Positions 1 through 64,000 of a DNA stretch of 64,000 nucleotides are shown here, one piece after another. A program made the translations under genes and the position numbers. The notes under the pieces were generated by a model that ran no database searches, had not been told where the DNA came from, and was given only the letters and a program-made list of their open reading frames with translations. The first letter of the stretch is position 1. Each line of letters begins with the position of its first letter. This DNA comes from Nocardioides albertanoniae (GTDB lineage Bacteria; Actinomycetota; Actinomycetes; Propionibacteriales; Nocardioidaceae), in NCBI RefSeq assembly GCF_006716315.1, contig NZ_VFOV01000001.1, positions 2,248,501 through 2,312,500 of the forward strand. Direction: 5' to 3'.

Positions 1-129
1 GAGGGCGATGCCGCGCAGGCCGTGGATCTCGCTGATGTGGCCCGATCCGGCCTGCCCAGTTTTGGGGCTCTTCGGCTCGCTGGCCGTCGGCGTGGTCGTG
101 GAGGTGGAGGAATCCGAGATGGCGGTCAA
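1..129 (-). CDS. Acyltransferase 3 (OafA/YrhL-like) membrane protein, N-terminal fragment
   Basis: The gene reads leftwards and leaves the window after about 43 codons. The visible part is a Ser/Thr/Pro-rich head followed by GHISEIHGLRGIAL. That is the hallmark opening of acyltransferase-3 family integral membrane proteins (usually [ED]IxGLRgiAv just before the first membrane helix). These enzymes O-acylate cell-surface glycans or antibiotics. An in-frame stop lies just upstream, so the only start codon I can find is TTG at 129-127; no clear ribosome site precedes it. It diverges from the xylose transporter operon across about 215 bp. The substrate cannot be guessed from this fragment. The family call rests on one short but distinctive motif. 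Confidence 0.6.
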   Translation of the reverse strand, partial: MTAISDSSTSTTTPTASEPKSPKTGQAGSGHISEIHGLRGIAL

Positions 130-286
130 CTGATCGCAGTTCTATGTGGATGTGGCATCGGGTGGCTGGGGGAGTGGCGTCGCACGTTAACAACCGACGG
201 TGGCCGCGAGGCATACGGGAGTTATCAAACCGGCACCGAGTTCTCCTCAGAAACCCTCCACGCCGTTATCTGAAGCGATAGGTTTG

Positions 287-310
287 CACGTCGACGTGAC
301 ATAGATCACA
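287..310. promoter_or_regulatory. CRP/GlxR-like site overlapping a 12-bp palindrome upstream of xylF
   Basis: Positions 295-310 read CGTGACATAGATCACA, which fits the GlxR/CRP consensus TGTGANNTANNTCACA at every fixed base but the first. A perfect palindrome CACGTCGACGTG (287-298) overlaps its left half. The site lies 35-50 bp before the xylF start, where cAMP-dependent carbon control would be expected. A possible -10 (TAGGTT) sits at 279-284, so the site may lie at or just after the transcription start. Whether it activates or represses cannot be read from the sequence. Confidence 0.6.
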
Positions 311-344
311 TGCGGGGAACACTCAGGACTGAGGAGTCCGACGA

Positions 345-1466
345 ATGAACACACACAAGCTCGGCCGCCTGATGGCGGTCGCCGCGGTCGCTACTGTCTC
401 GACCGCTTCGCTGGCGGCATGTGGTGGGGGATCCGATGACGGAGGCGGTTCGGGCAGCTCGGGCGGCACCGACGTCGGGGTGATCCTGCCCGACGCGACG
501 ACGTCTCCTCGCTGGGAGTCGCAGGACCGCCCCAACCTCGAGAAGGCCTTCAAGGACGCCGACCTGAAGGCCACGGTCCAGAACGCCCAGGGCAACACCG
601 CGAAGTTCGGTCAGCTGTGCGACAGCATGATCAACGAGGGCGTGAAGGTCATCATCATCACCAACCTCGACTCCGAATCGGGTGCGTCCTGCCTCAAGAA
701 GGCCGCCGACGCGGGCGTGACGAGCATCGACTACGACCGGCTGACCCTCAACGGCGGCGCCTCCTACTATGTCTCCTTCGACAACGTGAAGGTCGGCGAG
801 CTGATGGGCACCGGGCTCGACGAGTGCATCACCGCCGCGGGAAAGAAGGGCGGCAACATCGTCTACGTCAACGGCGCGGCGACCGACAACAACGCCGCCC
901 TGTTCAAGTCGGGCTACGAGAAGGCGCTCGAGCCCAAGATCGACGACGGCACCTACAAGCTCGTCGGCGACCAGTCCGGCGAGTGGGACGCCACCAAGGC
1001 CGGTCAGGTCTTCGACCAGATGTATACCGCCAACGGCGGCAAGATCGACGGCGTCGTCTCCGCCAACGACACCATGGCCGGCGGCATCATCGCCCGGCTG
1101 AAGGCCAACAAGGTGCAGGGCAAGATCCCGGTGACCGGGCAGGACGCCTCCGTCGAGGGCCTGCAGAACATCCTGCAGGGCTTCCAGTGCGGCACGGTCT
1201 ACAAGAACACCGAGCTCGAGGCCAAGGCGGCCGCCGACCTGGCCATCGCGCTGATCAAGGGTGACGAGGGCGCCGCCGAGAAGCTCGCGACCGGCACGGT
1301 CGAGGACACCGAGGCCGGCAAGGACGTTCCCTCGGTCCTCGCCGAGCCCGTCTGGGTCACCAAGGACACCGTCAAGACCGTCATCGAAGACGGTCAGGCT
1401 GACGCGGCCGAGGTCTGCGCCGGAGCGATCGCCGACCTGTGCGACGAGAGCGGCGTCCCTCAGTGA
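345..1466 (+). CDS. xylF: Xylose-type sugar ABC transporter, substrate-binding lipoprotein
   Basis: This is the 373-residue lipid-anchored sugar receptor of an importer. A short basic and hydrophobic signal ends in the lipobox LAAC with Cys26, followed by a Gly/Ser-rich linker. The mature part is a periplasmic-binding-protein type 1 (ribose/xylose group) domain; the segments YDRLTLNGGASYYVSFDNVKVGEL and GVVSANDTMAGGI resemble XylF. The ATG at 345 follows GAGGAG (331-336). It heads a tight operon with the ATPase (4-bp overlap) and the permease. The xylose assignment comes from sequence style and from xylA/xylB 10 kb downstream; ribose, fructose or another pentose remains possible. Confidence 0.8.
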   Translation: MNTHKLGRLMAVAAVATVSTASLAACGGGSDDGGGSGSSGGTDVGVILPDATTSPRWESQDRPNLEKAFKDADLKATVQNAQGNTAKFGQLCDSMINEGVKVIIITNLDSESGASCLKKAADAGVTSIDYDRLTLNGGASYYVSFDNVKVGELMGTGLDECITAAGKKGGNIVYVNGAATDNNAALFKSGYEKALEPKIDDGTYKLVGDQSGEWDATKAGQVFDQMYTANGGKIDGVVSANDTMAGGIIARLKANKVQGKIPVTGQDASVEGLQNILQGFQCGTVYKNTELEAKAAADLAIALIKGDEGAAEKLATGTVEDTEAGKDVPSVLAEPVWVTKDTVKTVIEDGQADAAEVCAGAIADLCDESGVPQ

Positions 1467-2212
1467 GCCCGCTGCTGGAGCTGCGCGGCGTCGAGAAGTC
1501 CTTCGGAGCCGTGCAGGTCCTGCGCGGCGTCGATCTCTCGGTGCGGGCAGGCCGCGTGACCGCGCTCGTCGGTGACAACGGTGCCGGCAAGAGCACCCTG
1601 GTCAAGGGAGTGGCCGGCATCCATCTCTTCGATGCCGGCGACTACCTCTTCGAGGACGATCCGGTGAAGGTGACCAGTCCGAAGGACGCCGCCGCGCTCG
1701 GCATCGAGGTCGTCTACCAGGACCTCGCGCTGTGCGACAACCTCGACGTCGTCCACAACATGTTCCTCGGCCGGGAGATGAGACGGCTGCGGCTGGTCGA
1801 CGAGGACACCATGGAGCAGCGCGCCCGCGAGACGCTCGACGGTCTCTCGGTGCGTACGCTGAAATCGGTGCGTACGCCGGTGGCCTCCCTCTCCGGTGGC
1901 CAGCGTCAGACGGTGGCGATCGCCCGGGCCGTGCTGTGGAACTCCAAGTTCGTCATCCTCGACGAGCCGACCGCGGCGCTCGGCGTGGCCCAGACCGAGC
2001 AGGTGCTCCGGCTGGTGAGGCGGCTGGCCGACCGTGGCCTCGGCGTGCTGCTGATCAGCCACAACCTCAACGACGTCTTCGAGGTCGCCGACGACGTCGC
2101 GGTCCTCCATCTGGGTCGCATGGTCGGCCAGATCGATGTCGCCTCGACGACGCGTGAGCGGGTCGTGCAGGCCATCACCACCGGCGTCGTGCCCGAGGGA
2201 GGGGCCGCATGA
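1463..2212 (+). CDS. xylG: Sugar ABC transporter ATP-binding protein (single-cassette XylG/FrcA type)
   Basis: This is a 249-residue ATPase that powers the importer. Walker A GDNGAGKS lies at residues 37-44; the signature LSGGQRQ, Walker B VILDEP and switch His in LLISHNL follow in order. It is a single ABC module, about half the length of E. coli XylG, which carries two cassettes; it matches the FrcA-like one-domain form and would act as a homodimer. The start is taken as GTG 1463, overlapping the xylF stop by 4 bp (GTGA), because this gives a normal ABC N-terminus. A longer frame from 1439 would add eight basic residues without homology. Confidence 0.85.
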   Translation: MSPLLELRGVEKSFGAVQVLRGVDLSVRAGRVTALVGDNGAGKSTLVKGVAGIHLFDAGDYLFEDDPVKVTSPKDAAALGIEVVYQDLALCDNLDVVHNMFLGREMRRLRLVDEDTMEQRARETLDGLSVRTLKSVRTPVASLSGGQRQTVAIARAVLWNSKFVILDEPTAALGVAQTEQVLRLVRRLADRGLGVLLISHNLNDVFEVADDVAVLHLGRMVGQIDVASTTRERVVQAITTGVVPEGGAA

Positions 2213-3483
2213 GTGTGGACACCGACGACCGACCGGTGGCCGATCCGGCCTCGCCGGACCCGATGCCCGACAACTCGCTGGCCGGCATCCTGCGGTCCTA
2301 CCTGGCCAAGCTCAAGGGTGGTGAGGTGGGCTCGCTGCCCGCGGTGCTGGGGTTGATCGCGCTGGTCGTGGTCTTCTCGGCGCTGCGGCCCGAGCAGTTC
2401 ACCAACTCGTTCAACTTCGCCAACCTGATCGGCCAGTCGGCGGGCGTGACGGTGCTCGCGATGGGCCTCGTCTTCGTGCTGCTGCTCGGGGAGATCGACC
2501 TCTCGGCGGGGTTCGCGGGCGGCACCTGTGCCGGGGTGCTCGGTGTCTTCCTCACCAGGCAGGACTGGCCGCTGGTCGCGGCGCTGCTGGCCGCCCTGGT
2601 CGCCGGCGCGATCATCGGTCTGCTGATCGGGCTGCTGGTGGCCAGGCTCGGGATCCCGTCGTTCGTGGTCACCTTGGCGGCGTTCCTCGGCCTGCAGGGC
2701 GTGCTGCTCTCGATGATCGGTGAGGGCGGCACGATCGCCTATCGCAACGACTTCATCAACGGGCTCAACAACGCCAACCTGCCGGTCTGGCTCGGCTGGG
2801 CGCTCGCGGTCGTGTGCATCGTGAGCTACGGGGCCACGACCTTCCTCACCGACGCTCGCCGACGGGCCAAGGGGCTGACGGTGCAGCCGATCCTGCTCTG
2901 GGCGCTGAAGTCCGGCCTGTTGACGGTCGTGGTGCTCGCGGTGGTCGGCTATCTCTCAGGTGAGCGCAGCCGCAACCCGGCGCTGACCTCGCTCAAGGGC
3001 GTGCCCGTCTCGCTGCTGGTGATCGTCACCCTGCTGGTGGTGCTGACGTTCATGCTCACCCGCACGGCGTGGGGACGCCACGTCTATGCGGTCGGCGGCA
3101 ACGCCGAGGCGGCCCGTCGGGCAGGTATCAACGTGTTCCGCGTGCGCCTGTCCTGCTTCATCCTCTGCTCCACGATGGCGGCGGTCGCGGGCATCATGAT
3201 CGCCAGTCGCACCAACTCGGTGAACCCCAACACGGGCGGCGAGACCACCCTTCTCTACGCCGTGGGCGCGGCCGTCATCGGCGGCACCTCGCTCTTCGGT
3301 GGCAAGGGCCGGGTCATCGACGCCGTCATCGGAGGCACCGTCGTGGCGGTCATCGACAACGGGATGGGCCTGCTCGACCAGCCGCAGGGCACGGTCTGGA
3401 TGGTCACCGGTCTGGTGCTCCTGGTCGCGGCCAGCGTCGATGCTCTCTCGAGGAGGCGTGCTTCGGCGACCGGCCACGTCTAG
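2209..3483 (+). CDS. xylH: Xylose-type sugar ABC transporter permease
   Basis: This 424-residue polytopic membrane protein belongs to the BPD_transp_2 (RbsC/XylH) family. The conserved VLAMGLVFVLLLGEIDLSAG segment lies near residue 80-100. The ATPase-contacting region is RTAWGRHVYAVGGNAEAARRAGI, followed by AVGAAVIGGTSLFGGKGRV. Its length is greater than RbsC (about 320) and close to XylH (about 390). It overlaps xylG by 4 bp (ATGA), so the three transport genes form one translationally coupled operon that ends at a hairpin just downstream. It should form the transmembrane channel that receives sugar from the XylF-like lipoprotein. Confidence 0.85.
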   Translation: MSVDTDDRPVADPASPDPMPDNSLAGILRSYLAKLKGGEVGSLPAVLGLIALVVVFSALRPEQFTNSFNFANLIGQSAGVTVLAMGLVFVLLLGEIDLSAGFAGGTCAGVLGVFLTRQDWPLVAALLAALVAGAIIGLLIGLLVARLGIPSFVVTLAAFLGLQGVLLSMIGEGGTIAYRNDFINGLNNANLPVWLGWALAVVCIVSYGATTFLTDARRRAKGLTVQPILLWALKSGLLTVVVLAVVGYLSGERSRNPALTSLKGVPVSLLVIVTLLVVLTFMLTRTAWGRHVYAVGGNAEAARRAGINVFRVRLSCFILCSTMAAVAGIMIASRTNSVNPNTGGETTLLYAVGAAVIGGTSLFGGKGRVIDAVIGGTVVAVIDNGMGLLDQPQGTVWMVTGLVLLVAASVDALSRRRASATGHV

Positions 3484-3505
3484 CGGCGTGTCCCGTCTGC
3501 TGGAT

Positions 3506-3527
3506 CCCCGCCTCGTCAGGGGCGGGG
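3506..3527 (+). terminator. Hairpin after the xylFGH operon
   Basis: CCCCGCC (3506-3512) and GGCGGGG (3521-3527) form a 7-bp GC stem with an 8-nt loop, 23 nt after the xylH stop. No U-tract follows, as is common for actinobacterial terminators. It lies immediately before the promoter of the next gene. Confidence 0.45.
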
Positions 3528-3533
3528 ACTGGC

Positions 3534-3546
3534 TACGTTCTTCGGC
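3534..3546 (+). promoter_or_regulatory. Leaderless-type promoter -10 (TACGTT) of the secreted protein gene
   Basis: TACGTT at 3534-3539 is followed by 7 nt and then the ATG at 3547. This places the transcription start at or next to the initiation codon. No Shine-Dalgarno sequence is present. Confidence 0.5.
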
Positions 3547-4926
3547 ATGCTTCGAGGATGCGTCGTCACGCTGCTTGCCGGTGTCCTGGTCATGGCGCTC
3601 GGGGCGCCGGCGAGCGCGGGGCCGGGCGAGCCGCCCAACCCCTACGCCGGACCCGACGGCACCGCCGGCATGCACGGTGACTCGGCGGCCTCCGACACGA
3701 CCGCCTGGGCGGGGCCGGGCGCCGAGGCGCGCCCGGGGTGGCCGGTCACGCTGCCCGCGGTCTGCCCGACGATCCTGGCGGGCCGCGACGGGATGGTGCA
3801 GGCGCTGTGCACGGAGTACGCCGACAGAGCACCGAGCCTCTATCTGATCGACCCGCACACCTGGCTCCCGGTCGCCCGCCGCCACCTGAAGGCAGGCGAC
3901 CTGCTCGGCGGTGTCTATGCCTACATCGACCACCGCGACCGCCTGGTCACCGTCGACGGATCCGGGTCGATCAGGTGGCTCGACCACGAGCGCACCGCCC
4001 TCGGCTGGCGGATCACCGTCGACCAGGAGCAGCCGGTCGACCTGCCGGAGGGCGACGCGGTCACGACGCTCGGGCCGGGCTATGACGGCCACATCTGGTT
4101 CGCGACGTCTCAGGGGCGCGCCGGCTACGCGGTGGCAGGCGGTGAGACCCGGTTCGTCACGCTCGGCGACGGCAGCGAGAAGGTCGCCAACTCGATCGCC
4201 ACCTCGACGCGAGGCACCGCGGTCACCTCCGACCACGCCACCTATCTGCTGCGCAGCACCGCGACCGGCGTCGACGTCGTCTGGCGGCGGGCGTACGACC
4301 GTGGGCCGGCGCGCAAGCCCGGCCAGCTCAGCTGGGGGTCGGGGTCGACGCCGACGTTCTTCGGCCCGCGCAGCGGCAGCGACTACGTCGCGATCACCGA
4401 CAACGCCCGCCCGCGCGAGAGGCTGCTGGTCTATCGGGCCGACGACGGGCGCGAGGTGTGCCGCCTGCCGATCCTGGGCCCGGAGAGCTCGGGCACCGAG
4501 AACTCGCCGGTGGCCTGGGGCAGGTCGGTCTACCTCGCGTCGACCTACGGCTACCCCTATCCGGCGCAGGCCACCGAGCACGCCGACCCGGCCGACCCGG
4601 AGAAGGCCGACTTCGTGGGCGGCATGACCCGCATCGACGTGAGCCCCGACGGCTGCCGCACGAGGTGGACCAACGACACCGCCTCGGCCGCCGTGCCCAG
4701 GCTTTCGCGCGAGGAGAACGTTCTCTACACGGTGAAGCGCTCCGCCGGCGGCTGGCGCTGGCAGCTGGCCAGGATCGACCCCGAGACCGGCCGCGAGCTC
4801 AGCCTGACCCACCTCGGCCTCGGCCCGCTGGCCGACACCCTGCAGATGGTCGGCACGATCCTTCCCGACGGCACGCTGCTGCAGGGCAACATCGCCGGTC
4901 TCCGCGTCGTACGCCCGCGCGGCTGA
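3547..4926 (+). CDS. Secreted beta-propeller-like protein of unknown function
   Basis: I do not recognise a named family. The 459-residue product starts with a clear Sec signal (hydrophobic LLAGVLVMALGAPASAG, probable cleavage after ASA near residue 24) and has no membrane anchor. The rest is rich in repeated Trp/Tyr/Asp-containing beta-strand units (for example GSIRWLDHER, DGHIWFATSQGR, GTAVTSDHATYLLRS), compatible with a WD/PQQ-like propeller. Several cysteines (near 'VCPTI', 'LCTEY', 'EVCRLP', 'DGCRTRW') could form disulfides outside the cell. It stands alone between the xyl transporter and the lacI gene, convergent with lacI and only 6 bp from it. A link to sugar use is possible but unsupported. 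Confidence 0.65.
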   Translation: MLRGCVVTLLAGVLVMALGAPASAGPGEPPNPYAGPDGTAGMHGDSAASDTTAWAGPGAEARPGWPVTLPAVCPTILAGRDGMVQALCTEYADRAPSLYLIDPHTWLPVARRHLKAGDLLGGVYAYIDHRDRLVTVDGSGSIRWLDHERTALGWRITVDQEQPVDLPEGDAVTTLGPGYDGHIWFATSQGRAGYAVAGGETRFVTLGDGSEKVANSIATSTRGTAVTSDHATYLLRSTATGVDVVWRRAYDRGPARKPGQLSWGSGSTPTFFGPRSGSDYVAITDNARPRERLLVYRADDGREVCRLPILGPESSGTENSPVAWGRSVYLASTYGYPYPAQATEHADPADPEKADFVGGMTRIDVSPDGCRTRWTNDTASAAVPRLSREENVLYTVKRSAGGWRWQLARIDPETGRELSLTHLGLGPLADTLQMVGTILPDGTLLQGNIAGLRVVRPRG

Positions 4927-4932
4927 GATTCT

Positions 4933-5967
4933 TCAGTCGCTCGAGGGTGCGGCGGTGCTGCTGCGCTCGACGAGCTCGGCCGGGAGCCGCAGATGGCGCT
5001 CGGTCTCCTTGCCCTCGAGCAGCTCGAGCAGGAGCCCGAGCGCTGCGCGGCCCATCTCGTGGAGGGGCTGGGCGACGGTGGTGAGCGGGGGAGTGGCGTC
5101 GCGGGCCTCGGGCACGTTGTCGAAGCCGATCACCGAGAGGTCTTCGGGCACGCGCAGACCGAGCGAGCCGGCCACCTCGATGACCTTGATCGCGGAGATG
5201 TCGTTGGCGGCGAAGATGGCGGTGGGGCGCAGCCCGTCCGGGAGCGAGAGCAGCTCGCGGGCCGGCGCCTCGGCGAGCTCGGGGCGGTAGCCACCCACCC
5301 GGATCAGGTCGGGGGAGACGCTGAGACCGGCGGCGTGGAGTGCCTCTCGATAGCCCTGCTCGCGCAACGCGGCCGAGCGGAGGTCGGGGCGGCCGCCGAG
5401 GAAGCCGATGCGCTGGTGGCCGAGGCCGACCAGGTGGTCGACGGCGAGCCTCGCGCCGGTCACGTTGTCGGCGTCGACGGTCATCGGCCCGTCCGGCCCG
5501 GTGTGGGGGTCGATCGCGACGACCGGGATGGTGGTCTCGTCGGTGATGATCATCGACGGGGTGACGACGATCGCGCCGTCGATCAGCGTGTGACCGAGGC
5601 GGGAGAGCGAGCGGCGCTCCCATCCGCTGTGGTTGTGGACGCCGGTCGAGCCCGCGTGGGCGAGGAGCTCGTAGCCGGTGCTGTCGAGGCCGGCCGAGAT
5701 GCCCTTGAGCAGCTCGGCCGAGTAGGGCTCGAACTCGGCGACGAGCACACCGATGACGCGGGTGCTCTTGCGGCGCAGGCTCGAGGCGATCAGTGACGAC
5801 TGGTAACCGAGCTGGTCGATGACCGCGAGCACCTTCTCCGAGGTCGACTCGCTGACACCGTAGCGCTCGTTGATGACCTTCGAGACCGTTGCCACCGAGA
5901 CGCCGGCCTCCCGGGCCACGTCGGTGATCGTCACCCGACGGGGTCGTGGCTGATCGAGCGTACTCAT
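4933..5967 (-). CDS. LacI-family transcriptional repressor of the oligosaccharide/xylose operon
   Basis: This 344-residue regulator has an N-terminal helix-turn-helix (VTITDVAREAGVSVATVSKVIN, residues 12-33) and hinge (YQSSLIASSLRRKSTRVIGVLV). A periplasmic-binding-like effector domain follows, with GFLGGRPD, AIFAANDISA and VIGFDNVPEA. It diverges from the binding-protein/permease/GH3/xylA operon and shares with it a 14-bp perfect palindrome. By analogy with BxlR of Streptomyces, it probably senses xylo- or gluco-oligosaccharides. A -10 TACTCT (5974-5979) six nt before the ATG indicates leaderless expression. It overlaps no neighbour; its stop is 6 bp from the convergent gene at 4926. Confidence 0.9.
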   Translation of the reverse strand: MSTLDQPRPRRVTITDVAREAGVSVATVSKVINERYGVSESTSEKVLAVIDQLGYQSSLIASSLRRKSTRVIGVLVAEFEPYSAELLKGISAGLDSTGYELLAHAGSTGVHNHSGWERRSLSRLGHTLIDGAIVVTPSMIITDETTIPVVAIDPHTGPDGPMTVDADNVTGARLAVDHLVGLGHQRIGFLGGRPDLRSAALREQGYREALHAAGLSVSPDLIRVGGYRPELAEAPARELLSLPDGLRPTAIFAANDISAIKVIEVAGSLGLRVPEDLSVIGFDNVPEARDATPPLTTVAQPLHEMGRAALGLLLELLEGKETERHLRLPAELVERSSTAAPSSD

Positions 5968-5997
5968 GGGCTGAGAGTAGCCCAGACGAGCCGTGTT

Positions 5998-6060
5998 CGA
6001 TAACCATCGACGAAAACGTTATCGATAACGATTGACACAGCCTCTTCGGAACGCCATGCT
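5998..6060 (+). promoter_or_regulatory. LacI-type operator and promoter of the GH3/xylA operon
   Basis: CGTTATCGATAACG (6017-6030) is a perfect 14-bp palindrome with the central CG typical of LacI-family operators. A second half-site CGATAAC lies at 5998-6004. Directly next to it is TTGACA (6032-6037), then a 17-bp spacer and CATGCT (6055-6060), a good -35/-10 pair for the rightward operon. A repressor bound at the palindrome would abut the -35 box, and it also lies upstream of lacI, so autoregulation is likely. Confidence 0.75.
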
Positions 6061-6122
6061 CGACCCAGCAATGTGGCGGCAGTCACATGAAACATCCGCA
6101 GCTGAGACGAAGAGGTCCCAAG

Positions 6123-7403
6123 ATGTCGAGGAAGACACAGGCGCTCGCCGCGCTGTGCGCCGGAGTGATGATTGCCGCCACCGGTTGTGGCGGCTCGGGC
6201 GACTCCGGTGGCGGCGACAGCACCATCACGTGGTGGCACAACTCCAACAACGAGCCCGGCAAGGGGTTCTACGAGCAGGTCGCGAAGGACTTCGAGAAGG
6301 CCAATCCGGGCGTCGACGTCAAGGTCGAGGCCTTCGCCCACGAAGACATGCTCACCAAGCTCGACGCCGCATTCCAGAGCGGTGACGTCCCCGATGTCTA
6401 CATGGAGCGCGGTGGCGGCGAGCTCGCCGACCATGTCGAGGCCGGGCTGACCCGCGACCTCTCGAAGGACTCCGCCGACATCATCGAGCAGATCGGTGGC
6501 AGCGCCGCCGGCTGGCAGGTCGACGGGAAGACGTACGCCCTGCCGTTCTCCATGGGTGTGGTCGGGTTCTGGTACAACACCGAGCTCTTCGAGAAGGCGG
6601 GCATCACCGAGACGCCGACGACGATGCCCGAGCTCTACGCCGCCTTCGACAAGCTCGAGAAGGCCGGCATCACGCCGGTCTCCCTCGGTGGCGGTGACCT
6701 GTGGCCGGCGGCGCACTACTACTACGCGGCCGCACTGCGCGGCTGCTCGCAGGAGACGCTGACCTCCGCGGTCGCCGACCTGGACTTCTCCGACCCGTGC
6801 TTCGAGAAGGCGGGGGAGACGGTCGAGCAGATCGTCGCCGAGAGGCCGTTCAACAAGGGGTTCCTCTCCACGGCCTCGCAGACCGGACCGACCTCGGCCT
6901 CTGGTCTGCTGGCGACGGGGAAGGTCGCCATGGAGCTGGCCGGCCACTGGGAGCCGGGCGTGATGCAGGGCATCACCGAGGACAAGCAGGGGCTCGGTGA
7001 CAAGACCGGGTGGTTCCCGTTCCCGGCTGTCGACGGCGGCGAGGGCGACCCCACAGCTCAGCTGGGTGGCGGCGATGCCTGGGCGGTCTCCGAGGAGGCC
7101 CCCGACAAGGCCGTCGACCTCGTCAACTACCTGCTCTCCGACGACGTCCAGAAGGGCTTCGCCGAGAACGACATGGGCCTGCCGACGGTGCCCGCGGCCG
7201 GCTCCTCGGTCAAGGACCCGGCCCTGGCCGAGCTGTTGAAGGTGCGCGACGAGGCGCCCTTCGTGCAGCTCTACTTCGACACCGCCTTCGGTGAGTCCGT
7301 CGGCGGCGCGATGAACGACGAGATCGGACTGCTCTTCGCCGGAAAGGCCACCCCTGAGGACGTCGTGACGGCGACCCAGGAAGCCGCCGACAAGGAGAAG
7401 TGA
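6123..7403 (+). CDS. Oligosaccharide ABC transporter substrate-binding lipoprotein
   Basis: This is a 426-residue solute-binding protein of the extracellular family 1 (MalE/CebE/BxlE-like). The lipobox is IAATGC with Cys22, followed by a Gly/Ser/Asp linker and ITWWHNSNNEPGKGF, the typical opening of carbohydrate-binding members. The start ATG 6123 is preferred over 6087 because AGAGG (6111-6115) lies 7 nt upstream and the signal peptide then has normal length. It is the first gene of the operon behind the LacI operator. Context (GH3 glycosidase, xylA) suggests xylobiose or related oligosaccharides, but cellobiose is not excluded. Confidence 0.85.
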   Translation: MSRKTQALAALCAGVMIAATGCGGSGDSGGGDSTITWWHNSNNEPGKGFYEQVAKDFEKANPGVDVKVEAFAHEDMLTKLDAAFQSGDVPDVYMERGGGELADHVEAGLTRDLSKDSADIIEQIGGSAAGWQVDGKTYALPFSMGVVGFWYNTELFEKAGITETPTTMPELYAAFDKLEKAGITPVSLGGGDLWPAAHYYYAAALRGCSQETLTSAVADLDFSDPCFEKAGETVEQIVAERPFNKGFLSTASQTGPTSASGLLATGKVAMELAGHWEPGVMQGITEDKQGLGDKTGWFPFPAVDGGEGDPTAQLGGGDAWAVSEEAPDKAVDLVNYLLSDDVQKGFAENDMGLPTVPAAGSSVKDPALAELLKVRDEAPFVQLYFDTAFGESVGGAMNDEIGLLFAGKATPEDVVTATQEAADKEK

Positions 7404-7413
7404 CGGTCCTCTG

Positions 7414-8397
7414 GTGAGCTCGGAACACATGCTCGGTGCGGTCGCCTCGGGGCGACCGCACCGCACCACCCCGCCTCCTTCGGCACCGCCTCGCACCACC
7501 TCGCCCAGGTCGACCCCGTGGCGTCAGCGCGCCGAGATCGCGTTCTTCGTGACGCCCGCGCTCGCGCTGATGGCGCTGTTCATCGCCTGGCCGGTCCTGA
7601 GTGCGGTGCGGTTCTCCGTCTACGACTGGAACGGCCTCGGCCCGCTCGACGACTTCGTCGGGTTCGCCAACTATGCCGACGTGCTGAAGGACGACGTCTT
7701 CACCGACGCGGTGATCCACAACCTGGTCATCGTGGTCGGCTCGATCATCGTCCAGCTCCCGCTCGGGGTCGCGCTCGCGCTGCTGCTCAACCGCCGGATG
7801 GCGGGGCAGGGGCTGCTGCGTACGCTGATCTTCGTCCCCTACGTCCTGGCCGAGGTCATCGCCGGGGTCATCTGGTTCCAGCTCCTCCAACCTGACTACG
7901 GCCTGATCGACGCGATCATGGGCGGGATCGGTCTCACCCCGCCCGACGAGGGCTGGCTCGGCACCCCCGAGGTCACCTTGTGGGTCGTCCTCGCGGTGCT
8001 CACCTGGAAGTATCTCGGGCTGGCCGTGCTGCTCTTCCTGGCCGGGCTGCAGAGCGTGCCCGAGGAGCTCTACGAGGCGGCCCAGCTCGACGGCGCGAGC
8101 TGGTTCCAGACCCAGTGGCGGGTGAGCATCCCGCTGCTCGGCCCGACCATCCGCACCTGGTGCTTCCTGTCGATGATCGGCTCGATCCAGTGCTTCGACA
8201 TGATCTGGGTGCTCACCGGCGGTGGCCCGGCGGACGCCACGACCACGATGGCGACCTACCTCGTCGACGAGGGCACCAACCGGCACAACTACGGCATCGC
8301 CGGTGCGGCCTCGGTCGTGCTGTTCGCGATCGCCTTCGTGATGGCGCTGGCCTACCAGCTCGTCGTGCTGCGTCGCGACACCAAGGAGGAGGCATGA
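7414..8397 (+). CDS. Sugar ABC transporter permease (MalF/UgpA type)
   Basis: This 327-residue inner-membrane permease has a Pro/Thr/Arg-rich cytoplasmic head of about 38 residues and then six predicted helices, starting AEIAFFVTPALALMALFIAWPVL. The ATPase-coupling EAA loop is EELYEAAQLDGASWFQTQWRVSIPLL. The start is GTG 7414, 10 bp after the binding-protein stop; ATG 7429 is an alternative. It overlaps the second permease by 4 bp. No ATPase gene is present in this operon, so a shared MsiK-like ATPase encoded elsewhere must energise it, as known for several Streptomyces family-1 sugar importers. Confidence 0.88.
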   Translation: MSSEHMLGAVASGRPHRTTPPPSAPPRTTSPRSTPWRQRAEIAFFVTPALALMALFIAWPVLSAVRFSVYDWNGLGPLDDFVGFANYADVLKDDVFTDAVIHNLVIVVGSIIVQLPLGVALALLLNRRMAGQGLLRTLIFVPYVLAEVIAGVIWFQLLQPDYGLIDAIMGGIGLTPPDEGWLGTPEVTLWVVLAVLTWKYLGLAVLLFLAGLQSVPEELYEAAQLDGASWFQTQWRVSIPLLGPTIRTWCFLSMIGSIQCFDMIWVLTGGGPADATTTMATYLVDEGTNRHNYGIAGAASVVLFAIAFVMALAYQLVVLRRDTKEEA

Positions 8398-9242
8398 GCG
8401 AGGTCTCGTTGAAGCCGAGGCGGCGTAACGGCTCGACGAACATCGTCGTCTACCTGGTCGCGCTGGTGGCGGTCGCGCTGACCGTCGGCCCGGTGCTCTA
8501 CGGCGCGCTGGGCGGTTTTCGCACCAACGGCCAGATCGCGGAGCGCCCGACCGCACTGCCCGACCCGTGGGTGGTCGACAACTACGCCGGCGTGCTGAGC
8601 GGCGCCCCGTTCTGGACCTACGCCCTCAATTCCACCGTCATCGCCGTCATCACCACCGTGGTGACCGTCGTGTTCGGGGTGATGGCGGCCTATCCGCTGG
8701 CGCGCTATCGCTTCCGCGGCCGGGAGGCCCTGTTCATGGTCTTCGTGCTGGGGCTGCTGTTCCCCGCGGCGGTGGCGGTGATCCCGTTGTTCATCCTGAT
8801 CTCGCGTGATCTGGGGCTGGGCAACACCTGGTGGGGCGTGGCGTTGCCGCAGGCGGCGTTCTCGTTGCCGCTGACGGTGGTGATCCTGCGGCCGTTCCTG
8901 ATGGCGTTGCCGCGTGAGCTCGAGGAGGCGGCGCTCATCGACGGAGCCTCCCGGATCGGGCTCTTCTGGCGGATCATCCTGCCGCTCTCGACGCCGGGCC
9001 TGGTCACCGTGGCGGTGCTGGCGTTCGTGACCTCGTGGAACGCCTACATCCTGCCGTTGCTGCTGCTCCAGGGCGAGATGCGCACCCTGCCGCTCGGTGT
9101 GGCCGACTTCTCCACCGAGCACTCCGCCGACACCGCCGGTGTCTTGGCGTTCACCACGATCGCGATGATCCCGGCGCTGGTGCTGTTCTTGGCACTGCAA
9201 CGCCGGATCGTCTCCGGACTGCAAGGAGCGGTGAAGGGATGA
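8394..9242 (+). CDS. Sugar ABC transporter permease (MalG/UgpE type)
   Basis: This is the 282-residue partner permease. It has a first helix IVVYLVALVAVALTVGPVLYGALGGF, a TYALNSTVIAVITTVVTVVFGVMAAYPLARYRF core and the EAA loop ELEEAALIDGASRIGLFWRIILPLS. ATG 8394 overlaps the preceding stop (ATGA), which fixes the start. It forms the heterodimeric channel with the upstream MalF-type subunit. Its own stop overlaps the GH3 gene start in the same way, so import and hydrolysis are translationally coupled. Confidence 0.9.
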   Translation: MSEVSLKPRRRNGSTNIVVYLVALVAVALTVGPVLYGALGGFRTNGQIAERPTALPDPWVVDNYAGVLSGAPFWTYALNSTVIAVITTVVTVVFGVMAAYPLARYRFRGREALFMVFVLGLLFPAAVAVIPLFILISRDLGLGNTWWGVALPQAAFSLPLTVVILRPFLMALPRELEEAALIDGASRIGLFWRIILPLSTPGLVTVAVLAFVTSWNAYILPLLLLQGEMRTLPLGVADFSTEHSADTAGVLAFTTIAMIPALVLFLALQRRIVSGLQGAVKG

Positions 9243-11692
9243 GCGAGGCACACAAGCGTGCATGGCCGGTCGTGTCCGAGCGGGTGCAGGAGCTGCACGC
9301 GCGGATGCGACTGGAGGAGAAGCTGGCGCAGCTCGTCGGCTACTGGATCGACCACGGCGACGAGGTCGTGGCGCCGCTGGCAGAAGAGATGTCGGCGGGC
9401 ACGCCGGACAAGCTCGCCGATGTCACCGAGCACGGGATCGGGCACTTCACGCGCGTCTACGGCACCCGACCCGTCGATCCCGTCGATCGTGCGAGATGGC
9501 TGTGGACCGAGCAGCGCCGCCTGCTGAGCGAGACCCGGTTGGGCATCCCCGCCCTGGTCCACGAGGAGACCCTGACCGGGGTGGCCGCGTGGAAGGCGGC
9601 GTGCTTCCCGGCTCCGCTGGCGTGGGGCGCCGCCTTCGACCCTGATCTCGTGGAGGAGATGGCGTCGCTGATCGGCTCCTCCCTGCGTACGTTGGGCGTG
9701 CACCAGGCGCTCGCGCCCGTGCTCGACGTGATCCGTGACCCGCGCTGGGGGCGCTGCGAGGAGGCGATCTCCGAGGATCCCTACCTGGTGGGCACGGTCG
9801 GGACGGCGTACGTCCGGGGCCTGCAGTCCGCCGGGACCCACGCCACCTTGAAGCACTTCCTGGGCTACTCCGGCTCGCGTGCCGGCCGCAACCACGGCCC
9901 GGTCTCGGCCGGTCCGCGCGAGGTGGCCGACGTGTTCCTGCCGCCGTTCGAGATGGCCGTCCTCGACGGTGGGGTGCGTTCGGTGATGAACTCCTACAAC
10001 GATCTCGACGGCGTCCCGATGGCGGCCAACGACGAGATCCTGACGAAGCTGCTGCGCGAGGAGTGGGGTTTCGACGGGACGGTGGTCGCCGACTACTTCT
10101 CGGTGGCCTTCCTGGCACTGATGCACGGGGTCGCGGCCGACCGCGGGCACGCCGCGGCCCTGGCCCTCGAGGCCGGGATCGACGTCGAGCTCCCCAGCGG
10201 CGACGCCTTCCTGGAGCCGCTGGCCGCCCTGGTGCGGGCCGGTGAGGTCGACGAGTCGCTCGTCGACCGCGCAGTGCTCCGGGCGCTGGCGGCGAAGGAG
10301 GAGCTGGGCCTGCTCGAGGAGACGTTCGAGGACGAGCCGCCCGCTGCGATCGATCTCGACACTCCGGCCCACCGCGCGGTGGCGAGGCGTCTTGCCGAGG
10401 AGTCGGTGGTCCTGCTCTCCAACGACGGGCTGCTGCCCCTGGCGCGACCCGGCGCGAATGTCCCAGAAGATCGCATCGAGTCGGCACGAATGTCTCAGGC
10501 TCCGACCCAGGCTCCGGCCCGGATCGCGGTGATCGGTCCCAACGCCGATCGCGCCGAGGCGCTGATGGGGTGCTACTCCTTCCCCAACCACGTGCTCGCC
10601 CATCACCCCGAGGTTCCGCTCGGTATCGATGTGCCGACGATCGCCGAGTCGATCGCGGCCGAGCTGAGCGCCGCCGAGGTCGAGGTCGTACGCGGCTGCG
10701 AGGTCGCGGGCACCGACACGACCGGGTTCGCCGAGGCCGTCGAGGCGGCCGAACGAGCCGAGATCGCCGTCGTGGTGGCCGGTGACCAGGCGGGGCTGTT
10801 CGGCATCGGCACCGTGGGCGAGGGCAACGACACCGACTCCCTCGACCTGCCCGGCGTGCAGCGCGAGCTGGTCGAGGCCGTGGTCGCCACCGGCACTCCG
10901 ACGATCCTGGTGCTGGTCACGGGCAGGCCGTACGCCATCGGCTGGGCGCTCGACGGAGCCGACGCTCCCGCGGCGGTGCTGCAGGCGTTCTTCCCCGGGG
11001 AGGAGGGTGGCCCCGCGATCGCCCGGATCCTCACCGGAGCCGTCAACCCCTCGGGCAGGCTCCCGGTGACGCTGCCGCGCTCGGCCGGTGCCCAGCCCTA
11101 CACCTATCTCCACCCCGTGCTCGGTGGTCCCTCGGGCGTGACCGTGGCCGACTCCACCCCGGTGAGACCGTTCGGCTTCGGACTCTCCTACACCACGTAC
11201 GCCACCTCCGAGCTCCGCACGGACCAGCAAGTTGCCTCGAACGGGCGGTTCCACGCCCGGGTGAGTGTCCGCAACACTGGTTCCATGGCGGGATCCGAGG
11301 TGGTGCAGCTCTACGGCCGCGACGTGCTCGCCTCGCTGCCGCGCCCGGTCGAGCAGCTGCTCGGCTACCAGCGGGTGTGGCTCGAGCCGGGGGAGCAGGC
11401 GACGGTCGAGTTCGACGTACCGGCCGCGCGGTTCGCGTTCACCGGCCGCGACCTGGTCAAGGTCGTCGAGCCGGGCGAGGTCGAGGTGTGGGCGGCCGCT
11501 TCCGCTGAGGAGAAGGCCGAGGTCATCGTCGCCGAGGGCATCCCCGGCGCAGGCACCGCGCACGACGTCGAAGCAGAGCGAGCGGACCGGGCGAAGGTGC
11601 GGATCACCGGCCCGGTCCACCGAGTGACGACCTCCGACCCACGGCAGGTCGCCACACGTATCGAACGAACCAACGAGAGGAACTCACGATGA
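9239..11692 (+). CDS. Glycoside hydrolase family 3 (beta-xylosidase/beta-glucosidase)
   Basis: This 817-residue enzyme without signal peptide would cleave imported beta-linked oligosaccharides in the cytoplasm. The N-terminal GH3 barrel includes [32 protein letters not shown] and [12 protein letters not shown]. The nucleophile is predicted as Asp285 in [11 protein letters not shown]. The C-terminal alpha/beta sandwich ([17 protein letters not shown]) and a fibronectin-III-like end ([11 protein letters not shown]) complete the family plan. Residues about 405-425 form a short Pro/Ala-rich insertion between domains. Context (LacI operator, sugar importer, xylA immediately after, ATGA overlaps on both sides) favours beta-xylosidase, as in the Streptomyces bxlEFGA cluster. 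GH3 specificity cannot be settled from motifs alone. Confidence 0.9.
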
Positions 11693-12846
11693 CCGACCTG
11701 ACTCCACGCCCCGAGGACAAGTTCACCTTCGGCCTGTGGACCGTCGGCTGGGAGGCGGTCGACGTCTTCGGCCCCGGCACGCGGCCGCCGATGGACCCTG
11801 CCTACGCCGTGCGCCGGCTCGCTGATCTCGGCGCCTGGGGAGTGACCTTCCACGACAACGACGTCTTCGCCTTCGACGCCACCGACGCCGAGCGCGACGC
11901 CGCGCTGACGAGCTTCCGCAAGGCCCTCGCCGAGACCGGCCTGTGCACGCCGATGGTGACCACGAACCTCTTCGGCCACCCCGTGTTCAAGGACGGCGCC
12001 TTCACGTCCAACGACCGCTCGGTGCGCCGGTTCGCGCTCGCGAAGGCTGCCCGCAACATCGACCTCGCCGCCGAGATGGGCGCGGAGACGTTCGTGATGT
12101 GGGGCGGGCGCGAGGGCGCCGAGTCGGCGTTCGCCAAGGACGTACGCTCCGCGCTGGACCGCTACCAGGAGGGCGTGAACCTGCTCTGCGACTACGTCGT
12201 CGAGCAGGGCTACGACCTGAAGTTCGCGATCGAGCCCAAGCCCAACGAGCCCCGCGGCGACATCCTGCTGCCGACGATCGGGCACGCGCTGGCCTTCATC
12301 GAGAGCCTCGAGCATCCCGAGATGGTCGGGGTGAACCCGGAGGTCGGCCACGAGGAGATGGCCGGGATGTCGTTCGCCGCCGGGATCGCGCAGGCCCTGT
12401 GGGCCGGCAAGCTCTTCCACCTCGACCTCAACGGCCAGCACGGGCCGCGCTTCGACCAGGATCTGCGCTTCGGCGCCGGCAACCTGCGCGGAGCCTTCGC
12501 GCTCGTCGACCTGCTGGAGACCGCCGGCTACGAGGGGCCGCGCCACTTCGACTTCAAGCCGCCGCGCACCGAGGACGACGAGGGCGTGTGGGCGTCGGCC
12601 GCCGGCTGCATGCGCAACTACCTGGCGCTCAAGGCCAAGTCGGCCGCGTTCCGCTCCGACCCGGCGGTCACGGCTGCGCTCGAGGCGTCGAGCGTGCCGG
12701 AGCTGGCCACGCCCACGCTGGCCGAGGGAGAGTCGTTGGCGACACTTCGTGAGGAGACGTACGACATCGCGGGGATGGCCACGCGCGGCTACGGGTTCGA
12801 GCATCTCGACCAGCTGGCCATGGACCACCTCCTCGGGGTGCGTTAG
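11689..12846 (+). CDS. xylA: Xylose isomerase (class I)
   Basis: This 385-residue enzyme converts D-xylose to D-xylulose in the cytoplasm. It has the short class I actinobacterial form. The catalytic His55 lies in TFHDND, the metal ligand Glu182 in [12 protein letters not shown], and [19 protein letters not shown] supplies further metal ligands. These numbers sit one position from the classical H54/E181. ATG 11689 overlaps the GH3 stop by 4 bp and is preceded by GAGAGG. As last gene of the LacI-controlled operon it links oligosaccharide hydrolysis to pentose catabolism. Its TAG stop codon is embedded in the -10 box proposed for xylB. Confidence 0.97.
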
Positions 12847-12855
12847 GTTCGCCCG
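12844..12855 (+). promoter_or_regulatory. Leaderless-type -10 (TAGGTT) for xylB, overlapping the xylA stop
   Basis: TAGGTT (12844-12849) begins with the xylA stop codon TAG. Six nt separate it from the xylB ATG at 12856. No Shine-Dalgarno sequence occurs in the 9-bp gap, so xylB may be transcribed leaderless from here in addition to read-through. Confidence 0.45.
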
Positions 12856-14265
12856 ATGCCGCTCGTCGCCGGGGTCGACTCCTCGACCCAGTCATGCAAG
12901 GTCGTCATCCGTGATGCGGAGACCGGGGCGCTCGTCCGCTCCGGCTCCGCGCCCCACCCCGAGGGCACGGAGGTGGATCCCGCCGCCTGGTGGTCGGCGC
13001 TGCGGTCGGCGGCCGAGGCCGCCGGCGGTCTCGCCGACGTCGCCGCCGTCTCGGTGGGCGGCCAGCAGCACGGGATGGTGTGCCTCGACGAGTCCGGCGA
13101 GGTCGTACGTCCCGCCCTGCTGTGGAACGACACCCGCTCCGCCGCCGGGGCCGCCGCGCTCAACGCCGAGCTGGGGCCGGCCGCCTGGGCAGAGGCTGTC
13201 GGCTCGGTGCAGGTGGCGAGCTTCACCGCTACCAAGCTGCGCTGGCTGGCCGAGAACGAGCCCGAGGCGGCGGCGCGGGTGGCTGCCGTGTGCCTGCCCC
13301 ACGACTGGCTGACCTGGAAGCTCGCCGGGGGCGGTGACCTCGAGGCGCTGCGCACCGATCGCAGCGACGCCAGCGGCACCGGCTACTACTCGGCCGCGAC
13401 CGGCGACTACCGGCGCGACCTGCTCAAACGTGCGCTGGGACGCGACGACGTCGTGCTGCCTCAGGTGCTCGACCCGTCGGCGGTGGCAGGGGAGACCTCG
13501 GCCGGGGCGCTGCTCGGGCCGGGCTGCGGCGACAACGCCGGTGCAGCCCTAGGCGTCGGCGCCCGGCCCGGCGACGTGGTCGTCTCGATCGGCACCTCCG
13601 GGGTGGCCTGCGCCGTCTCGGAGACCCCTACCGCCGACCCGACCGGAGCGGTGGCGGGCTTCGCCGACGCCACCGGCCGCTACCTTCCGTTGGTCGCCAC
13701 CCTCAACGCCGCGCGCGTGCTCGACGCCACCACCCGCATGCTCCGGGTCGGCCATGAGGAGCTATCCCAGCTGGCCTTCGAGGCACCATCGGGATCCGGT
13801 GGCCTCGTCCTCGTGCCCTATCTCGAGGGGGAGCGCACCCCCGACCGGCCCGACGCCCGAGGCGTTCTCCACGGCCTGACCCTGTCCACCGCCGAGCCCG
13901 CCTTCCTGGCGCGCGCGGCGGTCGAGGGCCTGCTGTGCGGGCTCGCCGACGGCATCGACGCGCTGACGTCGCAGGGGGTCTCGGTCGACCGCGTCTTCCT
14001 CGTCGGCGGCGGCGCCCGCTCCGAGGCCGTACGCCGCCTGGCCCCCGCCGTCTTCGGCCATCCCGTGCTCGTCCCCGAGCCGGGGGAGTACGTCGCCGAC
14101 GGTGCCGCCCGCCAAGCCGCCTGGACCCTCGTCGGCGGCGAGGAGCCACCGACGTGGCCGATGGCCGGCACCGAGACGTTCCAGGCCGACCCCGACCCCG
14201 CCGTCCGTGCCCGCTACGCCGAGGTCCGCGACCTCACCGAAGGCGTCAGCACCTCCGCTGGTTGA
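12856..14265 (+). CDS. xylB: Xylulokinase
   Basis: This 469-residue FGGY-family kinase phosphorylates D-xylulose to xylulose 5-phosphate, feeding the pentose phosphate pathway. The N-terminal phosphate-binding motif is [33 protein letters not shown] and [11 protein letters not shown] (catalytic Asp region) follow, with [12 protein letters not shown] in the C-terminal nucleotide-binding lobe. The length is normal for the family. It directly follows xylA (9 bp) but without a ribosome site; the promoter entry above offers a solution. Its last codons run into an intergenic inverted repeat, so transcripts probably end there. Confidence 0.95.
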
Positions 14266-14377
14266 GCCGCGAGGCCGCCTGCGGCCGAGCGTGTCGAAAC
14301 CAACACAGTCCGATCCCGATTGTTCGCACTGTGTTGGTCTCGACACGCCTCCGCCTTGCGGCTCCGGCGGCTCGACC
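14260..14377. repeat. 118-bp imperfect inverted repeat between xylB and pgsA
   Basis: The left arm begins GGTTGAGCC (14260-14268, covering the xylB stop) and the right arm ends GGCTCGACC (14369-14377). Inner perfect arms are ACCAACACAGT (14299-14309) and ACTGTGTTGGT (14328-14338) around an 18-nt loop. Between these, GTGTCGAAA pairs with GTCTCGACAC-like bases. The element could fold into one long hairpin and serve as a terminator. From memory, similar 'ggttgagcc...gtgtcgagacc' elements recur in Nocardioides intergenic DNA; only one copy is in this window. Confidence 0.65.
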
Positions 14378-14407
14378 GACGCCAACGTCCGATACCGTGG
14401 CCGCGCC

Positions 14408-15049
14408 ATGTTGGATCACATCAAAGGCTTCGTTCAGGGAGTCGTCCTCGCGCCCATCGTCCGGTTGTTCGTGGCGCTGCGGATCAGCCCCGACGTCGTC
14501 ACCCTCGTCGGCACGATCGGGGTCGCGGTCGGCGCGCTGGCGTTCTACCCGCGCGGCGAGCTGCTGCCCGGCACCGTGTTCATCACCTGCTTCGTCTTCA
14601 GCGACCTGATCGATGGCGCGATGGCGCGCGCGATGGGGCGCAGCTCGAAGTTCGGCGCCTTCTGGGACTCCACTCTCGACCGCATCGGTGACGGCGCGGT
14701 CTTCGGTGGCCTGGCGCTCTACTTCGCCGGGCCGGGCGATTCCGACCTCTATCTCGCGCTGAGCCTGTGGTGCCTGGTGATCGGCGCGGTCACCTCCTAC
14801 GCCCGCGCCCGCGCCGAGTCGCTCGGCTTCACCGCCAACGTCGGCATCGCCGAACGCGCCGATCGGCTCGTCCTGGTCCTCGTGCTGACGGGCTTCGCCG
14901 GCATCTTCGACCTCGACCTGCTCATCTACATCGCTCTGTGGATCCTCGCCGTCGCCTCCACCGTCACCGTGGGGCAGCGCGTCTGGACCGTCCGCAGCCA
15001 GGCCCTCGCCGAGGAGCGGGCCACCGCAGAGGAGGAGGCAGCCTCATGA
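14408..15049 (+). CDS. pgsA: Phosphatidylinositol phosphate synthase (CDP-alcohol phosphatidyltransferase)
   Basis: This 213-residue membrane enzyme joins CDP-diacylglycerol and, in actinobacteria, inositol 1-phosphate to make phosphatidylinositol phosphate. The complete CDP-alcohol motif is present: D66-x2-D69-G70-x2-A73-R74-x8-G83-x3-D87-x3-D91. About five to six hydrophobic helices follow, then a charged Glu/Ala-rich tail. ATG 14408 is chosen; a -10 TACCGT (14393-14398) lies 9 nt upstream and no ribosome site is visible. Its stop overlaps an inositol-monophosphatase-family gene. The usual downstream partners (an acyltransferase and a PimA mannosyltransferase) are absent here. PG-phosphate synthase activity is the less likely alternative. 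Confidence 0.85.
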   Translation: MLDHIKGFVQGVVLAPIVRLFVALRISPDVVTLVGTIGVAVGALAFYPRGELLPGTVFITCFVFSDLIDGAMARAMGRSSKFGAFWDSTLDRIGDGAVFGGLALYFAGPGDSDLYLALSLWCLVIGAVTSYARARAESLGFTANVGIAERADRLVLVLVLTGFAGIFDLDLLIYIALWILAVASTVTVGQRVWTVRSQALAEERATAEEEAAS

Positions 15050-15831
15050 CCGTGCCCACCGAAGCAGACGTACGCCTGGCCACCGAGCTCGTGCGCGAGG
15101 CAGGCTCGCTCGCGGCGAGGATGCGCCGCGAGGGCATCGGCGACTCGATCGAGACCAAGACGTCGGTCTCCGACCTGGTCACCGCGGCCGACAAGGCCGC
15201 CGAGAAGGCGATCGTCGAGCGGCTCGCCGCCGAGCACGCGGGCGACGGCATCCTCGGTGAGGAGGGCTCGGCCCGCGAGTCCACCACGGGCCGGGTGTGG
15301 ACGATCGACCCGGTCGACGGCACCTACAACTTCGTGCGCGGCCTCGACTGGTGGTGCTCGGCCCTCGCCCTGACCGACGGCGACCCGGCCGACGCCGACA
15401 GCATCGTCCTGGGCGCGGTCTACTCGCCCGCCGAGGACGCCGTCTACGTCGGCGGCCCCGAGCTGCCCACCACCCGCAACGGTGAACCGCTCGAGGCGAT
15501 GTCCGACCTGCCGCTCTCCCTGGGCTGCCTGACGACCTATCTGCACCCTTCCAAGCTGGGCCAGCCGGCCGGCGAGGCCTACATCCGCGTCGCCCGCGGA
15601 GCCGCCTCCATCCGCATCCTCGGCTCCGGCTCGATGGACCTCACCGCCATCGCCCAGGGCAAGCTCCATCTCTTCTGCCAGCACTCCGTGCCCGACTGGG
15701 ACCGCCTCCCCGGCTGGGGGCTCGTGCTCGGCGCCGGCGGCGCGACGACTCAGGTCGAGGCCGGGGGAGTTCTCTGGTCCCTCGCCGGCACGCCCACCGC
15801 CGTGGCCGACGCCACCCGAGCCCTGGCCTAG
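15046..15831 (+). CDS. Inositol monophosphatase-family phosphatase
   Basis: This 261-residue member of the IMPase superfamily includes enzymes acting on inositol phosphate, histidinol phosphate and other small phosphates. Metal-binding motifs are GEEG (71-74) and WTIDPVDGT (85-93, with Asp88 and Asp91); the third motif keeps Asp219 in DWDRLPG. That last motif departs from the usual WDxAAG, with Leu-Pro in place of Ala-Ala, so substrate handling may differ. It overlaps pgsA by 4 bp (ATGA), implying coupled synthesis with PIP synthase. This suggests a role in inositol phosphate or phosphatidylinositol phosphate dephosphorylation. HisN-type activity remains possible. Confidence 0.85.
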   Translation: MTVPTEADVRLATELVREAGSLAARMRREGIGDSIETKTSVSDLVTAADKAAEKAIVERLAAEHAGDGILGEEGSARESTTGRVWTIDPVDGTYNFVRGLDWWCSALALTDGDPADADSIVLGAVYSPAEDAVYVGGPELPTTRNGEPLEAMSDLPLSLGCLTTYLHPSKLGQPAGEAYIRVARGAASIRILGSGSMDLTAIAQGKLHLFCQHSVPDWDRLPGWGLVLGAGGATTQVEAGGVLWSLAGTPTAVADATRALA

Positions 15832-15897
15832 CAGTCCACTTTGACAACAGTGGCCTGACCAGCGGTTTCTGGTAGCGGCGTACGCGCTGATCCGACC

Positions 15898-15909
15898 TAC
15901 GATCGGCGC
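15898..15909 (+). promoter_or_regulatory. Leaderless-type -10 (TACGAT) for pdxS
   Basis: TACGAT (15898-15903) lies 6 nt before the pdxS ATG, which has no Shine-Dalgarno sequence. The upstream 78-bp gap separates pdxST from the pgsA pair. Confidence 0.5.
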
Positions 15910-16806
15910 ATGGACAACAGCACGAACACGACGGGCACCTCGCGAGTCAAGCGCGGGATGGCGGAGATGCTCAAGGGCGGCGTGATCATGGACGTGGTCA
16001 CCCCCGAGCAGGCGAAGATCGCCGAGGACGCCGGCGCAGTGGCGGTGATGGCGCTCGAGCGAGTGCCCGCCGACATCCGCGCCCAGGGCGGCGTGAGCCG
16101 GATGTCCGACCCCGACATGATCGACGGCATCATCGAGGCCGTCTCCATCCCGGTGATGGCCAAGGCGCGCATCGGCCACTTCGCCGAGGCGCAGGTGCTG
16201 CAGAGCCTCGGTGTCGACTACATCGACGAGTCCGAGGTGCTGACCCCGGCCGACTACGACAACCACATCGACAAGTGGGCCTTCACCGCTCCGTTCGTGT
16301 GCGGCGCGACCAACCTCGGCGAGGCGCTGCGCCGCATCACCGAGGGCGCGGCGATGATCCGCTCCAAGGGCGAGGCCGGCACCGGTGACGTGTCCAACGC
16401 GGTCACCCACATGCGCACGATCCGGCGCGAGATCCGCCGCCTCACCACCCTCGCCGACGACGAGCTCTACGTCGCCGCCAAGGAGCTCCAGGCGCCCTAC
16501 GAGCTCGTCAAGGAGGTGGCCGCGGGCGGCAAGCTGCCGGTCGTGCTCTTCACCGCCGGCGGCATCGCGACCCCCGCCGACGCCGCGATGATGATGCAGC
16601 TCGGCGCGGAGGGTGTCTTCGTCGGCTCCGGCATCTTCAAGTCGGGCAACCCCGCCGAGCGCGCCGAGGCGATCGTGAAGGCCACCACCTTCCACGACGA
16701 CCCTGATGTCGTCGCCAAGGTCTCCCGCGGGCTCGGTGAGGCGATGGTCGGCCTCAACGTCGACGAGCCGGCCCGTTCGATCCAGTTCGCGGAGCGCGGC
16801 TGGTGA
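15910..16806 (+). CDS. pdxS: Pyridoxal 5'-phosphate synthase, lyase subunit PdxS
   Basis: This 298-residue (beta/alpha)8 enzyme makes PLP from ribose 5-phosphate, glyceraldehyde 3-phosphate and PdxT-derived ammonia. The Schiff-base lysine is K85 in [10 protein letters not shown] and the second catalytic lysine is K153 in [11 protein letters not shown]. The near-invariant opening [19 protein letters not shown] and the C-terminal [10 protein letters not shown] are intact. It overlaps pdxT by 4 bp; many relatives, including mycobacteria, have a tesB gene between the two, which is missing here. Twelve such subunits and twelve PdxT are expected to form the complex. Confidence 0.98.
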
Positions 16807-17375
16807 CCACCGTCGGCGTGCTCGCCCTCCAGGGCGACGTCCGCGAGCACCTCGCCGCCCTCGACCGCCTGGGGGTGAAGGGCACGTCCGTACGCCGCCG
16901 TGAGGAGCTCGACGCGTGCGACGCCCTGGTCATCCCCGGCGGTGAGTCGACGACGATGTGGCGCCTCGCGCGTACGTTCGGCCTGCTCGACCCGCTCCGC
17001 GAGCGGGTCGGGGCGGGCATGCCGGCGCTCGGCACCTGCGCCGGCATGGTGCTGCTCGCCGACCGGCTGCTGGATACCGCGCAGGGCCAGGAGACCATCG
17101 GGGGCCTCGACATCACCGTGAGGCGCAACGCGTTCGGGCGGCAGACGGAGTCGTTCGAGACCGACCTCGAGCTCACCGGGCTCGACGGCGCGGTGCACGG
17201 CGTCTTCATCCGTGCGCCGTGGGTGGAGGAGGTGGGCGACGGCGTAGAGGTGCTGGCCAGTGTGGCCGCTCACCCCGTCGCCGTACGCCAGGGCCCGCTG
17301 ATGGCGACCTCGTTCCACCCCGAGGTCAACGCCGACGACAGGCTGCACCGGCTCTTCTTGGAGACCTGCTGCTGA
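16803..17375 (+). CDS. pdxT: Pyridoxal 5'-phosphate synthase, glutaminase subunit PdxT
   Basis: This 190-residue class I glutamine amidotransferase supplies ammonia to PdxS. The catalytic triad is visible: Cys79 in LGTCAGM, His172 and Glu174 in SFHPEV. The N-terminal [12 protein letters not shown] and the PGGEST loop that contacts PdxS are conserved. The start is GTG 16803 overlapping the pdxS stop (GTGA). Near its end, a TAGACT hexamer (17397-17402) begins the promoter region of yebC, so the operon ends functionally here. Confidence 0.97.
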
Positions 17376-17396
17376 GGGTGAGCGGCGGCACGTAGT

Positions 17397-17402
17397 TAGA
17401 CT
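17397..17402 (+). promoter_or_regulatory. Probable -10 box (TAGACT) for yebC
   Basis: TAGACT lies 22 nt past the pdxT stop and about 98 nt before the yebC start. I see no convincing -35. The implied 5' leader (about 17409-17499) shows no structure I recognise. Confidence 0.35.
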
Positions 17403-17499
17403 GGGCCCTCTGCTGCCCTGTAGCTCGTCTGAGAACACGACGGAGCCGGTGGCGGCTCGACAAGCACAGCGACGACGCGGGGCAAAGGACGGTTTCCAG

Positions 17500-18267
17500 A
17501 TGAGCGGCCACTCCAAGTGGGCAACGACCAAGCACAAGAAGGCTGCGATCGACGCCAAGCGCAGCAAGCTGTGGGCGAAGCTGATCAAGAACATCGAGAT
17601 CGCAGCCAAGATGGGTGGTCCTGACCCGTCCGGCAACCCGACCCTCTTCGACGCGATCTACAAGGCGAAGAAGCAGTCCGTCCCCAACGACAACATCGAG
17701 CGCGCCCGCAAGCGTGGCGGCGGTCTCGACGGCGGCGGCGTCGACTACACCACGATCATGTACGAGGTCTATGGCCCGCAGGGTGTCGCCCTCCTGGTCG
17801 AGTGTCTGACCGACAACAAGAACCGCGCCGCGATGGAGGTCCGCACCGCGGTCACCCGCAACGGCGGCACCATGGCCGACCCGGGCTCGGTCTCGCGGCT
17901 CTTCGACCGCAAGGGCGTCGTCGTCGTGGCGAAGTCGCAGGAGGGCAAGGAAGTCGCCGAGGACGACCTGCTCGAGGCCACCCTCGACGCGGGTGCCGAG
18001 GACGTCAACGACCTCGGTGAGTCCTTCGAGATCCTCTCCGACGCCAGCGACGTCGTCGCGGTGCGTACGGCGCTGCAGGAGGCCGGCATCGACTACGACT
18101 CCGCCGAGGTGCAGTTCGTGGCGAGCATGGACATCCCTGTCGCCGACGCCGCCGCGGCCGGCAAGGTCTTCAGCCTCATCGACGTCGTCGACGACCTCGA
18201 CGACGTGCAGAACGTCTTCTCCAACGCCGACATCCCCGACGAGGTCATGGAAGCCGTCGACGCCTGA
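17500..18267 (+). CDS. yebC: YebC/PmpR-family protein (DUF28, TACO1-like)
   Basis: This 255-residue cytoplasmic protein begins [28 protein letters not shown], the family signature. It then carries [33 protein letters not shown] and an acidic C-terminus. YebC proteins were long annotated as transcription regulators; more recent work links them to translation of proline-rich stretches. ATG 17500 is chosen because it gives the universal N-terminus; the frame is open further upstream to 17449 but unrelated. Placement just before ruvCAB is conserved in actinobacteria. The 176-bp gap to ruvC holds a repeat element and a LexA box. Confidence 0.96.
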
Positions 18268-18281
18268 CCCTCCTCAGCCGA

Positions 18282-18370
18282 GAAGTCACCCCTGCAGGTC
18301 GAGCGGTCACCACGGTGACCGCTCGACCTGCATATGTGACGCTTCGGCCTGCGGGAGTGACGTTTCGGCG
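18282..18370. repeat. Near-perfect 40-bp palindrome with flanking short repeats, yebC-ruvC gap
   Basis: Arms of 19 bp (18293-18311 and 18314-18332) are exact inverse complements around a 2-nt centre; the cores read GGTCGAGCGGTCACC and GGTGACCGCTCGACC. Outside them, GAAGTCACC (18282-18290) and GTGACGCTT (18336-18344) continue the symmetry with mismatches. GTGACGCTTCGGC (18336-18348) recurs as GTGACGTTTCGGC (18357-18369) with a 21-bp period. The element follows the yebC stop by 25 bp and probably terminates its transcript. Confidence 0.65.
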
Positions 18371-18410
18371 TCCGGGCGTGTCTGGGATCGGTGACGAGTT
18401 CGGGAGTCTG

Positions 18411-18432
18411 TACGCTACGAACAGACGTTCGA
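18411..18432 (+). promoter_or_regulatory. ruvCAB promoter -10 (TACGCT) with adjoining LexA (SOS) box
   Basis: ACGAACAGACGTTCGA (18417-18432) matches the actinobacterial/Gram-positive SOS box TCGAAC-N4-GTTCGA at all but the first base. It begins directly after TACGCT (18411-18416), a suitable -10. A ribosome site GGAGG (18434-18438) and the ruvC ATG (18444) follow. LexA bound here would cover the transcription start, so ruvCAB should be induced by DNA damage. Confidence 0.8.
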
Positions 18433-18443
18433 TGGAGGTGCTG

Positions 18444-18983
18444 ATGCGGGTGCTTGGGATCGACCCCGGCCTGACCCGGTGCGGGATGGGCGTGGTCGAC
18501 GGATCGCTCGGCCGGCCGCTGTCGATGGTCGACGTCGGCGTGATCCGCACCTCGGCAGACCTGCCCGTCTGGGACCGCCTGGTGAGCATCGAGAAGGGCA
18601 TCGACGCCTGGATCGAGGAGCACCGGCCCGAGGCGGTGGCGATCGAGCGCATCTTCGCGCGCTCCAACGTGTCCACGATCATGGGCACCGCCCAGGCCAG
18701 CGGCCTGGCGATGGTCTGCGCCGCCCGCCGCGGGCTCCCGGTCGCGCTGCACACTCCCTCCGAGGTCAAGGCGGCGGTCTCCGGCAACGGTCGGGCCGAC
18801 AAGGCCCAGGTGACCGCCATGGTGACCCGCATCCTGCGGCTGCCCACTGCGCCGAAGCCTGCCGACGCGGCCGACGCGCTGGCGCTGGCGATCACCCACC
18901 AGTGGCGTGGCGGGGCCAACAACCGCATCGAGGCCGCGGTGGCCGCGGCCGCTCAGCAACCGAGAAGAAGGATCACCCGATGA
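18444..18983 (+). CDS. ruvC: Holliday junction resolvase RuvC
   Basis: This 179-residue endonuclease cuts four-way junctions as a dimer, working with RuvAB in recombinational repair. The acidic active site is visible: Asp7 in [14 protein letters not shown], a Glu in VAIERIF, and C-terminal acidic residues in [16 protein letters not shown] 18444 is chosen because it gives the canonical N-terminus and has GGAGG five nt upstream; an in-frame ATG at 18432 overlaps the LexA box. It overlaps ruvA by 4 bp. A C-terminal Ala/Arg-rich tail of about 25 residues is unremarkable. Confidence 0.97.
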
Positions 18984-19579
18984 TCGCGTCCGTGCGCGGC
19001 ACCGTCTCCGCCGTCAGCCTCTCCACCGCCGTCGTGGAGGTCGGTGGCATCGGCATCGAGATGCTCTGCACCCCCAACACGCTGGCCACGCTGCGCCCCG
19101 GCGAGGAGGCACACCTGCCGACCAGCCTGGTGGTGCGCGAAGACTCGCTGACCCTGTTCGGTTTCACCGACACCGACGAGCGCACCCTCTTCGAGCTCCT
19201 CCAGACCGCCTCCGGGGTCGGCCCGAAGCTCGCCCAGGCGATGCTCGCGGTGCTCTCGCCCGACGGCATCCGCCTGGCCATCTCGAGCGAAGACACCAAG
19301 ACCCTCACCAAGGTGCCCGGCATCGGCCAGAAGGGCGCCCAGCGAGTCATCCTCGAGCTCAAGGACAGGGTCGGCGCGCCCGCCGGCACCGCCGCCGCGC
19401 CGGCGCCGACCGCGGCGTCTGCCCCCTGGCGCGACCAGGTCAGCGAGGCTCTGGTCGGGCTGGGCTACAGCGCGAAGGACGCCGACAAGGCGGTCACCGC
19501 GATCGAGCCCGAGGCCGGCGACCAGGCCAACATCTCGTTGCTGCTCCGCGCCGCGCTCCGCACCCTCTCGAAGGCGTAG
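18980..19579 (+). CDS. ruvA: Holliday junction DNA helicase subunit RuvA
   Basis: This 199-residue DNA-binding subunit forms tetramers on the junction and loads RuvB. It has an N-terminal OB fold ([25 protein letters not shown]), two helix-hairpin-helix motifs ([16 protein letters not shown] and [19 protein letters not shown]), an Ala/Pro-rich linker and the RuvB-contacting domain III ([18 protein letters not shown]). ATG 18980 overlaps the ruvC stop (ATGA). It is followed by ruvB after 6 bp, and the three form one SOS-controlled operon. Confidence 0.97.
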
Positions 19580-19585
19580 GACCCC

Positions 19586-20668
19586 ATGCACGAGGACGAC
19601 CTGGACCGGGCCGAGGACGACTACTTCGCATCCCTCACGCTTGCCGAGGCCGACGGTGACGACCGCGCCGTCGAGGCGGCGCTGCGCCCCAAGACGCTCG
19701 ACGAGCTGATCGGCCAGCAACGTGTGCGCGAGCAGCTCAGTCTCGTCCTGGAGGCGGCCCGCCGACGCGAGCGGGCCCCCGACCACGTGCTCCTCTCCGG
19801 GCCTCCGGGGCTGGGCAAGACCACCCTCGCGATGATCATCGCTGCCGAGATGTCGGCCCCGCTGCGGATCACCTCCGGCCCGGCCATCACCCATGCCGGC
19901 GACCTGGCCGCGATCCTGAGCGGCCTCAACGAGGGCGAGGTGCTCTTCGTCGACGAGATCCACCGGATGAGTCGCCCCGCCGAGGAGATGCTCTATCTGG
20001 CGATGGAGGACTTCCGCGTCGACGTGGTCATCGGCAAGGGCCCCGGTGCGACCGCCATCCCGATCGACCTGCCGCCGTTCACGCTCGTCGGTGCCACGAC
20101 CCGGGCCGGCCTGCTCCCCGGGCCGCTGCGCGACAGGTTCGGCTTCACCGGCCACCTCGGGCTCTACGAGCCCGAGGATCTCGAGCTGATCGTGCGCCGT
20201 TCCGCCGGCCTGCTCGAGGTCACCCTCCAAGACGACGGCGCCGCCGAGATCGCCGGCCGCTCCCGCGGCACACCACGCATCGCCAACCGGCTGCTGCGCC
20301 GCGTACGCGACTATGCGCAGGTCAAGGCCGACGGCACCGTCACCCAGGAGATCGCCGCGAAGGCGCTCGACCTCTACGAGGTCGACGCGCTGGGCCTGGA
20401 CCGCCTCGATCTCGCCGTCCTCGACGCCCTGTGCCGCAGGTTCGGCGGCGGCCCGGTCGGCATCTCCACCCTCGCTGTCGCGGTGGGGGAGGAGCGCGAG
20501 ACGGTCGAGGAGGTCGCCGAGCCGTTCCTGGTCCGTTCCGGCTTCCTGGCCCGTACGCCGCGGGGCCGTGTCGCGACCCCGGCCGCCTGGGGTCACCTGG
20601 GGCTGCCGGTGCCGGCCAGTGCCGAGGCCGCGGCCTGGTCGGCCGACTCGCTCTGGGATGAGCCCTGA
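19586..20668 (+). CDS. ruvB: Holliday junction branch-migration ATPase RuvB
   Basis: This is a 360-residue hexameric AAA+ motor. Walker A is [11 protein letters not shown], Walker [10 protein letters not shown], sensor I VGATTRAG, and the arginine finger lies near GPLRDRFG. The C-terminal winged helix contains [29 protein letters not shown]. The N-terminal 35 residues are acidic and non-conserved, which is usual. The ATG is 6 bp after ruvA. A new -10 box for yajC lies 27 bp after the stop, marking the end of the ruv operon. Confidence 0.97.
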
Positions 20669-20694
20669 GTCACACTCTCAACCAGGTGCCTGGT

Positions 20695-20700
20695 TAGACT
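20695..20700 (+). promoter_or_regulatory. Probable -10 box (TAGACT) for yajC-secDF
   Basis: TAGACT lies 27 nt after the ruvB stop and about 56 nt before the yajC GTG. The -35 region is not recognisable. Confidence 0.4.
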
Positions 20701-20755
20701 TGCACGTCGCCGAGCGACTGCCGGTGACCCCTGAGACTGTCGGAGCCGAACCCCC

Positions 20756-21145
20756 GTGGAATTCCTGCCTTTTATCGTCATCATCGTCCTGTTCTACTTC
20801 CTGCTGATCAGGCCTCAGCAGAAGCGTGCGAAGCAGGCCCGTGAGCTGCAGCTCAACCTCCAGCCGGGTGACAAGGTGATGTTGACCGCTGGCGTCTTCG
20901 GCACCGTGACCGAGGTCGAGGAGACTACGACCAACATCAAGGTCGAGATCGCCGACGGCGTCGTGATCCAGGTCGTGCGTCAGGCGGTCGCCCAGAAGGT
21001 CGACGTCGTGCCCGCCGACGAGATCGACGAGGCCGACGAGACCGAGGAGACCGACGAGGCGAGCGACGACGCCGTCGAGGCCCCGGCCGAGAAGACCTCC
21101 GCGGATGCCGACAACGTCATCGTGGACCTCGACAAGAAGGACTGA
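20756..21145 (+). CDS. yajC: Preprotein translocase accessory subunit YajC
   Basis: This 129-residue protein has one N-terminal membrane helix (FLPFIVIIVLFYFLLI, residues about 3-18). The conserved RPQQKRAKQARELQLNLQPGDKVMLTAGVFGTV cytoplasmic domain follows, then a very acidic tail rich in Asp/Glu/Ala. It associates with SecDF-YidC at the SecYEG channel. The start is GTG 20756. It is 8 bp from secD. The long acidic C-terminus is longer than in E. coli (110 residues in total) and is typical of actinobacteria. Confidence 0.93.
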   Translation: MEFLPFIVIIVLFYFLLIRPQQKRAKQARELQLNLQPGDKVMLTAGVFGTVTEVEETTTNIKVEIADGVVIQVVRQAVAQKVDVVPADEIDEADETEETDEASDDAVEAPAEKTSADADNVIVDLDKKD

Positions 21146-21153
21146 CCACCAAC

Positions 21154-22854
21154 ATGGCACGCAAGACAGCGCGCCCCGGCCGGACCCTGGCTCTGCTCTT
21201 CCTCGCGATCGCGATCATGTTCGGTGGCATCGCGTTCGCCGGCACCTGGAAGCCAGAGCTGGGCCTGGACCTGCGCGGCGGCACCGAGATCTCGATGACC
21301 GCGAAGAACTCCGAGGGCGGTTCGGTCCCGAAGGAGAGCCTCGACGAGGCGAAGTCGATCATCGACCAGCGCGTCAACGGCAGCGGCATCACCGGTGGTC
21401 GGGTGACCACCGAGGGCAACGACGTCATCAAGGTCTCCATCCCCGGCACCGGCAAGGTGCAGCAGGAGACCGCCGAGCGCGTTCGTCAGACCGCGAAGCT
21501 CCGCTTCCGTCTGGTCGCCTGCAGCCCGCAGAAGCCCTGTGGCGGCGGCGCGGGCGGCAACGACCCCGGCTCGATGATCCAGCAGGACCCCACCGGTGGC
21601 GCCGCCCCCGGCACCTCCCCGCGTGCGCCGTTCGCCGGCGAGAAGGCCTCGCCCAGCGAGGGCGAGTCGGCCTCCGGCGACGCGTCGTCGAAGCCGAGCG
21701 CCTCGGCCGACGCCGACGCGGAGAAGAAGAGCGACAACGCCACCGTCAAGGTCGACGACGCGGTCAAGTTCATGCGCCAGCCGCCGACGGAGTGGGCGAC
21801 GAAGTACAGCAGCTTCTCCTGCCCCGCGCCCGGTTCCGACCCGATCGAGGACGTCCCCGGTCAGCCGCTGCTGACCTGTGACGACCAGGGCGCGCCCTAC
21901 CTGCTGACCCCGGCGGTCATCGAAGGCACCGAGATCAAGGAAGCCTCCTACGGCATCCCGCAGCAGCAGGCCAACTACGTGGTCACCCTCGACTTCAAGT
22001 CCGACGGCAACAAGACCTTCGCCGAGACCACCGGCGCGATCGCCGGCTCCGGTGAGCAGTTCGCGATCGTCCTCGACGGCAAGGTCATCTCCGCCCCGAC
22101 CGCCGACTCGCGGATCAGCGGTGGCGCCCAGATCAGCGGTGACTTCACCCAGAAGACCTCGGCCGCGCTCGCCAACAACCTCAAGTACGGCTCGCTGCCG
22201 CTCGACTTCCCCGAGGAAGGCATCCAGACCCGGGTCATCGGCCCGAGCCTCGCCGGCAACCAGCTCACCGCCGGACTCTGGGCGGGCCTGATCGGCCTGA
22301 TCCTCGTGGTGGTCTTCTCGGTCCTCTACTACCGCGCGATGAGCATCGTGGTGATCGGGTCGCTGGCCGTGGCGGGTGCTGCGACGTACGGGATGGTCCT
22401 GCTGCTCAGCGAGACCGCCGGCGTCACCTTGGACCTGCCAGGTGTGGCCGGTCTGATCGTCGGTATCGGTATCACCGCCGACTCCTTCATCATCCTCTAC
22501 GAGAGGATGCGTGACGACATGCGTGAGGGTCGCTCGATGCGGGTGGCCGTCGACACGGCCTGGGTCCGGGCGCGCAACACCTGTCTGGCCTCCGACGCCG
22601 TCTCGTTCCTGGCCGCGTTCGTGCTCTACGTCTTCGCGACCAACGAGGTCAAGGGCTTCGCGTTCATGCTCGGCCTGACCACGATCATCGACGTGCTGGC
22701 CTTCTTCTGGTTCACCTACCCGATGACCAAGCTGATGGCCCGCTGGGGCTTCTTCAACAAGGGTCACGTGCTCTCCGGTATGGACCAGCGCGCCATCGGC
22801 ACCGTCGACGACGCCCGTCCGGGCACCACCACTCTGGTCGGAGGCAAGGCCTGA
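21154..22854 (+). CDS. secD: Protein translocase subunit SecD
   Basis: This 566-residue RND-superfamily membrane protein uses the proton gradient to pull exported proteins. Helix 1 is LALLFLAIAIMFGGIAFAG, followed by the conserved LGLDLRGGTEI. The large extracytoplasmic P1 region carries an Ala/Ser/Gly/Pro-rich insert at about residues 128-200, typical for actinobacteria. Five C-terminal helices include GVAGLIVGIGITADSFIILYERMRDDMREG with the D-x6-E pattern of SecD helix 4. The ATG follows yajC by 8 bp and the stop shares one base with the secF ATG. Confidence 0.96.
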   Translation: MARKTARPGRTLALLFLAIAIMFGGIAFAGTWKPELGLDLRGGTEISMTAKNSEGGSVPKESLDEAKSIIDQRVNGSGITGGRVTTEGNDVIKVSIPGTGKVQQETAERVRQTAKLRFRLVACSPQKPCGGGAGGNDPGSMIQQDPTGGAAPGTSPRAPFAGEKASPSEGESASGDASSKPSASADADAEKKSDNATVKVDDAVKFMRQPPTEWATKYSSFSCPAPGSDPIEDVPGQPLLTCDDQGAPYLLTPAVIEGTEIKEASYGIPQQQANYVVTLDFKSDGNKTFAETTGAIAGSGEQFAIVLDGKVISAPTADSRISGGAQISGDFTQKTSAALANNLKYGSLPLDFPEEGIQTRVIGPSLAGNQLTAGLWAGLIGLILVVVFSVLYYRAMSIVVIGSLAVAGAATYGMVLLLSETAGVTLDLPGVAGLIVGIGITADSFIILYERMRDDMREGRSMRVAVDTAWVRARNTCLASDAVSFLAAFVLYVFATNEVKGFAFMLGLTTIIDVLAFFWFTYPMTKLMARWGFFNKGHVLSGMDQRAIGTVDDARPGTTTLVGGKA

Positions 22855-24101
22855 TGAGCAAGATGTCCATCTCCCGGCTCGGCAAGGAGCTCTACACCGG
22901 CGAGAAGTCGTTCGACTTCGTCGGCCGCCGGATGCTCTGGTACGCCATCTCGGCCGTCGTTCTCGTCGCCGTCGTCCTCGGCGTCTCCCTCCAGGGCATC
23001 AACCTCGGCATCGACTTCACCGGCGGCACGCGTTACACCGTCTCGGTCGAGAAGGCCGACCAGAAGATGGCCGACGAGCTGCGCACGGCCGTGGGTGACA
23101 CCTCGGTCGAGGCCGCCGACGGCGCCACGGTGCGCACGTCCGGACCCAGGTCGATCGTGATCGAGACCAAGGCGGTCGGCAACGGCTCCGAGGGCGACGC
23201 CGACATCATGGGCGCGATCACCAAGACCGCCGACGTGGCCGAGGACGACGTCAGCCGCACCGGCATCGGCCCGAGCTGGGGTGAGCGGGTCGCCTCGAAG
23301 GCGGGCCTGGCCCTCGGTATCTTCCTGGTCGGCGTGATCCTCTTCATCTGGATCTACTTCCGAGAGTGGAAGATGTCGGTCGCGGCCGTCGCCGCGCTGC
23401 TCCACGACGTGGTCATCACCGTCGGTGTCTATGCGATCGTCGGGTTCGAGGTCACGCCGGCGACCGTCACCGGCTTCCTGACCATCCTCGGCTATTCGCT
23501 CTACGACACGGTGGTCGTCTTCGACAAGGTCAAGGAGAACACCCGCAACCTCTCCCGCACCAAGAAGACCTACGCCGCCGCGGCCAACCTGGCGGTCAAC
23601 CAGACCCTGGTGCGCTCGATCAACACCTCGATCATCGGTCTGCTGCCGGTCGTCGCGATCCTCTACGTGAGCACGGTCCAGCTCGGCACGTCCGCGCTGA
23701 AGGACATCTCGCTGGTGCTCTTCGTCGGTATGGCCGTCGGCACCTACTCCTCGATCTTCATCGCCACGCCGCTGCTGGTGCACCTCAAGTCGGGCGAGAA
23801 GGCGGTCGTCGACGCCGAGAAGCGTGCCGCGGCGCGGATGAAGGAAGCCGACAAGTACGCGACTGTGCCGGTCTTCGACGAGGGCATGGCTGTCTCCGAC
23901 GCGGAGGAGCCGGACGAGCTCCGCGAGAGCGACTCCGACGACCTGCACGAGGCAGGCGTGAGCCGCGGCACGGGCGCGGTCTCCAACAACGCCGCGATGG
24001 GCAAAGGTCGCAACACCCCGGCCCAGCAGCGGGAGGTCTCCGACAGCGGAGCCTCGGGTCGCCCGCAACCGAAGCGTCAGTCGAGGTCGAAGCGCAAGTG
24101 A
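22854..24101 (+). CDS. secF: Protein translocase subunit SecF
   Basis: This 415-residue partner of SecD has a first helix LWYAISAVVLVAVVLGVSLQG, the motif GIDFTGGTRYTV, and the C-terminal helices with SVAAVAALLHDVVITVGVYAIVGFEVTP and SLYDTVVVFDKVKENTR. A hydrophilic cytoplasmic tail of about 110 residues, rich in Glu/Asp and then Arg/Lys, extends beyond the last helix; its role is unknown. The gene is coupled at both ends: a 1-base overlap with secD and a GTGA overlap with apt. Confidence 0.96.
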   Translation: MSKMSISRLGKELYTGEKSFDFVGRRMLWYAISAVVLVAVVLGVSLQGINLGIDFTGGTRYTVSVEKADQKMADELRTAVGDTSVEAADGATVRTSGPRSIVIETKAVGNGSEGDADIMGAITKTADVAEDDVSRTGIGPSWGERVASKAGLALGIFLVGVILFIWIYFREWKMSVAAVAALLHDVVITVGVYAIVGFEVTPATVTGFLTILGYSLYDTVVVFDKVKENTRNLSRTKKTYAAAANLAVNQTLVRSINTSIIGLLPVVAILYVSTVQLGTSALKDISLVLFVGMAVGTYSSIFIATPLLVHLKSGEKAVVDAEKRAAARMKEADKYATVPVFDEGMAVSDAEEPDELRESDSDDLHEAGVSRGTGAVSNNAAMGKGRNTPAQQREVSDSGASGRPQPKRQSRSKRK

Positions 24102-24670
24102 CGGTGCCCGCGACCGATCCGCACAGCGGCGCCCGGTCGCTCGAGGAGACTCTCGAGCGGCTGGTCGCCGACGTGCCCGACTTCCCCGAGCCCGGCGTCG
24201 GGTTCAAGGACATCACCCCGCTGCTGGCCGACCCCGAGGGCTTCGCCCAGGTGGTCGCGGCGCTCGCGACACCGGGGCGTGACGCCGACGGCGCCGTGGC
24301 GGTGACCAAGGTGCTCGGCATGGAGTCGCGAGGCTTCATCCTCGGTGCTCCGGCTGCCCTCCACCTCGGCGTCGGGTTCGTGCCGGTGCGCAAGGCCGGC
24401 AAGCTGCCGCGTGAGACCCACGCGGTCGCCTACTCGCTCGAATACGGCGAGGCGACCCTCGAGATCCACACCGACGCGGTCGCGCCGGGGGAGCGGGTGC
24501 TGGTCATCGACGACGTGCTCGCCACCGGTGGCACCGCAGCGGCGACCATCGAGCTCGTCGAGCGTTGCGGCGGCATCGTCGTGGGTGTCTCGGTGCTGCT
24601 CGAGCTCGCCTTCCTCGACCCGCGTGCGAAGCTGCCGAACACTCCGGTCCATACGCTGCTGACCAACTGA
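24098..24670 (+). CDS. apt: Adenine phosphoribosyltransferase
   Basis: This 190-residue purine-salvage enzyme forms AMP from adenine and PRPP. The PRPP-binding motif VLVIDDVLATGGTAAAT is intact, as are FPEPGVGFKDITPLL and MESRGFILGAP. The start is taken as GTG 24098, overlapping the secF stop. It links purine salvage to the secDF operon and sits just before rel, the conserved actinobacterial order. rel has its own promoter, so apt ends the secDF transcript. No terminator hairpin is visible in the 74-bp gap. Confidence 0.95.
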   Translation: MTVPATDPHSGARSLEETLERLVADVPDFPEPGVGFKDITPLLADPEGFAQVVAALATPGRDADGAVAVTKVLGMESRGFILGAPAALHLGVGFVPVRKAGKLPRETHAVAYSLEYGEATLEIHTDAVAPGERVLVIDDVLATGGTAAATIELVERCGGIVVGVSVLLELAFLDPRAKLPNTPVHTLLTN

Positions 24671-24732
24671 GGCTCACTCAGCACTGTCCACGCCACAGGT
24701 GTCGGCCTAGCCAACCCTCCGGGTCTGGCCGG

Positions 24733-24744
24733 TAGACTCTGAGC
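24733..24744 (+). promoter_or_regulatory. Leaderless-type -10 (TAGACT) for rel
   Basis: TAGACT (24733-24738) and six nt precede the rel ATG at 24745, with no ribosome-binding sequence. Translation would start at or next to the 5' end of the mRNA. Confidence 0.55.
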
Positions 24745-27060
24745 ATGGCAGAGGATCGCATCGTCGCGCAGCCTCGTGCGCACAACATCGAGGCCCGGGA
24801 GAGCAGCGGACCCGCACCGTCGGGCCGCAGCGTACGCGCGCGACTGGCGAGGATCGGCGGCCGCGGAGCCCCGGGCAACCCTGTGCTGGAGCCGTTGTTC
24901 CGGGCGGTGCGGTCCAACCACCCCAAGGCCGATCTTTCCCTGCTCGAGCGTGCCTACGTCACCGCCGAGCGTCTTCACGGCACCCAGATGCGCAAGAGCG
25001 GTGACCCCTACATCACCCACCCGCTGGCGGTGACCACGATTCTTGCCGAGCTCGGCATGACCGAGCCGACCCTGGTCGCGGCGCTGCTCCACGACACCGT
25101 CGAAGACACGCCCTACACGCTCAAGGAGCTCACCCGCGACTTCGGTGAGGAGGTCGCCCACCTCGTCGACGGCGTCACCAAGCTCGACAAGGTCATCTAC
25201 GGCGACTCCGCCCAGGCCGAGACGATCCGCAAGATGGTCGTGGCGATGTCGCGCGATATCCGGGTGCTGGTGATCAAGCTCGCCGACCGCCTGCACAACA
25301 TGCGTACGCTGCGCTACGTCCCGCAGAAGAGCCAGGAGCGCAGCGCGCGCGAGACGCTCGACATCTATGCGCCGCTGGCCCACCGGCTCGGCATGAACAC
25401 GATCAAGTTCGAGCTCGAGGATCTCGCCTTCGCGACCCTCTACCCGAAGATGTACGACGAGCTCGTCCGCCTCGTCGCCGACCGCAACCCGTCGCGGGAG
25501 AAGTTCCTGGCCCAGGTCATCGACCAGGTCGAGCGCGACCTGCACGAGGCCCGGATCAAGGCGACCGTCACCGGACGACCGAAGCACTACTACTCGATCT
25601 ACCAGAAGATGATCGTCGGAGGTAAGGACTTCTCCGACATCAACGACCTGGTCGGCATCCGCATCCTCGTCGAGGACGAGCGCGACTGCTACTCCGTCCT
25701 CGGCATCCTGCACTCGCGGTGGAACCCCGTCCTGGGGCGTTTCAAGGACTACATCGCGATGCCGAAGTTCAACATGTACCAGTCGCTGCACACCACGGTC
25801 ATCGGTCCTCAGGGCAAGCCGGTCGAACTGCAGATCCGCACCTTCGCGATGCACCGTCGCGCCGAGTTCGGTGTCGCCGCTCACTGGAAGTACAAGGAAG
25901 AGGGCCGCGCCGGTGTCGACACCGACCGGCCGATGGACAACGACATGAACTGGGTCAAGCAGCTCATGGACTGGCAGTCGGAGGTCAACGACCCCGGCGA
26001 GTTCCTGGAGTCGCTGCGCTTCGAGATGAAGCGCACCGAGGTCTATGTCTTCACCCCCAAGGGCGACGTGATCGCGCTGCCCGCCGACGCGACGCCGGTC
26101 GACTTCGCCTACGCCGTCCACACCGAGGTCGGCAACAAGACCATCGGCGCCCGGGTCAACGGCCGGCTGGTGCCGCTGGAGTCGACGCTCGAGAGCGGCG
26201 ACGTCGTCGAGGTCTTCACCTCGAAGGCGCAGAACGCCGGCCCGTCGAAGGACTGGGGCTCCTTCGTCAAGTCCAACCGGGCCAAGGCGAAGATCCGCCA
26301 GTGGCACACCCGTGAGCGCCGTGACGAGGCGATCGAGAAGGGCCAGGACGCGATCGCCCGGCTCATGCGCAAGGAGGGCCTGCCCCTCAAGCGGCTGATG
26401 TCGCGTGAGTCGCTCATGCAGGCCGCCGACCACTTCGACCTCGCCGACGTCGAGGCGCTCTACGCCGCCGTCGGCGAGAGCCATCTCTCCGCGCAGGCGG
26501 TCGTACGCCGCGTCATCGAGGACCATGGCGGCGACGACGGTGCCGCCGAGGATCTCGCCGAGGCCATCAACGTCGGCCGCAAGCGTCACGGCAAGGTCTC
26601 TTCGGCCGGGTCCGACGCCGGCGTCGTGGTCAAGGGTTCTCCCGATGTCTGGGTCAAGCTCGCCAAGTGCTGTACCCCGGTGCCCGGCGACGAGATCCTG
26701 GGCTTCGTCACCAAGGGCGGGGGAGTCTCGGTCCACCGCACCGACTGCACCAACGCCACCGAGCTGCGCGCTCACCCCGAGCGCCTCCTCGAGGTGCAGT
26801 GGGGCTCCACCTCCAACTCCGTCTTCCTGGTCAACATCCAGGTCGAGGCGCTCGACCGTGCGCGGCTGCTCTCCGACATCACGATGGCCCTCTCCGACGC
26901 CCACGTGAACATCCTCAGCGCCCAGCTCACCACCACCCGCGACCGCGTCGCGAAGTCCCGCTTCTCCTTCGAGATGGCCGACTCCAAGCACCTCGACTCC
27001 GTCCTGAAACAGGTACGCACCGTCCCCGGTGTCTTCGACGCCTACCGCATCACCCAGTAG
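24745..27060 (+). CDS. relA: Bifunctional (p)ppGpp synthetase/hydrolase (RelA/SpoT homologue)
   Basis: This 771-residue long RSH protein controls the stringent response. The hydrolase HD domain has H116-D117 in [10 protein letters not shown]. The synthetase domain contains R332FKD, the RxKD motif of bifunctional enzymes, then [22 protein letters not shown] and [15 protein letters not shown] ([24 protein letters not shown]), a helical/zinc-finger region ([14 protein letters not shown]) and a C-terminal ACT domain complete the regulatory half. The first 45 residues are basic and variable. Both catalytic centres look intact. It is expressed from its own leaderless-type promoter and followed by a 51-residue membrane protein gene 12 bp downstream. 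Confidence 0.97.
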
Positions 27061-27072
27061 GAGGAGATCGGC

Positions 27073-27228
27073 ATGTTCACCTGGATCCTCATCATCGCTG
27101 GGGTGCTTCTGGTCGCCGGCATCGTCTGGACGACGTTCGGCAAGAGCGCCAAGCAGGTCGACCACGAAGACGTTCGCCAGGGCCGGCTCGGTGATGCCGC
27201 CAAGGGCGACTACAACGGCGGGTTCTGA
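27073..27228 (+). CDS. Small single-pass membrane protein downstream of rel
   Basis: This is a 51-residue open frame with a strong ribosome site (AGGAGGAG around 27059-27066, partly inside the rel stop). It starts MFTWILIIAGVLLVAGIVWTTFG, one membrane helix, and continues with a charged tail ending in GGF. The spacing, start context and typical membrane topology make it a real gene, probably co-transcribed with rel. I know no function. It could modulate Rel at the membrane, but that is only a guess from position. Confidence 0.7.
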   Translation: MFTWILIIAGVLLVAGIVWTTFGKSAKQVDHEDVRQGRLGDAAKGDYNGGF

Positions 27229-27345
27229 CTCTGGGCCGCGCAGCGACGCGGGTGAGATGACCTGAGCCCTGCTCGGGGTATCTCCGTGCGGGTTCGGGGT
27301 GCTTCACCGATGTGGGCCCCGCTGCACCGCCCCAGGATGACGTAC

Positions 27346-28845
27346 ATGACCTTTCACCTCGTACGTCCCCTGGCAGCTGTCGCGATCGCGGTGATGATCG
27401 CGAGCCTCAGTGCGCCCGCCGCGACCGCGGCAGCTCTCCCAGAACGATCCGACCGGCCGCCGACGCCACACCTCGACTGGACTCCGTGTCCGGACGCGCC
27501 CGACGCCGACTGCGCCACGCTGGAGGTGCCGGTCGACTGGTCTCAGCCGAAGGGGGAGACCTTCGAGCTCGCCGTGGCGAGACACCGGGCGACCGATCCA
27601 GACGCCCGGGTGGGGGCGATGGTCTTCGGCCCGGGCGGCCCCGGCGACTCGGGCGTCGAGCGGATCACGACCGGGATCGACCGGTTCAGCGAGCGGTTGC
27701 AGGCGCGCTTCGACATCGTCAGCTTCGACCCGCGCGGTGTCGGCGCGAGCAGCCCGCTGCGATGCTCGGCCGACCTGGTCGCCCAGATGCCTCCCGTCGT
27801 GATGCGCGACGAGACCGCCTTCGAGTCGATGAGGACCTTCGCCGGTCGCCTCCGCGCCGACTGCCGCGAGCACACCGGCCCGGTCTATGAACACATGAGC
27901 ACCCTCGACACCGTGCGCGACCTCGAGGCGCTGCGCCGAGCGCTCGGCGAGCCCCGGCTGACGTTCCACGGGTCGTCCTACGGCACCCTGCTCGGACAGC
28001 AGTACGCCGCGGCCCACCCCCATCGCGTCCGGGCGATGGTGCTCGAGAGCGTCAACGACCACAGCCTCGGCGCGCGCCGGTTCCTCGACGGCTCCGCACG
28101 GGCCGCCCAGGACACGTTCGACGAGTTCGTGACCTGGTGCCATCGCGATCAGGAGTGTCCGCTGCGCGACAGCGACGTCAACGCTCTGCTCCGCGACCTG
28201 GTGCAGCGCGCGGAGCGCGGTGAGCTGAGCGACCCCGACGACCCGCACCGAGCCCTGACTCCTTATGACCTGACCTTCACCGAGGTCCAGCGCCGGCTCT
28301 ACGATCCCGAGCGCCGACCCGAGCTCGCCGCACGCCTCGCCGCGCTGGCGGCCGCGCCCGAGCCGACCGCCGGCACGGGGGAGCGCGCGGGCCAAGGCGG
28401 CGCGGGCGAGGGCAGCGCGGGTGCGGTGATCCCGCTCCCGATCCCGATCTTCTGCAACGACTGGGAGATGCAGCCGTCGAGCTACGCCGACTACGAGCGC
28501 ACCCTGGAGCGGATGCGAGACCGCGCCCCCGACCTGCCCTACCCCGGCGCTCTGATCGCTCCGGCGCTCTGCCTCGGCGCGCCGCCCGCGGCCAACCCCC
28601 AGCGTCCGATCGACGTCGCTCCGGGGGCGCCGATCCTGCTGGTCAACTCCCGTCACGACCCGGCGACGCCCCACGCCTGGGCACAGAGCCTCGAGCGGAA
28701 GCTACGCGGCCGCGGCGTGCTGCTCACCTACGAGGGCTCCGGCCACGGCGCCTACACCAGCAGCCCCTGCGTGGAGCGCATCGTCGACGCCTACCTCATC
28801 GACGGCGAGGTGCCGCCCCGCAACGCCTCGTGCCCCACCACCTGA
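27346..28845 (+). CDS. Secreted alpha/beta-hydrolase peptidase (tripeptidyl aminopeptidase type)
   Basis: This protein of about 499 residues has a Sec signal (LAAVAIAVMIASLSAPAATAA) and is exported. The fold is the proline-iminopeptidase/SlpD-like alpha/beta hydrolase. HLDWTPCPD opens the mature part, and DCATLEVPVDWSQPKG and GGPGDSGV (oxyanion region) are conserved. The nucleophile is predicted as Ser211 in GSSYGT, the acid as Asp438 in NSRHDPATP and the base as His467 in GSGHGAYT, within the TAP-like C-terminal domain. The start is uncertain: ATG 27346 is preferred (AGGA about 8 nt upstream), with 27337 nine bases earlier. Family members release tripeptides from protein N-termini outside the cell. 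A repeat element follows the stop by 2 bp. Confidence 0.85.
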   Translation: MTFHLVRPLAAVAIAVMIASLSAPAATAAALPERSDRPPTPHLDWTPCPDAPDADCATLEVPVDWSQPKGETFELAVARHRATDPDARVGAMVFGPGGPGDSGVERITTGIDRFSERLQARFDIVSFDPRGVGASSPLRCSADLVAQMPPVVMRDETAFESMRTFAGRLRADCREHTGPVYEHMSTLDTVRDLEALRRALGEPRLTFHGSSYGTLLGQQYAAAHPHRVRAMVLESVNDHSLGARRFLDGSARAAQDTFDEFVTWCHRDQECPLRDSDVNALLRDLVQRAERGELSDPDDPHRALTPYDLTFTEVQRRLYDPERRPELAARLAALAAAPEPTAGTGERAGQGGAGEGSAGAVIPLPIPIFCNDWEMQPSSYADYERTLERMRDRAPDLPYPGALIAPALCLGAPPAANPQRPIDVAPGAPILLVNSRHDPATPHAWAQSLERKLRGRGVLLTYEGSGHGAYTSSPCVERIVDAYLIDGEVPPRNASCPTT

Positions 28846-28847
28846 AC

Positions 28848-28970
28848 CGAGTCGGCTCGTCCTGACCCCAAACCACGCCGAGTCGGCTCGTTATAACGAG
28901 CCGACTCGGCGTACAAAACGGTCAGGACGAGCCGACTCGAGCTCGATCCGTGTCAGGAAGAGCCGGGTCG
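28848..28970. repeat. Symmetric A-B-A' intergenic repeat, copy 1 (convergent junction)
   Basis: Unit A CGAGTCGGCTCGTCCTGACC (28848-28867) and its exact inverse complement A' (28920-28939) flank a 38-bp perfect palindrome B (28875-28912, centred on TTATAA). Spacers of 7 bp separate B from A and A'. A degenerate extra A'-like unit follows at 28952-28970. It fills the gap between the peptidase gene and the convergent DUF349 gene and could terminate transcription from both sides. Two further copies occur at 46441-46532 and 56508-56599. Confidence 0.85.
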
Positions 28971-28978
28971 GCGCGGGG

Positions 28979-30217
28979 TCAGCTGAAGTCGTCGGAGGCG
29001 CGCTTGGCCATGTCGAGGAACTGGCGGCGCGAGTCGAGGTTCTCCTCGAGGCTCTTGACCTTGCGGTCGTCGCCGGCGGCACGGGCCTTGTCGAGGTCCT
29101 TCTCGACCTGGGCGATGGCCTCTTCGAGCTTGGCGATCATGTCGTCGGCACGGGCCGACTTCTCCGGGTCGGACTTGCGCCACTGGTCGTCCTCGGCCGC
29201 CTTGATGGCCTGCTCGACCTTGCGCATCGCGCCCTCGAGCTCCTTGATCCGGTCACGGGGCACCTTGCCGGCCTCGTCCCAGCGCTCGGCGATCGCGCGG
29301 AAGGAGCGCTTGATCCCGTCGAGGTCGTCGCCCTTCTCCACCAGCGGAAGCAGCTCCTGCGCCTCGACGAGCAGCCCCTCCTTGACCACGGCGTTCTCCG
29401 CGAACTCCGCGTCCATGGCGGCGTTGGCGGCGTCGCGGGCACCGAAGAAGACGTCCTGCGCCGCGCGGAACTGCTTCCAGAGCTTGTCGTCGACATCCTT
29501 GGGAGCCGGTCCGGCGGCCTTCCAGTCGCGCATCAGGTCGCGGTAGCGCCCAGCGGTCGGGCCCCACTCGGTCGAGCCGGAGAGCTGCTCGGCCTCGACG
29601 ATGATGCGCTCCTTGATGACCTTGGCGTCGTCACGGCGGGCGTTGAGCTCGGCGAAGTGAGCCTTGCGGCGTCGCGTGTAGGCCGTGCGGGCCGTCGAGA
29701 AGCGCCGCCACAGCGCGTCGTCGGAGGCGCGGTCGATGCGGGGGAGCGCCTTCCACTGGTCGAGCAGCTCGCGGAGCCGGTTGGCGCCGTTGCGCCAGTC
29801 GTTGCTCTGCGCCAGCTTCTCGGCCTCGCCGACGAGCGCCTCCTTGGCGACCTTCGCCTCGGCCGCCTTGGCCGCGCGCTCGACCTTGCGGGCCTCGCGC
29901 TGGGTGGCGATGACGGGCGCGAGCGCGTCCAGGCGTGCCACCAGCGACCCGAGGTCGCCGACGGCGTTGGCCCCGGTGACCTTCTCCGAGACGGTCTTGA
30001 CCGCCGCGGTCGCCTCGTCCGGCGACGTCTTGCCCGCATGCACACGTCGCTCGAGCTGCTCGACCTCGAAGGCGAGCTGGTCGAAACGGTTGGTGAAGAA
30101 CGCGAGAGCCTCCTCCGGCGTACCTTCGGGGTACTGCCCCACAGAGCGTTCCCCGTCAGCGGTCTTCACGTAGACCGTTCCGTCGTCCTCGACCCGACCC
30201 CACTGCTCGCTGGTCAC
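28979..30217 (-). CDS. DUF349-domain coiled-coil protein
   Basis: This 412-residue cytoplasmic protein opens MTSEQWGRVEDDGTVYVKTADGERSVGQYPEG. It then carries several repeats of the DUF349 type, Trp-centred helical units of about 70 residues (for example SNDWRNGANRLRELLDQWKALPRIDRASDDALWRRF and GSTEWGPTAGRYRDLMRDWKAAGPAP). It ends in a long charged helix likely to form a coiled coil. GTG 30217 is chosen; it gives the conserved N-terminus, and upstream codons are unlike the family. Function is unknown. It is divergent from the MBL-fold gene and convergent with the peptidase across the A-B-A' repeat. Confidence 0.85.
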   Translation of the reverse strand: MTSEQWGRVEDDGTVYVKTADGERSVGQYPEGTPEEALAFFTNRFDQLAFEVEQLERRVHAGKTSPDEATAAVKTVSEKVTGANAVGDLGSLVARLDALAPVIATQREARKVERAAKAAEAKVAKEALVGEAEKLAQSNDWRNGANRLRELLDQWKALPRIDRASDDALWRRFSTARTAYTRRRKAHFAELNARRDDAKVIKERIIVEAEQLSGSTEWGPTAGRYRDLMRDWKAAGPAPKDVDDKLWKQFRAAQDVFFGARDAANAAMDAEFAENAVVKEGLLVEAQELLPLVEKGDDLDGIKRSFRAIAERWDEAGKVPRDRIKELEGAMRKVEQAIKAAEDDQWRKSDPEKSARADDMIAKLEEAIAQVEKDLDKARAAGDDRKVKSLEENLDSRRQFLDMAKRASDDFS

Positions 30218-30392
30218 AATGTCCCTACTCTTCGGTTGAGGCGCTAGCCTCTTATGAAATCTCCCCCGCCGGAGGTCGCGATCGCTCGCGGTCCCGGTCG
30301 GCTCAAACTGCAGGTCCCGATGTGTCCCGGCACACCTCGGGGTGCCCATCGTAGTCAGAGACCACGATGCGGCGCTGCACAGTCCCGCTGGA

Positions 30393-30405
30393 TAGGGTGT
30401 TTCTT
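30393..30405 (+). promoter_or_regulatory. Leaderless-type -10 (TAGGGT) for the MBL-fold hydrolase gene
   Basis: TAGGGT (30393-30398) is followed by 7 nt and the GTG start at 30406. It supports that start over the upstream in-frame ATG at 30367. Confidence 0.5.
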
Positions 30406-31098
30406 GTGTTGATCGCCGCCTTTCCCGCCGGGCCTTGGGGCACCAACTGCTACGTGGCCGCCACCGGTCCGGGCACCGAGTGTGTCGTGATCGACCCCGG
30501 CAAGGATGCCGCCTCGGGTGTCGCGGAGATCGTCCGCGAGCAGCGCCTCAAGCCCGTCGCCGTCCTCCTCACCCATGGCCACGTCGACCACATGTGGTCC
30601 GTGACCCCGGTCTCGAAGACGTACGACGCCACCGCCTGGATCCACCCGAGCGACCGTCATCTCCTGGCAGACCCGTTGGCGGGCATCTCGCCGGAGTCGG
30701 CGCAGATGCTGCTGGGCATGCCGCCGGGCACCTACGACTTCGTGGAGCCCGACGACGTCCGCGAGCTGAGCGACGAGGCGAGCATCGACCTGGCCGGCAT
30801 GAGCTTCCGCATCGACCATGCGCCCGGGCATACCGAGGGATCGGTCACCTTCCGCACCCCCTATCCCGACCACGCCGAGGTCAGCGACGTGCTGTTCTCC
30901 GGCGACCTGCTCTTCGCGGGCAGTATCGGGCGTACGGACCTTCCCGGCGGTGACCACGCCACGATGCTGCAGTCCCTGACCACCAAGGTGCTGCCTCTCG
31001 CCGACGACATCGTGGTGCTCCCCGGCCATGGCGAGCAGACCTCGATCGGGCGCGAGCGCGCCACCAACCCGTTTCTTCAGGACCTGATCACCACATGA
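30406..31098 (+). CDS. Metallo-beta-lactamase-fold hydrolase (glyoxalase II-like)
   Basis: This 230-residue metal hydrolase opens MLIAAFPAGPWGTNCYVAA. The metal-binding motif is LTHGHVDHMW (HxHxDH); further ligands are in DHAPGHTEGS, FSGDLLF and LPGHGEQT. Members act as hydroxyacylglutathione/thioester hydrolases or related enzymes; the true substrate is unknown. GTG 30406 is preferred because the conserved N-terminus begins here. Its stop overlaps the hisS ATG, so the two are co-translated; this MBL-hisS-aspS arrangement is common in actinobacteria and may reflect shared expression rather than shared function. Confidence 0.88.
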   Translation: MLIAAFPAGPWGTNCYVAATGPGTECVVIDPGKDAASGVAEIVREQRLKPVAVLLTHGHVDHMWSVTPVSKTYDATAWIHPSDRHLLADPLAGISPESAQMLLGMPPGTYDFVEPDDVRELSDEASIDLAGMSFRIDHAPGHTEGSVTFRTPYPDHAEVSDVLFSGDLLFAGSIGRTDLPGGDHATMLQSLTTKVLPLADDIVVLPGHGEQTSIGRERATNPFLQDLITT

Positions 31099-32456
31099 CC
31101 AAACCAACCCCGCTCTCCGGCTTCCCGGAGTTCCTGCCGAGCCAGCGCGTCGTCGAGCGCGAGGTCATCGCGACCCTGAGCCGCACCTTCGAGCTGCACG
31201 GCTTCGGCAACATCGAGACCCGCGCCGTCGAGCCGATGGACCAGCTGCTGCGCAAGGGCGACACCTCCAAGGAGGTCTACGTCCTGCGCCGTCTCCAGGA
31301 GGAGGCGGACCGAGACAAGGGCATGGGTCTCCACTTCGACCTGACGGTCCCGTTCGCCCGCTACGTGCTCGAGAACGCCGGCAAGCTGGAGTTCCCCTTC
31401 CGCCGCTTCCAGATCCAGAAGGTCTGGCGCGGCGAGCGGCCGCAGGAGGGTCGCTTCCGCGAGTTCGCGCAGGCCGACATCGACATCGTCGGCCGCGACA
31501 CCCTGCCGTTCCACCACGACGTCGAGGTCGCGTGGGTCATGCTCGAGGCGCTCGGCAACCTGACCTTCCTCCCCGGCTTCACCCTCCAGGTCAACAACCG
31601 CAAGCTGATCCAGGGCTTCTACGCCGGCCTCGGCGCGCCCGACGTCGAGGAGACCATGCGGCTCATCGACAAGCTCGACAAGATGCCGGCCGAGCAGGTC
31701 GGCAAGCTGCTGGTGACCGAGGCGGGCCTGAGCGAGGAGCAGGCCGCCAAGTGCCTCGAGCTCGCCACGATCACCGCCACCGACGACTCCTTCGTCGACA
31801 AGGTCCGTGCCCTGGGCGTCGAGAGCGAGCTGCTCGACGAGGGTCTGACCGAGCTGGCCACGCTGATCAACGCCACCGCACCGTTGAACACCGAGCGCGT
31901 ACGCGTCGTGGCCGACCTGAGCATCGCCCGGGGTCTCGACTACTACACCGGCACCGTCTTCGAGACCCGTCTCGACGGCTACCAGTCCCTGGGCAGCATC
32001 TGCTCGGGCGGGCGCTACGACTCCCTGGCCAGCGACGGCAAGACCACCTATCCGGGGGTCGGCATCTCCCTGGGCATCAGCCGGGTCCTGGTCCCGCTGA
32101 TCTCCAAGGGCCTGCTCGACGGCGACCGCACCGTCCCGAGCACGGTCCTGGTCGCGGTCAGCGACGAGGAGTCCCGGGGGAGGGCCGATGAGGCCGCTCA
32201 GCAGCTGCGCGCGCACAATGTCGCCTGCGAGGTCTCGCCCAACGCCGCCAAGTTCGGCAAGCAGATCCGTTTCGCGGAGCGCCGCGGCATCCCGTACGTC
32301 TTGTTCGCCACTTCCCAGGAAGACGGCGGAGGCGGCTACGAGATCAAGGACATCCGCACCGGCGATCAGGTGCCGGTCGACCCGGCGACCTGGACGCCGG
32401 CCGATGAAGACATGAAGCCACGAGTTGTGGTCTCGACCAACGAGGAGAAGAAGTGA
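31095..32456 (+). CDS. hisS: Histidyl-tRNA synthetase
   Basis: This 453-residue class II synthetase charges tRNA-His. Class II motif 2 is [32 protein letters not shown]. The histidine-specific loop is [13 protein letters not shown], and motif 3 is the GGRYDSLAS...[11 protein letters not shown] region. A C-terminal anticodon-binding domain ([23 protein letters not shown]) follows. The N-terminus [17 protein letters not shown] is of the divergent actinobacterial type. It overlaps the MBL gene by 4 bp and aspS by 4 bp. Confidence 0.96.
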
Positions 32457-34243
32457 CCCGCACCCCCAGTCTGAGGACGCACAGTGCCGGCACCCTGCGT
32501 GCCGAGCACGTCGGCCAGACCGTGACCCTTGCCGGCTGGGTCGGCCGGCGTCGCGATCACGGCGGGGTCGCCTTCCTCGACCTCCGCGAGGCCAGCGGGG
32601 TCGTCCAGGTGGTCGTCCGCGACGAGGAGATCGCCCACCAGCTCCGCAACGAGTTCTGCATCAAGGTCACCGGCGAGGTCGTCGCGCGCACCGAGGAGAA
32701 CGTCAACCCCAACCTCGCCACCGGCGAGATCGAGGTCGTCGCCCAGGACCTCGAGGTCCTCTCCGCCGCCGCAGCGCTCCCGTTCCCCATCGACGATCAC
32801 GTCGAGGTCGGCGAGGACGTACGTTTCAAGCACCGTTACCTCGACCTGCGCCGCACCGCGCCCGGCAACGCGATCCGGCTGCGTTCCAAGGTCAACCAGG
32901 CGGTCCGCGAGGTGCTCCACGAGCGCGACTTCGTCGAGATCGAGACCCCGACCCTGACCCGGTCGACCCCGGAGGGCGCGCGCGACTTTCTGGTGCCCGC
33001 GCGTCTCAACCCGGGCTCCTGGTACGCCCTCCCGCAGTCGCCGCAGCTGTTCAAGCAGCTGCTCATGGTCGGCGGCATGGAGCGCTACTTCCAGATCGCG
33101 CGCTGCTACCGCGACGAGGACTTCCGCGCCGACCGCCAGCCCGAGTTCACCCAGCTCGACGTCGAGATGAGCTTCGTCGACCAGGAGGACGTCATCGAGC
33201 TCGGCGAGAAGGTCGTCGCCGCGATGTGGAAGCTGATCGGTGTCGACGTACCGCTGCCGCTGCCGCGGATGACCTTCGCCGACGCGATGGCGAAGTACGG
33301 CTCCGACAAGCCCGACCTGCGCTTCGGCCTCGAGCTGACCGAGTGCACCGACTACTTCAAGGACACCACCTTCCGGGTCTTCCAGGCGCCCTACGTCGGT
33401 GCCGTGGTGATGCCGGGCGGCGCCAGCCAGCCGCGCCGTCAGCTCGACGCCTGGCAGGACTGGGCCAAGCAGCGCGGCGCCAAGGGTCTCGCCTACGTCC
33501 TCGTCCAGGAGGACGGGAGCCTGACCGGCCCGGTCGCGAAGAACCTCTCCGAGACCGAGGCGGGCGGCCTGGCCGCCCACGTCGGTGCCAACCCGGGCGA
33601 CTGCATCTTCTTCGCCGCCGGCACCGCCAAGTCGGGTCGCGGTCTCCTCGGCGCGGCCCGTCTGGAGATCGGCAAGCGCGTCGGCCTGATCGACGAGAGC
33701 GCGTGGAGCTTCCTATGGGTCGTCGACGCGCCGCTGCTCGAGGCCGCCTCCGACGCCGTCGAGTCCGGTGACGTCGCGGTCGGTGCGGGGGAGTGGACCG
33801 CGGTCCACCACGCCTTCACCTTGCCCCAGGACGTCGAAGGTTTCGACAAGGACCCGGGCAACGCCCTGGCCTGGGCCTACGACATCGTCTGCAACGGCAA
33901 CGAGATCGGTGGCGGCTCGATCCGTATCCACCGCGAAGACGTCCAGAAGCGCGTCTTCGAGCTGATGGGCATCGGCGAGGAGGAGGCCGAGGAGAAGTTC
34001 GGCTTCCTGCTCGAGGCGTTCAAGTACGGCGCGCCCCCTCACGGCGGTTTCGCCATGGGCATGGACCGGATCGTCGCGCTGCTGGCCGGCACCGACTCGA
34101 TCCGCGACGTGATCGCTTTCCCGAAGACGGGCGCGGGCTACGACCCGCTCACCGCCGCCCCCGCGCCGATCACTCCCGCGCAGCGCAAGGAGGCCGGCGT
34201 CGACGCGAAGCCGGTGGCCAAGAAGGACGAAACCGCCGGCTGA
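32453..34243 (+). CDS. aspS: Aspartyl-tRNA synthetase (bacterial type)
   Basis: This 596-residue class IIb synthetase has an N-terminal OB anticodon domain ([32 protein letters not shown]). The catalytic core includes [30 protein letters not shown] and the motif 2 region [32 protein letters not shown] bacterial GAD insertion follows, and motif 3 is [14 protein letters not shown]. The length matches the bacterial form. The start is GTG 32453 overlapping the hisS stop. A 15-bp-stem hairpin lies 23 bp after the stop and closes the operon. Whether it charges only tRNA-Asp or also tRNA-Asn cannot be read here. Confidence 0.96.
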
Positions 34244-34265
34244 ACCGGCTCCAGCACTATCCAGC

Positions 34266-34303
34266 AGAGTCTCCGGGACCCGTACGTCGGTCCCGGAGAC
34301 TCT
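34266..34303 (+). terminator. Strong hairpin terminator after aspS
   Basis: AGAGTCTCCGGGACC (34266-34280) and its exact inverse complement (34289-34303) form a 15-bp stem with an 8-nt loop CGTACGTC. Only two T follow, as is common in actinobacterial terminators. Confidence 0.8.
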
Positions 34304-34487
34304 TGCGTCCAGCCCGAAATCGCGAGAATCCCTTCGGACCTGCCATATCACTTGTTGAAATCGGATCGTTACCGCTCCGGGACCCAACACGAGTGAGGGA
34401 TCACATAGAGTTCCATCCGTCGACCTCGTGGGTCGGACGCTGCCGTGCGACGGCGGCACCCACTAATGACGACTAGACAGAGGAACC

Positions 34488-35501
34488 ATGAGCGAATCGT
34501 CCACCGTGTTCGAAGGTGAAGAACTCTCGGGTGGGTCGACACCTTCTACTTCGCCCGGAGAGGCGAAGGCGATCGCCGGCAAGTCGCCGTTCAGGCTGGC
34601 GATGATGCGGCTTCGCAAGGACAAGCTGACGATGGCGTCGTTGATCGTGGTCGTGCTGGTGGTCCTGGCCGCCGTGGCCGCCCCCGTCCTGGTCAAGATG
34701 GGTGTGCTCGACCCGTTCAAGTTCCACCAGGACCTGCTAGACGCGAACGCGCTCCCGGTCGGCGGCTGGAGCGGCGCGAGCGGCGACCACCTGTTGGGCG
34801 TCGAGCCCGGCACCGGCCGCGACGCGATGTCGCGGTTCTGGTACGGCATCACGTTCTCGCTGATCATCGCCCTGGTCGCCGCGACGCTGTCGGTGATCAT
34901 CGGTGCCGTGATCGGCATCATCGCCGGATTCAGCGGCGGCTGGGTCGACGCGATCCTCAGCCGCATCACCGACCTCACCCTCTCCTTCCCCTCGACCCTG
35001 ATGCTCCTCGCGCTCTCCTCGCTCGGCCTCAAGCTCGTCCAGCAGGTGACCGGTCTTCCCAACGGACCGCTGGCGCAAGGGATCTACTGCACCGTGGTGC
35101 TGGCCATCTTCGGTTGGACCAGCACGGCCCGAGTGGTGCGAGGCCAGGTGCTCTCCATCAAGCAGCGCGAGTTCGTCGAGGCCGCGGTCGTGCTCGGCGC
35201 CTCCAGGTCGCGGATCTACTTCAAGGAGATCCTGCCGAACCTGTGGGCACCGCTGCTGGTGCTGGTGACCCTGATGATGCCGGCCTACATCTCTGCCGAA
35301 GCGGCGCTGAGCTACCTCCAGGTCAGCGTCAAGCCGCCCACCCCGACTCTGGGCAACGTGCTCTACGACTCCCTGAAGTACGCGCAGACGGACCCGTTCT
35401 ACTTCTTCATGCCCGCCATCTTGATCGCGACGATCGTGATCTCGTTCAACCTTCTCGGGGACGGATTGCGGGACGCCCTTGATCCTAAGGGCGACAGGTG
35501 A
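34488..35501 (+). CDS. oppC: Oligopeptide/dipeptide ABC transporter permease C, locus 1
   Basis: This 337-residue inner-membrane permease has a Ser/Glu-rich cytoplasmic head and a first helix MASLIVVVLVVLAAVAAPVLV. The GVEPGTGRDAMSRFWYGITFSLIIALVAATLSVIIGAVIGIIAGF segment of OppC/DppC proteins follows. The EAA loop is EFVEAAVVLGASRSRIYFKEILPNL and the end is GDGLRDALDPK. The ATG 34488 has AGAGGAA upstream. It is the first gene of the locus, an unusual position: typical opp operons start with the binding protein. Two hairpins separate it from oppA. Confidence 0.9.
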   Translation: MSESSTVFEGEELSGGSTPSTSPGEAKAIAGKSPFRLAMMRLRKDKLTMASLIVVVLVVLAAVAAPVLVKMGVLDPFKFHQDLLDANALPVGGWSGASGDHLLGVEPGTGRDAMSRFWYGITFSLIIALVAATLSVIIGAVIGIIAGFSGGWVDAILSRITDLTLSFPSTLMLLALSSLGLKLVQQVTGLPNGPLAQGIYCTVVLAIFGWTSTARVVRGQVLSIKQREFVEAAVVLGASRSRIYFKEILPNLWAPLLVLVTLMMPAYISAEAALSYLQVSVKPPTPTLGNVLYDSLKYAQTDPFYFFMPAILIATIVISFNLLGDGLRDALDPKGDR

Positions 35502-35526
35502 GCCTCGGGGCTCCGTAACAGAGATC

Positions 35527-35571
35527 GGTGCCCCGCCAGGGGGCACCGCTCACCGCCAGAAGTTGGCGGTG
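35527..35571 (+). other. Two tandem hairpins between oppC1 and oppA1
   Basis: Stem 1 pairs GGTGCCCC (35527-35534) with GGGGCACC (35540-35547). Stem 2 pairs CACCGCCA (35551-35558) with TGGCGGTG (35564-35571). They lie 20 nt before the oppA1 ATG and its AAGGAG site. They could stabilise a processed oppA message or partly terminate the oppC transcript, so that binding protein and permease levels differ. Confidence 0.6.
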
Positions 35572-35591
35572 ACAACACCAAGGAGAAAGAA

Positions 35592-37295
35592 ATGCTCAAC
35601 AAGCGAGCGAAGCTCGTCGCGGTTTCGGCCGTGGGCGCGCTGGGCCTCTCGCTGGGCCTCGCTGCCTGTGGCGGCGGGGACGGCGGTGGGTCGAGCAGCA
35701 AGGGCTTGGTCATCTCGTACGAAGACCCGATCGATCACCTGGACCCGCAGCGGATCTACGTCGGGGCGGTCATCGCGAACACGACCCGACTGGTCTACCG
35801 CCAGCTGGTCGCCTACCCGAGCTCGACCGACCCCAAGGTCTCGGGCACGCCGGTCCCTGACCTGGCGACCGACACCGGCACCAAGAGCGACGGCGGCAAG
35901 AAGTGGTCGTTCACCATCAAGGACGGCGTGAAGTGGGAGGACGGCTCCGACATCACCTGTGAGGACTTCGCCTACGGCGCTTCCCGCAACTTCGCCGCTG
36001 ACACCCTCACCGGTGGTCCCGGCTTCTACCTGACCCAGAAGCTCGCCGTCGACGGTGAGTACCCCGGTCCCTACACCGCGACGCCGGAGCAGCAGGCCGC
36101 CTTCGACAAGGCGATCACCTGCGACGGCAACACCATCACCTACAACTTCAAGTCGCCGTGGCCGGACTTCCCGCTCGCGATCGCCTCGCTGCACATGATG
36201 GACCCCTACAAGAAGTCCTTCGACAAGGGCGAGAAGAACGACGACAAGATCTTCTCCAACGGTCCGTACAAGGTGAAGGAGTGGAACGCCCAGAAGGGCG
36301 GCACCCTGGTCCGTAACGACGAGTACGACCCGGAGACCGACGACAAGAAGGTGCGCGAGGCGCTCCCGGAGACGTACGAGTTCAAGTACGGCGAGAAGGC
36401 CTCGACCCAGTACGAGAAGCTCTTCGCCGACAGCCCTGACTCGCAGTACACGATCCCTGGCCAGAGCCGGGTGCCACCGGAGTTCTACCCGCGTCTGTCG
36501 GAGGCCGGTGTCAAGGACCGCTACACCCAGGTGAAGTCGCCCTACGTCGACTACCTGGTGCCCAACCAGAACCAGATGAAGGACCCGAAGGTCCGTAAGG
36601 CTCTGGCCATGGCGACCAACGTAGAGTCCTGGATCGCCGCCGGTGGTGGCGAGAAGGCCTACATCCCGGCCGACTCGATCGTGAACCCGGCTGTCGGTGG
36701 CTACGTGCCCAACCCGGCCTACAAGGACCGCAACCTCAAGGGCGACCCGGCTGCTGCCAAGAAGCTGCTCGCCGAGGCAGGTGCCAAGACGCCGTACCCG
36801 ATCACCTTCTCCTACCCGCAGAGCGACACCGCTGACAAGCAGGCCGCCGCGCTGGTGGAGGGCTGGGAGGCCGCCGGCTTCAAGGTCACCCTCGACCCGC
36901 TGGGTGAGGTCTACTACTCCAACATCCAGAAGCCGTCCAACAAGGCTGACGTGATGTGGGGCGGTTGGGGTGCTGACTGGCCCTCGGCCATGACGGTCAC
37001 GGCCGCGCTGTTCGACTCGCGTCAGATCGAGAAGAACACCAACGGTCAGAACTACGGCAACTACAGCAACCCCGAGGTCGACAAGCTGTTCGACCAGGCT
37101 GGTTCGTCGGCCACGATCGAGGAGCAGAACAAGTTCCTCCAGCAGGCCGACGCCAAGCTGGGCGAGGACGTTGCCTACATCCCGCTGGAGATCTCGGTCT
37201 TCAACTGGGTGGTCGGCTCGAAGGTGAAGAACTTCACCACCTCCGAGGCTTCCAGCTCCTTCGCGGAGCTCGGCAGCATCGATGTCGAGGACTGA
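35592..37295 (+). CDS. oppA: Oligopeptide ABC transporter substrate-binding lipoprotein, locus 1
   Basis: This 567-residue family-5 solute-binding protein has the lipobox LAAC with Cys26 and a Gly/Ser linker. Typical motifs are PVPDLATDTGTKSDGGKKWSFTIKDGVKWEDGSDITCEDFAYG and RKALAMATNVESW, with MWGGWGADWPSAMTV near the ligand pocket. AAGGAG precedes ATG 35592. It captures peptides (or other family-5 ligands) and delivers them to OppB/OppC. It differs substantially from the locus 2 paralogue, so ligands may differ. A 14-bp hairpin follows 52 bp after its stop. Confidence 0.92.
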   Translation: MLNKRAKLVAVSAVGALGLSLGLAACGGGDGGGSSSKGLVISYEDPIDHLDPQRIYVGAVIANTTRLVYRQLVAYPSSTDPKVSGTPVPDLATDTGTKSDGGKKWSFTIKDGVKWEDGSDITCEDFAYGASRNFAADTLTGGPGFYLTQKLAVDGEYPGPYTATPEQQAAFDKAITCDGNTITYNFKSPWPDFPLAIASLHMMDPYKKSFDKGEKNDDKIFSNGPYKVKEWNAQKGGTLVRNDEYDPETDDKKVREALPETYEFKYGEKASTQYEKLFADSPDSQYTIPGQSRVPPEFYPRLSEAGVKDRYTQVKSPYVDYLVPNQNQMKDPKVRKALAMATNVESWIAAGGGEKAYIPADSIVNPAVGGYVPNPAYKDRNLKGDPAAAKKLLAEAGAKTPYPITFSYPQSDTADKQAAALVEGWEAAGFKVTLDPLGEVYYSNIQKPSNKADVMWGGWGADWPSAMTVTAALFDSRQIEKNTNGQNYGNYSNPEVDKLFDQAGSSATIEEQNKFLQQADAKLGEDVAYIPLEISVFNWVVGSKVKNFTTSEASSSFAELGSIDVED

Positions 37296-37347
37296 GCCAC
37301 TCAGTTCCGCATGACACTGCTGGGTTCGGCTCGGGCCGATCCAGCGT

Positions 37348-37380
37348 GAGAGGCGGGGCTCCTCACGAGCCCCGCCTCTC
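37348..37380 (+). terminator. Hairpin between oppA1 and oppB1
   Basis: GAGAGGCGGGGCTC (37348-37361) and GAGCCCCGCCTCTC (37367-37380) form a perfect 14-bp stem with a 5-nt loop. No U-tract follows. Because the operon continues 79 bp later, it probably acts as an attenuating or mRNA-end-protecting element. Confidence 0.7.
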
Positions 37381-37458
37381 GACACCCCTGGTATCCCCCC
37401 CGGACGGCATCGTCTCGCGATGCGCCCGGCCGACCTGAACGTAAGGTGAGACCCAACG

Positions 37459-38505
37459 ATGGTCGCCTATATCATCCGCCGCGTCATCGTCGGCGTCCTG
37501 ATGCTCATCGCGATGAGCCTGGTCGTCTTCACGCTGTTCTTCGCGAACCCGGTCGATCCGGCCCAGTTCGCCTGCGGCAGGAACTGCCCCGCCGACCGTA
37601 TTGCGGAGACCCGGAAGGCGCTCGGCTTCCCCGACCCGAACCTGTCCGCTCCCGAGAAGGCCGTCGCGACCGTCAATCAGTGGGGCGGGTTCCTCAAGGG
37701 CACCGTCGTCGGGCGTGAGTTCCCGCTCAACGAAGGGCTGCGCGAGGCTGCCCCCGACCAGGTCACCCAGTGCCCTGCGCCGTGCCTGGGCTACTCCCAG
37801 ACCAACCAGATGACGGTCAACGAGGAGATCGCCGAAGCGGCACCGATCTCGATCTCGATCGCCGGGGTGGCGATCGTCATCTGGGTGTTGTTCGGCATCC
37901 TCTTCGGGGTGTTCGCGGCGGTCACGAAGGGCACGATCATCGATCGTGCCGTCGTCGGATCCACCCTGCTTCTCTATGCGTTCCCGACGTTCTTCGTGGG
38001 CACGCTCCTGATCAACTGGGTCGCCATCCAATGGGGGATCTTCCCCTCACCGGGATACATACCGATCGCGGAAGGCGGGATCGGGCAGTGGTTCGTGCAG
38101 CTCCTGCTGCCCGGATTCACGCTGGCGGTCGTCTACATGGCCGGCTACGTACGCATGACCCGAGCCTTCGTGCTCGAGTCGATGAGCGAGGACTACATCC
38201 GCACCGCGAGATCGAAGGGGCTCAAGGGTCCCAAGGTGCTGTTCAAGCACGGCCTCCGTGCGGCGCTGACCCCGCTGGTCACCATGGCGGGTCTCGACTT
38301 CGCCGCTGTCATGGGTGGCGCGATCATCACCGAGAGCGTCTTCAACTACTACGGCCTCGGCAAGCTGGCGGTCACCGCCAACACCAACTACGACCTGCCC
38401 ACCGTGGTCGGGCTGGTGCTTCTCCTCGGCGCGCTGGTGATCGTCGCCAACATCATCGTCGACATCCTGTACGCCTTCATCGACCCGCGCGTGCGCGTCG
38501 CCTAG
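37459..38505 (+). CDS. oppB: Oligopeptide ABC transporter permease B, locus 1
   Basis: This 348-residue membrane permease of the OppB/DppB type has helix 1 YIIRRVIVGVLMLIAMSLVVFTLFFANP. The conserved TRAFVLESMSEDYIRTARSKGLKGPKVLFKHGLRAALTPL contains the EAA loop, and GGAIITESVFNYYGLGKL follows. The first extracytoplasmic loop, about 90 residues, carries two Cys-x3-Cys pairs (CGRNC, CPAPC), unusual for OppB and shared with the locus 2 paralogue. It is followed by the ATPase genes oppD (17 bp) and oppF. No strong ribosome site is seen before ATG 37459 other than AAGGTGAG. Confidence 0.92.
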   Translation: MVAYIIRRVIVGVLMLIAMSLVVFTLFFANPVDPAQFACGRNCPADRIAETRKALGFPDPNLSAPEKAVATVNQWGGFLKGTVVGREFPLNEGLREAAPDQVTQCPAPCLGYSQTNQMTVNEEIAEAAPISISIAGVAIVIWVLFGILFGVFAAVTKGTIIDRAVVGSTLLLYAFPTFFVGTLLINWVAIQWGIFPSPGYIPIAEGGIGQWFVQLLLPGFTLAVVYMAGYVRMTRAFVLESMSEDYIRTARSKGLKGPKVLFKHGLRAALTPLVTMAGLDFAAVMGGAIITESVFNYYGLGKLAVTANTNYDLPTVVGLVLLLGALVIVANIIVDILYAFIDPRVRVA

Positions 38506-38522
38506 AGGAGGGATCTGATCCA

Positions 38523-39608
38523 ATGACTGACCTTTCCAAGACGCCCGAGAAGAAGCCGGCCAACGATGGCGCGTTCCTCTCGGTGCGGGACCTGAAGGTC
38601 CACTTCACGACCTCCGACGGCATCGTCAAGGCGACCGACGGTCTCTCCTTCGACCTCGACCGGGGCAAGACGCTCGGCATCGTCGGCGAGTCCGGGTCGG
38701 GCAAGTCGGTCTCCAGGTCGGCGATCATGGGGCTGCACCGAGGCACCAACGCCAAGCTCGAGGGCGAGATCCTGCTCGAGGGTGTCGACCTGCTCAAGGT
38801 GAGCAACGAGGAGATGCGCAAGCGTCGCGGTCGCGACGTGGCAATGATCTTCCAGGACCCGCTCTCCGCGATGCACCCCTACTACACGGTGGGCAACCAG
38901 ATCATGGAGGCCTACCAGGTCCACAACAACGTGACCAAGAAGGAGGCGCGCAAGCGCGCCATCGAGATGCTCGACCGCGTCGGCATCCCGCAGCCCGACC
39001 GTCGCGTCGACGACTACCCCCACCAGTTCTCCGGCGGTATGCGTCAGCGCGCGATGATCGCGATGGGGTTGATCAACAACCCCAGCCTGCTCATCGCCGA
39101 CGAGCCGACGACCGCGCTCGACGTCACGGTCCAGGCGCAGATCCTCGACCTGCTCCAAGACCTGCAGCGCGACTTCGACGCCGCGATCATCATCATCACC
39201 CACGACCTCGGCGTCGTGGCCGAGATGGCCGACGACGTGCTCGTGATGTACGCCGGCCGCGCGGTGGAGTACGGCCCGGGCAAGGAGATCCTCACCAACC
39301 CGGAGATGCCCTACACCTGGGGTCTGCTCTCCAGCGTGCCGGATCTGACCGCGTCGACCGAGGCCAAGCTGATCCCGATCCGGGGCAACCCGCCCTCGCT
39401 GCTCACCCCGCCGCCGGGATGCGCGTTCGAGCCGCGGTGCGACCACGTCGCGAAGGTCGGTGGCGACCTGTGCAAGACCACGCTGCCCGAGCTCACGCCG
39501 GCCAACAGCGGTGGCAACCACGTCAAGCGGTGCCACATCAAGAACGCCGACGAGGTCTACGAGGCAGAGATCCTGCCCGAGATCGCCCCTGACCTGGTGG
39601 AGGACTGA
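38523..39608 (+). CDS. oppD: Oligopeptide ABC transporter ATP-binding protein OppD
   Basis: This 361-residue ATPase has Walker A GESGSGKS, signature FSGGMRQRAMIAMG, Walker B LLIADEP and switch His in IIITHDLG. The C-terminal oligopeptide-transporter extension carries a cysteine cluster (PPPGCAFEPRCDH...GDLCKTT...KRCHI) that typically binds an iron-sulfur cluster in OppD/DppD proteins. The start ATG 38523 follows GGAGGG. Together with OppF it energises the OppBC channel, and possibly the second permease pair, which has no ATPases of its own. Confidence 0.94.
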   Translation: MTDLSKTPEKKPANDGAFLSVRDLKVHFTTSDGIVKATDGLSFDLDRGKTLGIVGESGSGKSVSRSAIMGLHRGTNAKLEGEILLEGVDLLKVSNEEMRKRRGRDVAMIFQDPLSAMHPYYTVGNQIMEAYQVHNNVTKKEARKRAIEMLDRVGIPQPDRRVDDYPHQFSGGMRQRAMIAMGLINNPSLLIADEPTTALDVTVQAQILDLLQDLQRDFDAAIIIITHDLGVVAEMADDVLVMYAGRAVEYGPGKEILTNPEMPYTWGLLSSVPDLTASTEAKLIPIRGNPPSLLTPPPGCAFEPRCDHVAKVGGDLCKTTLPELTPANSGGNHVKRCHIKNADEVYEAEILPEIAPDLVED

Positions 39609-40795
39609 TGAGCGACACGACGACGGCTCCCGTGGCCAAGACGGCGGGGGAGAGCACCCAGCCGGTGCTGTCGGTCGAGAACCTGAAGATGCACTTCCCG
39701 GTCAAGGGCAGTGGTGTGATCCGGCGTACGGTCGGCCACGTCAAGGCTGTTGACGGAGTCTCCTTCGAGGTGCCCAAGGGCACCGCGCTCGGGCTGGTCG
39801 GTGAGTCCGGCTGCGGCAAGTCGACCACGGGCCGGATGGTCACGCGGCTCTACAAGCCCACCGAGGGCAAGATCGACTTCGAGGGCACCGACATCGCCAA
39901 CTACTCGGGTCGCAAGCTGCACCCGATGCGTCGCGAGATCCAGATGATCTTCCAGGACCCGTCGACCTCGTTGAACCCGCGTCACACGGTGGGCTCGATC
40001 ATCGGCGCCCCGCTTCGCATCCACAACATGGTGCCGAAGAGCAAGGTGCTCAACAGGGTCCAGGAGCTGCTCGAGATCGTCGGCCTCAACCCCGAGCACT
40101 ACAACCGCTACCCGCACGAGTTCTCCGGCGGTCAGCGTCAGCGCATCGGCATCGCCCGGGCGCTGACCCTGCAGCCGAAGCTCCTCGTCGCCGACGAGCC
40201 GGTCTCCGCGCTCGACGTCTCGATCCAGGCCCAGGTGATCAACCTTCTGCAGGACCTGCAGAAGGAGTTCGACATCTCCTTCCTGTTCATCGCTCACGAC
40301 CTGGCCATCGTGCGCCACTTCTGCCCCGAGGTCGCGGTGATGTACCTCGGCAAGATCGTGGAGATCGGTGACCGCGAGTCGATCTACGAGCACGCTCACC
40401 ACCCCTACACCCAGGCACTGCTCTCCGCCGTGCCCGACGTGAAGCAGGCCGCCATCGGCGGCCGTCGTGAGCGAATCCGGCTGGAGGGCGACGTACCTTC
40501 ACCGATCAACCCGCCCTCCGGCTGCCACTTCCGCACCCGCTGCGCCATCGCCAAGGACATCTGCTCCGTGGTCGAGCCGCCGTTGCTGCAGATCGGCAAG
40601 AAGCACAAGGTGGCCTGCCACTTCCCGGGTGAGATCCACCAGCACCCCGAGAAGCCGATCACGGCGCCGCTGCTCGGTGTCGACGAGTTCGGTGCGCCGG
40701 ACGCCGGCGCCAGCCCCGCGGAGATCCCGGGCGCCGGTCCGAGCTACGCCGAGACCTGGTACGACCTGGCGAACAACTCGCGGGGTCGGGCGTGA
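39608..40795 (+). CDS. oppF: Oligopeptide ABC transporter ATP-binding protein OppF
   Basis: This is the 395-residue partner ATPase. Walker A is GESGCGKST, signature FSGGQRQRIGIARA, Walker B LLVADEP and the switch His lies in LFIAHDLA. The C-terminal segment PPSGCHFRTRCAIAKDICSVVEPPL...VACHFPG again shows the clustered cysteines of this subfamily. A Pro/Ala-rich tail of about 45 residues (from ITAPLLGVDEFG) exceeds the usual length and is of unknown role. The ATG shares one base with the oppD stop. A U-tract terminator follows 74 bp after the stop. Confidence 0.94.
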   Translation: MSDTTTAPVAKTAGESTQPVLSVENLKMHFPVKGSGVIRRTVGHVKAVDGVSFEVPKGTALGLVGESGCGKSTTGRMVTRLYKPTEGKIDFEGTDIANYSGRKLHPMRREIQMIFQDPSTSLNPRHTVGSIIGAPLRIHNMVPKSKVLNRVQELLEIVGLNPEHYNRYPHEFSGGQRQRIGIARALTLQPKLLVADEPVSALDVSIQAQVINLLQDLQKEFDISFLFIAHDLAIVRHFCPEVAVMYLGKIVEIGDRESIYEHAHHPYTQALLSAVPDVKQAAIGGRRERIRLEGDVPSPINPPSGCHFRTRCAIAKDICSVVEPPLLQIGKKHKVACHFPGEIHQHPEKPITAPLLGVDEFGAPDAGASPAEIPGAGPSYAETWYDLANNSRGRA

Positions 40796-40869
40796 GGGAG
40801 GCCTCGACCGGGTCGAGGATCCGGTGACCGGAGCCTGAAGATCTCCGGTGTCACAGCGAGATGACGTAA

Positions 40870-40907
40870 GACGGCTCGCAGCCATTGGCTGCGGGCCGTC
40901 TTTGTTT
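40870..40907 (+). terminator. Rho-independent terminator after oppF
   Basis: GACGGCTCGCAGCC (40870-40883) pairs with GGCTGCGGGCCGTC (40887-40900), a 14-bp stem with one G-T pair and a 3-nt loop. TTTGTTT follows directly. It is the most classical terminator in the window and separates the two oligopeptide loci. Confidence 0.85.
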
Positions 40908-41071
40908 CGTGTGTGTCACAGATCACTGTCGGTATCGAACCGTTATCTGTACGGCTGTCCGGCGGGCCAGAAGTTGGCATAACTTGTGGCAGCGCGCTGG
41001 TTCGGGACTGCGCCTGGTGGTCAGGTCTGGGGCCGACACGTGTCCCGACGCCGAACGGAGAGACCGAACAT

Positions 41072-42070
41072 ATGACTGTGTCCGAAGTGTTGATCCAGGG
41101 CCCTGACCCTGAGGTCGACCCGGAGCCGGGTAACGACGAGATCGCGGGCCGTTCGCCGATGCGGATCGCGATGGACCGGCTGCTCTCCGACAAGGTCGCG
41201 CTGCTCTGTGCCGGCATCGTGCTGGTCTACGTGCTGATCGCCGTCTTCGCGCCGCTGCTGTGCCGGCTCTTCGGCGTCGAGGTGCGCGCCGGTGACCCGG
41301 TCACCGACACGGACTCCTTCAACTACCCGGTGATCGGCCCGCCCAACTACGGGTTCACCTGGCAGGCGCCACTCGGCCTCGAGCCGAACTCCGGCAACGA
41401 CCTGCTCGCCGAGTGGTTCTACGGCGCTCGTACGTCCCTGATCGTCGCCACCATCGCCACGATCGTCTCGACCGTCGTCGGCGTGGTGCTCGGCCTGATC
41501 GCGGGCTACAGCCGGGGCTGGGGTGACCGGGTGGTCACCTTCGTGACCGACCTCTTCCTCACCCTGCCGTTCCTGCTGGTGGCCATCGCCGTCTCCCCGA
41601 TGCTCGTGGAGCGTTGGAAGGAGAAGCCGGCGATGCTCGACAGCGCCTCGCTGATCACGCTGATCGTGATCCTCTCGATCTTCGGCTGGATGGGGCTGGC
41701 CCGGTTGATCCGCGGCGAAGTGGTCTCGCTGCGCGAGCGGGAGTTCATCGAGGCCGCCCATGTGCTCGGGATGCCCACCCACCGCATCCTGTTCAAGGAG
41801 CTGCTGCCCAACCTGGTCGCCCCGATCGTGGTCTCGTTCTCGCTGAGCCTGCCCGCCGTCATCGCGGCGGAGGCGACCTTGGCCTACCTCGGTGTCGGTG
41901 TCACCGGTCGCCCGTCGTGGGGGCAGACGATCCTTCGCGCCCAGAACTGGTTCGACGAATACCCCTTGTTCCTCTATGCGCCGATCGTCGGGATCGTGGT
42001 CCTGGTCTTCGCGCTCAATCTGCTCGGAGACGCCATCCGCGACGCCTTCGACCCCAAGTCTTTCCGGTGA
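41072..42070 (+). CDS. oppC: Oligopeptide ABC transporter permease C, locus 2
   Basis: This 332-residue permease is a paralogue of the locus 1 protein but clearly diverged. It has helix 1 VALLCAGIVLVYVLIAVFAPLLC, LGLEPNSGNDLLAEWFYGARTSLIVATIATIVSTVVGVVLGLIAGY, the EAA loop EFIEAAHVLGMPTHRILFKELLPNL and the end LLGDAIRDAFDPKSF. ATG 41072 is chosen (GGAGAG about 10 nt upstream); the frame is open to 40913 but upstream codons look non-coding. The 164 bp between the terminator and this gene should hold a promoter, though I cannot assign one firmly. It is again the first gene of its locus. Confidence 0.9.
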   Translation: MTVSEVLIQGPDPEVDPEPGNDEIAGRSPMRIAMDRLLSDKVALLCAGIVLVYVLIAVFAPLLCRLFGVEVRAGDPVTDTDSFNYPVIGPPNYGFTWQAPLGLEPNSGNDLLAEWFYGARTSLIVATIATIVSTVVGVVLGLIAGYSRGWGDRVVTFVTDLFLTLPFLLVAIAVSPMLVERWKEKPAMLDSASLITLIVILSIFGWMGLARLIRGEVVSLREREFIEAAHVLGMPTHRILFKELLPNLVAPIVVSFSLSLPAVIAAEATLAYLGVGVTGRPSWGQTILRAQNWFDEYPLFLYAPIVGIVVLVFALNLLGDAIRDAFDPKSFR

Positions 42071-42117
42071 GCACGTCGCCGGTGAGTGGCATCAACCATG
42101 GAAGGTGGAGACCTACG

Positions 42118-43929
42118 ATGAGAATCAAGAGAACAGTGATCGCCGCCAGCGCGATCGCTGCGCTGACACTCACCGCTGCGTGTGGGGGAGGGGGTGGCGG
42201 CGGTCAGGACTCGACCGGTGAGTTCAAGTCCGGTGGTGGCGCCGGCGCCGGCAAGGATGCCAAGGCCGAAGGCCCGATGGCGATGCCGAAGGACGCCAAG
42301 GAGGGCGGCACGATCTCGGTCGTCACCAACAATGCGCCCTCGACCGTCGACCCGACCCGCACCTACTACTCCGACTCCCTCGCGATCATGTCGGGGTTGG
42401 TGACCCGCTCGCTGACGCAGTACGTCTACGACAAGAAGACCGACGACTCGATCCTCGTCCCTGACCTCGCCACCGACCTCGGTCACGTCTCCGAGGACGG
42501 TCTGACCTGGACCTTCACCCTCAAGGACGGGATCAAGTACGAGGACGGTTCCGCGGTCACCGCGGAGGATGTCGTCTACGGCATCAAGCGCTCCTTCGCC
42601 ACGGACACCTTGACCGACGGGCCCACCTACCAGACGACATTCTTCAAGGACGGCGACAAGTACAAGGGGCCCTTCGCCGACACCGACGCGGAGCTGAAGA
42701 AGCTCGCCGACTACGACCCCAAGGCCGGCTGGTACGGCGGCGAGGACTACGACGGCGTCGAGGCCGACGGCAACAAGGTCGTCATCCATCTGGCCAAGCC
42801 GTTCCCCGAGCTCGACTACTACGCGTCGTTCCCGGTCTTCTCCCCGATCCCGAAGGCCAAGGACAAGGACCCGCTGGCCTACGAGAGCCACCCGGTGGCG
42901 ACGGGGCCCTACAAGTTCGAGTCCTACAAGCCCGGCACGTCGCTCACGCTGGTCAAGAACGACCAGTGGGATGCCGACACCGATCCCGGTCGCATCCAGG
43001 CAGCTGACGGCTTCGACTTCAAGTTCGCCCAGGACACGGCCAAGATCGAGAACCAGATCCTCGGCGACAAGGGCTCGGCCCGATCGATGATGGGCTACGA
43101 CGACGTCACCCCGCCGACGTACAAGGCCATCAAGGAGAAGGCGCCGGAGAATCTGATCGAGGGCACCTCTCCGTGCACCTACATGTATCGCCCGGACCAG
43201 AACAAGATCAAGGACAAGCGTGTCCGTGAGGCGATCAGCTGGGCCTATCCCTACCAGGCCGCTTGGAAGGCGTCCGGCGAGATCGTCGGCGTCACCATCG
43301 AGCCCGGCACCTCACTTCTGCCCCCGGGCACCGCTGGCCGGGTGGAGTACCAGTACCCGAAGGGTCAGGACGGCCAGACCACCGACCCCGAGAAGGCCAA
43401 GGCGCTGCTGAAGGAGGCCGGTGCCGAGGGCTTCGAGCTCAAGTGGCACTACCAGCGTGACGACGAGCGCTCGGTGGCCAAGAAGGACCAGATGGTCAAG
43501 GGCTTCGAGGCCGCCGGGTTCAAGGCCACCCCGGTCGCCTCGACCGACGAGACCTACCGCGACGACGAGAGCAACCGGGACGCGCCGATCAACATGCGCT
43601 ACGGCGGCTGGTGCTCCGACTGGCCCTCGGGCGGCTCCTGGTTCCCGGCGCAGTGGATCGGCTCGAACGCCAACAAGGCAGGCATGCCGAACCCGACCAA
43701 CTTCAAGCAGGCCGACGCCGACGCCAAGCAGGACGAGATCTTGAAGATGGACCCGGACAAGGTGCCGGGCGCCTGGGGCGAGTTCGACAAGTGGATGCAG
43801 GAGAACTACATGGTCGAGATCAACGCCGGCTACGACGGGAACGCCTTCATCAAGGGCTCCGACGTCGGTGGGGTCGTCAACAACCCGGTGAGCGGTATGC
43901 CGAGCTTCTCCATCATGTATCTCAAGTGA
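42118..43929 (+). CDS. oppA: Oligopeptide ABC transporter substrate-binding lipoprotein, locus 2
   Basis: This 603-residue family-5 binding protein has a short signal with lipobox TAAC (Cys22), an extended Gly/Ala/Lys linker and then GGTISVVTNNAPSTVDPTRTYYSDS. Family motifs include DLATDLGHVSEDGLTWTFTLKDGIKYEDGSAVTAEDVVYGIKRSF and DKRVREAISWAYPY, with MRYGGWCSDWPSG near the pocket. AGGTGGAG precedes ATG 42118. It is about 36 residues longer than the locus 1 protein and only moderately similar, so it probably recognises different ligands. A long hairpin follows its stop. Confidence 0.92.
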   Translation: MRIKRTVIAASAIAALTLTAACGGGGGGGQDSTGEFKSGGGAGAGKDAKAEGPMAMPKDAKEGGTISVVTNNAPSTVDPTRTYYSDSLAIMSGLVTRSLTQYVYDKKTDDSILVPDLATDLGHVSEDGLTWTFTLKDGIKYEDGSAVTAEDVVYGIKRSFATDTLTDGPTYQTTFFKDGDKYKGPFADTDAELKKLADYDPKAGWYGGEDYDGVEADGNKVVIHLAKPFPELDYYASFPVFSPIPKAKDKDPLAYESHPVATGPYKFESYKPGTSLTLVKNDQWDADTDPGRIQAADGFDFKFAQDTAKIENQILGDKGSARSMMGYDDVTPPTYKAIKEKAPENLIEGTSPCTYMYRPDQNKIKDKRVREAISWAYPYQAAWKASGEIVGVTIEPGTSLLPPGTAGRVEYQYPKGQDGQTTDPEKAKALLKEAGAEGFELKWHYQRDDERSVAKKDQMVKGFEAAGFKATPVASTDETYRDDESNRDAPINMRYGGWCSDWPSGGSWFPAQWIGSNANKAGMPNPTNFKQADADAKQDEILKMDPDKVPGAWGEFDKWMQENYMVEINAGYDGNAFIKGSDVGGVVNNPVSGMPSFSIMYLK

Positions 43930-43932
43930 GCT

Positions 43933-43977
43933 GACCGGCCGGCGTGGGCGCCCCCACGCCCCCCACGCCGGCCGGTC
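43933..43977 (+). terminator. 16-bp-stem hairpin between oppA2 and oppB2
   Basis: GACCGGCCGGCGTGGG (43933-43948) pairs perfectly with CCCACGCCGGCCGGTC (43962-43977) around a 13-nt C-rich loop. It begins 4 bp after the oppA2 stop, in the same place as the hairpin of locus 1 although the sequence is unrelated. Confidence 0.7.
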
Positions 43978-44033
43978 GCACCCGCCGGGGCCTCGGCCCG
44001 TGAACCACCCTCCAGGAAGAGAGACCTCCACCC

Positions 44034-45026
44034 ATGATCGGTTTCGTCGTACGCCGGTTGATCTCAGCGCTGCTGGTGCTGTTCGTGATCTCGGTGGCGG
44101 TGGTGGCTCTCTTCACCTACGGTCCTAGCGACCCCGCGGACGCGATGTGTCCGGAGCCGAAGTGCACCGCCGAGCGGCAGGACGCGATCCGGGAGGCGCT
44201 CAACCTCGAAGCGCCGATCTATGTTCAGTACGGCGAATACATGTCGGGGATCGTCAACGGACGTCAGATCGCCTTCGGCTCGGAGGCCTATGACTGCCAG
44301 GCCCCGTGCTTCGGGGTGAGCTTCATCTATCGGGTCAACGTCTGGGACGACATCAAGGACCGCGTCGCGCCGACGGTCTCCGTCGCGCTCGGGGCGGGCG
44401 TCACCATCCTGCTCATCGGGGTCCCGATAGGGATGTTCGCGGCCAGACGCAGGGGTACCTCTGCCGACAAGGCCGTCATCGGCGCCACTCTCGTCATCGA
44501 GTCGATCCCCTACTACCTCTTCGTGCTGCTCGCGTTCCTCTATCTCGCGGTCGGCGCCGGGATCTTCCCGCAGGAGGGGTATCACTCTCTGATCGACTCT
44601 CCGCTGAAGTGGGCCTGGGGGCTGCTGCTGCCCTGGCTCGCGCTCGGGCTGGTCAACTCCTCCAAGTACGCGCGGTTCACACGAGGGTCGATGATCGAGG
44701 CTTTCAACGAGGACTACGTGCGCACCGCGAGGGCCAAGGGTCTCCACGAGCGCAAGATCGTCAACAAGCACGCTCTGCGAGCGGCGGTGGTGCCGATCGT
44801 GACCATCTTCGGCATCGACTTCGGCGCTCTGCTGACCGGCACGATCTTCACCGAACTGATCTTCGGCATCCCCGGGCTCGGTCTCCGGGCGCTCAACGCG
44901 GTCAGCCAGAGCGACCTGCCCGTCATCGAGGCTACGACCCTGATCTCGGCCCTGATCATCGTGATCACCAACCTCCTCGTCGACCTCTTCTACAGCGTCC
45001 TCGATCCCCGCGTACGCATCTCCTGA
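44034..45026 (+). CDS. oppB: Oligopeptide ABC transporter permease B, locus 2
   Basis: This 330-residue OppB-type permease has helix 1 MIGFVVRRLISALLVLFVISVAVVALFTYG. The EAA loop is MIEAFNEDYVRTARAKGLHERKIVNKHALRAAVVPI, and GTIFTELIFGIPGLGLRAL follows. As in locus 1, the first extracytoplasmic loop carries two cysteine pairs (CPEPKC and CQAPC). GGAAGAGAG lies upstream of ATG 44034. No oppD/oppF follows; the next gene is rarA with its own promoter. The transporter would need ATPases from locus 1 or from elsewhere. Confidence 0.9.
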   Translation: MIGFVVRRLISALLVLFVISVAVVALFTYGPSDPADAMCPEPKCTAERQDAIREALNLEAPIYVQYGEYMSGIVNGRQIAFGSEAYDCQAPCFGVSFIYRVNVWDDIKDRVAPTVSVALGAGVTILLIGVPIGMFAARRRGTSADKAVIGATLVIESIPYYLFVLLAFLYLAVGAGIFPQEGYHSLIDSPLKWAWGLLLPWLALGLVNSSKYARFTRGSMIEAFNEDYVRTARAKGLHERKIVNKHALRAAVVPIVTIFGIDFGALLTGTIFTELIFGIPGLGLRALNAVSQSDLPVIEATTLISALIIVITNLLVDLFYSVLDPRVRIS

Positions 45027-45048
45027 ACGCGGTGTCGGCGCCGCCGAA

Positions 45049-45060
45049 TAGGGTGGCGGT
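45049..45060 (+). promoter_or_regulatory. Leaderless-type -10 (TAGGGT) for rarA
   Basis: TAGGGT (45049-45054) lies 6 nt before the rarA GTG start, 22 bp after the oppB2 stop. No ribosome site is visible. Confidence 0.55.
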
Positions 45061-46404
45061 GTGGATGGGTTGTTTGAGATGGGGACCGGCTCCGGCGCCA
45101 CGCGCGGCGGGTCGCTGAGCCACAGCGACCACGCGGCTGCGCCGCTGGCGGTGCGGATGCGGCCGCGTACGCTCGACGAGCTCGTCGGGCAGAGCTCGCT
45201 CAAGGAGTCGGGGTCGCCGCTGCACCAGGTCGTGGAGGGCGGTCAGTCGCTCTCGCTGCTGCTCTGGGGGCCGCCGGGCACCGGCAAGACGACGATCGCC
45301 TCGATCGTGAGCCGCTCCACCGACCGGCGCTTCGTGGAGGTCTCCGCCGTCTCGGCCGGGGTCAAGGAGGTGCGGGCTGCGATCGACGCAGCCCGGGCCG
45401 AGCTCGTCGCGACCGGCAAGGAGACCGTGCTCTTCGTCGACGAGGTGCACCGTTTCAGCAAGGCGCAGCAGGACGCGCTGCTGCCGGGCGTGGAGAACCG
45501 CTGGGTCACGCTCGTCGCAGCCACCACGGAGAACCCGTTCTTCTCGGTCATCTCGCCGTTGCTCTCGCGCTCGCTGCTGCTGCGGCTGGAGTCGCTGACC
45601 GACGACGACATCCGCGGCGTGCTCGGTTCGGCTCTCGAGGACGAGCGTGGCCTCGGTGGCGAGGTGACGATCTCCGAGGACGCTCTCGACCACCTCGTAC
45701 GCCTGGCCGGTGGCGACGCACGCAGGTCGCTGACCTACCTGGAGGCGGCCGCGGGGGCGGCCTCAGGAGGGGAGATCACTCTGGAGGCGGCCGAGCGGGC
45801 CGTCGACCAGGCGGCGGTGCGCTACGACCGGCAGGGCGACCAGCACTACGACGTGGTCAGCGCGTTCATCAAGTCGGTGCGCGGCTCGGACGCCGACGCG
45901 GCGCTGCACTATCTGGCGCGGATGATCGAGGCGGGGGAGGACCCGCGGTTCATCGCTCGCCGACTGATGATCCTCGCCTCCGAAGACATCGGCCTGGCCG
46001 ACTCGACGGCCCTGCAGACGGCCGTCGCCGCGGCGCAGACCGTGCAGCTCATCGGCATGCCCGAGGCCCAGCTCACCCTCGCCCACGCCACGATCGCGCT
46101 CGCCGTGGCCCCCAAGTCGAACGCCGTCACCACCGCCATCTTCGCGGCCCGCGCCGACGTCACCGCCGGCAAGATCGGCAACGTGCCCCCGCACCTGCGC
46201 GACGCCCACTACGAAGGCGCCAAGAAGATCGGGCACGGCTCGACGTACAAGTACGCCCACGACGAGCCGTTCGGCATCGCGACCCAGCAGTACGCTCCCG
46301 ACGCCGTCGCCGACGCGGCCTACTACCAGCCCACCACCCACGGTGCCGAGGCCTCGATCAAGGAGCGCTGGGAGAAGGTGCGCGGCATCGTCCGCGGCAC
46401 CTGA
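45061..46404 (+). CDS. rarA: Replication-associated recombination protein A (RarA/MgsA AAA+ ATPase)
   Basis: This 447-residue AAA+ protein acts at stalled forks. The N-terminal region has [17 protein letters not shown], Walker [11 protein letters not shown], Walker [11 protein letters not shown] and sensor [11 protein letters not shown]. The C-terminal clamp-loader-like and tetramerisation domains include [70 protein letters not shown] and [13 protein letters not shown] 45061 is taken from the promoter spacing; ATG 45067 is an alternative start. A position just before alaS is conserved in actinobacteria. Confidence 0.95.
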
Positions 46405-46409
46405 TCCGC

Positions 46410-46532
46410 CGAGTCGTCTCGTTCTGACACAAACCCGGGCCGAGTCGGCTCGTCCTGACACGAAATTGCGCCGAGTCGGCTCGTTCTAACGAGCCGACTC
46501 GGCGCTGAATGTGGTCAGGACGAGCCGACTCG
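46410..46532. repeat. Symmetric A-B-A' intergenic repeat, copy 2 (tandem genes)
   Basis: A (46441-46459) and A' (46514-46532) are exact inverse complements over 19 bp. B (46468-46505) is a 38-bp palindrome with 18-bp perfect arms and a CT centre; spacers are 8 bp each. An extra degenerate A-like unit (CGAGTCGTCTCGTTCTGAC, 46410-46428) stands upstream, 5 bp after the rarA stop. Here the flanking genes are in tandem, unlike the other copies. Confidence 0.85.
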
Positions 46533-46591
46533 ACGGGTGTGGGCGTTGCCGTGCGCGGGGTTGCCTGCGTGGGGCTATAAGGTTTGGGGCG

Positions 46592-47152
46592 ATGAACTCG
46601 GTGAGCTTGCCTGCATGGGTCCTGGGAGCCGCGGCGGGAGTGGTCCTACTCCTGGTGCTGCTGGTCGGGCTGCTGGTCGTGGGCGCGCGCAGGCGGGCCA
46701 GGCGGCAGCTCGTGGAGGCCGAGGCCAGCGAGGCGGAGCTGCGCGAGCGGCTCGAGGCGCTGGAGAAGCGGCTCACCGAGCCAGAGCCCGGGCAGATCTC
46801 ACCCCGCAGGCGGCGGCGTGAGGAGAAGGAATACGTGATCACCTCCCTCGGGGAGGACGGCGATCAGGCCGAGGTCGAGCAGGTGCCGCAGCGCACGCTG
46901 ACCGCACCCGCCTTCGCCGATGCCGTGTTCCGCGAGACGCTGGTGCACAGCGCGGCGCTGGTCCATGGCGTACGCCGGGCGCTCTCGCCCGAGGTGCGGT
47001 TCAAGATCCGCTACGAGATGCACCGCGAGGTCAAGCGCTCCCGCAAGGACCGCAAGTCCGAGATGCGCGAAGCGCTGCGCGAGCACCGGGCCAGACAACG
47101 GGCCGCGATGGCCGACGACGATCGAGACGTACGTATGGAGGACTCCGCATGA
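46592..47152 (+). CDS. Single-pass membrane protein with coiled-coil, upstream of alaS
   Basis: This 186-residue protein has no recognised domain. The N-terminus is short, then one membrane helix (LGAAAGVVLLLVLLVGLLVVGA, residues about 11-32). A charged heptad-rich stretch (RQLVEAEASEAELRERLEALEKRLTE) suggests a coiled coil, and the C-terminal half is strongly basic and helical. ATG 46592 is chosen; TAAGGT (46578-46583) lies 8 nt upstream. It overlaps the next small gene by 4 bp. Pairs of small membrane proteins between rarA and alaS are usual in actinobacteria; their role is unknown. Confidence 0.7.
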   Translation: MNSVSLPAWVLGAAAGVVLLLVLLVGLLVVGARRRARRQLVEAEASEAELRERLEALEKRLTEPEPGQISPRRRRREEKEYVITSLGEDGDQAEVEQVPQRTLTAPAFADAVFRETLVHSAALVHGVRRALSPEVRFKIRYEMHREVKRSRKDRKSEMREALREHRARQRAAMADDDRDVRMEDSA

Positions 47153-47463
47153 GGGGCGCGATCTGGTTCGTGGCCGGCGCCGGCGCCGGCATCTACGCGA
47201 TGGTGCGAGGGCGCAGGGCAGCAGAGGCGTTCACCGCCGACGGGCTGCGCGACCGCGCCCAGGCGCTCGGCGTGGGCGCGCGGATCTTCCGCGACGAGCT
47301 GGCCATCGGAAAGGCCGAGAAAGAGGTCGAGCTCCGGGAGTGGATCGGGGCCATGGCCGATCCGCAGAAACAGATTGGCGCCGCCGGCGCCGAGCAGCAC
47401 AGACTTGGACTGAACGGGCCAACCGAGGACCCGAAGCAGAACACGGAAGGTAGTACCCCCTGA
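47149..47463 (+). CDS. Small membrane-associated protein upstream of alaS (DUF6167-like)
   Basis: This 104-residue protein opens MRGAIWFVAGAGAGIYAMVRGRRAAEAFTADGLRDRAQALGVGARIFRDE. It has one weak Gly/Ala-rich membrane helix followed by an amphipathic segment and a hydrophilic tail. This matches, from memory, the DUF6167-type proteins always found just before alaS in actinobacteria; the family number is less certain than the family resemblance. It overlaps the preceding gene by 4 bp, and its stop shares a base with the alaS start. Function is unknown. Confidence 0.7.
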   Translation: MRGAIWFVAGAGAGIYAMVRGRRAAEAFTADGLRDRAQALGVGARIFRDELAIGKAEKEVELREWIGAMADPQKQIGAAGAEQHRLGLNGPTEDPKQNTEGSTP

Positions 47464-50156
47464 TGGAGTGGTTGAGCACGGCGGAGATCCGCCGCCGCTT
47501 TACGGCGCATTTCGCCGAGAACACCGAGGTCGGCCAGCACACGGTGGTGCCCTCGGCATCGCTGCTGCTCGACGACCCCAACCTGCTCTTCGTCAACGCA
47601 GGCATGGTGCCCTTCAAGCCCTACTTCCTCGGTCAGGCCACGCCGCCCTACGACCGGGCGACCTCGGTGCAGAAGTGCATCCGTACGCCCGACATCGAGG
47701 AGGTCGGCAAGACCACCCGCCACGGCACGTTCTTCGAGATGTGCGGCAACTTCTCCTTCGGTAACTACTTCAAGGAGGGCGCGATCACGCTCGCCTGGGA
47801 GCTGATCACCAAGTCGGTCGCCGACGGCGGCTTCGGGTTCGACGAGTCGATCCTCTACCCCTCCGTGCTCGACGGTGACGACGAGGCGGTCGCGCTGTGG
47901 AAGTCGATCACCGGCCTGCCCGACGACCGCATCGTGCGGCTCCCTCCGAGCGAGAACTACTGGTCGATGGGCGTGCCCGGACCCGGTGGCCCGTGCTCGG
48001 AGATCCTGATCGACCGGGGCCCGGAGTTCGGCGCCGACCGTGACTGGGAGGCGGGCGACCGCTACCTGGAGTTCTGGAACCTCGTCTTCATGCAGGACAA
48101 CGTCGCGGTGGCGCGGTCCAAGTACGACGTCGACATCGACGGTTCGCTGCCGCAGAAGTCGATCGACACCGGCCTCGGGCTCGAGCGGGTCGCCTATCTG
48201 ATGCAGGGCAAGGCGAACATGTACGAGACCGACGTGGTCTTCCCTGTCATCGAGAAGGCCATGGAGCTGACCGGCAAGAAGTACGGCGCTGCCTATGAGG
48301 ACGATGTCCGTTTCCGCGTCGTCGCCGACCACGTGCGCTCCTCGCTGATGCTCATCGGCGACGGGGTGACCCCGGGCAACGAGGGCCGTGGCTACGTGCT
48401 GCGCCGGCTGATGCGCCGCGCGATCCGCAACATGCGCCTGCTCGGCTACGAGGACCCGGCCATGCCCGAGCTGCTGCCGATCTCCCGCGACAAGATGGGG
48501 GAGACCTACACCGAGCTCCACACCGGGTGGGACCGGATCAAGCGGGTCGCCGACGCCGAGGAGGAGTCGTTCCGCAAGACGCTCGCCTCCGGCACCCAGA
48601 TCTTCGACCTGGCCGCGACCGAGGTGAAGTCGAGCGGATCGACCACCTTCACCGGTGACAAGGCGTTCCAGCTCCATGACACGTACGGCTTCCCGATCGA
48701 CCTGACCCTCGAGATGGCCGCCGAGGCGGGCCTCGAGGTCGACGAGCCGGGGTTCCGTGGGCTGATGAGCGAGCAGCGCGAGCGGGCCAAGGCCGACGCG
48801 CGCGCCAAGAAGGGCCAGCACGCCGACCTGTCGGCCTACCGCGGCATCCTCGACACCAACGGGCCGACCGACTGGCAGGCCTACACCACGCTCGAGACCG
48901 AGTCGAAGCCGCTCGCGCTCCTCAAGGAGGGCAAGCCGGTCGACGTGCTCGGCCCCGAGGAGATCGGCGAGATCGTCCTCGACCGCACCCCGTTCTACGC
49001 CGAGTCCGGTGGCCAGGCGGCCGACGCCGGCATCATCGAGTTCGACGGCGGCCGGCTCGAGGTCATCGACGTCCAGCGCCCGGTCAAGGGCCTGGTCGTG
49101 CACCAGGTGCGTGTCGTCGACGGCGAGTTCGCGAGCGGGTCGGCCGGCGGTGGCCTCGTGCACGCCCAGGTCGACCACGAGTGGCGCACCGGCGCCCGCC
49201 AGGCCCACTCCGGCACCCACGTGGTGCACGCTGCGCTGCGCGAGGTGCTCGGGCCGACCGCGCTTCAGTCGGGCTCGTTCAACCGCCCCGGCTACCTGCG
49301 CCTCGACTACGGCTGGACCAAGGGTCTGACGCCTGCGCAGATGCACGAGATCGAAGAGGTCTCCAACAACGCGCTGCGCGCCGACCTGCCGGTCGCCTGG
49401 GACTACATGACCCTCCCGCAGGCCAAGGAGTGGGGTGCGATCGCGCTCTTCGGCGAGACCTATGACGACTCCAAGGTGCGCGTCGTCGAGATCGGCGGCC
49501 CCTGGTCGCGCGAGCTGTGCGGTGGCACCCACGTGGACCACTCGGCCCAGATCGGGACGATCGTGGTCACCTCGGAGGCCTCGGTCGGCTCCGGCAATCG
49601 GCGCATCGAGGCGTTCACCGGCGTGGAGGGCTTCAACTACCTGGCCCGCGAGCGCGACGTGGTCTCCGAGCTCAACCTGCTGCTCAAGACCAAGTCCGAC
49701 GACGTCGTCGGGCGGGTCGCCGACATGATGGAGCGGCTCAAGGCCGCCGAGAAGGAGATCGCCCGGGCGCGTACGGCGCAGCTGCTCGCCTCCGGTGGCT
49801 CGATCGCCGCCACGGCGGTCGACGTCAACGGCGTCAAGGTGGTCGCTCAGCGGGTGCCGGGCGTCGGCGGCGGTGACGCGCGCACGCTCGCCCAGGACGT
49901 ACGCGCCCGGCTCGGTGAGGCGCCGGCGGCGGTCGTCCTCTTCGGCGACGCTGACGACAAGGTGGCCGTCGTGGCCGCGGTCAACCCGGCCGGGATCACG
50001 GCCGGGGTCAAGGCCGGCGACCTGATCAAGGAGCTCGCTCCCGTGGTCGGCGGACGCGGCGGCGGCAAGCCCGACTTCGCGCAGGGCGGCGGCACCGACG
50101 TCACCAAGATCGACGCCGCGCTCGACATGGTCCCGACGCTGGTCGCGCGCGATTGA
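47463..50156 (+). CDS. alaS: Alanyl-tRNA synthetase
   Basis: This 897-residue class II synthetase charges tRNA-Ala and edits misacylated Ser/Gly. The catalytic core includes FFEMCGNFSFGNYFKEGAI, ENYWSMGVPGPGGPCSEI and FRVVADHVRSSLMLIGDGVTPGNEGRGYVLRRLMRRA. The editing domain zinc site has H582 and H586 (HSGTH) plus C686 and H690 (CGGTH). A C-terminal DHHA1-like oligomerisation/tRNA-elbow domain ends the protein (GGGDARTLAQDVRARL, GGRGGGKPDFAQGGG). The length is normal. GAAGGTAG precedes the ATG, and the stop overlaps the ruvX start by one base. Confidence 0.98.
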   Translation: MEWLSTAEIRRRFTAHFAENTEVGQHTVVPSASLLLDDPNLLFVNAGMVPFKPYFLGQATPPYDRATSVQKCIRTPDIEEVGKTTRHGTFFEMCGNFSFGNYFKEGAITLAWELITKSVADGGFGFDESILYPSVLDGDDEAVALWKSITGLPDDRIVRLPPSENYWSMGVPGPGGPCSEILIDRGPEFGADRDWEAGDRYLEFWNLVFMQDNVAVARSKYDVDIDGSLPQKSIDTGLGLERVAYLMQGKANMYETDVVFPVIEKAMELTGKKYGAAYEDDVRFRVVADHVRSSLMLIGDGVTPGNEGRGYVLRRLMRRAIRNMRLLGYEDPAMPELLPISRDKMGETYTELHTGWDRIKRVADAEEESFRKTLASGTQIFDLAATEVKSSGSTTFTGDKAFQLHDTYGFPIDLTLEMAAEAGLEVDEPGFRGLMSEQRERAKADARAKKGQHADLSAYRGILDTNGPTDWQAYTTLETESKPLALLKEGKPVDVLGPEEIGEIVLDRTPFYAESGGQAADAGIIEFDGGRLEVIDVQRPVKGLVVHQVRVVDGEFASGSAGGGLVHAQVDHEWRTGARQAHSGTHVVHAALREVLGPTALQSGSFNRPGYLRLDYGWTKGLTPAQMHEIEEVSNNALRADLPVAWDYMTLPQAKEWGAIALFGETYDDSKVRVVEIGGPWSRELCGGTHVDHSAQIGTIVVTSEASVGSGNRRIEAFTGVEGFNYLARERDVVSELNLLLKTKSDDVVGRVADMMERLKAAEKEIARARTAQLLASGGSIAATAVDVNGVKVVAQRVPGVGGGDARTLAQDVRARLGEAPAAVVLFGDADDKVAVVAAVNPAGITAGVKAGDLIKELAPVVGGRGGGKPDFAQGGGTDVTKIDAALDMVPTLVARD

Positions 50157-50629
50157 TGCGCCACGGCGTCCGGCTCGGCCTCGACCCGGGGGATGCTCGC
50201 ATCGGCGTCGCCAGGAGCGACCCCACGGGGTTCCTGGCGACGCCGCTCGAGACGGTCAAGAAGGGCCGCGGTGACCTCGCTCGTCTGCAGGCGATCGTCG
50301 CCGAGATCGGTGAGGAGTCGACGATGCTCGAGATCGTCGTCGGGCTGCCCCGCTCCCTCAAGGGAGGCGAGAATCCGGCGACTGCTAAGGTCCGGGACTT
50401 CGCCGCGTCGTTGGCGCGGCGGGTGGCCCCGGTGCCGGTGCGGCTCATCGACGAGCGACTCACCACCGTCTCTGCGGAGGCTATGCTCCGTGACCGGGGG
50501 CGCAAGGGACAGGACCGCCGAGCAGTCGTCGACATGGCCGCGGCGGTCGTGATCCTGCAACACGCATTGGACAGTGAGCGCGCTTCGGGGGCCGCGCCTG
50601 GAGAGATCGTTGAGGTCGGTCATGAGTGA
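50156..50629 (+). CDS. ruvX: YqgF/RuvX-family RNase H-fold nuclease
   Basis: This 157-residue protein of the YqgF family acts as a pre-16S rRNA 5'-end processing factor and was earlier proposed as a Holliday-junction resolvase. It opens HGVRLGLDPGDARIGVARSD, with the acidic active-site residue Asp10. Further conserved segments are VVGLPRSLKGGENPA, VPVRLIDERLTTVSAEAMLR and RAVVDMAAAVVILQ. ATG 50156 overlaps the alaS stop by one base; a TTG codon just before it is less likely. It overlaps mltG by 8 bp. The alaS-ruvX-mltG-aroE order is conserved in actinobacteria. Confidence 0.93.
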   Translation: MRHGVRLGLDPGDARIGVARSDPTGFLATPLETVKKGRGDLARLQAIVAEIGEESTMLEIVVGLPRSLKGGENPATAKVRDFAASLARRVAPVPVRLIDERLTTVSAEAMLRDRGRKGQDRRAVVDMAAAVVILQHALDSERASGAAPGEIVEVGHE

Positions 50630-52124
50630 CAGGTACAACACCCCGAACCCACGCGACCCTCGTCGTCCCGGGCCCGGGGCACGCCCTGGGCCGTACGGCC
50701 GCGACCCACGCGGTTACCCGTCTCGCGCGCAGGACCCGCGGCAGCTGCCGCCCCAGCAGCAGGGTCAGCAGCGTCCGCCGATGCCGGGCCAGATGCCGGG
50801 CCAGCAGCCGCCCATGCAGCCTGGCCTGCGTCCGCCGCCGCGACCGGGCCGTGCTGCCGCGCCGCACCCCGGTCTCGGCACGCCTCCGCCCGGATACGCC
50901 CAGGCGGTGCCGCCCCGGCGATCCGACTACGGCGGACCCGCCTATCAGCAGCACCCCGGCTTCCTCGACGGCGGTCCCGGCTTTCCCGAGCAGCAGGAGC
51001 CCTACTTCGAGGGCAAGCCCCCCAAGCGCAAGCGCCGCTTCGGTGGCTGCCTCGCCGTGCTGGTGGCGCTGGCGGTCATCCTCGGTGGGGTCTACGTCGC
51101 CGGCGACCGTGCGATCGACTACATCAAGGACAAGGTCGCCCCGCCGGCCGACTATGCCGGACCCGGCACCGACCCGGTCTCCTTCGAGGTGCACCAGGGT
51201 GACTCGGTCTCGGCGGTCGGCCGCAACCTGAAGGATGCGGGTGTGGTGGAGTCGGTCGACGCCTTCATCGACGCCGCCAACACCGAAGGGCTCAGCGTGC
51301 AGGTCGGCTTCTACCCGTTGAAGAAGGAGATGAAGTCGGCCGACGTCGTCGAGATCCTCGCCAACCCCGACAACATCGACACCGTCAACCTCACCATCAC
51401 CGAGGGGTCCCGCGCCAAGGCGATCTACAAGGCCCTGGCGAAGAAGACCGGCAAGAAGCCTGCGGAGTTCAAGAAGGCCGCGGAGGACACCGAGGGCATC
51501 GGGCTGCCCGACTACGCGGGCGGCAACGTCGAGGGTTATCTCTTCCCCGCGACGTACGCCTTCCCGCCCGACGCGACGCCGACCGAGATGCTCGCGATGA
51601 TGGTCGACCGGTGGGAGCAGGCGCTCGGCGACAACGACATCGAGGCGCGCGCCAAGCAGCTCAAGTGCGGCGATGGCAAGACGTGCACACCGGAGCAGAT
51701 CATGACCGTGGCCTCGCTCGTGCAGGCCGAGGGGAGGGGCACGGACATGCCCAAGATCGCCCGGGTGATCTACAACCGGCTCGACCCGAAGGTCGACGAC
51801 GGGGCGACCAACGGCACCCTCGGGATCGACGCCTCCAACGCCTACGGCGTGAACAAGTCCGGCACGACCGCGCTCACCCCGGCCGAGCTGGCCAAGGACA
51901 CCGACTACGACACCCGACGGAAGTCCGGCCTCCCGCCGACCCCGATCGGGTCGCCCGGTGACGAGGCCATCGAGGCGGCGCTGAAGCCGGCCGAGGGCGA
52001 CTGGCTCTTCTACGTCACGGTCAACCTCAAGACCGGCAAGACGAAGTTCGCCAAGACCCATGACGAGTTCTTGAAGTACAAGGCGGACTACGAGGCCTAC
52101 TGCAAGAAGTCCGAGGCCTGCTGA
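50622..52124 (+). CDS. mltG: Endolytic murein transglycosylase MltG (YceG family)
   Basis: This 500-residue membrane-anchored enzyme cleaves nascent glycan strands. Residues 1-138 are cytoplasmic and very rich in Pro, Gln, Arg and Gly, an extension absent from E. coli MltG. The membrane helix is CLAVLVALAVILGGVYVAG (about 142-162). Outside, a LysM-like subdomain (VSFEVHQGDSVSAVGRNLKDAGVV) precedes the catalytic domain. The catalytic Glu is predicted as E370 in TVASLVQAEGRG, followed by VIYNRL and LPPTPIGSPG. ATG 50622 follows GAGG and overlaps ruvX; the stop shares a base with aroE. Confidence 0.94.
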   Translation: MSDRYNTPNPRDPRRPGPGARPGPYGRDPRGYPSRAQDPRQLPPQQQGQQRPPMPGQMPGQQPPMQPGLRPPPRPGRAAAPHPGLGTPPPGYAQAVPPRRSDYGGPAYQQHPGFLDGGPGFPEQQEPYFEGKPPKRKRRFGGCLAVLVALAVILGGVYVAGDRAIDYIKDKVAPPADYAGPGTDPVSFEVHQGDSVSAVGRNLKDAGVVESVDAFIDAANTEGLSVQVGFYPLKKEMKSADVVEILANPDNIDTVNLTITEGSRAKAIYKALAKKTGKKPAEFKKAAEDTEGIGLPDYAGGNVEGYLFPATYAFPPDATPTEMLAMMVDRWEQALGDNDIEARAKQLKCGDGKTCTPEQIMTVASLVQAEGRGTDMPKIARVIYNRLDPKVDDGATNGTLGIDASNAYGVNKSGTTALTPAELAKDTDYDTRRKSGLPPTPIGSPGDEAIEAALKPAEGDWLFYVTVNLKTGKTKFAKTHDEFLKYKADYEAYCKKSEAC

Positions 52125-52975
52125 TGAAGTGTGCTGTCCTGGGTGATCCGATCGATCACTCGCTCTCCCCGGTGCTCCACCGCGCGGCGTACGCCGAGCT
52201 GGAGATGTCGGAGTGGTCCTACACCTCGACCCGGGTGGCTGCCGGGGCGCTGGCCTCGCACGTCGAGAGCCTCGGTGGCGACTGGCCGCCGAGCAGGTGG
52301 CGTGGCCTGTCGGTGACGATGCCGCTCAAGCGCGAGGCCTTCGAGCTGGCGCGGTCGGTCTCGCCGCGGGCGCGGCTCGTGGGTGCGGTCAACACGCTGG
52401 TGCGCTCCTCGCACGGCTGGGTGGGCGACAACACCGACCTTCCCGGCGCGGTCGCCGCGATCCGGGAGCGAGCGGGGGCCGAGGCCGCGTGTGCCTCCGG
52501 GGTGATCCTGGGCGCGGGCGCGACCGCAGCATCGACCGGGCTCGCGCTGGCCGAGCTCGGTGCCTCGCGGATCACGCTGCTGGCCCGCAACCCGGGCGCG
52601 GCGGGCGAGACGATCGAGATGATCTCGCGCCACCCGAGCAAGCCGATCGTCTCGGTGCTGTCGCTGGACTCGGCCGCGCCCGACTCCGTGTCCGGCGGCG
52701 TCGACGCCGTCGTGTCCACGATCCCGGCCAAGGCGCAGACCGCCGAGGTCGTGGCCCGCTGGGCGAGCGCTCCGGTGGTCTTCGACGTCGTCTACGACCC
52801 CTGGCCCTCGCCGCTGCTGGAGGCCACCTCCGGGGTGGCGGTCAGCGGCCTGGACCTGCTCGTGCACCAGGCGGGTCTGCAGTTCGAGCTGTTCACCGGG
52901 CGCCCCGCGCCGCTGGCCGCGATGCGGGCGGCGGGGGAGAAGGCGCTGGGCATCACGGAGCCCTCTCCGGCATGA
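52124..52975 (+). CDS. aroE: Shikimate dehydrogenase
   Basis: This 283-residue enzyme reduces 3-dehydroshikimate to shikimate. The substrate-binding start CAVLGDPIDHSLSPVLHRAAY, the catalytic Lys in SVTMPLKREAF, and GAVNTLVR...GDNTDLPGAV (Asp ligand) are present. The nucleotide-binding glycine loop is LGAGATAAST, and the C-terminal GLDLLVHQAGLQFELFTG is typical. It shares a base with the mltG stop and overlaps the prepilin peptidase gene. It begins the shikimate block that continues with aroC, aroK and aroB after one unrelated gene. Confidence 0.95.
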   Translation: MKCAVLGDPIDHSLSPVLHRAAYAELEMSEWSYTSTRVAAGALASHVESLGGDWPPSRWRGLSVTMPLKREAFELARSVSPRARLVGAVNTLVRSSHGWVGDNTDLPGAVAAIRERAGAEAACASGVILGAGATAASTGLALAELGASRITLLARNPGAAGETIEMISRHPSKPIVSVLSLDSAAPDSVSGGVDAVVSTIPAKAQTAEVVARWASAPVVFDVVYDPWPSPLLEATSGVAVSGLDLLVHQAGLQFELFTGRPAPLAAMRAAGEKALGITEPSPA

Positions 52976-53643
52976 GCCCTGCGGCGGTCGTGCTGGTGAG
53001 TGCGGCCGTCGCCGGCCTGCTCGCCGCGGGGCTGCCTGCCTTCCTGTGCCGGCTCCCCGAGCCGGCCGATCCGCCCGCGACCTCCTACCGCGAGCTCGCC
53101 GGGTGGCCACCGCTCGTGCCGCTGGCGGTCTCGGTCTCTGCCGGCGTCGCGGCCCTGCTCGCCTGGGGCGTGGAGCCGTCGCGGCTGATGATCGCCCTGG
53201 CACCGCTGGTTCCGGTGCTGGTCATGCTGGCCTACGTCGACTGGCGGGTGCAGCGGCTGCCCAAGATGCCGATCCTGGCGGCCACCACGGCCGGGCTGGT
53301 GCTGGCCGGCGCGGAGTGGCTGTGGGTGCGCGAGACCGAGGTGCTGCGCGCGGTGGTCGGGCTCGCCCTGGCCCGCTCCGTGTTCTGGCTGCTGTGGCGG
53401 TTGGCGCCGCGGGCGATGGGCTTCGGCGACGTACGCCTGGCTGCTGTGGTCGGCCTGGTCCTCGGCCGTCTCGGATGGGACGCGCTGGCGCTCGGGCTCT
53501 GGGCCGGCTTGGTGATCTTCGGCGTCTGGGGCGTCGCCCGGGCGCTCGCGCGAGGCTCGCGGTCGGCGATGCGCGAGCCTCTGGCGTACGGGCCGTTCAT
53601 GATCGTCGGGATGCTCGTCGGCGTGCTCGTCGTCTCGCGCTGA
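52972..53643 (+). CDS. A24-family prepilin peptidase (short form)
   Basis: This 223-residue polytopic aspartyl protease would trim type IV pilin-like signal peptides. The two catalytic aspartates are visible: Asp90 in LAYVDWRVQRLP and Asp153 in GFGDVRLA (GxGD motif). About seven hydrophobic helices fill the rest. The N-terminal cysteine-containing methylase domain of classical PilD is absent, so it probably only cleaves. ATG 52972 overlaps aroE by 4 bp. Its substrates (Tad/Flp or type IV pilins) are not in the window; placement between aroE and aroC is seen in other actinobacteria. Confidence 0.88.
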   Translation: MSPAAVVLVSAAVAGLLAAGLPAFLCRLPEPADPPATSYRELAGWPPLVPLAVSVSAGVAALLAWGVEPSRLMIALAPLVPVLVMLAYVDWRVQRLPKMPILAATTAGLVLAGAEWLWVRETEVLRAVVGLALARSVFWLLWRLAPRAMGFGDVRLAAVVGLVLGRLGWDALALGLWAGLVIFGVWGVARALARGSRSAMREPLAYGPFMIVGMLVGVLVVSR

Positions 53644-53688
53644 GCCCGGATGCACGGGCCTGTGGGGTCAGGATGAAAGGATGACACC

Positions 53689-54867
53689 ATGTTGCGTTGG
53701 CTCACTGCGGGCGAGTCCCACGGTCCGTCGTTGACGGCCGTGATGGAGGGTCTGCCCGCCCATGTCCGGATCACCTCTGACGACATCGCCGGTGCGTTGG
53801 CGCGGCGCCGGCTCGGCTACGGCCGCGGCGCCCGGATGAAGTTCGAGCAGGACCAGGTGCGGATCACCGGGGGCGTGCGCCACGGGGAGTCGCAGGGTGG
53901 GCCGGTCGCGATCGAGGTCGGCAACACCGAGTGGCCCAAGTGGGAGACCGTGATGGCCTCCGACCCCGTCGAGCCCGAGGTGCTCGAGAAGCAGGCGCGC
54001 AACGCCCCGCTGACGCGTCCGCGGCCCGGTCACGCCGACCTGGTCGGGATGCAGAAGTACGACTTCGACGACGCCCGCCCGATCCTGGAGCGCGCCTCGG
54101 CCCGCGAGACGGCGGCAAGGGTCGCGCTCGGCGCGGTCGCCTCGGCGTTCCTCGAGCAGGCGATCGGCGTACGCCTGGTCTCCCACGTGCTCGAGATCGG
54201 CGGCGTCCGTACGCCGGGCACCGACGTGCCCGCGCCCGAGGACGTCTCCCGGCTCGACGAGGATCCCGTGCGGGTGCTCGACCCCGACGGCTCCAAGCAG
54301 ATGGTCGCCCGCATCGACGAGGCCCACAAGGAGGGCGACACCCTCGGCGGCGTCGTCGAGGTGGTCGTCCACGGGCTCCCGCCGGGGCTCGGCTCCCACG
54401 TGCACTGGGACCGTCGCCTCGACGCGCGTCTGGCCGGTGCGCTGATGGGCATCCAGGCGATCAAGGGAGTCGAGGTCGGCGACGGCTTCGAGCTCGCCGC
54501 GACGCCGGGCTCGAAGGCCCACGACGAGATCGTCCCTTCCGACGACGGCATCCGGCGCACCTCCGGGCGCTCCGGTGGCACCGAGGGCGGCATGTCGACC
54601 GGCGAGATCCTGCGCGTGCGCGCGGCGATGAAGCCGATCGCGACCGTGCCGCGAGCGCTGCGCACCGTCGACACGGCCACCGGTGAGGAGGCGGTCGCCC
54701 ACCACCAGCGCTCCGACGTCTGCGCCGTGCCGGCGGCCGGTGTGGTCGCCGAGGCGATGGTCGCGCTCGTGCTGGCCGAGGCGGCGCTGGAGAAGTTCGG
54801 CGGCGACTCGGTCGCCGAGACGGCGCGCAACGCCACGGCCTACCTCGAGAACCTGAGGCTTCGATGA
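53689..54867 (+). CDS. aroC: Chorismate synthase
   Basis: This 392-residue FMN-dependent enzyme converts EPSP to chorismate. Signature regions are [24 protein letters not shown] at the start, [54 protein letters not shown] and [14 protein letters not shown]. An AAAGGATGAC ribosome site precedes ATG 53689. A 45-bp gap separates it from the peptidase gene, and its stop overlaps aroK. With aroK and aroB it forms a compact shikimate-pathway operon. Confidence 0.98.
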
Positions 54868-55403
54868 CGTCGCAGGGTGTGCGCCCGGCCGTCGTGCTCG
54901 TCGGCCCGATGGGTGCCGGGAAGTCGACCGTCGGCGCGCTGCTCGCCACGCGTCTCGGGGTGGCGCTGCGCGACACCGACGAGGACATCGCGAAGGCGGC
55001 CGGCAAGAGCGTCCAGGACATCTTCGTCGACGAGGGCGAGGCCCACTTCCGTGAGGTCGAGGCCGACGCCGTCGCCGCGGCGCTCGCCGAGCACGACGGT
55101 GTCGTATCCCTCGGTGGTGGTGCCGTGCTGGCCGATCAGACCCGGATCCTGCTCAAGGAGCACACCGTGGTCTACCTGCGGGTCGGCGTCGCGGACGCGG
55201 TCAAGCGTGTCGGGCTCGGTTCGGGGCGGCCGATGCTGCTGGGCAACGTACGCGGCCGCATCAAGACGCTCCTGGAGGAGCGCGCGCCGATCTATGAGTC
55301 GATGGCGAGCTTCGTCGTCGACACCGACAACCGGCCGGCGACCGAGGTCGCCGACGAGATCGCCGCGGTGTTCGGCGAGCAGAAGACGGAAGAGGATCGA
55401 TGA
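54864..55403 (+). CDS. aroK: Shikimate kinase
   Basis: This 179-residue kinase phosphorylates shikimate at O3. The P-loop GPMGAGKST lies at residues 14-22. DTDEDI (substrate/metal Asp) and FREVEADAV (substrate Arg) follow, with VSLGGGAVL (Walker B-like GGG) and the lid region [24 protein letters not shown] 54864 overlaps the aroC stop and the end overlaps aroB, so the three enzymes are translationally coupled. The short acidic C-terminal tail (EQKTEEDR) is unremarkable. Confidence 0.97.
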
Positions 55404-56497
55404 ACGAGACCGTCATCCGGGTGGAGAGTGCCGCTGCCTACGACGTGGTCATCGGCACCGCGCTCGCCGCGCGTCTGCCTGACCTCCTGGGCGACAAGGT
55501 GCAGCGGGTCGCGTTCCTCTACGCCGCCGAGCTCGCCGAGCAGGCCGAGCCGATCCTCGAGGCGCTGCTCAAGCACTACGACGTGCTCGGCCTGGGTCTG
55601 CCCAGCGGTGAGGACCAGAAGACCGTCGCGGTCGCCGCCGACTGCTGGGAGGCGCTGGGGGAGAAGGGCTTCACCCGCTCCGACGCGGTCGTCACCTTCG
55701 GCGGCGGCGCGACCACCGACCTCGGTGGGTTCGTCGCGGCCGGCTGGCTGCGCGGCGTACGCGTCGTGCACATCCCGACCACCGTGCTCGCCACGGTCGA
55801 CGCCGCGGTCGGCGGCAAGACCGGCGTCAACACCGCCGCCGGCAAGAACCTGGTCGGCGCGTTCCACGAGCCTGCCGGCGTGCTGTGCGACCTCGCGCTG
55901 CTCGGCACCCTTCCTCGGGAGGACCTGGTCGCGGGGCTCGGTGAGGTCGTCAAGTGCGGTTTCATCGCCGACCCGGAGATCCTGCGTCTGATCGAGGCGA
56001 CGGACGAGATCACCGCCGCCTCGCCGGTCCTTCCCGAGCTGATCGAGCGTGCGATCCGGGTCAAGGCCGAGGTGGTCGCCGCCGACCTGAAGGAGACCGG
56101 CGGCTCCGATGGCCACCCCGGCCGCGAGACGCTCAACTACGGACACACGCTCGCGCACGCGCTCGAGAAGCACTCCGGCTTCTCGATCCGCCACGGCGAC
56201 GCCGTCGCCGTCGGCTGCGTCTACGCCGCCGAGCTCGCCCGCCTCGCCGGGGTGCTCTCCGACGAGGTCGCCGCCCGGCACGCGCCCGCCTTCGCCAAGG
56301 TCGGCCTGCCGACCACGGTCAAGGAGCTCGGCCTCGAGGCCGGCTTCGACGACCTCATCGGCGCCATGCGGGTCGACAAGAAGGCCCGCGGCTCCGTGCT
56401 CCGCTTCCTCGTGCTCCACGACCTCGCCGTCCCGCGCATCCTCACCGGGCCGACCGAGGAGCAGCTGCGCGAGGCGTACGCGGCCGTGTCTGTCTAG
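55400..56497 (+). CDS. aroB: 3-Dehydroquinate synthase
   Basis: This 365-residue NAD- and metal-dependent enzyme makes dehydroquinate from DAHP. Motifs include GLPSGEDQKTV, VTFGGGATTDLGGFVAAGWLRGVRVVHIPTTVLATVDAAVGGKTGVNTAAGKNLVGAFHEP and the metal ligands in ETLNYGHTLAHALEKHSGF with IRHGDAVAVG. Two more residues in FDDLIGAMRVDKKARG complete the active site. ATG 55400 overlaps aroK. The A-B-A' repeat begins 10 bp after the stop and separates it from the convergent acyl-CoA dehydrogenase gene. No aroA is in the window. Confidence 0.97.
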   Translation: MNETVIRVESAAAYDVVIGTALAARLPDLLGDKVQRVAFLYAAELAEQAEPILEALLKHYDVLGLGLPSGEDQKTVAVAADCWEALGEKGFTRSDAVVTFGGGATTDLGGFVAAGWLRGVRVVHIPTTVLATVDAAVGGKTGVNTAAGKNLVGAFHEPAGVLCDLALLGTLPREDLVAGLGEVVKCGFIADPEILRLIEATDEITAASPVLPELIERAIRVKAEVVAADLKETGGSDGHPGRETLNYGHTLAHALEKHSGFSIRHGDAVAVGCVYAAELARLAGVLSDEVAARHAPAFAKVGLPTTVKELGLEAGFDDLIGAMRVDKKARGSVLRFLVLHDLAVPRILTGPTEEQLREAYAAVSV

Positions 56498-56507
56498 ACC
56501 CTCCCGC

Positions 56508-56599
56508 CGAGTCGGCTCGTCCTGACCGAAAACATCGCCGAGTCGGCTCGTTACAACGAGCCGACTCGACGCGAAGATCGGTCAGAACGAGCCGACTCG
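56508..56599. repeat. Symmetric A-B-A' intergenic repeat, copy 3 (convergent junction)
   Basis: A (56508-56527) is identical to A of copy 1 over 20 bp. A' (56580-56599) is its inverse complement with one change. B (56536-56571) is a palindrome with 17-bp arms, one mismatch and an AC centre. Spacers are 8 bp on each side, as in copy 2. It fills the 115-bp gap between aroB and the convergent acyl-CoA dehydrogenase gene. Confidence 0.85.
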
Positions 56600-56612
56600 G
56601 CGATGTCTCAGG

Positions 56613-57770
56613 TCACAGACCCATGTCTTTGGCGATGATCAGCTTCATCACCTCGGAGGTGCCGCCGTAGATGCGGTTGACGCGGTTGTCGGCGTAGAGA
56701 CGGGCGATGGGGTATTCGTTCATGTAGCCGTAGCCGCCGTGCAGCTGCAGGCAGCGGTCGACGACGCGATGGGCGACCTCGGTGCAGAACAGCTTGGCGG
56801 AGGCGGCCTCGGCGGCGCTGAGCTCGCCGAGGTCCTCGGCCTCGATGGCACGGTCGACGACGGCCTGCGCCGCATCCACCTCGGCCTTGCACGCGGCCAG
56901 CTCGAACTTGGTGTTCTGGAACGAGGCGACCGCGGTGCCGAAGACCTTGCGCTCGGCGACGTACGCCTTGGCGAACTCGACCGCGGCAGCGGCCTGCGCG
57001 TAGGCGCCGACGGCGATGCCGAGACGCTCGACCGGGAGGTTCTGGCCGAGGTAGGAGAAGCCCTTGCCGACCTCGCCGAGCACGTCCTCGACCGGCACCA
57101 GCACATCGGTGAAGGAGAGCTCGGCGGTGTCGGAGACCTTCAGGCCGAGCTTGTCGAGCTTGCGGCCGACCTCGTAGCCCGCCAGCTTGGTGTCGACGGC
57201 GAGCAGCGTGATGCCCGCCCGGCGGTCCTCGGGGGTGGAGGGCGCCGTGCGGGCGCAGACGATCACCCGGTCGGCGTTGACGCCGCCGGTGATGAACGTC
57301 TTGGCGCCGTTGAGCACGTAGTGGCGACCGTCGTCGGTGAGCTTGGCGTTGGTCGTCATGCCGGCCAGGTCGGAGCCGGTGCCCGGCTCGGTCATCGCGA
57401 TCGCCCACATCTCCTCACCGGAGACGAAGCCCGGCATCCAGCGCTCCATCTGCTCCTTGGTGGCGAGCTTGAGCAGGTAGGGCAGGCAGAGTCCGACGTG
57501 GGTGCTCGACCCGCCGAAGGAGACACCGGCGCGGGAGAGCTCCTCGGTCATGATCGCCGAATACTTGAACGACTCGATCCCGGCCCCGCCGAACTCCTCG
57601 GGCACCTGGATGCCCCACACACCGAGCTCGCCCAGCTTGAGATAGAAGTCGTGGGGGACGATGCCGGCTTCGTACCACTCGTCGTAGACGGGCACGACCT
57701 CCTTCTCGATGAAGGAGCGGATGGTCTCGCGGAAGGACTGGTGGTCTTCGGTGTAGACGGTTCGGCGCAT
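56613..57770 (-). CDS. Acyl-CoA dehydrogenase (long-chain/isovaleryl-type)
   Basis: This 385-residue FAD enzyme introduces the alpha-beta double bond in acyl-CoA thioesters. Family motifs are WAIAMTEPGTGSDLAGM and LNGAKTFITGGVNAD, then RKVFGTAVASFQNTKFELA, LQLHGGYGYMNEYPIARLYADNRVNRIYGGTSEVMK. The usual catalytic Glu of short/medium-chain enzymes (YEGT) is Gly here (YGGT). As in long-chain and isovaleryl enzymes, the base is probably the Glu in VEFAKAYVAERKVFG. ATG 57770 (AGGAAGAAG upstream) is preferred; the open frame to 57860 covers low-complexity codons. It follows the tetR gene by 49 bp on the same strand, so it is probably under its control. Confidence 0.92.
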   Translation of the reverse strand: MRRTVYTEDHQSFRETIRSFIEKEVVPVYDEWYEAGIVPHDFYLKLGELGVWGIQVPEEFGGAGIESFKYSAIMTEELSRAGVSFGGSSTHVGLCLPYLLKLATKEQMERWMPGFVSGEEMWAIAMTEPGTGSDLAGMTTNAKLTDDGRHYVLNGAKTFITGGVNADRVIVCARTAPSTPEDRRAGITLLAVDTKLAGYEVGRKLDKLGLKVSDTAELSFTDVLVPVEDVLGEVGKGFSYLGQNLPVERLGIAVGAYAQAAAAVEFAKAYVAERKVFGTAVASFQNTKFELAACKAEVDAAQAVVDRAIEAEDLGELSAAEAASAKLFCTEVAHRVVDRCLQLHGGYGYMNEYPIARLYADNRVNRIYGGTSEVMKLIIAKDMGL

Positions 57771-57819
57771 CTTCTTCTTCCTGTTTGTTGCGGTCGGGAT
57801 GCTGGGTCGGGATGCTGGG

Positions 57820-58425
57820 TCAGGGGCGGGCGCCGACGGCGCGGAGCGCGAGGTCGGCATAGAAGTCGGCGAGCGACTCGGGGGTCCAGGTGCCGCCGTC
57901 GCGATACCACCGGGCCAGGTCGATGCCGAGGGAGAGCAGGGCGGTGGCGGTCTTGGCGGGGTCGGGGGTGTCGAAGTCGCCGCTGCGTACGCCTTCCTCG
58001 ACGACCTCGCGCATGACGGTGTCGATCGCGCGGCGCAGCCCCGCGACCTCCCGGATGTGCTCGTCGGTCAGCGCGGCGAGCTCGTAGTTGATCACCCGGG
58101 CCGTCGTGTGGGAGCGGGCGTGGAAGAGCACATAGGTGCGTACGGCGGCCGCGACCCGCTCGGCCGGGGTGCCGTCGGCGCGCACCGCCTCGGTGAGCGC
58201 CTCGAGGATCACCTCGTGCCCACGCATCGCGATCGCGTGCAGCAGCTCCTCCTTCGAGCGGTGGTGCACGTAGACGGCCGCCGGGCTCAACCCAGCCGCG
58301 GTGGCGATGTCGCGGGTGCTGGTGCCGTGGAAGCCCTTGGCGGAGAAGGCCTGCACCGCGGCGTCGAGCAGACGGGCACGGCTCCGGTCGCCGCGGGCCT
58401 GGGTGCCGGTGCGTACCTCGTTCAT
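57820..58425 (-). CDS. TetR-family transcriptional regulator
   Basis: This 201-residue repressor has an N-terminal helix-turn-helix (GTSTRDIATAAGLSPAAVYVHHRSKEELL). The ligand domain has HARSHTTARVINYELAALTDEHIREVAGLRR, resembling regulators of fatty-acid or branched-chain acyl-CoA catabolism. ATG 58425 is chosen; a TTG at 58443 is also in frame. It is transcribed with, and upstream of, the acyl-CoA dehydrogenase gene and diverges from aroQ. A TAAG-N6-CTTA inverted repeat 22 bp upstream is a candidate operator for autoregulation. Confidence 0.9.
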   Translation of the reverse strand: MNEVRTGTQARGDRSRARLLDAAVQAFSAKGFHGTSTRDIATAAGLSPAAVYVHHRSKEELLHAIAMRGHEVILEALTEAVRADGTPAERVAAAVRTYVLFHARSHTTARVINYELAALTDEHIREVAGLRRAIDTVMREVVEEGVRSGDFDTPDPAKTATALLSLGIDLARWYRDGGTWTPESLADFYADLALRAVGARP

Positions 58426-58446
58426 ATGACCAGTGTTACACAAAGG

Positions 58447-58460
58447 TAAGTGAGCGCTTA
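58447..58460. promoter_or_regulatory. Candidate TetR operator between tetR and aroQ
   Basis: TAAGTGAGCGCTTA (58447-58460) is an inverted repeat TAAG-N6-CTTA in the 83-bp divergent gap. Its position just upstream of tetR fits autoregulation. Assignment to this regulator is inferred from position only. Confidence 0.45.
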
Positions 58461-58508
58461 GATTCGCCTGCTGGTCGCTCGCCGGCGGGCCCGTGCGAGG
58501 ATGCGGGC

Positions 58509-58964
58509 GTGAGCAACGTGTCGAAGCAGGTCCTCGTCCTCAACGGCCCCAACCTCGGACGTCTCGGGAAGCGTCAGCCCGAGATCTACGGCCACACCAC
58601 CTTCGACGAGCTCGCGGCGATGTGCGTCGAGTGGGGTCGTGGCCTCGGGTTCACGGTCGACGTACGCCAGACCAACCACGAGGGCGACATGGTCGACTGG
58701 CTCAACGCCGCGGCCGACAACGGCACCCCGGTGGTGCTCAACGCCGCCGCCTGGACCCACTACTCCTACGCGATCTACGACGCCTGTGCGCAGCTGAGCG
58801 CCCCGCTGATCGAGGTGCACATCTCCGACCCGACCCGGCGCCCCGAGGTGTTCCGCCACACCAGCGTGATCACCGAGCACGCCGCCGCGGTCGTCGCGGG
58901 CAAGGGCATCGACGGCTATCGTGAGGCGCTCGAGATCCTCGCCCGCGAGCCCGGCAACAACTGA
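58509..58964 (+). CDS. aroQ: 3-Dehydroquinate dehydratase, type II
   Basis: This 151-residue dodecameric-type dehydroquinase performs the third shikimate step. It opens VLVLNGPNLGRLGKRQPEIYGHTTFDEL with catalytic Tyr27 in the flexible lid. QTNHEGDMVDWLNAA, VVLNAAAWTHYSYAI and IEVHISDPTRRPEVFRHTSV (catalytic His) follow. The usual NLNLLGxREP start is here NLGRLGKRQP, a tolerable variation. The start is GTG 58509 without a clear ribosome site; GAGGAT six nt upstream resembles a leaderless -10 but lacks the first T. It is separated from aroB by the acyl-CoA dehydrogenase/tetR pair. Confidence 0.93.
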   Translation: MSNVSKQVLVLNGPNLGRLGKRQPEIYGHTTFDELAAMCVEWGRGLGFTVDVRQTNHEGDMVDWLNAAADNGTPVVLNAAAWTHYSYAIYDACAQLSAPLIEVHISDPTRRPEVFRHTSVITEHAAAVVAGKGIDGYREALEILAREPGNN

Positions 58965-59011
58965 TCGCGCTCGGAGCCGGGCCCGGCTCCGACAGGCCTC
59001 GCGCCGACGGA

Positions 59012-59042
59012 TTGGGTCGGCGTACGTCTGGTTGACTAGGAT
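59012..59042 (+). promoter_or_regulatory. Probable promoter of efp-nusB
   Basis: TTGGGT (59012-59017) and TAGGAT (59037-59042) are spaced by 19 bp. A leader of about 85 nt would precede the efp ATG. The spacing is slightly long. Confidence 0.4.
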
Positions 59043-59132
59043 TCTCCCTGGCCCATCGGGCCCTGCGAACCCCGAACATTGACAATCGAGCCTGCGCTGC
59101 TGCAGGTCAAAGACGAAGGCTGAGCGACGGTT

Positions 59133-59699
59133 ATGGCGACGACGAACGACCTCAAGAACGGCATGGTGCTGAAGATCGAGGGCCAGCTCTGGCAGGTCAC
59201 CGAGTTTCAGCACGTGAAGCCCGGAAAGGGTCCGGCGTTCGTCCGCACCAAGCTCCGCAACGTCGAGTCGGGCAAGAACGTCGACAAGACCTTCAACGCC
59301 GGCACCAAGGTCGAGACCGCCACGGTCGACCGCCGCTCGTTCCAGTACCTCTACAACGACGGCTCCAACTTCGTCTTCATGGACGTCGCCGACTTCGACC
59401 AGGTCGAGGTCACCCCCGAGATCATCGGTGACGGTGCCGGCTTCCTGCTCGAGAACCAGGAGGTCATCCTGGCCACCAACGAGGGCCGCGTGCTCTTCGT
59501 CGAGCTGCCGCCGTCGGTCGAGCTGGTCATCTCCTACACCGAGCCCGGTGTCATGGGCGACTCGGCCACCGGCCGCACCAAGCCCGCCACCCTCGAGACC
59601 GGTGCCGAGATCCAGGTGCCGCTCTTTATCGAGCAGGGCGAGAAGATCAAGGTCGACACCCGCGAGGGCGGCTCCTACCTCTCCCGCGTCAAGGGCTGA
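59133..59699 (+). CDS. efp: Elongation factor P
   Basis: This 188-residue three-domain translation factor relieves ribosome stalling at polyproline. The N-terminal KOW-like domain carries the tip lysine K32 in [18 protein letters not shown], which points into the ribosomal P site. Two OB domains follow, ending [23 protein letters not shown]. No EpmA/B-type modification genes are visible nearby. It is 5 bp from nusB and the pair is probably co-transcribed. A pepQ/pepP peptidase gene, often just upstream in relatives, is missing. Confidence 0.97.
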
Positions 59700-59704
59700 C
59701 CTTC

Positions 59705-60124
59705 ATGGCTAGTCACGTCGCCACCGCACGGTCCAAGGCGCGCAAGCGCGCCCTGGACCTGCTCTTCGCCGCCGAGGCGCGCGACATCTCCGCCGGCGAC
59801 CTGCTCGACCAGCAGATCGGGGAGGGGCAGGTGCCCAACAACCCGTTCACGGTCAAGCTGGTCCGTGGTGTGGTCGCCGACGCGGAGCGGATCGACGCGC
59901 TGATCTCGCAGTTCGCCAAGGACTGGTCGCTGGCTCGCATGCCCGCGGTCGACCGCAACGTGCTCCGTGTCGGCGTCTGGGAGATCCTCGACGGAGACGT
60001 GGCCGCCGAGGTCGCGATCAGCGAGGCGACGGCCCTGGTGACCGAGCTGTCCACCGACGACTCGCCCTCCTTCGTCAACGGAGTGCTCTCCGCTGTCGCG
60101 AAGGACCTCGCGACCAAGCACTGA
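59705..60124 (+). CDS. nusB: Transcription antitermination factor NusB
   Basis: This 139-residue all-helical RNA-binding protein pairs with S10 (NusE) for rRNA antitermination. It opens ARSKARKRALDLLFAAEARD, the Arg-rich RNA-binding helix. NPFTVKLVRGVVADAERIDALISQFAKDWSLARMPAVDRNVLRVGVWEIL and FVNGVLSAVAKDL are the conserved C-terminal signatures. It closes the efp-nusB pair. The following 181 bp to the next gene hold no feature I can support. Confidence 0.96.
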   Translation: MASHVATARSKARKRALDLLFAAEARDISAGDLLDQQIGEGQVPNNPFTVKLVRGVVADAERIDALISQFAKDWSLARMPAVDRNVLRVGVWEILDGDVAAEVAISEATALVTELSTDDSPSFVNGVLSAVAKDLATKH

Positions 60125-60305
60125 GACCGATCTCGTCCCGGTGGAGCGACGCCTGCCGGGAAGTGCTGCGGCCGCGTACGGGTCGCGAGGTGTGCGACAC
60201 CGAGCCTGTGTTTTCCCGTTATCGAGGATTGCTTCGGTCGGGACCGTATGTTTGGACTCGAGGACGAACTCGAGACCTCGACCCGCACCCGTATTCGGAG
60301 AGCGC

Positions 60306-61556
60306 ATGACGCAGGAGAACGACCCGTACGAAGAGCCGGACCCGCGCACCCGGCCGACCGGCGCACCCTCGCACTGGGTGACTCCGCCACCACCGACCTC
60401 GGCCGGTCAGCCGCTCCACTCCGCCCAGCCGGAGCCGGACGGCCCCCGGACGAACCCGAGCGCCCAGCCCTATCCGGGCTACGACGCGAGCCAGGAGGCG
60501 ACCCGCATCACCCAGCCACAGGTCACCCAGCAGCAGGTCGCGCAGCAGCAGGCGGCCCAACAGGCGGCCCAGCAGCCGGGAGCGCCGGGAGCGCCGATGC
60601 CGGCAGGGCAGGGGCTCGAGGTGCCCAGCGCGACCGACTTCCTCGACCGGCGTGCGGAGTCGGCGGGGTTCGGGCCGGCCAACTGGGGCTGGCGCGGCGC
60701 GCTGCGCCGGATGACCGGCGGGATGATCAGCCCGAAGATGGGCCCGGCCGAGGTTGCCTACGAGCAGGACCGCGCGATGATCCAGCGCGACTTCGACGGT
60801 CCGCGCACGATCGTCTTCATCAACCCCAAGGGCGGCGCGGCCAAGACCACCGGCGTGCTCGCGGCGGGCTACACCTTCGGCACCGTGCGTGGCGGGGGCG
60901 TCGTGGCCTGGGACAACAACGAGACCCGCGGCACCCTCGGCATCCGAGGCGTACGCAGCACCCACCGCAACACCACCCGCGAGCTGCTCGACAACCTGGC
61001 CTCGTTCAACAACGTCTACCAGTCGCGCATCGGAGACCTCGGTGCCTTCGTACGCTCCCAGGGCGATGCCCACTTCGACGTGCTGGCCTCCGACGAGCGC
61101 CCTGACGTCACCGGCCAGATCCACGCCGACGACTTCGGGCAGGTGCACCATCTGCTCGAGCGCTTCTACAAGGTGATCCTGGTCGACACCGGCAACAACA
61201 TGCGTGCCGAGAACTGGCTCGCCGCCGCCGACACCGCCGACCTGCTCGTGGTGACCTCGACCGTGCGCGAGGACACCGGCTACAGCGGGCTGTGGATGCT
61301 CGACGCGCTGCAGGAGTCGGGCTATGCCGACCTGAAGCTGAAGACCATCACGGTCCTCTCCGACCCGTCTCCCAAGGTCGACACCAAGCTCGCCCAGGAT
61401 CTGACCGAGGTCTACCAGCAGCGCACCCGAGGGGTCTACCGGGTGCCGTTCGACCCGGTGCTCGTCGCAGGGTCGACGGTGCAGTACTCCCAGCTCTCCG
61501 AGGACACCAGGATGTCGTGGCTCAAGGCGTGTGCTGGGATGGCTCACGCGTTGTAG
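60306..61556 (+). CDS. MinD/ParA-like ATPase with Gln/Pro-rich N-terminus (EspI-like)
   Basis: This 416-residue protein has an N-terminal ~120-residue disordered head rich in Pro, Gln, Ala and Thr (including runs such as QVTQQQVAQQQAAQQ). A SIMIBI ATPase domain follows. Its deviant Walker A reads INPKGGAAKTTG (K175, K180), where canonical MinD/ParA have KGGxGKTT. AWDNNETRGTLG, VILVDTGNNMRAENWL and LLVVTSTVREDTGYSGLWML follow. The architecture resembles EspI-type ATPases of type VII secretion loci, but no ESX gene is nearby. GGAGAG precedes ATG 60306. The gene stands alone between nusB and a reductase gene. The cellular role is unknown; chromosome partitioning seems unlikely without a ParB partner. 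Confidence 0.8.
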   Translation: MTQENDPYEEPDPRTRPTGAPSHWVTPPPPTSAGQPLHSAQPEPDGPRTNPSAQPYPGYDASQEATRITQPQVTQQQVAQQQAAQQAAQQPGAPGAPMPAGQGLEVPSATDFLDRRAESAGFGPANWGWRGALRRMTGGMISPKMGPAEVAYEQDRAMIQRDFDGPRTIVFINPKGGAAKTTGVLAAGYTFGTVRGGGVVAWDNNETRGTLGIRGVRSTHRNTTRELLDNLASFNNVYQSRIGDLGAFVRSQGDAHFDVLASDERPDVTGQIHADDFGQVHHLLERFYKVILVDTGNNMRAENWLAAADTADLLVVTSTVREDTGYSGLWMLDALQESGYADLKLKTITVLSDPSPKVDTKLAQDLTEVYQQRTRGVYRVPFDPVLVAGSTVQYSQLSEDTRMSWLKACAGMAHAL

Positions 61557-61567
61557 CCGCCGGGCGC

Positions 61568-61580
61568 TAACGTCGGAGTC
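61568..61580 (+). promoter_or_regulatory. Leaderless-type -10 (TAACGT) for the reductase gene
   Basis: TAACGT (61568-61573) is followed by 7 nt and the ATG at 61581. No Shine-Dalgarno sequence is present in the 24-bp gap. Confidence 0.5.
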
Positions 61581-62591
61581 ATGCGCGCAGTCGTCTACTC
61601 CGAGAACGGTCCCTCCTCCGCGATGCGGCTCACCGAGCGTCCGGTGCCGAAGCCCGGCCCCGGCGAGGTGCTGGTCAGGCTCGTACGGGCCGGCGTCAAC
61701 CCGACCGACTGGAAGGTGCGCGCCGGGCTGAGCGCGAGCCTCGACACGCCCGAGGCGACCCCCGGCCAGGACGGCGCGGGCGTCATCGAAAGTCTCGGCG
61801 ACGGCGTGAGCACCCACATCGTCGGCCAGCCGGTCTGGCTGTACATGACCCAGCGCGGGCAGGCGTGGGGCACCGCCGCGGAGTATGTCACCGTGCCGGC
61901 CCACAAGGCCGTCGAGCTGCCCGCCGGCGCCTCCTACGACCTCGGCGCCTCGCTCGGGGTGCCGGCGATGACCGCCCACCGGGCGCTCACCTCAGGCGCC
62001 GTGGAGCGGGTCGGCCCGGGGTCCTTCGAGGGCATGGTCGTGCTGGTGCAGGGCGGTGCCGGAGCCGTCGGCAACGCTGCGATCCAGCTCGCGGCCTGGG
62101 CGGGGGCGACGGTGGTCACCACGATCAGCTCGCCCGCGAAGGCAGCGCTGGCGAAGGCGGCCGGGGCCCACCACATCCTGAACTACCGCGAAGGAGACCC
62201 GGCCGCCGCGATCCGGGAGATCGCGCCCGACGGCGTCGACGTGATCGTCGAGGTCGCCCCGGCGGTCAACAACGACCTCGACCGGGCGGTCATCGCCAAG
62301 CGGGGCACGATCGCGATCTACGCCAACAACGGCGGCGACGAGCTCACGATGCCGCTGCGCGAGACCTTCTCGCTCAACCTGCGCTACCAGTTCATCCAGC
62401 TCTACGGCGTCGAGCCCGAGCAGATCCGGGCCGCGGCCGAGGATGTCGCCGCCGCCGTCGCGGCGGGGGCGCTGCGCGTGGGACCGGAGCGCGGCGTACC
62501 CCTGCATCACTATCGGCTCGAGGAGACCGCGGCTGCCCACGACGCGGTCGAAGCCGGTGCCGTCGGAAAGGTGCTCATCGACCTGGAGTGA
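61581..62591 (+). CDS. Quinone oxidoreductase-like MDR-family NADPH reductase
   Basis: This 336-residue medium-chain dehydrogenase/reductase is of the zeta-crystallin group. It opens MRAVVYSENGPSSAMRLTERPVPKPGPGEVLVRLVRAGVNPTDWKVRAG. The nucleotide-binding loop is VLVQGGAGAVGNAAIQLAAWAGATVV, and a Rossmann end follows. The cysteine ligands of zinc-dependent relatives are absent, so it is probably zinc-free and reduces quinones or enones with NADPH. Substrate is unknown. It is not obviously linked to its neighbours and ends only 3 bp before the pyrR promoter. Confidence 0.88.
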   Translation: MRAVVYSENGPSSAMRLTERPVPKPGPGEVLVRLVRAGVNPTDWKVRAGLSASLDTPEATPGQDGAGVIESLGDGVSTHIVGQPVWLYMTQRGQAWGTAAEYVTVPAHKAVELPAGASYDLGASLGVPAMTAHRALTSGAVERVGPGSFEGMVVLVQGGAGAVGNAAIQLAAWAGATVVTTISSPAKAALAKAAGAHHILNYREGDPAAAIREIAPDGVDVIVEVAPAVNNDLDRAVIAKRGTIAIYANNGGDELTMPLRETFSLNLRYQFIQLYGVEPEQIRAAAEDVAAAVAAGALRVGPERGVPLHHYRLEETAAAHDAVEAGAVGKVLIDLE

Positions 62592-62594
62592 GGA

Positions 62595-62657
62595 TAGGGT
62601 CTAGGTCGACTTCCTTTAACGAGCCGTCCCGTGAGGCGGAGAAGGAGCCTTCGACCT
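62595..62657 (+). promoter_or_regulatory. pyrR promoter -10 and leader with PyrR-binding RNA loop
   Basis: TAGGGT (62595-62600) starts a leader of about 50 nt. CCGTCCCGTGAGGCGG (62624-62639) matches the PyrR anti-antiterminator consensus core UCCNGNGAGGY at every base, with the hexaloop CCGUGA closed by C-G, U-G and G-C pairs. The ribosome site AAGGAG (62642-62647) follows 2 nt later. GGTCGA...TTCCTT (62604-62616) can pair with AAGGA...TCGACC (62642-62656), an outer helix that buries the ribosome site. PyrR bound to UMP would then lower its own translation, as shown for the Mycobacterium smegmatis leader. Confidence 0.8.
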
Positions 62658-63272
62658 TTGTCTGAACTCGATTCCGAGCCGAGCGGGCGCAACCAGTCCG
62701 CAGAGCCCGTGGCGGAGCCGGCCATCGACGGCCGCGTCGTCCTCGACGCCCGTGACATCTCCCGGGCACTGACCCGGATCTCCCACGAGATCCTGGAGCG
62801 CAACCGCGACGCGGAGGATCTGGTCCTCCTCGGCCTGCACACCCGCGGCGTACCTCTGGCCCGGCGGATCGCCGCCCGGATCGAGGCGGCCGAGGGCCAC
62901 GAGGTCGCCTGCGGTGCGCTCGACGTGACGATGTACCGCGACGATCTGCGCACCCACCCGACCCGGGCGCCGCACCACACCGTGATCCCGCCCGGTGGCA
63001 TCAGCGGCAAGACGCTGGTGCTCGTCGACGACGTGCTCTTCTCGGGTCGCACCGTCCGAGCCGCGCTCGACGCGCTCGCCGACTACGGCCGCCCGGCCGT
63101 CGTACGCCTCGCCGTCCTCGTCGACCGCGGCCATCGGCAGCTGCCGATCCGGGCCGACCACGTCGGCAAGAACCTCCCGACGGCGCGCTCGGAGCGGGTC
63201 GGTCTGCGCCTGGAGGAGACCGACGGCATCGACGAGGTGCGCATCGTCGAGCTCGAGGGGGCCTCGGCATGA
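62658..63272 (+). CDS. pyrR: PyrR bifunctional regulator / uracil phosphoribosyltransferase
   Basis: This 204-residue protein senses UMP/UTP and binds pyr mRNA; it has weak UPRT activity. The PRPP motif is [56 protein letters not shown] and [23 protein letters not shown] follow, all typical of PyrR. TTG 62658 is taken as the start because AAGGAG lies 10 nt upstream and the in-frame GTG at 62631 falls inside the PyrR-binding RNA loop. It overlaps pyrB by 4 bp, so repression of pyrR translation should also lower pyrB. Confidence 0.92.
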
Positions 63273-64000
63273 CGAGGCATCTGCTGTCCATCGACGACGT
63301 GAGCGCGGACGACATCGCGAAGCTCTTCGCGACCGCCGCCGAGATGCACGACGTGCAGAAGCGTGAGGTCAAGAAGCTGCCGGCACTGCGCGGGCGTACG
63401 GTGATCAACCTCTTCTTCGAGGACTCGACCCGCACCCGGAGCAGCTTCGAGATCGCCGGGAAGTGGCTCTCGGCCGACGTGATCAACCTGTCGGCGAAGG
63501 GCTCCTCGGCCTCGAAGGGCGAGTCGCTGCGCGACACGGTGCTGACCGTGACCGCGATGGGCGTCGACGGGCTGGTGATGCGCCACTCGGCTTCGGGCGC
63601 CGCGCATCAGGTCGCGGGCTGGCTCGATATTCCGGTGGTCAACGCCGGTGACGGGATGCACGAGCACCCCACCCAGGCGCTCCTGGACTGCTACACGCTG
63701 CAGCGCCAGCTCGGCGGGCCGGGCTCCCTGGAGGGCAAGCGGATCGCGATCGTGGGCGACCTGACCCACTCGCGGGTGTTCCGGTCCAACGTGAAGGCGC
63801 TGGGCAAGCTCGGTGCGTCGGTGGTGGCGGTCGCGCCGCCGACGCTGATGCCTGCGGGCATCGCCGAGTGGGCGAAGGCCGACGGCTTCGCCACCTCCTA
63901 CGACCTCGACGCGGTGCTGCCGGAGGTCGACGCGGTGATGATGCTGCGGGTGCAGCGGGAGCGGATGAGCGGCGGCTACTTCCCGACCTCGCGCGAGTAC
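63269..64000 (+). CDS. pyrB: Aspartate carbamoyltransferase catalytic subunit (3'-truncated by window end)
   Basis: The first 244 codons of the enzyme that makes carbamoyl-aspartate in pyrimidine synthesis are present; the gene continues past the right edge. The carbamoyl-phosphate loop [13 protein letters not shown], the [17 protein letters not shown] loop and the HPTQALLD motif identify it as catalytic subunit. [16 protein letters not shown] marks the start of the aspartate domain. ATG 63269 overlaps the pyrR stop (ATGA). pyrC, carAB and pyrF presumably follow outside the window, as in other actinobacteria. Confidence 0.97.

Follow-up and report, generated by a model that had tools for sequence, protein, structure and literature searches.

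The three intergenic sites analysed here are probably solo members of a dispersed family of DNA arrays in a two-part Nocardioides system, in which the arrays are paired with a resident, array-flanked gene of an AbiEi-like/Vsr-EDxHD-fold type. The sites lie in a 64,000-nt stretch of DNA, hereafter the window; G000 denotes the genome that contains it, and L-numbers denote individual loci. The grammar of the arrays, their phasing, their position past stop codons, their flanking of the gene and, for one tested unit, a species-specific correspondence of the dispersed copies with the flanks of the gene were obtained by computation. A first-pass annotation of the window had read each site as a symmetric A-B-A' element; its interpretation is partly supported overall, and it contained neither the 31-bp phase nor the gene bearing like units.

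Arrays in the window

All three copies that the annotation had reported were recovered. Array 1 (>><<<, 28846..28972) occupies the convergent gap between an alpha/beta-hydrolase gene (27286-28845, + strand) and a DUF349 gene (28979-30349, - strand). It consists of outer unit A (28846..28866, + strand, 0 mismatches), the central palindrome B (28877..28910), which is formed by two head-on units with the centre TTATAA, outer unit A' (28921..28941, - strand, 0 mismatches), and a degraded fifth unit (28952..28972, - strand, 3 mismatches) located 31 bp past A'. Array 2 (>>><<, 46408..46534) lies at a tandem junction 3' of an MgsA/RarA-like AAA gene (45061-46404, + strand) and contains a third left unit (46408..46428, + strand, 1 mismatch), unit A (46439..46459, + strand), B (46470..46503, centre TTCTAA), and unit A' (46514..46534, - strand). 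The fifth unit of array 1 and the third left unit of array 2 were missing from the annotation, which had described both copies as A-B-A' alone. Array 3 (>><<, 56506..56601) is located in the convergent gap between the genes for 3-dehydroquinate synthase (55400-56497, + strand) and acyl-CoA dehydrogenase (56613-57860, - strand), with A at 56506..56526 (+ strand), B at 56537..56570 (centre TTACAA), and A' at 56581..56601 (- strand). The convergent setting of copies 1 and 3 and the tandem setting of copy 2, as determined with a home-made gene caller, agree with the annotation.

With up to 3 mismatches, and with the halves of B included, the unit matched the window 14 times, against 0.42 expected from shuffles, and all 13 matches to its core at up to 1 mismatch fell within the three arrays. 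An Rfam search of the window at gathering scores gave 0 matches. GGTCTCGACACGCCTCCGCC-like words at 14336-14355 and 50871-50890 resemble another dispersed repeat.

Units oriented toward a single dyad

The element is an array of 21-bp units with a period of 31 bp, every unit being oriented toward a single central dyad. The unit reads GYCGAGTCGGC-KCRNY-CTGAC; the next 10 bp are spacer, with a central A/T patch 3-6 bases past GAC, and the outer A-to-A spacers likewise carry the patch. B corresponds to two head-on units that overlap at the centre. That the three sites would be the only copies in the genome fails, because G000 contains 50 exact central palindromes, 76 at up to 3 mismatches (reversed control, 0), and 295 units at up to 3 mismatches (reversed-pattern control, 18).

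At least 68 arrays were catalogued in G000, the single-unit cluster L095 being excluded, and all of them run from right-pointing units through one dyad to left-pointing units. The commonest architecture was >><< (29 of 68), followed by >>< (11), >>><< (8), ><< (5), and >< (4), with 11 others; A-B-A' is thus one state of a variable array and not the fixed design that had been proposed. The arms comprise 1-10 units and are as asymmetric as 1+4 or, in the largest array, 2+10. This longest array (L054, G000:C1:2154429), with >> followed by ten left-pointing units, contains eight identical 31-bp repeats, which suggests recent tandem amplification.

Of 136 same-strand spacings, 134 were 31 bp, and all 68 arrays had a dyad offset of 16. 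Weak units were accepted only when in phase (30-32 bp); using seeds only (up to 1 mismatch), the same-strand spacing was 31 bp in 119 of 120 cases and 30 bp in one, and the dyad offset was 16 in 67 cases and 46 in one. The annotation had emphasised equal spacers (7/7, 8/8), the values of which shift with the chosen ends of the palindrome; what is constant is the 31-bp distance from unit to unit.

A resident gene flanked by arrays

Approximately 120 kb ahead of the window, G000 carries a gene of 322 aa (L053:2075-3043) between the arrays 2125453 and 2126574. A full >><< array, and not an inward half-array, stands on each side. As regards an adjacent AbiEii (DUF1814) toxin gene, the part covered was the stretch between the arrays, which this single gene fills. 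Its product has the two-domain feature of AbiEi-like antitoxins and a C-terminal nuclease fold of the Vsr/EDxHD type. The Pfam matches to AbiEi_4 (E 7e-5; 23.2 bits, cut-off 25) and REase_MTES_1575 (E 0.006; 17.1 bits, cut-off 38.2) were both below cut-off in this protein. For many homologues, the two domains are found among precomputed annotations, and proteins of this type are listed in the sources as "AbiEi family antitoxin domain-containing" or "hypothetical". A sequence search of the PDB returned 0 chains at E<=1. D245, E256, and D258, candidate catalytic residues, are present in 39 of 40 homologues. H263 is nearly invariant in proteins of the own type and, by eye, K in several X-type proteins; the eight X-type loci comprise L266, L274, L276, and L299, chosen for hairpins, and L237, L239, L240, and L241, picked up alongside an unrelated gene.

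Of 196 Nocardioides genomes sampled, 193 had a match to this protein type. A first search, made within the fetched loci, yielded 13 homologues; hairpins or arrays flanked the gene on both sides at 11 of them and on one side at two (L193 and L231), and no homologue was present in a 400-kb sample or in the window. For a genus-wide test, the 30 best homologues of the 196 genomes were picked by protein similarity alone. The motif CGASYCGGC occurred on both sides of 20 of the 22 homologues outside the array clade and on one side of the other two, namely L321, where the tested 5' stretch was still coding, and L324, where the 5' repeats were CGACCCGTC. At the control genes (acyl-CoA dehydrogenase, DUF349, and MgsA), it was found on both sides in 0 of 47 cases and on one side in 13. 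A word of length 12 or more was common to both flanks in 20 of the 22 homologues vs 2 of 47 controls (p=8e-10; shared-word list compiled without L309). The flank unit is species-specific, yet words are common to both sides of the gene.

Among the 109 gaps below 70 bp between units beside the 30 genes, 67 were 32 bp, 8 were 31 bp, 8 were 22 bp, and 7 were 21 bp, lengths that correspond to three or two turns of the helix. The flanking units pointed inward in 170 cases and outward in 69; many of the outward calls came from the palindromic core CGAGTCGGC(G), which matches both ways, and loci with a CGACCCGGC core had 0 or 1 outward. The 3' neighbour, judged by DNA pattern, was the same at 21 of the 30 loci, and the gene looks mostly vertically inherited; none of the phage and plasmid records searched covered 80% of it.

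Dispersed copies of a gene-flank unit

The unit read from the gene flanks of G208, CGACCCGGCAGAAAGTGG, was searched at up to 2 mismatches in 11 genomes. It occurred 197 times in G208, gene flanks included, and 82 times in its sister G144, and the other nine genomes, including G000, had 0 matches (reversed control, 1 in G000), so that for this one unit across 11 genomes the match is species-specific. Of 23 clusters taken from 30 loci in G208 and G144, 21 had a single dyad with inward units and two had same-strand units only; 18 were convergent and 5 tandem. Their same-strand gaps were 32 bp in 61 of 64 cases, and their dyad offsets were 29-31 (17 clusters), 40-42 (3), and 10 (1), in steps of roughly one turn. 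Rather than tight perfect hairpins, most of the centres were longer inverted repeats whose middle is unpaired.

Within the array clade, genes and arrays correspond only imperfectly: the flanks of the best homologues in G134, G010, G014, and G092 carry a 32-bp unit that is related but not the same, and G059, with 20 B palindromes, has no close homologue (best E 2.5e-32). A hairpin of the form GCCGAGTCGGCGCATCTGTCCC...GCCGACTCGGC with 32-bp phased units, unlike the local B arrays, lies beside the homologous gene at L227, L230, and L310-L313 (G134, G092, G010, G014).

A second hairpin family, AATCCCCGGnnnnCCGGGGATT at up to 2 mismatches, was present in 123 of the 196 genomes. Dyad symmetry around 36 such hairpins (30 loci) peaked at an offset of 31 (z 5.5, the top of offsets 13-160), and pairs 62 bp apart were found in G076 (3) and G011 (2). 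Some of these hairpins flank one gene type of ~330-390 aa, to which the 322-aa gene of G000 is related. G000 itself contains two AATACCCGG-type hairpins, 2 mismatches from this family, at L263 (G000:C1:791747) and at G000:C1:3271784, the former with a second strong dyad 62 bp off.

Position at gene ends and the hairpin of B

Gene orientation was assigned with a home-made codon-score caller for 165 of 174 arrays (68 from G000 and 106 from relatives, 9 of the latter lying at contig edges and hence outside placement; 4 single units in relatives were dropped). Of these, 103 lay between convergent genes, 61 between tandem genes, one (L068, G000:C1:3849473) between divergent genes, and none inside a gene. 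The dispersed extragenic family and the preference for convergent junctions that had been proposed are both supported. The arrays begin just past stop codons, at a median distance of 9 bp where the genes converge and 7 bp where they stand in tandem, and a median of 59 bp separates a tandem array from the next start. The idea that the arms are unequal relative to transcription was rejected, as A units numbered 53 upstream vs 58 downstream at the 61 tandem sites.

In an even 400-kb sample of G000, the family occurred at 7 of 68 convergent, 3 of 220 tandem, and 1 of 66 divergent junctions. A stem score of 10 was reached in 20 of 49 convergent gaps of at least 15 bp, only 7 of them from the array family, compared with 21 of 136 tandem and 5 of 66 divergent gaps. 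A hairpin at a convergent gap is therefore ordinary in this genome, because near-perfect hairpins of other sequence fill 13 further gaps; the repeated, phased family, unlike hairpins as such, is not. In two convergent gaps of G000 (L213, 5657-5739, and L214, 12865-12942), the word AACGAACTTTCGTT is common to both and lies within an inverted repeat.

The two halves of B covary at positions 1, 11, and 15 in G000 (p = 5e-4, 6e-5, and 3e-4; n=68) and at positions 1, 15, and 11 in relatives (p = 4e-5, 0.006, and 0.075; n=105). In contrast, A and A' did not covary at any variable position tested (G000, n=43; relatives, n=52), and among the control comparisons of A with the far half of B, one gave p=0.03 (relatives, position 1). 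Hence, what is maintained in B is a hairpin or a perfect palindrome, whereas the A units evolve independently: B behaves in a hairpin-like manner, and each A unit like a helically phased DNA site of its own. The covariation of B could alternatively arise from palindrome-perfecting mutation. The window copies, taken as RNA, were predicted to form a single long hairpin (z -9.3 to -14.7), a fold that follows from the conservation of the units. An A:A' RNA helix was rejected on the absent covariation, and selection on A:A' pairing is not supported.

A bidirectional-terminator role for B, as previously suggested, is plausible in view of its covarying halves and its hairpin just past stop codons. 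It is nevertheless unlikely that the sites are plain bidirectional intrinsic terminators, with B ending both convergent transcripts and the A units being by-products of terminator duplication. The frequent near-perfect hairpins at convergent gaps fit such an explanation, and unrelated perfect hairpins stand at the orthologous DUF349 end in G010 and G131 and at the acyl-CoA dehydrogenase end in G059. The mean number of U in the 10 nt after B was 3.15 in arms with an A unit and 2.41 in arms without, values close to the 3-4 U given in PMC12207403 for terminators of Streptomyces. However, the strict 31-bp phase, the partnerless arms (2+10), the lack of A/A' covariation, the equal arms at tandem sites, and the flanked gene are all left over, and the G208/G144 centres are mostly not tight hairpins.

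Turnover at orthologous sites

An exact B was found in 95 stretches of the contig collection genome_contigs (84,980 species by its description); the 80 that were listed all belong to Nocardioides (N. albus, N. luteus, N. turkmenicus, YR527, and one MAG). B-like palindromes at up to 3 mismatches occurred in 11 of the 196 genus genomes.

In the fetched relatives, 44 orthologous array pairs, covering 26 of the 68 sites in G000, were compared. The spacers differed at 279 of 540 bases (52%), against 59% for unrelated spacers, and the units at 146 of 1134 (13%). Spacing length was equal in 54 of 57 comparisons vs 4 of 29 for the stop-to-array distance. The earlier claim that spacer length is constrained thus stands, and the claim that spacer sequence is wholly unconserved gives way to the A/T patch. 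The 31-bp phase could have been inherited through copying and not selected, and the saturated spacers count against this. The number of units was unequal in 32 of the 44 pairs. The B centre was CATG in 26 of 44 copies of relatives and in 3 of 44 of G000, a species-wide shift at the same sites.

At the MgsA junction of array 2, G134, G010, G092, G014, and G072 have no array and the two genes lie ~12 bp apart; G059 and G131 have another insert, which in G131 is the GGTCTCGACACGCCTCCGCC-like dispersed repeat and in G059 a less exact form of it. The DUF349 end of array 1 carries an array in G072, related hairpins and units in G134 and G092, and B-like palindromes only in G014 and G059. At the gene end orthologous to that of array 3, the B palindrome is kept in G010 and G014. 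Around the 68 arrays of G000, no recurrent target-site duplication was detected (none for k=6-9 and at most 1 for k=5); for k=3, 4 of 68 were seen at two offsets vs ~0.6 expected. A separate dispersed family, with the repeat GTTGGTCGAGCAGCGAGGGCCGAAGGCTCGAGC...GAGACCC or parts of it, was observed near gene ends in G012 and G085 (L194, L195, L197-L201, L233, L234).

Helical phasing, symmetric arms, and the A/T patch would all suit a host-serving array that binds a nucleoid or roadblock protein and marks convergent ends, without nuclease-driven spread, as would the fact that 26 of the 68 sites have an array at the orthologous gene end among the fetched relatives even as unit number changes. We regard this explanation as improbable: array 2 is absent from five close relatives, unit number and sequence turn over faster than a conserved host role would predict, and the candidate protein has a nuclease fold. 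Both alternatives that the annotation had offered to termination, a protein-binding array and a REP-like module, receive support in the two-part reading.

Two further explanations are very improbable. Classical REPINs, mobilised by a RAYT (a Y1 tyrosine transposase), would share the palindromic, extragenic, dispersed, and inverted-pair character, and were rejected because Y1_Tnp (PF01797) gave 0 matches in G000, while 5 of 14 control genomes were positive. A DNA uptake signal doubling as a terminator, by analogy with Neisseria and Pasteurellaceae, whose signals form terminator hairpins from inverted pairs and generally number at least 1000 per genome according to PMC1852404, was rejected on copy number (295 units), on the confinement of the 13 core matches in the window to arrays, and on the absence of intragenic arrays.

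Proposed mechanism

The favoured two-part system would work as follows. The first part consists of 21-bp operator-like units directed toward one dyad at whole-turn spacing (31-32 bp, or 21-22 bp in some species), and the second of an AbiEi-like DNA-binding protein with a predicted C-terminal Vsr/EDxHD-type nuclease fold, encoded by the array-flanked gene. By analogy with AbiEi, the protein may bind the units side by side on one face of the DNA, and its nuclease may spread or homogenise the arrays through cutting and repair. RAYTs have been proposed to act in this way on REPs, and homing endonucleases do so for their own genes. The arrays would be tolerated or used at 3' ends because their central inverted repeat may serve as a bidirectional terminator hairpin. 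Several findings count against this reading: genes and arrays correspond imperfectly inside the array clade, the G000 gene has complete arrays on its two sides, target-site duplications do not recur, and the gene looks mostly vertically inherited and is not covered to 80% by any phage or plasmid record searched.

More tentatively, these arrays may represent a new class of intragenomic element, in which a homing-type AbiEi-like nuclease writes, copies, and homogenises phased operator arrays at gene 3' ends throughout the chromosome, protein and unit coevolving fast among Nocardioides; the AATCCCCGG-type hairpins present in much of the genus, with neighbouring dyads likewise 31 bp apart and flanking a related gene, would then be a second branch. 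Such a class is possible but somewhat doubtful. Our literature search, which covered titles and abstract openings with most subscription papers outside its reach, yielded no description of such arrays, which does not imply their absence from print; the core string was present in 6 papers, all of them on other subjects.

If the pairing is real, a second, unrelated enzyme in a REP-like layout would suggest that partnerships of a resident nuclease with dispersed repeats arose more than once, here with protein and DNA specificity seemingly changing together across a large genus. It would also provide a functional lead for a protein type common among the sampled Nocardioides genomes and make the origin of Nocardioides terminator-like repeats testable.

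Comparison with known systems

Tn7-type transposon ends carry several transposase sites. The present gene-bearing unit resembles them in having several inward sites, putatively for binding, at both ends, and differs in having no recurrent target-site duplication, a single gene, and a mostly fixed location. Streptomyces-type terminators with weak U-tracts similarly have a long stable hairpin past stops and few U downstream (PMC12207403), whereas here the sequence is a repeated family with phased flanking units. In the AbiE type IV toxin-antitoxin system, the winged-helix protein AbiEi binds to inverted repeats within its own promoter, with DNA bending in the case of S. agalactiae AbiEi (PMC7319586); unlike those operators, the present units flank the gene on both sides and are dispersed in the genome, and the protein has a nuclease-like C-terminal domain. 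EDxHD enzymes are named as a homing endonuclease family (PMC6083498). In contrast to I-Bth0305I and Vsr, the EDxHD-type part is here fused to an AbiEi-like part and encoded by an array-bounded gene, and its cleavage activity is putative.

The closest likeness is to REP/REPIN/BIME-RAYT systems ("REPtrons"). Short palindromes that recur outside genes, from tens to hundreds of times, are common to both, as is a resident gene between inverted copies of the repeat, which here matches the gene for the one unit tested; for RAYTs, PMC2817692 describes a gene for the enzyme that lies between inverted REPs, its cognate repeats being scattered elsewhere. The enzyme here is AbiEi-like with a Vsr/EDxHD fold and not a Y1 HUH enzyme, no GTAG head of the kind described in PMC3733652 was seen, and BIMEs alternate in orientation, whereas the present arrays are centripetal and phased by whole turns. 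By analogy, the system may work like a REPIN system; we file it outside REPIN membership on account of its unrelated enzyme and its distinctive phased arrays. Taken together, the pairing of arrays with a nuclease gene looks like a previously unrecognised counterpart of the known bacterial repeat-spreading systems.
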